Shown: in pieces, positions 1-24,517 of the stretch
Layout of the letters: every line of letters starts with the position of its first letter
How positions within the stretch are numbered: the first letter of the stretch is position 1
IMG/VR virus record: IMGVR_UViG_3300025168_000641
Coordinates: 1-24,517 of that record
Reading direction: 5' to 3' (one strand)
Origin: a virus
Length of the DNA stretch: 24,517 bases
Notes under the pieces: model-generated
Database searches by the model: none
What the model was told of the DNA's origin: nothing
Seen by the model: the letters and a program-made list of their open reading frames with translations, nothing else
Program-made: the position numbers and the translations under genes

Positions 1-1
1 T

Positions 2-1402
2 TCTTGGGGTAAAAGATTAGGCATGGGCAAGATAGACTTCCATGACTTCTCAGGATTTAGTAATGAGATGTTGACTTATTGCAAACGAGATGTTGACTTA
101 ACACATAAAGTTTATAATCATTTAAGACTTGAAGGTAAAAAGTTTTCACTTGAGTCCTTAAGATTAGAGCATGACATTAGAGCAATTATTACTAGACAAG
201 AGAAGAATGGATTTTATTTAGACCAACAGAAAGCTACAAGTTTACATGCACAGTTAACAGATAAAGCTGAACAACTAGAAAATAAAGTGCATGAAACTTT
301 CCCTCCCTTAAAAAGAGAGGAAGAGTTTACACCAAAGGTAAATAACAAAAGTCGTGGGTATGTTAAGGGTGAACCCTTTATCAAAGTAACTTATGAGAAT
401 TTTAATCTTGCATCTCGTAAGCAGATAGCTGAAAGACTTATGATGTTAGGTTGGAAACCTAAAAAGTTTACTGATAAGAACTCTCCTATTGTAGACGAGA
501 GTGTGCTATCTAAGATTGAAGATGTACCTGAAGCTAAACTAATAGCAGAGTATTTGTTATTAAAGAAAAGAACTTCACAAATATCTTCGTGGATAGATGA
601 AGTTAATCCAAAGACAAATAAAGTACATGGTCGTGTATTAACATTGAGATGTGTGTCAGGTCGTATGAGTCATACTAAACCTAACATGGCTCAGATACCT
701 GCAGTGTACTCACCTTATGGTAATGAGTGTAGGTCTTGTTGGACTACTGACAAGCCTGATACTCATGTTATCTTTGGTACTGATGCAAGTGGATTAGAAC
801 TTAGATTACTTGCACACTTTATTGATACACCCTCATACACACATGAGATATTAAATGGAGATATACATACAAGAAACATGAACATGGCAGGACTTACCAA
901 CAGAGACCAAGCAAAGACTTTTATCTATGCATTTTTGTATGGAGCAGGAGCAATGAAGGTTTCATCTATCGTAGGTTCTAAAGATGCTAGTGTAGGTAAG
1001 AAACTTATAAACAAATTTTTATCTGAGCTACCTAAACTTAAATCATTTCGTGCTCAAGTAGAACAAGCAGGTGCCTCTGGCAGAGTCTTAGGACTAGATG
1101 GTAGATTGTTTCCTGTTAGGTCTGCACATAAAGCAGTGAACACTGTTATACAAGGAGCAGGTGCTATTGCATGTAAGGTATGGTTAAGAAATATGATAAG
1201 ACATATTTATCAAAAAGGTTTGGATGTTAATCTTGTTGCTTCAATACATGATGAGTATCAGTTTGAAGTTAATAAGAATGACGTACAAAAAATGGGAGAG
1301 GTTGTGAAACTGTCAATCAATGAGACAACTGAACAACTTAATCTTAAATGTCCACTTGATGCTGAGTTTAAGATAGGCAGTAACTGGGCAGAGACACACT
1401 AA
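2..1402 (+). CDS. DNA polymerase A, T7 gp5-like, 5'-truncated by the window edge
   Basis: Replicative family A DNA polymerase. The reading frame is open to the first base and already encodes exonuclease-domain sequence (SWGKRLG, like T7 WGYRLG) before the first ATG at 23, so that ATG is internal and the true start lies upstream. Exonuclease motif III is seen as YCKRD (Tyr codon 77, Asp codon 89). The polymerase motifs follow in order: the T7-like SGRMSHTKPNMAQIP, motif A TDASGLELRLLAHF (catalytic Asp codon 782), motif B/O-helix DQAKTFIYAFLYGAG (Lys codon 914, Tyr codon 926), and motif C SIHDEYQ (Asp codon 1250). Both catalytic aspartates are present. Exonuclease motifs I and II must lie outside the window. 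The Tyr at codon 926 sits at the E. coli Pol I F762 position, as in T7. The ssDNA-binding protein and nucleases follow downstream, as in a T7-like replication block. Family assignment is secure. Confidence 0.95.
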   Translation, partial: SWGKRLGMGKIDFHDFSGFSNEMLTYCKRDVDLTHKVYNHLRLEGKKFSLESLRLEHDIRAIITRQEKNGFYLDQQKATSLHAQLTDKAEQLENKVHETFPPLKREEEFTPKVNNKSRGYVKGEPFIKVTYENFNLASRKQIAERLMMLGWKPKKFTDKNSPIVDESVLSKIEDVPEAKLIAEYLLLKKRTSQISSWIDEVNPKTNKVHGRVLTLRCVSGRMSHTKPNMAQIPAVYSPYGNECRSCWTTDKPDTHVIFGTDASGLELRLLAHFIDTPSYTHEILNGDIHTRNMNMAGLTNRDQAKTFIYAFLYGAGAMKVSSIVGSKDASVGKKLINKFLSELPKLKSFRAQVEQAGASGRVLGLDGRLFPVRSAHKAVNTVIQGAGAIACKVWLRNMIRHIYQKGLDVNLVASIHDEYQFEVNKNDVQKMGEVVKLSINETTEQLNLKCPLDAEFKIGSNWAETH

Positions 1403-1425
1403 TAAATAATTATTTTTATTAGGTG

Positions 1426-1455
1426 TTGACAATGTATTAGGACATAAGTTATAAT
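1426..1455 (+). promoter_or_regulatory. Consensus sigma70 promoter ahead of the SSB gene
   Basis: A perfect -35 box TTGACA (1426-1431) and a perfect -10 box TATAAT (1450-1455) are separated by 18 bases. The predicted transcription start is near 1462, giving a leader of about 50 bases before the SSB start codon. It lies in the short gap after the polymerase stop. Both boxes match the host housekeeping consensus exactly, so host RNA polymerase should read it. Confidence 0.8.
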
Positions 1456-1470
1456 ACATAATTAAAGATA

Positions 1471-1487
1471 GTCGTAGTTAATACGAC
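1471..1487 (+). promoter_or_regulatory. Palindromic 5' leader hairpin or possible operator
   Basis: GTCGTA (1471-1476) and TACGAC (1482-1487) are perfect inverted repeats around the 5-base loop GTTAA. The element starts about 9 bases into the predicted leader of the SSB transcript. It could be an mRNA-stabilising 5' hairpin or a dyad operator. The right arm with its flank (TAATACGAC, 1479-1487) equals the first nine bases of the T7 RNA polymerase promoter, but the rest of that promoter is poorly matched. Function is not known. Confidence 0.4.
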
Positions 1488-1513
1488 ATAATAACAACTA
1501 ACAAGGAGAATAT

Positions 1514-2005
1514 ATGACTGTTATAAATGGTAAAGCCTACTGGGCATCTGTAGTATCACCTAACACTACGTTTGATTCTGATGGTGTCTATACTTTAGAC
1601 TTATCTCTTGATTCTAAGAACAAAAAGATTGCTGAATCAGATGGTCTTAAGGTTAAAAACAAAGGAGATGAGAAAGGAGACTTTGTTACTATCAAAAGAA
1701 AAGCTAAAAGAAAAGATGGTAGCCTTAACAAAGCACCTGATGTCATTGACAATATGAAGAGACCTCTTGAAGGAACTCTAATTGGTAATGGTTCTGCTGT
1801 AAATGTTTTATATAAAACATATGAGTGGGTACATAAACCAACAGGTAATACTGGAGTGAGTGCAGACTTACAAGCAGTACAAGTTGTGGACTTAGTTCCT
1901 TATGCAGGAGACGAATCAGCTTCAGCATTTGAGGAAATTCCAGATGGAAGTGTAGTAACTTCATCTACAACTTCTAAGCAGGAGTTCGCTGAGATACCTG
2001 TTTAA
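1514..2005 (+). CDS. Single-stranded DNA-binding protein, probable OB fold (gp2.5-like role)
   Basis: A 163-residue protein with the strong Shine-Dalgarno AAGGAG six bases before ATG. The N-terminal part (INGKAYWASVVSPN, then the strand-rich DGVYTLDLSL) and the basic stretch KRKAKRKDGS around residues 61-70 resemble the small ssDNA-binding proteins found next to T7-like polymerases in marine podoviruses. These coat template DNA and contact the polymerase and nucleases. The last 30 or so residues look disordered and mildly acidic, and repeat a short F-x-E-I-P peptide (residues 139-143 and 158-162). The terminal Phe of T7 gp2.5 is absent. Position between polymerase and recombination nucleases supports the call. 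The assignment rests on context and weak similarity. Confidence 0.65.
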   Translation: MTVINGKAYWASVVSPNTTFDSDGVYTLDLSLDSKNKKIAESDGLKVKNKGDEKGDFVTIKRKAKRKDGSLNKAPDVIDNMKRPLEGTLIGNGSAVNVLYKTYEWVHKPTGNTGVSADLQAVQVVDLVPYAGDESASAFEEIPDGSVVTSSTTSKQEFAEIPV

Positions 2006-2025
2006 CTTTATTAATCTTTAAATAC

Positions 2026-2061
2026 ATAGGGGTGTAGCTAATAACTCACCCCTATTTTTTT
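2026..2061 (+). terminator. Rho-independent terminator after the SSB gene
   Basis: A perfect 9-bp stem, ATAGGGGTG (2026-2034) with CACCCCTAT (2047-2055), closes a 12-base loop and runs into seven T (2055-2061). It starts 20 bases after the SSB stop and ends two bases before the ATG of the nuclease gene, so it should reduce transcription of everything downstream. Confidence 0.85.
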
Positions 2062-2063
2062 CT

Positions 2064-2912
2064 ATGAAACAGATTGAAACTTTAGTACAAGATATGTATG
2101 ACAGTATATCTAATGGAGTCCAGCCTAAGAAGGAAGACATAGATTTAATGTGTGAGAATGTAGGTAAAGCTATACATATGTTATTTAATACAAGGTCAGA
2201 AAATAATAACTTAAGAATGTCACAGATAGGAAAGCCTGACAGACAAGTTTGGTATAAATCAAAAGATGTTCAGAAAGAAAACCTACCTGCTTGGGTAAAG
2301 ATAAAGTTTACATATGGGCATATCCTTGAGGAACTTTTATTATTACTTGCTAAAACTGCAGGACATGAAGTTAAGAATGAACAATTAGAAGTAGATATTG
2401 AGGGTATCAAAGGACACCAAGATTGTGAGATAGATGGTGTTGTTACAGACTGTAAGTCTGCAAGTGCTTACTCATTTAAAAAATTTTTAAATCGTTCATT
2501 AATAAATGATGACCCCTTTGGTTATATTGCACAGCTATCAGGTTACGTTGAAGCACAAGGCAAAGATAAGGGAGCATTCTTAGCTATTGATAAACAAAGT
2601 GGTAGACTTGCACTGATGCAGGTCCATAATATGGAGATGATAAATGCAAAAGATAGGGTCGTACATCTTAAAGATGTTGTCGCAGATGATAAAATACCTA
2701 GCAAATGTTATGATGATATTCCTGATGGTATGTCTGGCAACAGGAAACTTGCTGTTAGCTGTTCCTACTGTGATTATAAAATTGATTGTTGGTCAGATGC
2801 TAACAATGGGACAGGTCTTAGAAAATTTATCTATGCGAATGGACCAAGATACTTAACAACAGTATCAAAAGTTCCTGATGTAAAAGAGGTTGAATTAGAT
2901 GATGTGGGTTAG
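2064..2912 (+). CDS. PD-(D/E)XK exonuclease, Cas4/RecB-like, with a cysteine cluster
   Basis: A 282-residue nuclease probably processing DNA ends in phage replication and recombination, in the place of T7 gp6. Visible motifs: SQIGKPDRQVWY (residues 53-64, the usual entry motif of this family), GHILEE with His86, the active site IDGVVTDCKSAS (Asp124, Asp129, Lys131) and QLSGY (Gln157-Tyr161, the QxxxY motif of Cas4/RecB nucleases). A C-terminal group SCSYCDYKIDCW (Cys233, Cys236, Cys242) matches the three C-terminal Fe-S ligands of Cas4/AddB proteins. The first ligand, usually in the S-x2-G-x-C-x-R motif, is absent here (Pro58/Asp59). Cys30, Cys130 or Cys215 might replace it, or the cluster may be lost. 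The ATG directly follows the terminator T run and has no Shine-Dalgarno. Confidence 0.8.
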   Translation: MKQIETLVQDMYDSISNGVQPKKEDIDLMCENVGKAIHMLFNTRSENNNLRMSQIGKPDRQVWYKSKDVQKENLPAWVKIKFTYGHILEELLLLLAKTAGHEVKNEQLEVDIEGIKGHQDCEIDGVVTDCKSASAYSFKKFLNRSLINDDPFGYIAQLSGYVEAQGKDKGAFLAIDKQSGRLALMQVHNMEMINAKDRVVHLKDVVADDKIPSKCYDDIPDGMSGNRKLAVSCSYCDYKIDCWSDANNGTGLRKFIYANGPRYLTTVSKVPDVKEVELDDVG

Positions 2913-3123
2913 TGTATTTGAATTACTCGCTGCGATTAGTGCAGTAGTTACTGTATGGGTGTATGGTAATAAAGATAACTATGCACCTTTATATGGGATG
3001 GTTTCAAATATAATATGGATTACATGGTCAGTAATGTCTAACAGTTTATTTATGCTAATCATGTGTATTGTCTTTACAGGTTTACACATTAGAAATTATT
3101 TTAACATGAGAAAAATTAAATGA
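2899..3123 (+). CDS. Small integral membrane protein, about three TM segments
   Basis: A 74-residue protein overlapping the nuclease gene by 14 bases and sharing an ATGA stop/start with endonuclease I, so it is translated as part of this block. Hydrophobic stretches at about residues 3-22, 33-48 and 50-66 suggest three membrane passes, with the basic tail MRKIK. The middle (APLYGMVSNIIWITWSVMSN) faintly recalls a half-module of PnuC or SemiSWEET transporters, but not enough to name it. A holin-like function is another possibility, though a better holin lies at 9530. Function unknown. Confidence 0.6.
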   Translation: MMWVSVFELLAAISAVVTVWVYGNKDNYAPLYGMVSNIIWITWSVMSNSLFMLIMCIVFTGLHIRNYFNMRKIK

Positions 3124-3491
3124 AATTTAGAAGTGGTTCAGAAAAAAAGGTTTATGAATTTTTTAAATCAAAAAAAATAAAAGTTAAATATGAACCTGAG
3201 AAATTTAAATATGAATGGCATGAACACAAGACTTATTGTCCTGACTTCATGCTACCTAATAATACTTATATAGAAGTTAAAGGTAGACTAACAATTGAAA
3301 TGAGAAAGAAACATTTATTTTTTAGGAATAGTAATCCTGATATTATAGTTAGGTTTGCATTTGATAATCCTAATAAGAAGTTGAACAAGGGTGGCACAAT
3401 GACGTATGCAGGGTGGTGTGTTAAGCATGACTTTGACTACTGTAAAATTAGTGATGGCATTCCTAAACAATGGTACAATGGTAAGCAATGA
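3120..3491 (+). CDS. Endonuclease I (T7 gp3 family Holliday-junction resolvase)
   Basis: A 123-residue homologue of T7 endonuclease I, which cuts branched DNA such as four-way junctions and helps break down host DNA. The family core is visible: FRSGSEKKV near the N-terminus (Glu8), then CPDFMLPNNTYIEVKG with Asp42, Glu52 and Lys54, which correspond to T7 Glu20, Asp55, Glu65 and Lys67. RKKHLFFR and the C-terminal GIPKQW also parallel T7. Length is slightly below T7 (149 residues) because the T7 N- and C-terminal extensions are missing. The start codon overlaps the upstream stop as ATGA. Confidence 0.92.
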   Translation: MKFRSGSEKKVYEFFKSKKIKVKYEPEKFKYEWHEHKTYCPDFMLPNNTYIEVKGRLTIEMRKKHLFFRNSNPDIIVRFAFDNPNKKLNKGGTMTYAGWCVKHDFDYCKISDGIPKQWYNGKQ

Positions 3492-3861
3492 ACAATTCTT
3501 TCAGACAATTGAAAATTATTTTATCAGTGACACAAGTCCTGAGAGAACTCTATTCTTGGCAGTTATTTTACAAGCATTACTTGATGCTACACAAAAAGAT
3601 ACAAGAGACATTGAGAGTTCAAGATATAAAAGAGAAGCTGTGCTTTGGTTTACAACAAAGTTTGGTGAGGTAAAAAAGAATTTTGATTATGTATGTGGTT
3701 GTGCAAACATAGAGCCTTCTTATATGAGAAGGATTGCATTAGAAATACTTAATTCAAAAAGAACTAGCTTTATTCGTGGACATATCAATGCGATATTGAC
3801 ACATAGAGATAGTTATGATAGAATACGTAACTTAAACAATAAACAAAAAGGGGTTAAATAA
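3478..3861 (+). CDS. Conserved phage protein of unknown function
   Basis: A 127-residue protein starting MVSNEQFFQTIENYF. A longer reading with an ATG at 3406 is open, but its extra residues lie inside the endonuclease gene in another frame. The start at 3478 leaves a 14-base overlap, so I prefer it. The chain looks all-helical: an acidic N-terminus, then a middle with AVLWFTTKFGEVKKNFDYVCGCANIEPSYMRRIALEIL. A 'W...F..VC..A.I.P..(V/M)R' pattern recurs, from memory, in small proteins of phages and prophages of alphaproteobacteria. It is rich in Lys/Arg at the end and may bind nucleic acid, but no function can be assigned. It ends two bases before the reductase gene. Confidence 0.7.
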   Translation: MVSNEQFFQTIENYFISDTSPERTLFLAVILQALLDATQKDTRDIESSRYKREAVLWFTTKFGEVKKNFDYVCGCANIEPSYMRRIALEILNSKRTSFIRGHINAILTHRDSYDRIRNLNNKQKGVK

Positions 3862-3863
3862 TT

Positions 3864-5789
3864 ATGAATAGTAACACACTTCCAACAGAATACCAAAACT
3901 ACATTGCAATATCAAGATATGCAAGGTGGTTAGAAAAAGAAAATAGAAGAGAGACTTGGCAAGAAACTGTTGATAGATATGTTTCTTATATGGCTGATAG
4001 ATATAAACAGATTACTAAAAAAGAAATATCTAAAGATGAATATGACAGATGGTTTAATGCTATACTTATGTTGGATGTGATGCCCTCAATGAGAGCACTA
4101 ATGACTGCAGGACCTGCACTTGACAAAGATAATATTGCAGGATTTAATTGTTCATATGTAGCTATTGATAATGTAAGAACCTTTGATGAGATAATGTATG
4201 TACTTATGTGTGGCACAGGTGTGGGGTTTAGTGTTGAGAGACAGTACACCAGTAAGCTACCTACTATTGAAGAAGAGTTTCATAAGACTGACACAGTTAT
4301 TAAAGTAAAAGATAGTAAAATTGGTTGGGCAAAATCCTATAGAGAATTAATTGCTATGTTGTATGCAGGACAAATCCCTGAGTTTGATGTGTCATTAGTT
4401 AGAAAAGCAGGAGAGAAACTAAAAACATTTGGAGGTAGAGCCAGTGGTCCTAAACCTTTGGTTGACTTATTTAATTTTACTGTTGAAACTTTTAAGATAG
4501 CTAAAGGTAGAAAGTTAAACTCTCTTGAGTGTCATGACATTGTATGTAAGATAGCTGACGTTGTTGTCTGTGGAGGTGTAAGACGTTCAGCTTTAATTAG
4601 TTTGTCTAATCTATCTGACCTACGTATGAGAGATGCTAAGACTGGACAATGGTGGGATGATAATCCACAAAGAAGTTATTCTAATAACTCTGTTGCATAT
4701 ACTGAGATGCCTGACATAGGTACATTCATGAAAGAATGGGTGTCATTATATGATTCAAAGTCTGGAGAACGTGGTATCTTTAATAGAGTTGCTTCACAAA
4801 AAATGGCAACACGTTCAGGTAGAAGAGATGGTGACCATGAGTTTGGCACAAACCCCTGTTCAGAAATAGTATTACGTAATAAACAAACGTGTAACTTAAG
4901 TGAAGTTGTAGTTAGACCTTCAGATAAGATTGAAGATTTAAAAAAGAAAGTAGAGATAGCTACTATCTTTGGTACATTACAATCTACTCTTACCAATTTT
5001 AGATATGTTACTAAAAAATGGAAAGAGAACACTGAAGAAGAAAGATTATTAGGTGTATCTCTTACTGGTATTATGGACCATAAGATATTATCAGGAGAAA
5101 TTTTTAATAAACAAGTTCTTAAAGATATGTTAATAGAGTTAAAAGAACATGCTATTAAAGTAAATAAAGAATGGGCAGACAAACTAGGTATCAATCAATC
5201 TACTGCTATTACTTGTGTTAAACCTTCAGGAACTGTATCACAACTTGTTGATTCAGCTTCAGGTATACACCCTAGATATTCTTCTTACTATCTTAGAACT
5301 GTAAGAGCAGATAAGAAAGACCCTTTATGTGACATGATGTTAGAGAAAGGTTTCTATGGAGAAGATGATGTTATGAAACCTAATGATACTAAAGTATTTT
5401 ATTTCCCTATGAAAGCTCCACAGCATTCAGTTATGAGAGATACAATGAGTGCATTAGAACAGTTAGAAGTATGGAAGGTATACCAATTAAATTGGTGTGA
5501 ACATAAACCTTCTATTACTGTATATGTAAAAGAAAATGAATGGTTAAAGGTAGGTGCATGGGTGTATGAAAACTTTGAAATATGTAGTGGAGTTTCTTTC
5601 TTACCTCACTCTGAACATAGCTATCAACAAGCACCTTATCAAGAAGTAGATGAGAAGACTTACAAAGAGTGGTTAGCTAAGACACCTAAGAATATTAACT
5701 GGATGGACTTAGTAAATTATGAAACTGAAGATACAACAACCTCTTCAAAAGAACTTGCTTGTACTGCAGGTGCTTGTGAAATAGTTTAA
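3864..5789 (+). CDS. nrdJ: Ribonucleotide reductase, class II (adenosylcobalamin-dependent), monomeric
   Basis: A 641-residue reductase making deoxynucleotides for phage replication. The active-site set of the family is visible: Cys96 in NCSYVAID and Cys343 in QTCNLSEV (the redox pair), and NPCSE with Asn330, Cys332 (thiyl radical) and Glu334. GGVRRSALISL, KPSGTVSQLVDSASGIHPR and the end ACTAGACEIV (Cys633 and Cys638, the CxxxxC shuttle pair of monomeric RTPR enzymes) also fit. No NrdB partner or ATP cone is present, so it is a stand-alone class II enzyme that needs vitamin B12 from the host. AAGGGG stands upstream of ATG. It closes the replication block. The next gene has its own promoter. 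Confidence 0.95.
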   Translation: MNSNTLPTEYQNYIAISRYARWLEKENRRETWQETVDRYVSYMADRYKQITKKEISKDEYDRWFNAILMLDVMPSMRALMTAGPALDKDNIAGFNCSYVAIDNVRTFDEIMYVLMCGTGVGFSVERQYTSKLPTIEEEFHKTDTVIKVKDSKIGWAKSYRELIAMLYAGQIPEFDVSLVRKAGEKLKTFGGRASGPKPLVDLFNFTVETFKIAKGRKLNSLECHDIVCKIADVVVCGGVRRSALISLSNLSDLRMRDAKTGQWWDDNPQRSYSNNSVAYTEMPDIGTFMKEWVSLYDSKSGERGIFNRVASQKMATRSGRRDGDHEFGTNPCSEIVLRNKQTCNLSEVVVRPSDKIEDLKKKVEIATIFGTLQSTLTNFRYVTKKWKENTEEERLLGVSLTGIMDHKILSGEIFNKQVLKDMLIELKEHAIKVNKEWADKLGINQSTAITCVKPSGTVSQLVDSASGIHPRYSSYYLRTVRADKKDPLCDMMLEKGFYGEDDVMKPNDTKVFYFPMKAPQHSVMRDTMSALEQLEVWKVYQLNWCEHKPSITVYVKENEWLKVGAWVYENFEICSGVSFLPHSEHSYQQAPYQEVDEKTYKEWLAKTPKNINWMDLVNYETEDTTTSSKELACTAGACEIV

Positions 5790-5794
5790 AGAGG

Positions 5795-5823
5795 TTGACT
5801 TTATTTTAGGAAAGGAGTATAAT
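5795..5823 (+). promoter_or_regulatory. Strong sigma70 promoter touching the start codon of the GT8-like gene
   Basis: TTGACT (5795-5800) and a perfect TATAAT (5818-5823) are 17 bases apart. The expected transcription start falls on or next to the A of ATG at 5830, so the transcript would have almost no leader. A Shine-Dalgarno-like AGGAG (5813-5817) overlaps the -10 region and could serve only messages read through from the reductase gene. Confidence 0.75.
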
Positions 5824-5829
5824 ACTATT

Positions 5830-6672
5830 ATGTTAATCAGAAGTAGACAAACAGCTCATGAGTATGAGTGGTTAAGACCTTTAGAATTAAATAAAACTAA
5901 CTTTTGTTTTATAGGTTATGACCATAGAGAAGACATTGCATATAGAGTTTGTGAACATTCTTTATTAAGAAGAAGTTCACGACCCCTAACTGTAATTGAT
6001 TTAAATTATAAAGCATTAAGAGGTGCAGAATTATTCTCAAGAGAATGGACTGAAGACTCAGAAGGACAAAGAATGGATGTCATAGATGACAAGCCTTTCT
6101 CAACTGAGTTTAGTCATACTCGTTTCTTAGCACCTGAAATTGCTAGAGTAAATGATATAACTAAAGGTTGGATATTATTTTGTGACTGTGACTTTTTATT
6201 TTTAGAAGATGTAGATAAGTTATTTAAATTTGTTGAGACTACATATCCTAATCATGCTGCTGCTTGTGTTAAGTTTGATTGGCAACCTAAAGAATCTGAA
6301 AAGATGGATGGACAAAAACAGTTAGCATATGAAAAGAAACTATGGTCTTCTCTTATGTTAATTAATATGGGACATAAAGATACTAAAAAACTAACAACTG
6401 AATATGTTAATACAGCTAAAGGTTTAGACTTACATCAATTTAAATGGACAACTGATGACCAGATAGGAGCCATTCCTTCTTGTTGGAATTATATACCAGA
6501 TATAACTCCTATGTCTGAGTCACCTTCAGCTATACATTATTCATTAGGTGGTCCTTGGTTTGGTGGTAAGTTTGAGAACATGCAATTTGCACAAGACTGG
6601 CATGATGAAAGATTATTATATCAAACAACTATTCCTGGAAACATAGGAGATTGGGTAAGGTTAATGAGATGA
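5830..6672 (+). CDS. Glycosyltransferase, GT8-like (GT-A fold)
   Basis: A 280-residue predicted sugar transferase. The N-terminal strand FCFIGYDHRED (residues 25-35) is typical of the first nucleotide-sugar-binding strand. TKGWILFCDCDFLFLEDV carries the metal-binding DxD (Asp119-Cys-Asp121). WTTDDQIGAIP and SAIHYSLGGPWF (His236) resemble the closing His/Gly motif of GT8 enzymes. No membrane segment is visible, so it is likely cytosolic. It overlaps the next gene by four bases (ATGA) and so should be co-translated with the three-domain fusion. Donor and acceptor cannot be read from the sequence: phage DNA, virion protein or host surface glycan are all possible. The start at 5830 lies at the predicted transcription start. 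I see no better downstream start before the conserved part. Confidence 0.75.
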   Translation: MLIRSRQTAHEYEWLRPLELNKTNFCFIGYDHREDIAYRVCEHSLLRRSSRPLTVIDLNYKALRGAELFSREWTEDSEGQRMDVIDDKPFSTEFSHTRFLAPEIARVNDITKGWILFCDCDFLFLEDVDKLFKFVETTYPNHAAACVKFDWQPKESEKMDGQKQLAYEKKLWSSLMLINMGHKDTKKLTTEYVNTAKGLDLHQFKWTTDDQIGAIPSCWNYIPDITPMSESPSAIHYSLGGPWFGGKFENMQFAQDWHDERLLYQTTIPGNIGDWVRLMR

Positions 6673-8942
6673 GTAAAGACAATATAAATATTGTAACTTC
6701 TTTTAGTAAGAAAGGTTGGGCAACATATGGTAAACTTATGGTTGATTCTTGTGTTAAGTATTTATCAGATGACTTACATCTTACAGTTTTCTATCACGAC
6801 TTTGATGAAGAAACAATTAAAGAGTTTCCTAAAACTAATAAGATAACTTTTGAAAATTTAAATAGATGTACTGATATGATTCAGTATAGACAAGAGATGG
6901 TAAGGCATGATGGCACACAAGGTGGCAAGATGCCCTACAATTGGAGATTAGATGCCATTAAATGGTGTCACAAAGTGTATGCCTTAACTGACTTCTCCTT
7001 CAAGTTGGTTAAAGAAGGTGTGCAAGTAGGTTGGGTAGTATGGTTAGATGCTGACGTTATCCTGAAGAAACCTTTATCTAAGAAGGACTTGTTTAGAATT
7101 ATTCCCCTTGGTTCTGAGCTTGTCCATCTTGGTAGGAAAGATGTTGATTATAGTGAGACATCCTTCATGGCTTTTAATTTAAATACTACCCCACCTTTTG
7201 ATTTACTAGCAGACATGAGAGGAATATATAATAGTCATGAAGTTCTAGCTTATAGAGAATGGCATGATGGTTTTATATTTGAAAGATTATTTAATATTTA
7301 TGGAGCACATGGGTTAAAGAAGCATAGCTTAACACCAGAAGTAAATGGGTTAGATGCTTTTAATAACTCTCCTCTTACAGAATACTTAGAACATTATAAA
7401 GGCAATAGAAAACAGGAGCTATCAAATGAAACTACCCCTGATGTTACTGGTCCAAAGCGATACCAACAAATTGCTACAATTATCAGACACTATAAATTTT
7501 CAAGATTTCTTGAAACAGGTACATGGAATGGTGGTCGTGCAATTGAAATGGCATTGGCAGCTTTTGACAATGTAGATAAAGTACATTACAAAGGCTATGA
7601 TTTATTTGAAGATGCAGATGAGTTTACTGACAAGACTGAAATGAATACCAAGCCACATAATCTTTACAAAGCAGTAGAGAAAAGACTAAATGATTTTAAA
7701 GAACATGTTAAGAAAAACTTTAAAAAAGAATTTACTTTTGAATTAGTTAAAGGTAATACCAAAGAAACTTTAACTGAACAAAAAGATTTTGACTTAGCTT
7801 ACTTAGATGGTGGGCATAGTGAAGATACAGTACAACATGATTACAATATGACTAAGACATTTCCTATTGTAATCTTTGATGACTTCTTTACTAAAGATGT
7901 AGATGGAAAAGAAGTTGTTGAAGAACATCAAGGAACTAATAAAGTATTTAATGCCTTAGATAATAAGCTAAGAAGAAAAGTCTTACCTTCTCAAGACCCT
8001 GTTATGGGTGGAGGTATCACTCATCTAGGTGTTGTTATACATGATAACAAACTAGACGAACTACCATCAGTTCTAAAAGAAGTACCTATTATAGTTAAAC
8101 CTAAAGACTGTATGCCAGTAGATGACATCAGGAAAAACATTAAAGAAAATGTTAAGGCTATGAACTCATGGTTAGAAAAATGCAAACCTAATGGAGAGAC
8201 ATTAAATATTGTTTCAGGTGGTCCTTCTTTTCTAAAGCATATAGACTATTTAAAAGAAACTAAAGATAAAATAATATGTGTTAAACATTCCCTTCCTATG
8301 TTATTAGAACAGGGGATTATACCTTGGGGTTGTAACATACTTGACCCTAGACCTATTGAAGGAACAAGTACACATGGTATTGTACGTAAAGATTTATTTA
8401 AAGTTGTACCAAAAGAAACTAATTTCTTTGTATCATCTATGACAGATATATCTGTAATACAATTATTAAAAAAATCTAATGCAACTATAGTAGGTTGGAA
8501 TGCTTACTCAGATGCTATTGTTGAAAAAGAAAAAGATGGTAAGGTTGTCATCCCTAAAGAACTAGGCATACCACAGAATGCTACACTACTTACAGGTGGC
8601 ACATGTGCAGCTATGAGAGCCATTAGTGTAGGACATACATTAGGTTTTAGAAACTTTAATCTATTTGGATTTGATTGCTCAGTGCCTGAACCAAAAGACA
8701 AGACTGAAGTAGATGGTACAGGTAAACAAAAGTATCTACATGTAGTTACTAATGGTAAAAAGTTTTGGACTACTGGTGAACTATTGGCTATGGCACAAGA
8801 CGTAGAAAAATTATTACAAAGAACAGATGTAGATATGTACATGGAATTTTATGGAGAAGATACATTAGTTTCTGAGTTATGGAAATTACAACAACCACAA
8901 AGGCTACCTGATTATGGCACTACACTCAGCAGTAATACTTAA
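6669..8942 (+). CDS. Three-domain fusion: GT-A glycosyltransferase, SAM methyltransferase, MptE-like (DUF115)
   Basis: I start this 757-residue protein at ATG 6669, which overlaps the upstream stop as ATGA. An in-frame TTG at 6651 is less likely. Domain 1 (about 1-255): a GT-A glycosyltransferase starting INIVTSFSKKGW, with the DxD motif WLDADVIL (Asp127, Asp129). Domain 2 (about 265-475): a class I methyltransferase with FLETGTWNGG (Glu282, Gly284), GYDLFED and DLAYLDGGHSED (Asp380-His383), closest in style to the Methyltransf_24 group. Domain 3 (about 505-745): an MptE-like/DUF115 domain with IVSGGPSFL (Gly517-Ser520), LTGGTCAAMRA (642-651) and FGFDCS. DUF115 proteins include Maf factors for sugar transfer to flagellin. 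The fusion suggests one protein that builds and methylates a glycan. The target is unknown. Confidence 0.8.
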   Translation: MSKDNINIVTSFSKKGWATYGKLMVDSCVKYLSDDLHLTVFYHDFDEETIKEFPKTNKITFENLNRCTDMIQYRQEMVRHDGTQGGKMPYNWRLDAIKWCHKVYALTDFSFKLVKEGVQVGWVVWLDADVILKKPLSKKDLFRIIPLGSELVHLGRKDVDYSETSFMAFNLNTTPPFDLLADMRGIYNSHEVLAYREWHDGFIFERLFNIYGAHGLKKHSLTPEVNGLDAFNNSPLTEYLEHYKGNRKQELSNETTPDVTGPKRYQQIATIIRHYKFSRFLETGTWNGGRAIEMALAAFDNVDKVHYKGYDLFEDADEFTDKTEMNTKPHNLYKAVEKRLNDFKEHVKKNFKKEFTFELVKGNTKETLTEQKDFDLAYLDGGHSEDTVQHDYNMTKTFPIVIFDDFFTKDVDGKEVVEEHQGTNKVFNALDNKLRRKVLPSQDPVMGGGITHLGVVIHDNKLDELPSVLKEVPIIVKPKDCMPVDDIRKNIKENVKAMNSWLEKCKPNGETLNIVSGGPSFLKHIDYLKETKDKIICVKHSLPMLLEQGIIPWGCNILDPRPIEGTSTHGIVRKDLFKVVPKETNFFVSSMTDISVIQLLKKSNATIVGWNAYSDAIVEKEKDGKVVIPKELGIPQNATLLTGGTCAAMRAISVGHTLGFRNFNLFGFDCSVPEPKDKTEVDGTGKQKYLHVVTNGKKFWTTGELLAMAQDVEKLLQRTDVDMYMEFYGEDTLVSELWKLQQPQRLPDYGTTLSSNT

Positions 8943-9489
8943 AGATTTCTTAGATGAAAGAGGTTGTAAAACCATTCATCAAAGTGTTCTTAACTTAGAA
9001 GAGTCTTGGACTCATTACAATAATCGTCTGTCATTAGGTTCAGGTAGAGAACTTATAGATAGTAATGGAGCTTATGAAGATAGGTGCTTAAAAAATAATC
9101 CTATTGTCTTTGAAAAGTTTCCTTCTTTATTATATAAGATACAGAAAGCATTGACTATGTTATATGTAGACAAGCCTGAGTTTAATAATACAACTTCAAC
9201 TCCAGGGTTTGAAATCATAGACGAAGATGGAACTTATTATAATTTAGGATTAAATGCACAGTTTTATTTTACTGTACCTATACATGTAGGTAACTCTCAT
9301 TGTGGTTTATTTTATATTAATAAAATAAATAATAAAAAAGAATATTTTCCTCTTCACGAAGGTTACTTTTATTTTCATACCAAACCTCTACATAAAAGGT
9401 ACGAAAAGTTATCCCCAGAAAATACTTTAATATGCTTAGAAGGCAAGGGAGCTGTGGATAAAAATAATAAAATAACTCTTTTCTTTTAA
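8914..9489 (+). CDS. Unknown protein in the glycosylation cluster
   Basis: A 191-residue protein whose ATG lies 29 bases inside the end of the fusion gene. No good downstream start exists before residue 80 or so, so I keep it. The N-terminal part is helical (VILKDFLDERG, NPIVFEKFPSLLYKIQKALTML). The C-terminal half alternates strands and aromatic residues (NAQFYFTVPIHVGNSHCGLF, then EYFPLHEGYFYFHT), with several His, Glu and Asp, which could suit a cupin-type or 2-oxoglutarate oxygenase barrel. I cannot find the canonical HxD...H...R set, so I do not name it as such. Its position right after the sugar-transfer genes suggests a role in the same modification. Confidence 0.7.
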   Translation: MALHSAVILKDFLDERGCKTIHQSVLNLEESWTHYNNRLSLGSGRELIDSNGAYEDRCLKNNPIVFEKFPSLLYKIQKALTMLYVDKPEFNNTTSTPGFEIIDEDGTYYNLGLNAQFYFTVPIHVGNSHCGLFYINKINNKKEYFPLHEGYFYFHTKPLHKRYEKLSPENTLICLEGKGAVDKNNKITLFF

Positions 9490-9498
9490 ACTATTTTG

Positions 9499-9507
9499 TG
9501 TTATTAT
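9499..9507 (+). promoter_or_regulatory. Possible extended -10 promoter ahead of the holin gene
   Basis: TGT-TATTAT (9499-9507) fits an extended -10 element (TGn-TATAAT with one mismatch) ten bases after the previous stop and 22 bases before the holin ATG. The -35 region (TTTTCT, about 9479-9484) is poor. The predicted leader carries a very good ribosome site, TAAGGAG, eight bases before ATG. Confidence 0.35.
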
Positions 9508-9529
9508 ACACACTATAAGGAGTACAAAT

Positions 9530-9901
9530 ATGTTTTTAAATTTACTAGCACCTATACTAGGCAAGGTTCTTGATAGAGTAATACCTGACAAAGCTGGACA
9601 ACAAAAGGCTATGCAGGAATTAAACAAGGCACTTGTGACACACTCAGCAGATATTGAAAAAGCTGCTGCCTCTGTTGTCATTGCTGAAGCTAAAGGTGAG
9701 GGTTGGTTACAACGTAATTGGAGACCTTTAACAATGTTATCTTTTTTAGGATTGCTATTCTTATATTGGTTTGGGGTTCACCCTGAAAACTTATCTGACC
9801 AAGTGGTAATGAAACTGTTTGATTTACTACAGATTGGTATAGGTGGTTACATTATAAGTAGAGGTGCTGAGAAAGGTATTAAAACTTGGAAGGAAAAATA
9901 A
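9530..9901 (+). CDS. Holin, GTA_holin_3TM-like
   Basis: A 123-residue membrane protein resembling the 3-TM holins of gene transfer agents and alphaproteobacterial phages. These make holes in the inner membrane at the end of infection. It has an N-terminal hydrophobic helix (FLNLLAPILGKVLDRVIPD, 2-20), an amphipathic Ala/Glu-rich helix (about 23-55), the family hallmark WLQRNWRPLTML (59-70) leading into a membrane segment (67-84), and a second one at about 95-111 (LFDLLQIGIGGYIIS). It ends in basic KTWKEK. A strong Shine-Dalgarno precedes it. The PqqA gene begins two bases after its stop codon's first A, so they are likely co-expressed. No endolysin is in the window. Confidence 0.75.
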   Translation: MFLNLLAPILGKVLDRVIPDKAGQQKAMQELNKALVTHSADIEKAAASVVIAEAKGEGWLQRNWRPLTMLSFLGLLFLYWFGVHPENLSDQVVMKLFDLLQIGIGGYIISRGAEKGIKTWKEK

Positions 9902-9902
9902 T

Positions 9903-9983
9903 ATGAGTACATGGACACAACCAACTATCGCAGAAATATCTGTAGGTTTAGAAATTAATTCTTATGCTTGTGCTGAAAAGTAA
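9903..9983 (+). CDS. pqqA: PqqA-like precursor peptide of pyrroloquinoline quinone, 26 residues
   Basis: A 26-codon gene one base after the holin stop, with AAGGA about eight bases before ATG. The peptide matches PqqA position by position. Against the Methylorubrum extorquens peptide as I remember it, it shares Trp (4), Pro (7), Glu-Ile (11-12), Val-Gly (14-15), Glu17, Ser-Tyr (20-21) and Ala-Glu (24-25). Glu17 and Tyr21 have the obligatory E-x3-Y spacing: these two side chains are cross-linked by PqqE and become PQQ. PqqA is used up once per cofactor, carried by PqqD. No other pqq gene is in the window, so the host would provide PqqBCDE. A terminator hairpin follows 23 bases later. The match spans nearly the whole peptide, which makes chance unlikely, though its small size limits certainty. 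Confidence 0.85.
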   Translation: MSTWTQPTIAEISVGLEINSYACAEK

Positions 9984-10000
9984 ATAGTATAAAACAAACT

Positions 10001-10042
10001 AAAAAAAAACCCCTAGCTATTAAGTTAACTAGGGGTTTTTTT
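10001..10042. terminator. Two-way intrinsic terminator between converging transcripts
   Basis: Nine A (10001-10009), stem CCCCTAG (10010-10016), a 12-base loop, stem CTAGGGG (10029-10035) and seven T (10036-10042). A-T pairing extends the stem. The arrangement works on both strands. It lies 17 bases after pqqA and 23 bases after the end of iscU, so it ends both transcription units. Confidence 0.9.
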
Positions 10043-10065
10043 ATGTAAGCCTATATCACAGTTGG

Positions 10066-10446
10066 CTACTTATTCTTATCCTTATAATCTTTTACTGCTG
10101 CTTTGATTGCATCTTCAGCAAGAACAGAACAATGAATCTTAACTGGAGGTAAGGCTAGATGCTTTGCTATCTCAGTGTTCTTTATCTTATTAGCTTCATC
10201 TATGTTCTTTCCCTTAACCCATTCAGTTATTAGTGAGCTTGAAGCTATCGCTGACCCACATCCAAATGTTTTAAACTTAGCATCTTGAATAACACCTTCA
10301 TCACCTACCTTAATTTGTAGTTTCATTACATCACCACAGGCAGGAGCACCTACTAATCCAGTGCCTACCTCTGCAGAATCTTTATCCATTGAGCCTACAT
10401 TTCTAGGCTTTTCATAATGGTCTAATAGTTCTTTACTATATGTCAT
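10066..10446 (-). CDS. iscU: IscU, Fe-S cluster assembly scaffold
   Basis: A 126-residue protein very close to bacterial IscU over its whole length. Cluster ligands sit at the same numbers as in E. coli: Cys37 and Asp39 (GAPACGDVMKLQI), Cys63 (FKTFGCGSAIASSS), His105 and Cys106 (VKIHCSVLAEDAIKAA). The LPPVK motif (99-103), through which the HscA/HscB chaperones promote cluster release, is intact. It should build [2Fe-2S] clusters with sulfur from a host cysteine desulfurase (IscS), which is not encoded here. I start at ATG 10446 (MTYSKELLDHYEKP), which matches the family start. A reading nine codons longer runs into iscA. The start overlaps the iscA stop as ATGA, so the two are translationally coupled. 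Confidence 0.96.
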   Translation of the reverse strand: MTYSKELLDHYEKPRNVGSMDKDSAEVGTGLVGAPACGDVMKLQIKVGDEGVIQDAKFKTFGCGSAIASSSLITEWVKGKNIDEANKIKNTEIAKHLALPPVKIHCSVLAEDAIKAAVKDYKDKNK

Positions 10447-10766
10447 ACTCCAAAACTTTCTCCACATCCACAACTACTTGTTGCATTAGGATTTTGTAGT
10501 TCTAAAAAGCTACCAAATATTTGTTGTTTATATTCAATAGTCATGCCTGTTAAGTATAATAAGCTAGACCTATCAAGCAATAAAGTAAACCCATCAAAGT
10601 CAACATGCTCATCAGAGTCCTGTATTATATCATCAAATGACCAATCATATTTAAATCCAGCACAGCCACCACCCTTAACTTCAAGACGAACATATTTTTT
10701 ATTGTTGTCGCTAGTTAATTTATTTAAATGGTCTTTAGCTGCCTGTGTTAAATTAATTAAGTTCAT
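10443..10766 (-). CDS. iscA: A-type Fe-S carrier protein, IscA/ErpA-like
   Basis: A 107-residue A-type carrier that receives Fe-S clusters (or iron) and delivers them to target enzymes. The three ligand cysteines are present at the E. coli IscA positions: Cys35 in GGGCAGFKYDW, and Cys99 and Cys101 in SSCGCGESF. The opening NLTQAAKDHLNKL and DGFTLLLDRSSLLYLTGMTIEY are typical. Divergence from host proteins is greater than for IscU, with an Asn/Asp-rich N-terminus. It lies directly before iscU with a four-base overlap. No clear Shine-Dalgarno precedes ATG. IscA, ErpA and SufA are hard to tell apart by sequence; the pairing with IscU favours IscA. Confidence 0.9.
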   Translation of the reverse strand: MNLINLTQAAKDHLNKLTSDNNKKYVRLEVKGGGCAGFKYDWSFDDIIQDSDEHVDFDGFTLLLDRSSLLYLTGMTIEYKQQIFGSFLELQNPNATSSCGCGESFGV

Positions 10767-10788
10767 ATTAGATTTGTTAAATTAAAAT

Positions 10789-10815
10789 ATTGTAAAACAT
10801 CAATCACTATCTCAA
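10789..10815 (-). promoter_or_regulatory. Possible promoter for iscA-iscU
   Basis: On the - strand, TACAAT (10794-10789) is a good -10 box. TTGAGA (10815-10810) can serve as -35, but the spacing is only 15 bases. This would start transcription about 16 bases before the iscA ATG and explain the only sizeable gap (about 88 bases) on this strand before the tail genes. Confidence 0.35.
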
Positions 10816-10854
10816 AACAATGTAGACATATTTCAATGACTAAAAGAACTAATG

Positions 10855-11082
10855 CTATATTAATTTTATCCATGTGTAAATCATACCTAATGCTGCACCC
10901 ATTATGAACACAGCCTTAATAGCTCCTGAACCTCTAGCTATGTCTGCTCTTAAGTCAGAGATAAGCTGAGTCTGTTTATTAATTAATTCAAAAGCTACCT
11001 CAAGTTTGTTGGCAACCTCTTTGTGTTGCTCCTCATTCCTAGCTTCTAAGGCAGCTAATCTAGCTTCTAAGTTTTCCTTCAT
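10855..11082 (-). CDS. Small coiled-coil protein with C-terminal membrane anchor, XhlA-like
   Basis: A 75-residue protein with a charged, heptad-like helix at residues 1-50 (EARLAALEARNEEQHKEVANK, then KLEVAFELINKQTQLISDL) and one membrane segment at about 53-72 (AIKAVFIMGAALGMIYTWI). This is the layout of XhlA-type hemolysin/holin accessory proteins and of some spanin-like or tail-associated small phage proteins. The start overlaps the stop of the 1195-residue virion gene as ATGA. It may help lysis together with the holin encoded on the other strand, but only topology supports this. Confidence 0.6.
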   Translation of the reverse strand: MKENLEARLAALEARNEEQHKEVANKLEVAFELINKQTQLISDLRADIARGSGAIKAVFIMGAALGMIYTWIKLI

Positions 11083-14000
11083 ATATTTAAGTCCATATCC
11101 TTTATAAATTCTTCATAGCTTTTAAAATCATCATCTTCTCCTAATATCATTTTTATTGCTGCATCTCTTGCATCTTTATTGGCAGATAGAATTGGATTAA
11201 TAGTTAATACTTCTCTAACTAAAGGTTTAGCATTAGGGTCATCTTTTAAAACATTACTTACACCTTTAAATAAAGCATCTGCTTTTGAACCTATAGGACC
11301 TAGTAGTAATGATACAAGTGGACTTTGACCATAACGTGCAGCATCTAATGCATGTTTAAATGCAGTACCACCACCTGCTATATTTGTACCAGCTATAACA
11401 TCAAACACATAGTTCTGTCCATTGTCTGTTCTTTTTTTTATTAAAGCTTTTAAATCTTTTATTTCATCATCAGTTCCTGAACTTCTAAACATTTCTTTTA
11501 ATAAGTCAGTATACATAGATACTAATATAATCATAGACATAGCAACACCATTTTTAAGTAAAGCATTTGCTCTTTCAGTAGGTCGCACATTTGTACCTAT
11601 TAATTTTTTTAATAATTGAAAACCTACTGTGTTACCAAAAACAAAAGCAAAACTTTTTAATTGTGAAGTAGCTGCTAATACAGGACTAGACATCCATAAA
11701 GGTCTATTAGTAGGGTTAGGTGTCATAATTATTTTATCTACAAAACGAGTAGCTGCAGCTTTAATAATATTATTTTCTCTAAATGTATCTTCAAAAGGCT
11801 TACCAGTTATATCATCTACTAATTTAAAGATATCTGGAATACCTACTTGTTGATATTTTCTTTGCAACTCTAAACCTTTAACAGTACCTTTTAAATTACC
11901 ATTAACAATACTACTTGTATCTTTTTTTAACTCTGATTTAAAACCATTGAAAGCCATCTGACGTGACAACTGTGTAACTTGAGTTAACATAGTAGCTTTA
12001 AAGAAAGCATTTGTAGACCTTCTAGGTAACTCTATAGCAGAAGAAGAAACCATTCTTTCTGTTAATGAACCATCTAGTCCATACATAATTTCTTGAAAGG
12101 CTTTCTCTGTATTGGATTTTTTTATACGTGGAAAAAATAATCTTGCAGTTCTAAGAAAAGCATTAACAGGTAATTTTAAAGCAGACACTAAAGCTGCTCC
12201 TGGTCTAAGAGAACCTAATAAAATTAAAGGTTCACTTAATGCAGTTAAAGCTGCAAAAGGTAAAGTATAAAAGTAAGCTGTTGATAGTGCAAAATTATAA
12301 GCTCCTTTTGCAAAACCTTTAGGAACTTGAGTACCATATTTACCTTGTATTGCTTGAAGTGTATTACCTATTGTATTAAATTCTTTATCATTTAATAAAC
12401 CTTTGCTCATTAAATCTCTTGCATTAGTTTCTATATTTTTAAAACTCTTTTCAAATTGAATATCTTTAGCTGCTCTTGATAAATAACTAGGAAGTATTTC
12501 AAGTATATTAGTATCAACTAATCCTTCACTCTGTAATTCATTTATCATTTCTTGTGGAAGTTTTCTACGTTTCTCTAAATTAACATTAGCTGTTCTATCA
12601 GGAATATCTTTTTTTATTTTCCCCTTCATCTTTGTTAAATAATAACCACCTTCATCATTTATACTTTCAACAATACCTTCAATTTGATTATCATCTTTAA
12701 TATATTTTCTAGCTATCTCTTTAAATTTTTCTTGGTTCTTTTTACTTTCAAGTAAATAACGAGCAGGAACATAATTTGGTAAATAGTTTACATCTATACC
12801 TACATCTCTTGCATCACCATATACTTCTCTTAATACTTTTCTTATAACAGTATCTGCTTCATCAATTTTTTTTGCTAACTTTGTATTACCTAATTTTGTA
12901 AAAATATAACCTTTGTTATTTTGTAAAGATACCATTAAAAGTTCTTGATTTTTTAAAGCAATTGTAGGACTTTCTTTAATAAAACCTAAAGACAATGCAG
13001 AACTTATATCTCTAACACCTGTTCTTGCTGGAGGTTGTAATGTTCTTACAGCTTCTATAATAGGAGATAAATATTTACCTGTTAGTGCTTGTGCTTCAGG
13101 ATAAAATGTTTCAAAATAATTATAAATTCTAAAAACTTGTGTATCACCTTTTTCTCTATAATTTTGAATTGCTCTTTGACGTAAAGGAGAAGTTGCTCTT
13201 CCAAATAATTTTTGTAGAATACTTCCTTGATAAAGATTAGAAATAAAATTAGGCTTACCCCCTCCTAACATCTCAGGAGAAACTAAAAGTTCACCTTTAT
13301 TTTGACCTTTTGATTTAGCTAGATTTAATATATCTCTTTGTTTATTTATTTCATCTTGTAAACGTGCTCTTACTTTACCTGCTCTTGTTGAGTACGTTGT
13401 ATCTTGTTGAGTTTGTTTTCTTACGTTATTAATTTCTTCATCTATATTTTTTATCTCAATTCTTTTTTGCTTTGCTTCATTAACTAATGCATTTTGTCTA
13501 GCTTGTTTATATTCATCAAGTAAAGTTTTTCTTTTAGTTTTTAAATCAACTAACTTTACTCCTGTCTGTTCAATAAAATCTACACTACCTACTTTTTTAT
13601 TAGCTTCATCAGCTTTCTTATCTAATAATTTAATTCGCTGTTCAAGTCTTTCTATTGATGAAGTTGTTCTTCTAATCGTACCTAAGTTTGCAATGTCTTC
13701 TTCTTTTATTTTTTCAGCTATTTGAATAAATTCATCAGATTCTTTTTTGTTTTCAATTAAGGCATCTGTTTCAAGTTTAGACATAGTGCCTGTAACAGGA
13801 CTAATTGCAGCACCACCTACTGCACCTACTGCAGCATCATTAATAACACGTCTACTTAATTCTTTTGTATCTGTGGGAATACCTGCTATTTGATTAGAAA
13901 TTATTTCAGTGTTAGCTGCAACAGCAGCCTCAGTTGCTGCACCTGTTGCACCAACTTTTACAACATCTTTACCAATAGCTTTAGATAATTTTGTTTTACT

Positions 14001-14666
14001 TAGTTCTGATATTTTTTGAGCAGCATCAACAGGACTAAATATTTTACGATATAATAAAGCACCAAAGTTAGAATCAATTAATCCATTAGCAATTCCACCT
14101 AGTATAGATTTTTCTGCAGCTTCTTCAGGACTTGCTCCTTTATTTACTGCTGATTTAAATATTTCACCAATAGAGGTGCCAATAAAAGGTAAGGCAGCAA
14201 AGGCTGTTGATAGTATTCTACCTGGAACAGAAGCTCCAAAAAATAATTTACCTACAAATTTAATAGGAGCAGCCATAGAAAGTTGAGTACCTACAGAACC
14301 TGCCATTGTACCTACTGCAGTTTTTCCAAACTCTGCTGCATCTCCTACATTTTTTATTTTTAAAACATCAGTATTAATTGTAGGTGTGCCTAAAGATTCT
14401 AGTTGAGCTTGTGCTTTACTTGAATTTTTTTTACCTATCTTTTGTAAGTAGTTAGTAAAATCAGTTTCTTTTCCTGACTTAGTTTCAATAGCAGTACCCA
14501 CTGCATCAAACCCATCAAACAATGCTTTCTTAGTTCCTACTGCTGCTCGTTCAACTGCTGAACCAAAAGAGTTTACCCTTTCTTCTTTAGCTTTTTTTAA
14601 TTTTTCTAAATACTCAGGATTTCTACTTAACTCAAAATTAATTAAATCTGTTAAATTTTGTGCCAT
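11079..14666 (-). CDS. Large internal virion (ejection) protein
   Basis: A 1195-residue protein in the place where podoviruses encode inner-core proteins that are ejected to form a channel through the cell envelope (T7 gp15/gp16 role). Seen in order: a charged N-terminus (LTDLINFELSRNPEYL), a Gly/Ala-rich hydrophobic stretch at about 110-175 (QLSMAAPIKFVGKLFFG, then AFAALPFIGTSIGEIF), a long Lys/Glu-rich coiled coil at about 310-450, hydrophobic segments near 790-820 (AYFYTLPFAALTALSEPLIL) and near 1037-1055 (AMSMIILVSMYTDLL), and a helical, Asp-rich C-terminus. I see no lytic transglycosylase motif. The assignment rests on size, amphipathic composition and position. Confidence 0.6.
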   Translation of the reverse strand: MAQNLTDLINFELSRNPEYLEKLKKAKEERVNSFGSAVERAAVGTKKALFDGFDAVGTAIETKSGKETDFTNYLQKIGKKNSSKAQAQLESLGTPTINTDVLKIKNVGDAAEFGKTAVGTMAGSVGTQLSMAAPIKFVGKLFFGASVPGRILSTAFAALPFIGTSIGEIFKSAVNKGASPEEAAEKSILGGIANGLIDSNFGALLYRKIFSPVDAAQKISELSKTKLSKAIGKDVVKVGATGAATEAAVAANTEIISNQIAGIPTDTKELSRRVINDAAVGAVGGAAISPVTGTMSKLETDALIENKKESDEFIQIAEKIKEEDIANLGTIRRTTSSIERLEQRIKLLDKKADEANKKVGSVDFIEQTGVKLVDLKTKRKTLLDEYKQARQNALVNEAKQKRIEIKNIDEEINNVRKQTQQDTTYSTRAGKVRARLQDEINKQRDILNLAKSKGQNKGELLVSPEMLGGGKPNFISNLYQGSILQKLFGRATSPLRQRAIQNYREKGDTQVFRIYNYFETFYPEAQALTGKYLSPIIEAVRTLQPPARTGVRDISSALSLGFIKESPTIALKNQELLMVSLQNNKGYIFTKLGNTKLAKKIDEADTVIRKVLREVYGDARDVGIDVNYLPNYVPARYLLESKKNQEKFKEIARKYIKDDNQIEGIVESINDEGGYYLTKMKGKIKKDIPDRTANVNLEKRRKLPQEMINELQSEGLVDTNILEILPSYLSRAAKDIQFEKSFKNIETNARDLMSKGLLNDKEFNTIGNTLQAIQGKYGTQVPKGFAKGAYNFALSTAYFYTLPFAALTALSEPLILLGSLRPGAALVSALKLPVNAFLRTARLFFPRIKKSNTEKAFQEIMYGLDGSLTERMVSSSAIELPRRSTNAFFKATMLTQVTQLSRQMAFNGFKSELKKDTSSIVNGNLKGTVKGLELQRKYQQVGIPDIFKLVDDITGKPFEDTFRENNIIKAAATRFVDKIIMTPNPTNRPLWMSSPVLAATSQLKSFAFVFGNTVGFQLLKKLIGTNVRPTERANALLKNGVAMSMIILVSMYTDLLKEMFRSSGTDDEIKDLKALIKKRTDNGQNYVFDVIAGTNIAGGGTAFKHALDAARYGQSPLVSLLLGPIGSKADALFKGVSNVLKDDPNAKPLVREVLTINPILSANKDARDAAIKMILGEDDDFKSYEEFIKDMDLNI

Positions 14667-14677
14667 GATACATTATT

Positions 14678-17600
14678 TTAATTGAAAACAGACTTCATTG
14701 CAGATGATATCTTAGTTAACAAACCTACATCAGGAGTTATACCAGAACTACTTATTTCATCAGCGATTGCTTGCTGCATTGCATCATGAGAACCCATCTT
14801 GTTTTGGACCATTAATTGTTGTGCTCTTAAACCAATACGTGTCTCATAACCTGATAAATCAAATTTCTGTCCACCTGCAAGTTTAATTTCAGAAGGAACA
14901 AATTGTGTTAACTCTAATGCAGTCATAGTATCAAGGTCCTTCCTTCCAATAGCCCCTATCATTGCTTGTTTATATTCTGTGTTTATAGCAGAGTCAGCTT
15001 CAGCTATATCAAGAGTTCTCTTAGTCTTATCTTCTTCCATAGACAATGCTGCAACTTGTAACTCTCTATCAAATTGTTTAGCTTTTCTTGCTGCATTTTC
15101 TTTTTCCATTTCACTTAAGTTTTTAGTTAATGACATAGCTGCATCACTAATTCTTTCACCACCCATAATTCTAAAACCCATCTCAGCTATAGCATAACCT
15201 CTTCGTTTTTCATAATCAGATTTACTTTCTTTATCTTGTTGTTTTATAAAATCAGTAAACTTATCAGCTACACTCATAGCTTCTGCAGTCTTTGGTTCAT
15301 TTAATAATTTTTTATTTTCTTCTTGCAATAATTTTGAATTAGGGTCTTCAGGATTTACAGGAAACTTTTCTTCTATCAAATCTTCAGCACCTTTTGTTTC
15401 ATTATCACCAAGAACAGATGTTGTTTTTGTTTCATCTGGTTTTGTTCCATCTGTTTTTGTTTTAGCTGTTTCTGTTACTTGAGGCTTAACTTTTTGTTCT
15501 GCACTTTCTCCTGTTCCTAATATTTCATTTTCTAACATAGGTATTAAATCTTCATAGCTATTTATATTACTATTATATCTTGTAGCTAATGTATTTGCTT
15601 CTTGTATTTTTCTATCTCTTAATTTAATTAATTGCTTTCTTGCTTCTGGATTTTCAGCACTGGCAATTTGTTGATTAGTAATATCTACATCTCTTTTTGT
15701 TGATTTAAGAGTTTCTATTAATCCTTCTTTTTGTAAGAAAGAACCTGGCTGTTGTTTTGCTATTCTTGTTTCTATGTCCTTATATATTCTTTTACCTTTA
15801 TCTACTACACGACCTGCAAAGTCTTTTAATTTACCAGGCTTTTCATTTATATTTTGAACAAATTGTTTTACTGACTCTTTATATTCTTCTTGACCACCAG
15901 GTTTAAAAGATGAAGTTCCAACATCTACTGCATCACCTAGTATATTACCAATTCCTTTTATAGGGTTTGCAATATATTTATTAACAACATCACCTGCTCT
16001 ATCTGTAAAGTTTTCAAAACCTTCTGAAATAGCTGAGGGTTCATCACTTTTACTTTGAAATAAAGTATTAGGTATAACGTTACTTGTACTTACCTCTTCT
16101 CCAGTAACTAAGTTTTTAGATATAATTTTTCCTGTATCTTTATTAACATAATGAGAAGGTTTACCATCTGGTCCATAAACAAGTTTTGCTTTTCTACGTA
16201 AGTTTTCTGAAGATAAATTATAATCTACATCACCATAACTAAAAGGTTTTGGTCCAGGTTCATAACCAAATTGAGTACCAACATTTTTAATAATGTCCAT
16301 TAAACCAGAAGAACCTTCTGACATTTTAACAACACCACCATTAGCAGCTTGTATTGTATTTAATCCTTTATTATTACTAGCATACTCCATCATCTTTTCT
16401 GCTGCAAGTTCAGCAAGGTCTTTATTACTTTCTCTTTCTTCGTTTTCTTCAGGGGAAGCTATCAGTGCATATAAGGCTTTAAGAGCCTTATTATCTTTTT
16501 TAGATATTTTTTTACCACCTTTTTTCTTTATAACACCTTTACCCATTAATATATCTTTTTGAGTTACTTTACCATCACCACTTAAATCAGGAAAAGTTGA
16601 ACCACCTTCTGCAAATAATTTAGGAATAGCTCCTGCCATACCAAGTCCTGCTGTTGCAGCAGCACCACCTATAAGTTGTTGACTTAAAGAAGGAGTAGGT
16701 AATAATGATTGTTGTGTTTGAGTTGTTGTGGGTGAAATAGGAAAACCACGTATGATAGATTGATACTGTTGCAAACTTGCTTCAGGATATGTTTGCTCTT
16801 CTCTAAATTGTTGAAAGCCTAAGTCTAATGCTTTCTGTGTTTGCTGTCTTTGTTGCTCACCAACACCTGCTAATGCTCCTAGTTCTTTCATAGCTGAACC
16901 TTGTTGAGTAGAAGTTAGTCCTGCAAATTGTTGACCACCTGCAAGTTGCCTTGCTTTTTGTGCTTCAAAGGCTCTTTGTGATTCTTGAAAAGCAGCTTGT
17001 TGACCTCTAGTTTGTATATCACCTAGCTGTTGTTGTAAGTTTCTATTAGCTTCAGCTTCTAATATAGCTTGTCTTGAACCACCAAATGAACCCTGTGCAC
17101 CTATAGCTTCTGCAGCTATTTTTTGTTGCATAGGTTCAGCAGCACGTTGTGCTTCTCTCTTTTCTATATCAACTACATTTTGCATATAAGGTGACATGCC
17201 ACTTGAAATGTCTGAAGCTGTAGCTGCTCCTGTACCTGCAGCAGTTAAGCCTTTAGCTATATCATAACCTGGTTGAGTTGCACCTACTTGACCTCTAATA
17301 CCTTCTTGAGCAGCTTGTTCTTCAGTTGTAAAAGGTGCAATACGAGGACCAGGGTATACAGGATAACCTACATCTTGCCTAGCTTCCTCTTGTGCTTGTG
17401 CTTTAGAAAGTATATCAGTAATATAAGGTCTAAGTTCTGGAGGAAACTCTTCTTTAGTAACTGTTGTTGATGTAGCTGGTGCAGAAGGAGCAGACCCACC
17501 ACCTGAACCATACATTTTTAAACCAGTCTTACTATTAATTGTACCTGAACCACCAACTGATTTTAATAATTTTGCTTCATATGAATTAATATGTGCAAGT

Positions 17601-17725
17601 TCAGTATCACCATCTTCACCCTGTGCTGCAATATCACAAGCAAGAGTTTCTAATAACCAAACTTTATATTTAATTGGTAATAGTTTTTGTACTATAAAAC
17701 TAGAAATACGTTTCAAAACAGACAT
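14678..17725 (-). CDS. Virion-associated protein (1015 residues) with an EF-hand-like loop, probable internal/ejection protein
   Basis: I start at ATG 17725, which has a strong Shine-Dalgarno (AAGGAAAG, 17736-17729), rather than at 17794, so the overlap with the GNAT-like gene is 26 bases. Residues 39-69 carry a module also present in the 476-residue protein (GDTELAH...N..TGL). Residues about 90-320 are Gln/Ala-rich and helical, with AFEAQKARQLAGGQQFAGL and EEQTYPEASLQQY signatures I know from marine podovirus and cyanophage virion proteins. A dockerin/EF-hand-type calcium loop follows (DLSGDGKVTQKD, Asp380-Asp391). The second half is hydrophilic and Lys/Glu-rich with Thr/Lys linkers near 770-790. 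Function is inferred from context. Confidence 0.6.
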   Translation of the reverse strand: MSVLKRISSFIVQKLLPIKYKVWLLETLACDIAAQGEDGDTELAHINSYEAKLLKSVGGSGTINSKTGLKMYGSGGGSAPSAPATSTTVTKEEFPPELRPYITDILSKAQAQEEARQDVGYPVYPGPRIAPFTTEEQAAQEGIRGQVGATQPGYDIAKGLTAAGTGAATASDISSGMSPYMQNVVDIEKREAQRAAEPMQQKIAAEAIGAQGSFGGSRQAILEAEANRNLQQQLGDIQTRGQQAAFQESQRAFEAQKARQLAGGQQFAGLTSTQQGSAMKELGALAGVGEQQRQQTQKALDLGFQQFREEQTYPEASLQQYQSIIRGFPISPTTTQTQQSLLPTPSLSQQLIGGAAATAGLGMAGAIPKLFAEGGSTFPDLSGDGKVTQKDILMGKGVIKKKGGKKISKKDNKALKALYALIASPEENEERESNKDLAELAAEKMMEYASNNKGLNTIQAANGGVVKMSEGSSGLMDIIKNVGTQFGYEPGPKPFSYGDVDYNLSSENLRRKAKLVYGPDGKPSHYVNKDTGKIISKNLVTGEEVSTSNVIPNTLFQSKSDEPSAISEGFENFTDRAGDVVNKYIANPIKGIGNILGDAVDVGTSSFKPGGQEEYKESVKQFVQNINEKPGKLKDFAGRVVDKGKRIYKDIETRIAKQQPGSFLQKEGLIETLKSTKRDVDITNQQIASAENPEARKQLIKLRDRKIQEANTLATRYNSNINSYEDLIPMLENEILGTGESAEQKVKPQVTETAKTKTDGTKPDETKTTSVLGDNETKGAEDLIEEKFPVNPEDPNSKLLQEENKKLLNEPKTAEAMSVADKFTDFIKQQDKESKSDYEKRRGYAIAEMGFRIMGGERISDAAMSLTKNLSEMEKENAARKAKQFDRELQVAALSMEEDKTKRTLDIAEADSAINTEYKQAMIGAIGRKDLDTMTALELTQFVPSEIKLAGGQKFDLSGYETRIGLRAQQLMVQNKMGSHDAMQQAIADEISSSGITPDVGLLTKISSAMKSVFN

Positions 17726-18116
17726 AACTTTCCTTATATTTAACATGTTTACTAAAAATTTTTCTCCATCCAGGTCTACCCATGACTTCAACACCAGAGC
17801 ATCCTTGTTCTTTTGCAGACTGCATAATGGTTTTTATACCCATACCTGCCCACTTATTCATATTCTTACCACCACAGAGTACAACAGTCATCATAGTCTT
17901 AGCAGGATAGATTGCTTTTTGTGTGACAATAACTGCTTCAATATCTTTTACTGATTTAAACACAATAAACAATTGCATTATACCAGTCTTTAAAAGATAT
18001 TTAGTAGTGGCTACTGTGTGCCTACCACCTGAATAACTTACTGCTTTTTTAATTAATGGTTCAATTTGTTTCCAAAAAATGTCAACCCCTACAGGTTGAA
18101 CAGGGACTACTTTCAT
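17700..18116 (-). CDS. GNAT-like phage protein
   Basis: A 138-residue protein (MKVVPVQPVGVDIFWKQIEPLI). The centre (GIMQLFIVFKSVKDIEAVIVTQ) and end (GIKTIMQSAKEQGCSGVEVMGRPGWRKIF) follow the strand and helix order of a GNAT acetyltransferase fold. Similar small proteins stand among structural genes of many phages of marine and alphaproteobacterial hosts. The acetyl-CoA loop (R/Q-x2-G-x-G/A) is not clear, so it may be a non-catalytic GNAT fold with a role in virion assembly. It starts one base after the stop of the 476-residue virion gene and overlaps the next gene by 26 bases. Confidence 0.6.
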   Translation of the reverse strand: MKVVPVQPVGVDIFWKQIEPLIKKAVSYSGGRHTVATTKYLLKTGIMQLFIVFKSVKDIEAVIVTQKAIYPAKTMMTVVLCGGKNMNKWAGMGIKTIMQSAKEQGCSGVEVMGRPGWRKIFSKHVKYKESYVCFETYF

Positions 18117-18117
18117 A

Positions 18118-19548
18118 CTAACCTATTTCGTTGATTTGTCTTTCTCTCCCCATTACGTCTTTTCGTACATCAGTTAGAAAACCATCTAACTTATCTGCTC
18201 CTGCATTTGATGAGCCATTACCTAAAGCAGCTACTACATCTGCAGGCACAACATACTCATCTCTACTTAACAATGCAGGTTGTTCTCCTTCAATACTAAA
18301 TGGTATTTCATCTGACATACCATCACCTTGCCCCATAACTCTTCCTTCAAAAGGTTGTTGCATATTCTTACTCATTGCTATTTGTTGTAAGTTAGACATA
18401 GGGTTTACCATTGCACCTCCATTAGCAGCTTTAATTATTTCAGCTTCAATATTTATATTACCATCTGTTACATCTGATAAATCTTCCATGCCTTCAGTAA
18501 TAGAATCTAATGCATCTAACATACCACCTTGTTTAGCCATAAGTGTTGTACTTAATACTCCTGTATTTGCAGGAGAATATTGAGGGTCAGTAAATTGTAA
18601 AGGTGGTGCTTGACCTGTTTGAGATTGTAATATTTGACTTGTAGTTAATCCTTGAGGATAATTACGATTCATTGAAAACTTTTTAGAACCATAACCTGAG
18701 TCTCTTACTTCTGTCTTCATATCACCACTAAGTGCTTCAGGTGTTTTTGCAGTTAATCCTCTAGTTACATCTGCAGTTATGCCTGAAGCTAATCCTCTTA
18801 TTGCAGTCTCAGGTGTTGCTAAATTTTTCATAAATTGTTGACCTAAACTTCTTGTGCTCATACCTCTAAAAGTTTCTAAAGGTCCTTTTGCTGCAGCTTC
18901 TCCAAATAAAGAACCAACTCTTTCACCTACAGGAACATTTGTAATTCCTTTTATACCTTCTCCTACTGTAAAACCAGGAATATTTGCACCAGCAACACGA
19001 CTACCTATATCTACTCCTGGGAATGCTTTAGAGGGGTTATTTAATACAGTTGTAAAAGGATTTGCACCTTTACCTGCTTCTGTTAATCCTTGTTGAAGTG
19101 CTTTTTGACCAGAACTACCTGCACCTTTTGTTAAACCAGCAGTAAAACTACCAGCATCTGGAACTTTAGCTGCAGTGCCAAACATACTACCCATTATTTT
19201 AGAACCTACTTTACCCATACCATAACTTAATAATCCTGATGTAAGACCTGCTAAAGGACTACCAGTTTCAACACCAGTTTTAATACCTGTATAAGCAGCA
19301 GAGGCATATGGACCAACGACTGGAATTGCAAATAATGCAGCAGGAACTACATAGTCTTTAAAAAATCCACCAATACTAAATGCTTCAAGTAAACCTGTAT
19401 CAGGATTACGTGTTAATCTACCTAAAGAAGCTAAACCTTTTACTTCAGGTTTAGACATATGAACTAATTCAGTATCACCAAAACGACCTTGCATCTCCAT
19501 AAGATTAGCTATGCCTGATAAAGGTGGTGACGTTCTTATGTTATCCAT
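18118..19548 (-). CDS. Virion/tail-associated protein with conserved marine-phage C-terminus
   Basis: A 476-residue protein. It opens with the module GDTELVH (24-30) to NPDTGL (48-53), shared with the 1015-residue protein. A hydrophobic stretch follows (FKDYVVPAALFAIPVVGPYA, about 60-79), then a Gly-rich middle. The last 75 residues (GQGDGMSDEIPFSIEGEQPA, LLSRDEYVVPADVVAALGNG) are a signature I recognise from many marine podovirus and cyanophage structural proteins, where it is linked to tail or internal proteins of unknown mechanism. AANGGAMVNPM just before it echoes AANGGVVKM in the 1015-residue protein. The start shares one base with the preceding stop (TAATG). Confidence 0.6.
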   Translation of the reverse strand: MDNIRTSPPLSGIANLMEMQGRFGDTELVHMSKPEVKGLASLGRLTRNPDTGLLEAFSIGGFFKDYVVPAALFAIPVVGPYASAAYTGIKTGVETGSPLAGLTSGLLSYGMGKVGSKIMGSMFGTAAKVPDAGSFTAGLTKGAGSSGQKALQQGLTEAGKGANPFTTVLNNPSKAFPGVDIGSRVAGANIPGFTVGEGIKGITNVPVGERVGSLFGEAAAKGPLETFRGMSTRSLGQQFMKNLATPETAIRGLASGITADVTRGLTAKTPEALSGDMKTEVRDSGYGSKKFSMNRNYPQGLTTSQILQSQTGQAPPLQFTDPQYSPANTGVLSTTLMAKQGGMLDALDSITEGMEDLSDVTDGNINIEAEIIKAANGGAMVNPMSNLQQIAMSKNMQQPFEGRVMGQGDGMSDEIPFSIEGEQPALLSRDEYVVPADVVAALGNGSSNAGADKLDGFLTDVRKDVMGRERQINEIG

Positions 19549-20246
19549 TAACCTATATACCTTTTCATTATATCATTTATATTATAACTTGTTTGTGGCT
19601 GATTTACAAGGGAATTTATTCCTCCTGCCATAGTTCTTTCATTAATTCCTTGTCTTTGTTGTATAGCCTCTATTATTCTTTGTTGTTTAATATACTCAGG
19701 GTCATCTGGAGTTGCATCTCTAGTTATATCTTCTGTATACTTTACATCAGGTAAAGGTTTATAATAACCTGTTGCCTGTGGTAAAGTTGTACCTCCTCCT
19801 GCAGGTCCTTTCTCTACATAAACTCCTGAAGGTAAATTTGCAAACCCTGGAGAACCTGGTCCTGTTGATAATGTTTGATTTATACCTTTGGGTAAAGTAT
19901 CTACCACTCTTGAAGGTCCTGGTTGAGTATGTGGATTTATTTGTAAGGGAGTATACTCATAACCACCTGGTCTTGTTTTATTTAAAGTTTCATTAACTGT
20001 TAATTCATTTAATAATTTTTGACGTTCAGCAATTTTATCTTCTAAGTTATTTACTTGTGGAGTTGCATTTAAACCACTACCAGTTCCAGTATATCGTGAA
20101 AGAAGTTCTTCAGGAGTAGCCTGATAGTTACCTTTTGTTTGTACTGGTTGAGAATAACTTTCATTAACAACAGGCTGCTCTACCTCTTGTTGAGGTATTC
20201 TTTTAACTAAATCTTCATACAACATACGTTGTCCACCAGCACCCAT
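19548..20246 (-). CDS. Hypothetical virion-region protein
   Basis: A 232-residue protein starting at ATG 20246, which has AGGAG five bases upstream. A longer reading begins with TTG at 20273 inside the preceding gene and is less likely. The chain is hydrophilic, with a Pro/Gly/Thr-rich middle (QINPHTQPGPSRVVDTLPKG and GPGSPGFANLP) and no membrane segment. The C-terminus AGGINSLVNQPQTSYNINDI resembles the Gly-rich ends of neighbouring virion proteins. Likely a minor structural or assembly protein. I do not recognise a family. Confidence 0.55.
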   Translation of the reverse strand: MGAGGQRMLYEDLVKRIPQQEVEQPVVNESYSQPVQTKGNYQATPEELLSRYTGTGSGLNATPQVNNLEDKIAERQKLLNELTVNETLNKTRPGGYEYTPLQINPHTQPGPSRVVDTLPKGINQTLSTGPGSPGFANLPSGVYVEKGPAGGGTTLPQATGYYKPLPDVKYTEDITRDATPDDPEYIKQQRIIEAIQQRQGINERTMAGGINSLVNQPQTSYNINDIMKRYIG

Positions 20247-20254
20247 ATTATCTC

Positions 20255-20542
20255 CTAATGAAAGTCTACCCAAGCACTTCCAGTATATCCCTGGAATTTT
20301 GAAGTAGCCTCGTTAAATCTAATGTCACCTAATTGTGGATTAGGGACAATGTTAGTATTAGTTACTCTCGCAACTCTAATTGACTCTCTTGCTTGTTGTT
20401 CAATAAGCTGAGAAGTTAATTCATTAATTAAAGAATCTGCCCATTGCCTTACAACATCAAATGCAATTCTTTGTTTCTCATCTGTTAACTGACTAAAGGT
20501 ATCTCTAAGTTCAGGATATATAATTGCTTTTCGTGTAGCCAT
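20255..20542 (-). CDS. Small tail-region protein with a fibre-type C-terminal strand motif
   Basis: A 95-residue protein. Residues 1-55 look helical (LTDEKQRIAFDVVRQWADSL). The end, GDIRFNEATSKFQGYTGSAW (72-91), is the beta-hairpin repeat often seen in phage and marine tail-fibre proteins. The start shares one base with the stop of the 611-residue tail gene (TAATG). Role unknown, probably tail or fibre assembly. Confidence 0.55.
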   Translation of the reverse strand: MATRKAIIYPELRDTFSQLTDEKQRIAFDVVRQWADSLINELTSQLIEQQARESIRVARVTNTNIVPNPQLGDIRFNEATSKFQGYTGSAWVDFH

Positions 20543-22377
20543 TATCTCATACCATCTTTACCAATATCTAAACGTATTGTACCATACTGCCATTTAGTCC
20601 CAGACGTAGAAGTTCCCACCCTTATCTTCGCTTGTCTTCCCCTTGCCCTCATTGAAACTTTTTCAGTTGTAGCACTAACATCAAAAGGTCCTTTCAATAT
20701 TGCTTGTGTAGCATTAGGATATTGTTTGGTTGTTAATTGTAAATTAATCTTACCAGAAGTTCCTTCAGTTTCATTTTGTATATTTATATCTGGGACCATC
20801 CTGTCAATAAACATTACATCATTACCTTCAGCCATATCAAAATCACTTGACTCTAAGAATGATTCTATTTTACTACCATTAGCAGTATAAATTCCTTCAG
20901 GTTCATTATCGTATAAATAAGAAAACGTAGTGCTTGTTTCAACTCCATTAGTAATCGTATTACTAAATGTGCCTTTATCTTCAAAGGTAGTAAAGTGAGT
21001 ATCTCCATAAACCCAATAGTTTTCATTAGGATTATAAGTTACATACTTATCACATTCAGTTGAACTTGCTGAAGGATATAACCAAGTTACTTCTTTAAAT
21101 TGTGAATTAACTCCTGCATATATCTTATCAGCTTGGTCAAGATTAATATCATCAAAAACAAATCTTCTTACAGTGCAAGGTAAGTTTTTAACTGTACCAT
21201 CAAATACATAAAAGTTTGCACTACCCATCCAATAAACTCTACCATCAAAGTCAACTGCTGAATGAGAACCTGCTGCACCACAATTTGTACCTATCTCATT
21301 AAAACCAAAAGTAAAGGGTGGTCCAATAAATTGCATAGTATGTGCAGAGTTATCTGTAAGAATAATAATATTATTTCTACTTCTAGCTGCAGTTTTAATT
21401 GAATTACCTGAACCTAAAATAACTTCACCTGATGTAGAACTTACTGAAGGTGTCCAGTTATTAAAATCATTTTGATTAGACCATCTAACTAACATAGGAT
21501 TAAAAGCACCTCCTGCCTGTTCAGTTGTACCTAAACAAATAAGATGTCTATCTTCTTGTGAAACAATTAAACTATTACTTATGCTAGGAGCTGCTGATAC
21601 TTCTATTGCTCTACTATCTATACCTGTATCTGTTTCCCAATAATAAACTCTACCACCTCTAACTCCTGCAATTAAATCTTCACCCCAGGTATCAAGTTTC
21701 CATTGTCTTGATAAAATATTTATATCTGAAGTTGCTCTTGCAGTACCATATGTACTTTGTCCATAGTAACCTGCATTCCAACCTAAACCTACAACTTGTT
21801 CACTTGTTCCTGTAGGTAATAAAAAATTAACTGTTACAGTTCCTGCAGCAGCTTGACTAGATGCAGCAGTTGTTGATGTAAGTATTTCAAATGAATTACT
21901 ATTAACTGAACTTACAGCAAAACTACTACCACTTGTAAAGAATACATTACCACCTATTGTTGCAGCCATTGAAGTAAACTCTACAAAGTCTCCAGTCTCA
22001 ACTGTATTTGATATAGAACAAATAACTTTCATACTACCTGATGTAGTAGTTAATTTATTAGTAGCAGTAACAGTAGAAACAATTGGAGTAATATCATAAT
22101 TGACACCACCAAAATAAGTATAGAGTTTAGATTGGGTTGCAAAAGCTGCTCTCTTTAATGTTTCATTATCTTCCCAACTAATTAAATCTCTTGATGTTCC
22201 TATAAAAGCATCAGTAACTTTAAAGTTCCAACCTCCTATATTCTCAGGTTTACCTGCTCTAAATCTAACTCTATTGCCATCATACCATTTACCTTGTTCA
22301 GCATATTGAGTTGACTCTCTATGAAACCCTGGAGCAAAGTCAAGTTTTAAAAGTTGGAGTCTAGTCTCTGTTGACAT
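20542..22377 (-). CDS. Tail/stabilisation protein, P22 gp10-like hub or tail-tube B role
   Basis: A 611-residue, almost entirely beta-strand protein. The start (LDFAPGFHRESTQYAEQGKW, then YDGNRVRFRAGKPENIGGW) is the familiar opening of the phage stabilisation/tail accessory proteins of short-tailed phages. Repeated blade-like segments follow (SNQNDFNNWTPS, VDFDGRVYWMGSANFYVFDG, YVTYNPNENYWVYG), compatible with a propeller. A Ser/Thr-rich insertion at about 100-190 may be an added Ig-like domain. It likely forms the nozzle below the portal. AAGGAG precedes ATG. Confidence 0.75.
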   Translation of the reverse strand: MSTETRLQLLKLDFAPGFHRESTQYAEQGKWYDGNRVRFRAGKPENIGGWNFKVTDAFIGTSRDLISWEDNETLKRAAFATQSKLYTYFGGVNYDITPIVSTVTATNKLTTTSGSMKVICSISNTVETGDFVEFTSMAATIGGNVFFTSGSSFAVSSVNSNSFEILTSTTAASSQAAAGTVTVNFLLPTGTSEQVVGLGWNAGYYGQSTYGTARATSDINILSRQWKLDTWGEDLIAGVRGGRVYYWETDTGIDSRAIEVSAAPSISNSLIVSQEDRHLICLGTTEQAGGAFNPMLVRWSNQNDFNNWTPSVSSTSGEVILGSGNSIKTAARSRNNIIILTDNSAHTMQFIGPPFTFGFNEIGTNCGAAGSHSAVDFDGRVYWMGSANFYVFDGTVKNLPCTVRRFVFDDINLDQADKIYAGVNSQFKEVTWLYPSASSTECDKYVTYNPNENYWVYGDTHFTTFEDKGTFSNTITNGVETSTTFSYLYDNEPEGIYTANGSKIESFLESSDFDMAEGNDVMFIDRMVPDINIQNETEGTSGKINLQLTTKQYPNATQAILKGPFDVSATTEKVSMRARGRQAKIRVGTSTSGTKWQYGTIRLDIGKDGMR

Positions 22378-22386
22378 AGTTTCTCC

Positions 22387-23358
22387 TTACGAAAGATTTA
22401 ATATACTAGCACAATCTATTGAAGATACTTCTCTTACTTTATAAACTATAATATCTTTTGCAGCAGCAGCAGTTGAAAGAGTAGGTGCTGTACCTCCTGA
22501 AAAGTTATAAGAAGCTCCATAAGATAATGTTCTACTACCAGTACCATCTTGTGTTATTGTTATTGTACCTGACTGACCTACCTTGCCATTAACTGCTCCT
22601 GCTAGTGTAGCATTTGTTCCTAATGTAATTGCAAAGTTATTGCCATTTGAAAAATCTACATTCATTGAAGTTGCACTTGCAATTGAAACTTCAGGAGTTC
22701 CTACTGCACCTGAAAAAGTTACTGATGAAGTTGCAGAAATTTCAGAACTAAATACTGCCTTACCTGATTGTGTAGTAGTTGAAGTAAATGTATTTGTTCC
22801 TGAAGTAATAACAGTACCACTAAATACTTTATTAGAACTAATAGTTGAAGAAGTTGAAGTAGGTATGTATCTAATATCTGCACTTGATACTGGAATTAAA
22901 TTACCTGCAGCAGTACCAAAGTTTAATGTAGAAGCTGTACCTAAACCTAATCCAGTTGTATCTACAGCATCTGTTACTGTTACTCCATTACATATAACTC
23001 CAGTTGTACCACCTTGAGTAATAGCTTTACCACTATTACCACTTGTTTTTAATGTAACTGAATATGAACCTGATGTACTATTTTTTATAAAATATATTTT
23101 AGAAACTGCAGGAATTGTAATTGCAACATTACTTGTTAATGTTCCTTGTAATTCAAGTATAGCACTTCTTGCTTGGTCAGCAGAACCATTACTAGAACTT
23201 AAAGTTATAGCTGCACTACTACAAGATACAATAGTATATCCTGCAATAGCACTATCTACTAAGTCAATTACATTTGCATTAAGTACAGTACCCCAACTTC
23301 CTGAGTTGGAACCATTATCTTGTTTCTCAAGTCTTATACTTGAAGTAAAAGATGCCAT
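22387..23358 (-). CDS. Tail fibre protein
   Basis: A 323-residue protein of low complexity, rich in Ser, Thr, Gly and Ala. It opens with SIRLEKQDNGSNSGSWGTVL NANVIDLVDSAIAG-type sequence, a module I know from fibre proteins of marine podoviruses and cyanophages. Many short strands (SKIYFIKNSTSGSYSVTLKT, TGSRTLSYGASYNFSG) fit a trimeric beta-fibre. It probably takes part in host recognition. AGGGGA is the ribosome site. Confidence 0.75.
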   Translation of the reverse strand: MASFTSSIRLEKQDNGSNSGSWGTVLNANVIDLVDSAIAGYTIVSCSSAAITLSSSNGSADQARSAILELQGTLTSNVAITIPAVSKIYFIKNSTSGSYSVTLKTSGNSGKAITQGGTTGVICNGVTVTDAVDTTGLGLGTASTLNFGTAAGNLIPVSSADIRYIPTSTSSTISSNKVFSGTVITSGTNTFTSTTTQSGKAVFSSEISATSSVTFSGAVGTPEVSIASATSMNVDFSNGNNFAITLGTNATLAGAVNGKVGQSGTITITQDGTGSRTLSYGASYNFSGGTAPTLSTAAAAKDIIVYKVREVSSIDCASILNLS

Positions 23359-23367
23359 TTATTTCCC

Positions 23368-23997
23368 CTAAGTTGTTGGTTCTTTGCCAAAGTTAAATAA
23401 AATACCACTTGCAATTGTGGTTGTAACAAATTTATCTTCTGCAGTTACTTGTGTATAAACTGTATATAAACTTTTTATAGCACCTATTGAAGTTGTAGCA
23501 GATACTGCAGCTTTCATTTCATTTGCTTTAGTTCTTACACCTGTTCTATAAGTTTTCCAATCATCAGCAATAGATACTCCAGTTTCATATTGTTTCACTG
23601 CCATCCAATCAGAAGACTGTAATGCATTATATGCACGATTATCAATATCTTCTTTATATTTAGTAATTAAACCTTTAGTAATCATAGTAGTTCCATCGCT
23701 ATTTCTAAAAACTACACCATCACTATCAGTTACAGTTACATCAGCCATTTCATATGGAGTTGAACTTATTGTTTCAGTTACAACTTCATCACTATAACTA
23801 TAACTTGAAGCACCATTTCTATAAAATCTATTATCAGCAGGTGATGCTTGATTCACTGGATAAATACCTAATGTTTTTAATTCTTCTTTTGTCCAATTAT
23901 TAAAAATACTTGCAGGATGCTGAACACCATTTATAGTCATAGCTTTCGCACTCCCAAAGACTTCAATAACTTGGTCAGCTTTTACTAATGCCCACAT
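23368..23997 (-). CDS. Tail-fibre-associated protein, possible fibre assembly factor
   Basis: A 209-residue protein beginning MWALVKADQVIEVFGSAKAM and TINGVQHPASIFNNWTKEEL, then LGIYPV. This N-terminal pattern is common in small proteins beside tail fibre genes of marine phages, sometimes annotated as fibre assembly proteins. The second half is helical (YNALQSSDWMAVKQYETGVS, then TKANEMKAAV). AAAGGA precedes ATG. The exact role is unknown. Confidence 0.6.
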   Translation of the reverse strand: MWALVKADQVIEVFGSAKAMTINGVQHPASIFNNWTKEELKTLGIYPVNQASPADNRFYRNGASSYSYSDEVVTETISSTPYEMADVTVTDSDGVVFRNSDGTTMITKGLITKYKEDIDNRAYNALQSSDWMAVKQYETGVSIADDWKTYRTGVRTKANEMKAAVSATTSIGAIKSLYTVYTQVTAEDKFVTTTIASGILFNFGKEPTT

Positions 23998-24029
23998 TAT
24001 CTTTTTCCTTTCATGTTATTTAAATTTAT

Positions 24030-24058
24030 ATTATATATTAAAATCATTTTAGATACAA
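24030..24058 (-). promoter_or_regulatory. Possible sigma70-like promoter in the tail fibre region
   Basis: On the - strand TATAAT (24035-24030) lies 17 bases after TTGTAT (24058-24053), which matches the -35 consensus only in TTG. It lies in the 63-base gap before the 209-residue gene. The region is very AT-rich, so a chance match is possible. Confidence 0.35.
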
Positions 24059-24060
24059 CC

Positions 24061-24517
24061 TTATCTTGCAGTTACTGGAGATACACCATCACCAATAAAA
24101 GGTGCTTCAGCAAATGCCATATATCCATAAATATGAACTGTATTAAAATCTGTATTATTACTTCTTAATTTAAATCCATTAGATAAAAAATCTATAGTAT
24201 TGCCAGTATCATCAACAGCATTTGTATTCCAAAATAATGCTTTATCTACTGCATTAATAGAACTTCTTGCAGAATCCCATACTGTCCAACCATTACCAAT
24301 ATTTAATCCTTTAACCATTACAAATGATGGTTTAAAACCTGTGTAAATAAAAGGTCCTTCAGCATTATTATTACCTGTGTACTGACCAATCTTTGAAAAA
24401 GCATCTATATCTGTCCAACAATAAGCTACAAAACTTTTACTTGCTTTGTTAGATGTGTCCTCGCCACCTACAGAAAACACAGTAGAAGTAGGTGAAGTGT
24501 CATTCCATACTGCACCA
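24061..24517 (-). CDS. Tail fibre C-terminal region, 5'-truncated by the window edge
   Basis: The frame is open from the right edge of the window. A GTG at 24480 is internal, as in-frame sequence GAVWNDTSPTST precedes it. The visible 151 residues resemble the beta-rich domain found repeatedly at the ends of marine phage fibres: FVAYCWTDIDAFSKIGQYTG, EGPFIYTGFKPSFVMVKG, WTVWDSARS, LSNGFKLRSN and HIYGYMAFAEAPF. I believe this corresponds to the DUF7483-type domain. It ends AEAPFIGDGVSPVTAR. Likely a receptor-binding fibre tip, with its length unknown. Confidence 0.75.
   Translation of the reverse strand, partial: GAVWNDTSPTSTVFSVGGEDTSNKASKSFVAYCWTDIDAFSKIGQYTGNNNAEGPFIYTGFKPSFVMVKGLNIGNGWTVWDSARSSINAVDKALFWNTNAVDDTGNTIDFLSNGFKLRSNNTDFNTVHIYGYMAFAEAPFIGDGVSPVTAR

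Follow-up and report, generated by a model that had tools for sequence, protein, structure and literature searches.

The stretch of DNA analysed here (referred to as the window) is a virus record of 24,517 bases, in which an open reading frame that begins with ATG at 9903 and comprises 26 codons plus a stop follows directly on a holin gene (Table 1). The initial annotation had interpreted this frame as a phage-borne pqqA gene that has a good ribosome site, lies one base behind the holin stop and ends just ahead of a terminator, and all of these features are indeed present: the holin stop TAA occupies 9899-9901 and leaves 1 base before the start codon, the AAGGA of the ribosome site precedes the ATG by 8 nt, and a strong hairpin follows the end of pqqA after 19 bases. 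The region of this hairpin (9984-10045) folds with -19.4 kcal/mol (z = -4.1), and the hairpin is a probable two-way terminator that separates the converging gene arms, with an iscU-like and an iscA-like gene on the opposite side. The promoter scan revealed no conspicuous promoter dedicated to pqqA, and promoter-like matches occur at chance level. The frame thus has the layout expected for PqqA, a short peptide gene that stands on its own and is preceded by a ribosome site, and the pqqA gene is confirmed as real.

Table 1. Features at and around the pqqA locus of the window.
Feature	Position	Strand	Evidence
Holin gene directly 5' of pqqA	9530..9901	+	PF11351 (E 2.2e-8); phrog_3427 (E 3.8e-24)
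Ribosome site of pqqA, AAGGA, within the final holin codons	9890..9894	+	Sequence, relatives
pqqA, 26 codons, MSTWTQPTIAEISVGLEINSYACAEK, Glu17-x3-Tyr21	9903..9983	+	PF08042, TIGR02107, conserved place, purifying selection
Hairpin with A and T runs, probable two-way terminator	10003..10042	.	Terminator scan, folding
iscU-like Fe-S scaffold gene, across the terminator from pqqA	10066..10446	-	NifU_N (E 8.6e-53)
iscA-like Fe-S carrier gene, neighbour	10443..10766	-	Fe-S_biosyn (E 1.2e-19)

The peptide had been proposed to keep the PqqA pattern, and two profile models support this assignment. The Pfam PqqA model PF08042 is covered over its full length with an E-value of 2.4e-7 and 31.0 bits (curated cut-off 21.1), and the NCBIfam PqqA equivalog TIGR02107 gives 1.5e-8 and 34.3 bits (curated cut-off 20). 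A degenerate PqqA DNA motif has one match in the window and none in 100 shuffled versions. Searches with the 26-residue peptide by tblastn against annotated phages and by phmmer against the PDB gave no match, but with a query this short matches can escape, and these blanks therefore do not argue for absence. Apart from passing both cut-offs, the peptide resembles the family in its length, in the Trp-x2-Pro start and in the Gly-x-Glu-x3-Tyr core, of which Glu and Tyr are the residue pair that is joined into PQQ. The differences from the usual PqqA family concern the setting, as the gene is phage-encoded, lies behind a holin and has no adjoining pqq enzyme gene. An operon of pqqA with pqqBCDE, which is the usual arrangement and is absent here, is common but not required, and solitary pqqA copies are a normal feature of bacteria (PMC4109929).

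As the holin served as the sole query for fetching relatives from viral contigs, these were sampled without regard to pqqA. Among the 25 closest, which have 86-99% holin identity, a complete pqqA is found at the same place in 23; in another (L009) the contig end falls inside the gene, and only one (L005) is without it. Glu17 and Tyr21 are invariant in all 23 and in the window, and in these 24 complete lineage sequences codons 10-26, which include both residues, have a pN/pS of 0.063, indicating strong purifying selection. Within this part, residue 10 (Ala/Thr) is the sole variable position. Codons 1-9 are free to vary (pN/pS 1.02), and the holin has a value of 0.12. The three checks that had been suggested together with the initial annotation, i.e. 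a comparison with PqqA models, a search for the gene at the same place in related phages and an examination of selection on the peptide, thus all came out in favor of pqqA.

Relative L005 represents a natural empty site, in which the terminator lies close behind the holin stop and the AAGGA has become AAAGA through a synonymous lysine change. In the relatives that possess pqqA, the AAGGA with its lysine codon AAG is kept in 24 of 24, and AAG accounts for 150 of the 577 lysine codons in the main genes of the window. This retention where pqqA is present hints at an upkeep of the ribosome site, although the sequences share ancestry and the observation is therefore suggestive and no statistical test.

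Could the frame nevertheless be a passenger or a chance frame, or encode a small lysis-related peptide that is tied to the holin and has no role in connection with PQQ? Its location on the message of the holin and its length of merely 26 codons would agree with this, but the motif is absent from the shuffled sequences, two PqqA models score above their cut-offs, selection acts on the PqqA-specific residues, and in other phages (see below) the same peptide adjoins genes that are not holins. We consider such an origin hardly credible.

The window further encodes a DNA polymerase, a single-strand binding protein, an exonuclease, an endonuclease, a ribonucleotide reductase, and virion and DNA ejection proteins. 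As would be expected for a phage auxiliary metabolic gene, pqqA is flanked by phage genes, namely those for the polymerase, the reductase, the virion and ejection proteins, and the holin. The polymerase is 50-53% identical to those of the pelagiphages HTVC115P, HTVC103P and HTVC104P, and HTVC103P and HTVC115P share with the window the converging replication and structural arms. Unlike the window lineage, these three phages were isolated on SAR11, and in contrast to the window no pqqA is annotated in the genome stretches of HTVC103P and HTVC115P that were examined. Other phages have B12-dependent reductases with about 60% identity to that of the window, one structural protein shows 32-37% identity to its best full-length phage matches, and among annotated phages there is no near DNA match to the whole window. 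Terminase_6N was not found in the window, as expected for a fragment. On the plus strand, 6651-8942 encodes a 763-residue protein with methyltransferase-like and MptE-like stretches, and the adjoining 5830-6672 has a weak match to glycosyltransferase family 8.

With regard to the host, the last 16 residues of the phage PqqA (EISVGLEINSYACAEK) are identical to PqqA of HIMB59/AEGEAN-169 Alphaproteobacteria. Viral contigs and genomes were scanned for pqqA with degenerate DNA patterns that require the Glu and the Tyr, and the conservation of these two residues in the scans is therefore not counted as evidence. With the phage-like pattern, the genome matches listed include marine Alphaproteobacteria with an identical tail (EISVGLEINSYACAEK), single-cell genomes being frequent among them, and HIMB59-MED-G10 also belongs to these matches. 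In the family of genome G002, to which MED-G10 belongs, PqqA is present in 31 of 32 genomes with up to 5 copies each; in one context that is seen repeatedly, pqqA is followed by pqqB and pqqC, and further copies are solitary and lie in different surroundings. PqqE scores above the cut-off in four of the five HIMB59-family genomes tested. In G002, the gene for a full-length PQQ alcohol dehydrogenase is separated from pqqE by about 3.4 kb, and the closest PDB match of its relative in L324 is the lanthanide-dependent methanol dehydrogenase XoxF. The IscU of the phage shares 83-92% identity with HIMB59-family members and at most 85% with those of the other genomes tested. The PqqA tail and the IscU similarity both point to HIMB59/AEGEAN-169, neither of them being proof, and a marine alphaproteobacterium of this group is thus the likely host, as judged from two genes that may both be acquired. 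The tail together with the selection described above (pN/pS 0.063) also provides what an auxiliary metabolic gene should have, i.e. a homologue in the presumed host and selection in the phage. An origin from methylophages of marine OM43 bacteria was set aside as less probable, because the OM43-phage papers examined do not mention a phage pqqA and because the peptide tail matches HIMB59-type Alphaproteobacteria among the genomes listed. The HIMB59/AEGEAN-169 genome papers examined do not mention PQQ.

The pattern scan of viral contigs yielded at least 120 pqqA stretches. Among the viral matches listed (L082-L201), 20 of 120 are of the GLEIN(S/C)YACAE type and 100 of 120 of the G(F/M)E(V/I)T type, and the latter probably come from phages with other hosts. 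The GLEIN(S/C)YACAE type is spread over a minimum of four lineages of phages, of which the window represents one. In the second lineage, which is related to the first (L095, L146, L162, L196, L240), the polymerase is 44-45% and the reductase 55-60% identical to that of the window, and pqqA is located on the other arm; in the third (L203, L147), pqqA lies near the portal gene; and the fourth (L097, L403) consists of T4-like contigs in which pqqA adjoins iscU. As seen by eye, a GGAG-like ribosome site precedes most phage copies, and a hairpin follows several of them. In the core DNA of pqqA, the window agrees with the second lineage at 56-59 of 69 bases and with bacterial copies at up to 59 of 69 bases, and as it is no closer to that lineage than to bacteria, this fits separate acquisitions by the two lineages without proving them. 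Two members of these lineages are filed as metagenome bins, L240 as Flavobacteriaceae and L203 as Maricaulis, but L240 encodes a polymerase and a reductase that belong to a related phage, and L203 has a phage portal gene, so pqqA matches in such bins need to be checked before they are called bacterial. PqqE above the cut-off was found in none of 45 virus records, 44 of which contain pqqA; many of these records are fragments, which makes the absence weak for any single record, and the rest of the genome of the window phage, beyond this fragment, may hold further pqq genes.

PqqE is an Fe-S enzyme, and the phage iscU/iscA could thus help to mature the PqqE of the host while pqqA gives the substrate. 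Such a joint module would be in line with the placement of pqqA and iscU face to face across the terminator in the window, and with the two T4-like contigs, where pqqA is directly followed by iscU on the same strand (L097:4417-6333, L403:971-1512), but we regard it as unlikely. The iscU/iscA pair (window 10066-10766, minus strand) is found at the same spot in some relatives and is missing in others, independently of pqqA: six relatives (L006, L014, L020-L023) possess pqqA and show no iscU/iscA within the DNA fetched, L005 has iscU/iscA without pqqA, and among the 80 viral iscU loci listed, pqqA is nearby only at L097 and L403. The link between the two is therefore loose. In L097, an iscA gene and a SoxY-SoxZ fusion gene lie upstream, forming a small sulfur/cofactor cassette with pqqA-iscU.

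What would a phage gain from pqqA? One PqqA peptide is consumed per PQQ, and the occurrence of pqqA without PqqE suggests that the phage most likely tops up the sole consumable part of PQQ synthesis in the host. We therefore favor, at a probability of about 0.78, that the phage pqqA is a working copy that adds precursor peptide to the PQQ synthesis of the host and thereby feeds XoxF. In such a scheme, ribosomes would initiate on pqqA at its dedicated site near the end of the holin message, and the peptide would join the host PqqA pool as extra precursor. PqqD and PqqE of the host would then cross-link Glu17 to Tyr21 in this peptide, which they should accept because the tail is identical to that of the host-type PqqA, and a host protease, PqqB and PqqC would complete PQQ. 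The cofactor would be loaded onto the XoxF-type methanol dehydrogenase of the host, and a larger amount of active XoxF could increase the flow of electrons and carbon from alcohols while the infection lasts. Beyond the gene itself, this scheme is an inference from sequence, which applies to the translation of pqqA, the use of the peptide by host enzymes, the gain in PQQ and the benefit for the phage as well as to the identity of the host.

The opposite effect would result if the peptide acted as a decoy that binds to PqqD/PqqE of the host, blocks or diverts PQQ synthesis and lowers alcohol oxidation during infection. The binding partners would be the same for either direction of the effect. 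However, a decoy could lose the reactive Glu17 and Tyr21, which are needed for becoming PQQ rather than for binding alone, and neither is ever lost; moreover, over its 16 residues the tail is the same as that of the substrate made by the host itself. A decoy function thus appears quite improbable, and the supply of additional precursor remains our preferred interpretation. A multiplication of pqqA without the other pathway genes is also frequent in the chromosomes of bacteria that require PQQ, as Methylophilaceae have 3-12 pqqA copies and usually one set of the remaining pqq genes (PMC4109929). The extra orphan copies of Methylophilaceae and of the HIMB59-family genomes resemble the window pqqA in this respect and differ in being chromosomal. 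In a PQQ-producing methylotroph, two of five pqqA copies dominate expression (PMC9851590). Precursor supply need not limit PQQ, as in Gluconobacter overexpressed pqqB raised PQQ more than pqqA did, according to Wang et al. 2016 as cited in PMC7936290.

We see even odds that, in several marine phage lineages which are unrelated to one another, acquisition from the pathway was in each case limited to the PQQ precursor gene, and that the donors were hosts that likewise multiply only pqqA. If this is true, it would amount to a general strategy of phages, in which the stoichiometric substrate of a peptide-derived cofactor is replenished, and PQQ-dependent alcohol oxidation would be a need at the time of infection in the HIMB59/AEGEAN-169 clade. 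The phage pqqA suggests that PQQ and XoxF are of relevance in this marine group. With a gene of 26 codons that usual gene callers can skip, phages would be able to raise a host cofactor via its consumed ingredient alone. Precursor peptides may therefore be an overlooked class among phage metabolic genes, and this can be tested with existing PqqA assays.

The initial annotation had left room for an earlier report of phage pqqA in marine methylophages. A phage pqqA has indeed been published, albeit from freshwater, in the Lake Baikal phage population VP_266, a T4-like Methylophilaceae phage that also carries a methanol dehydrogenase (PMC7678222), whereas the assignment to marine methylophages is probably wrong for the window, for which HIMB59/AEGEAN-169 is indicated. 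In reservoir sediments, pqqA, pqqD and pqqE have been listed as virus-encoded genes (PMC13188868), and searches of open-licence papers yielded no additional report of phage pqqA. VP_266 is similar to the window in that its phage-borne pqqA was read as an auxiliary metabolic gene. In contrast to this T4-like freshwater phage of Methylophilaceae, the window lineage represents a different type of phage whose peptide is alphaproteobacterial, and none of its six records tested besides the window has a PQQ alcohol dehydrogenase. What is new relative to the known phage pqqA is therefore that it occurs in a different lineage of phages with a different probable host, and that the precursor gene is not accompanied by PqqE. 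The 72,356-base virus record L141 contains pqqA together with a PQQ alcohol dehydrogenase (G064:C1:34049-35731), as in the Lake Baikal phages.
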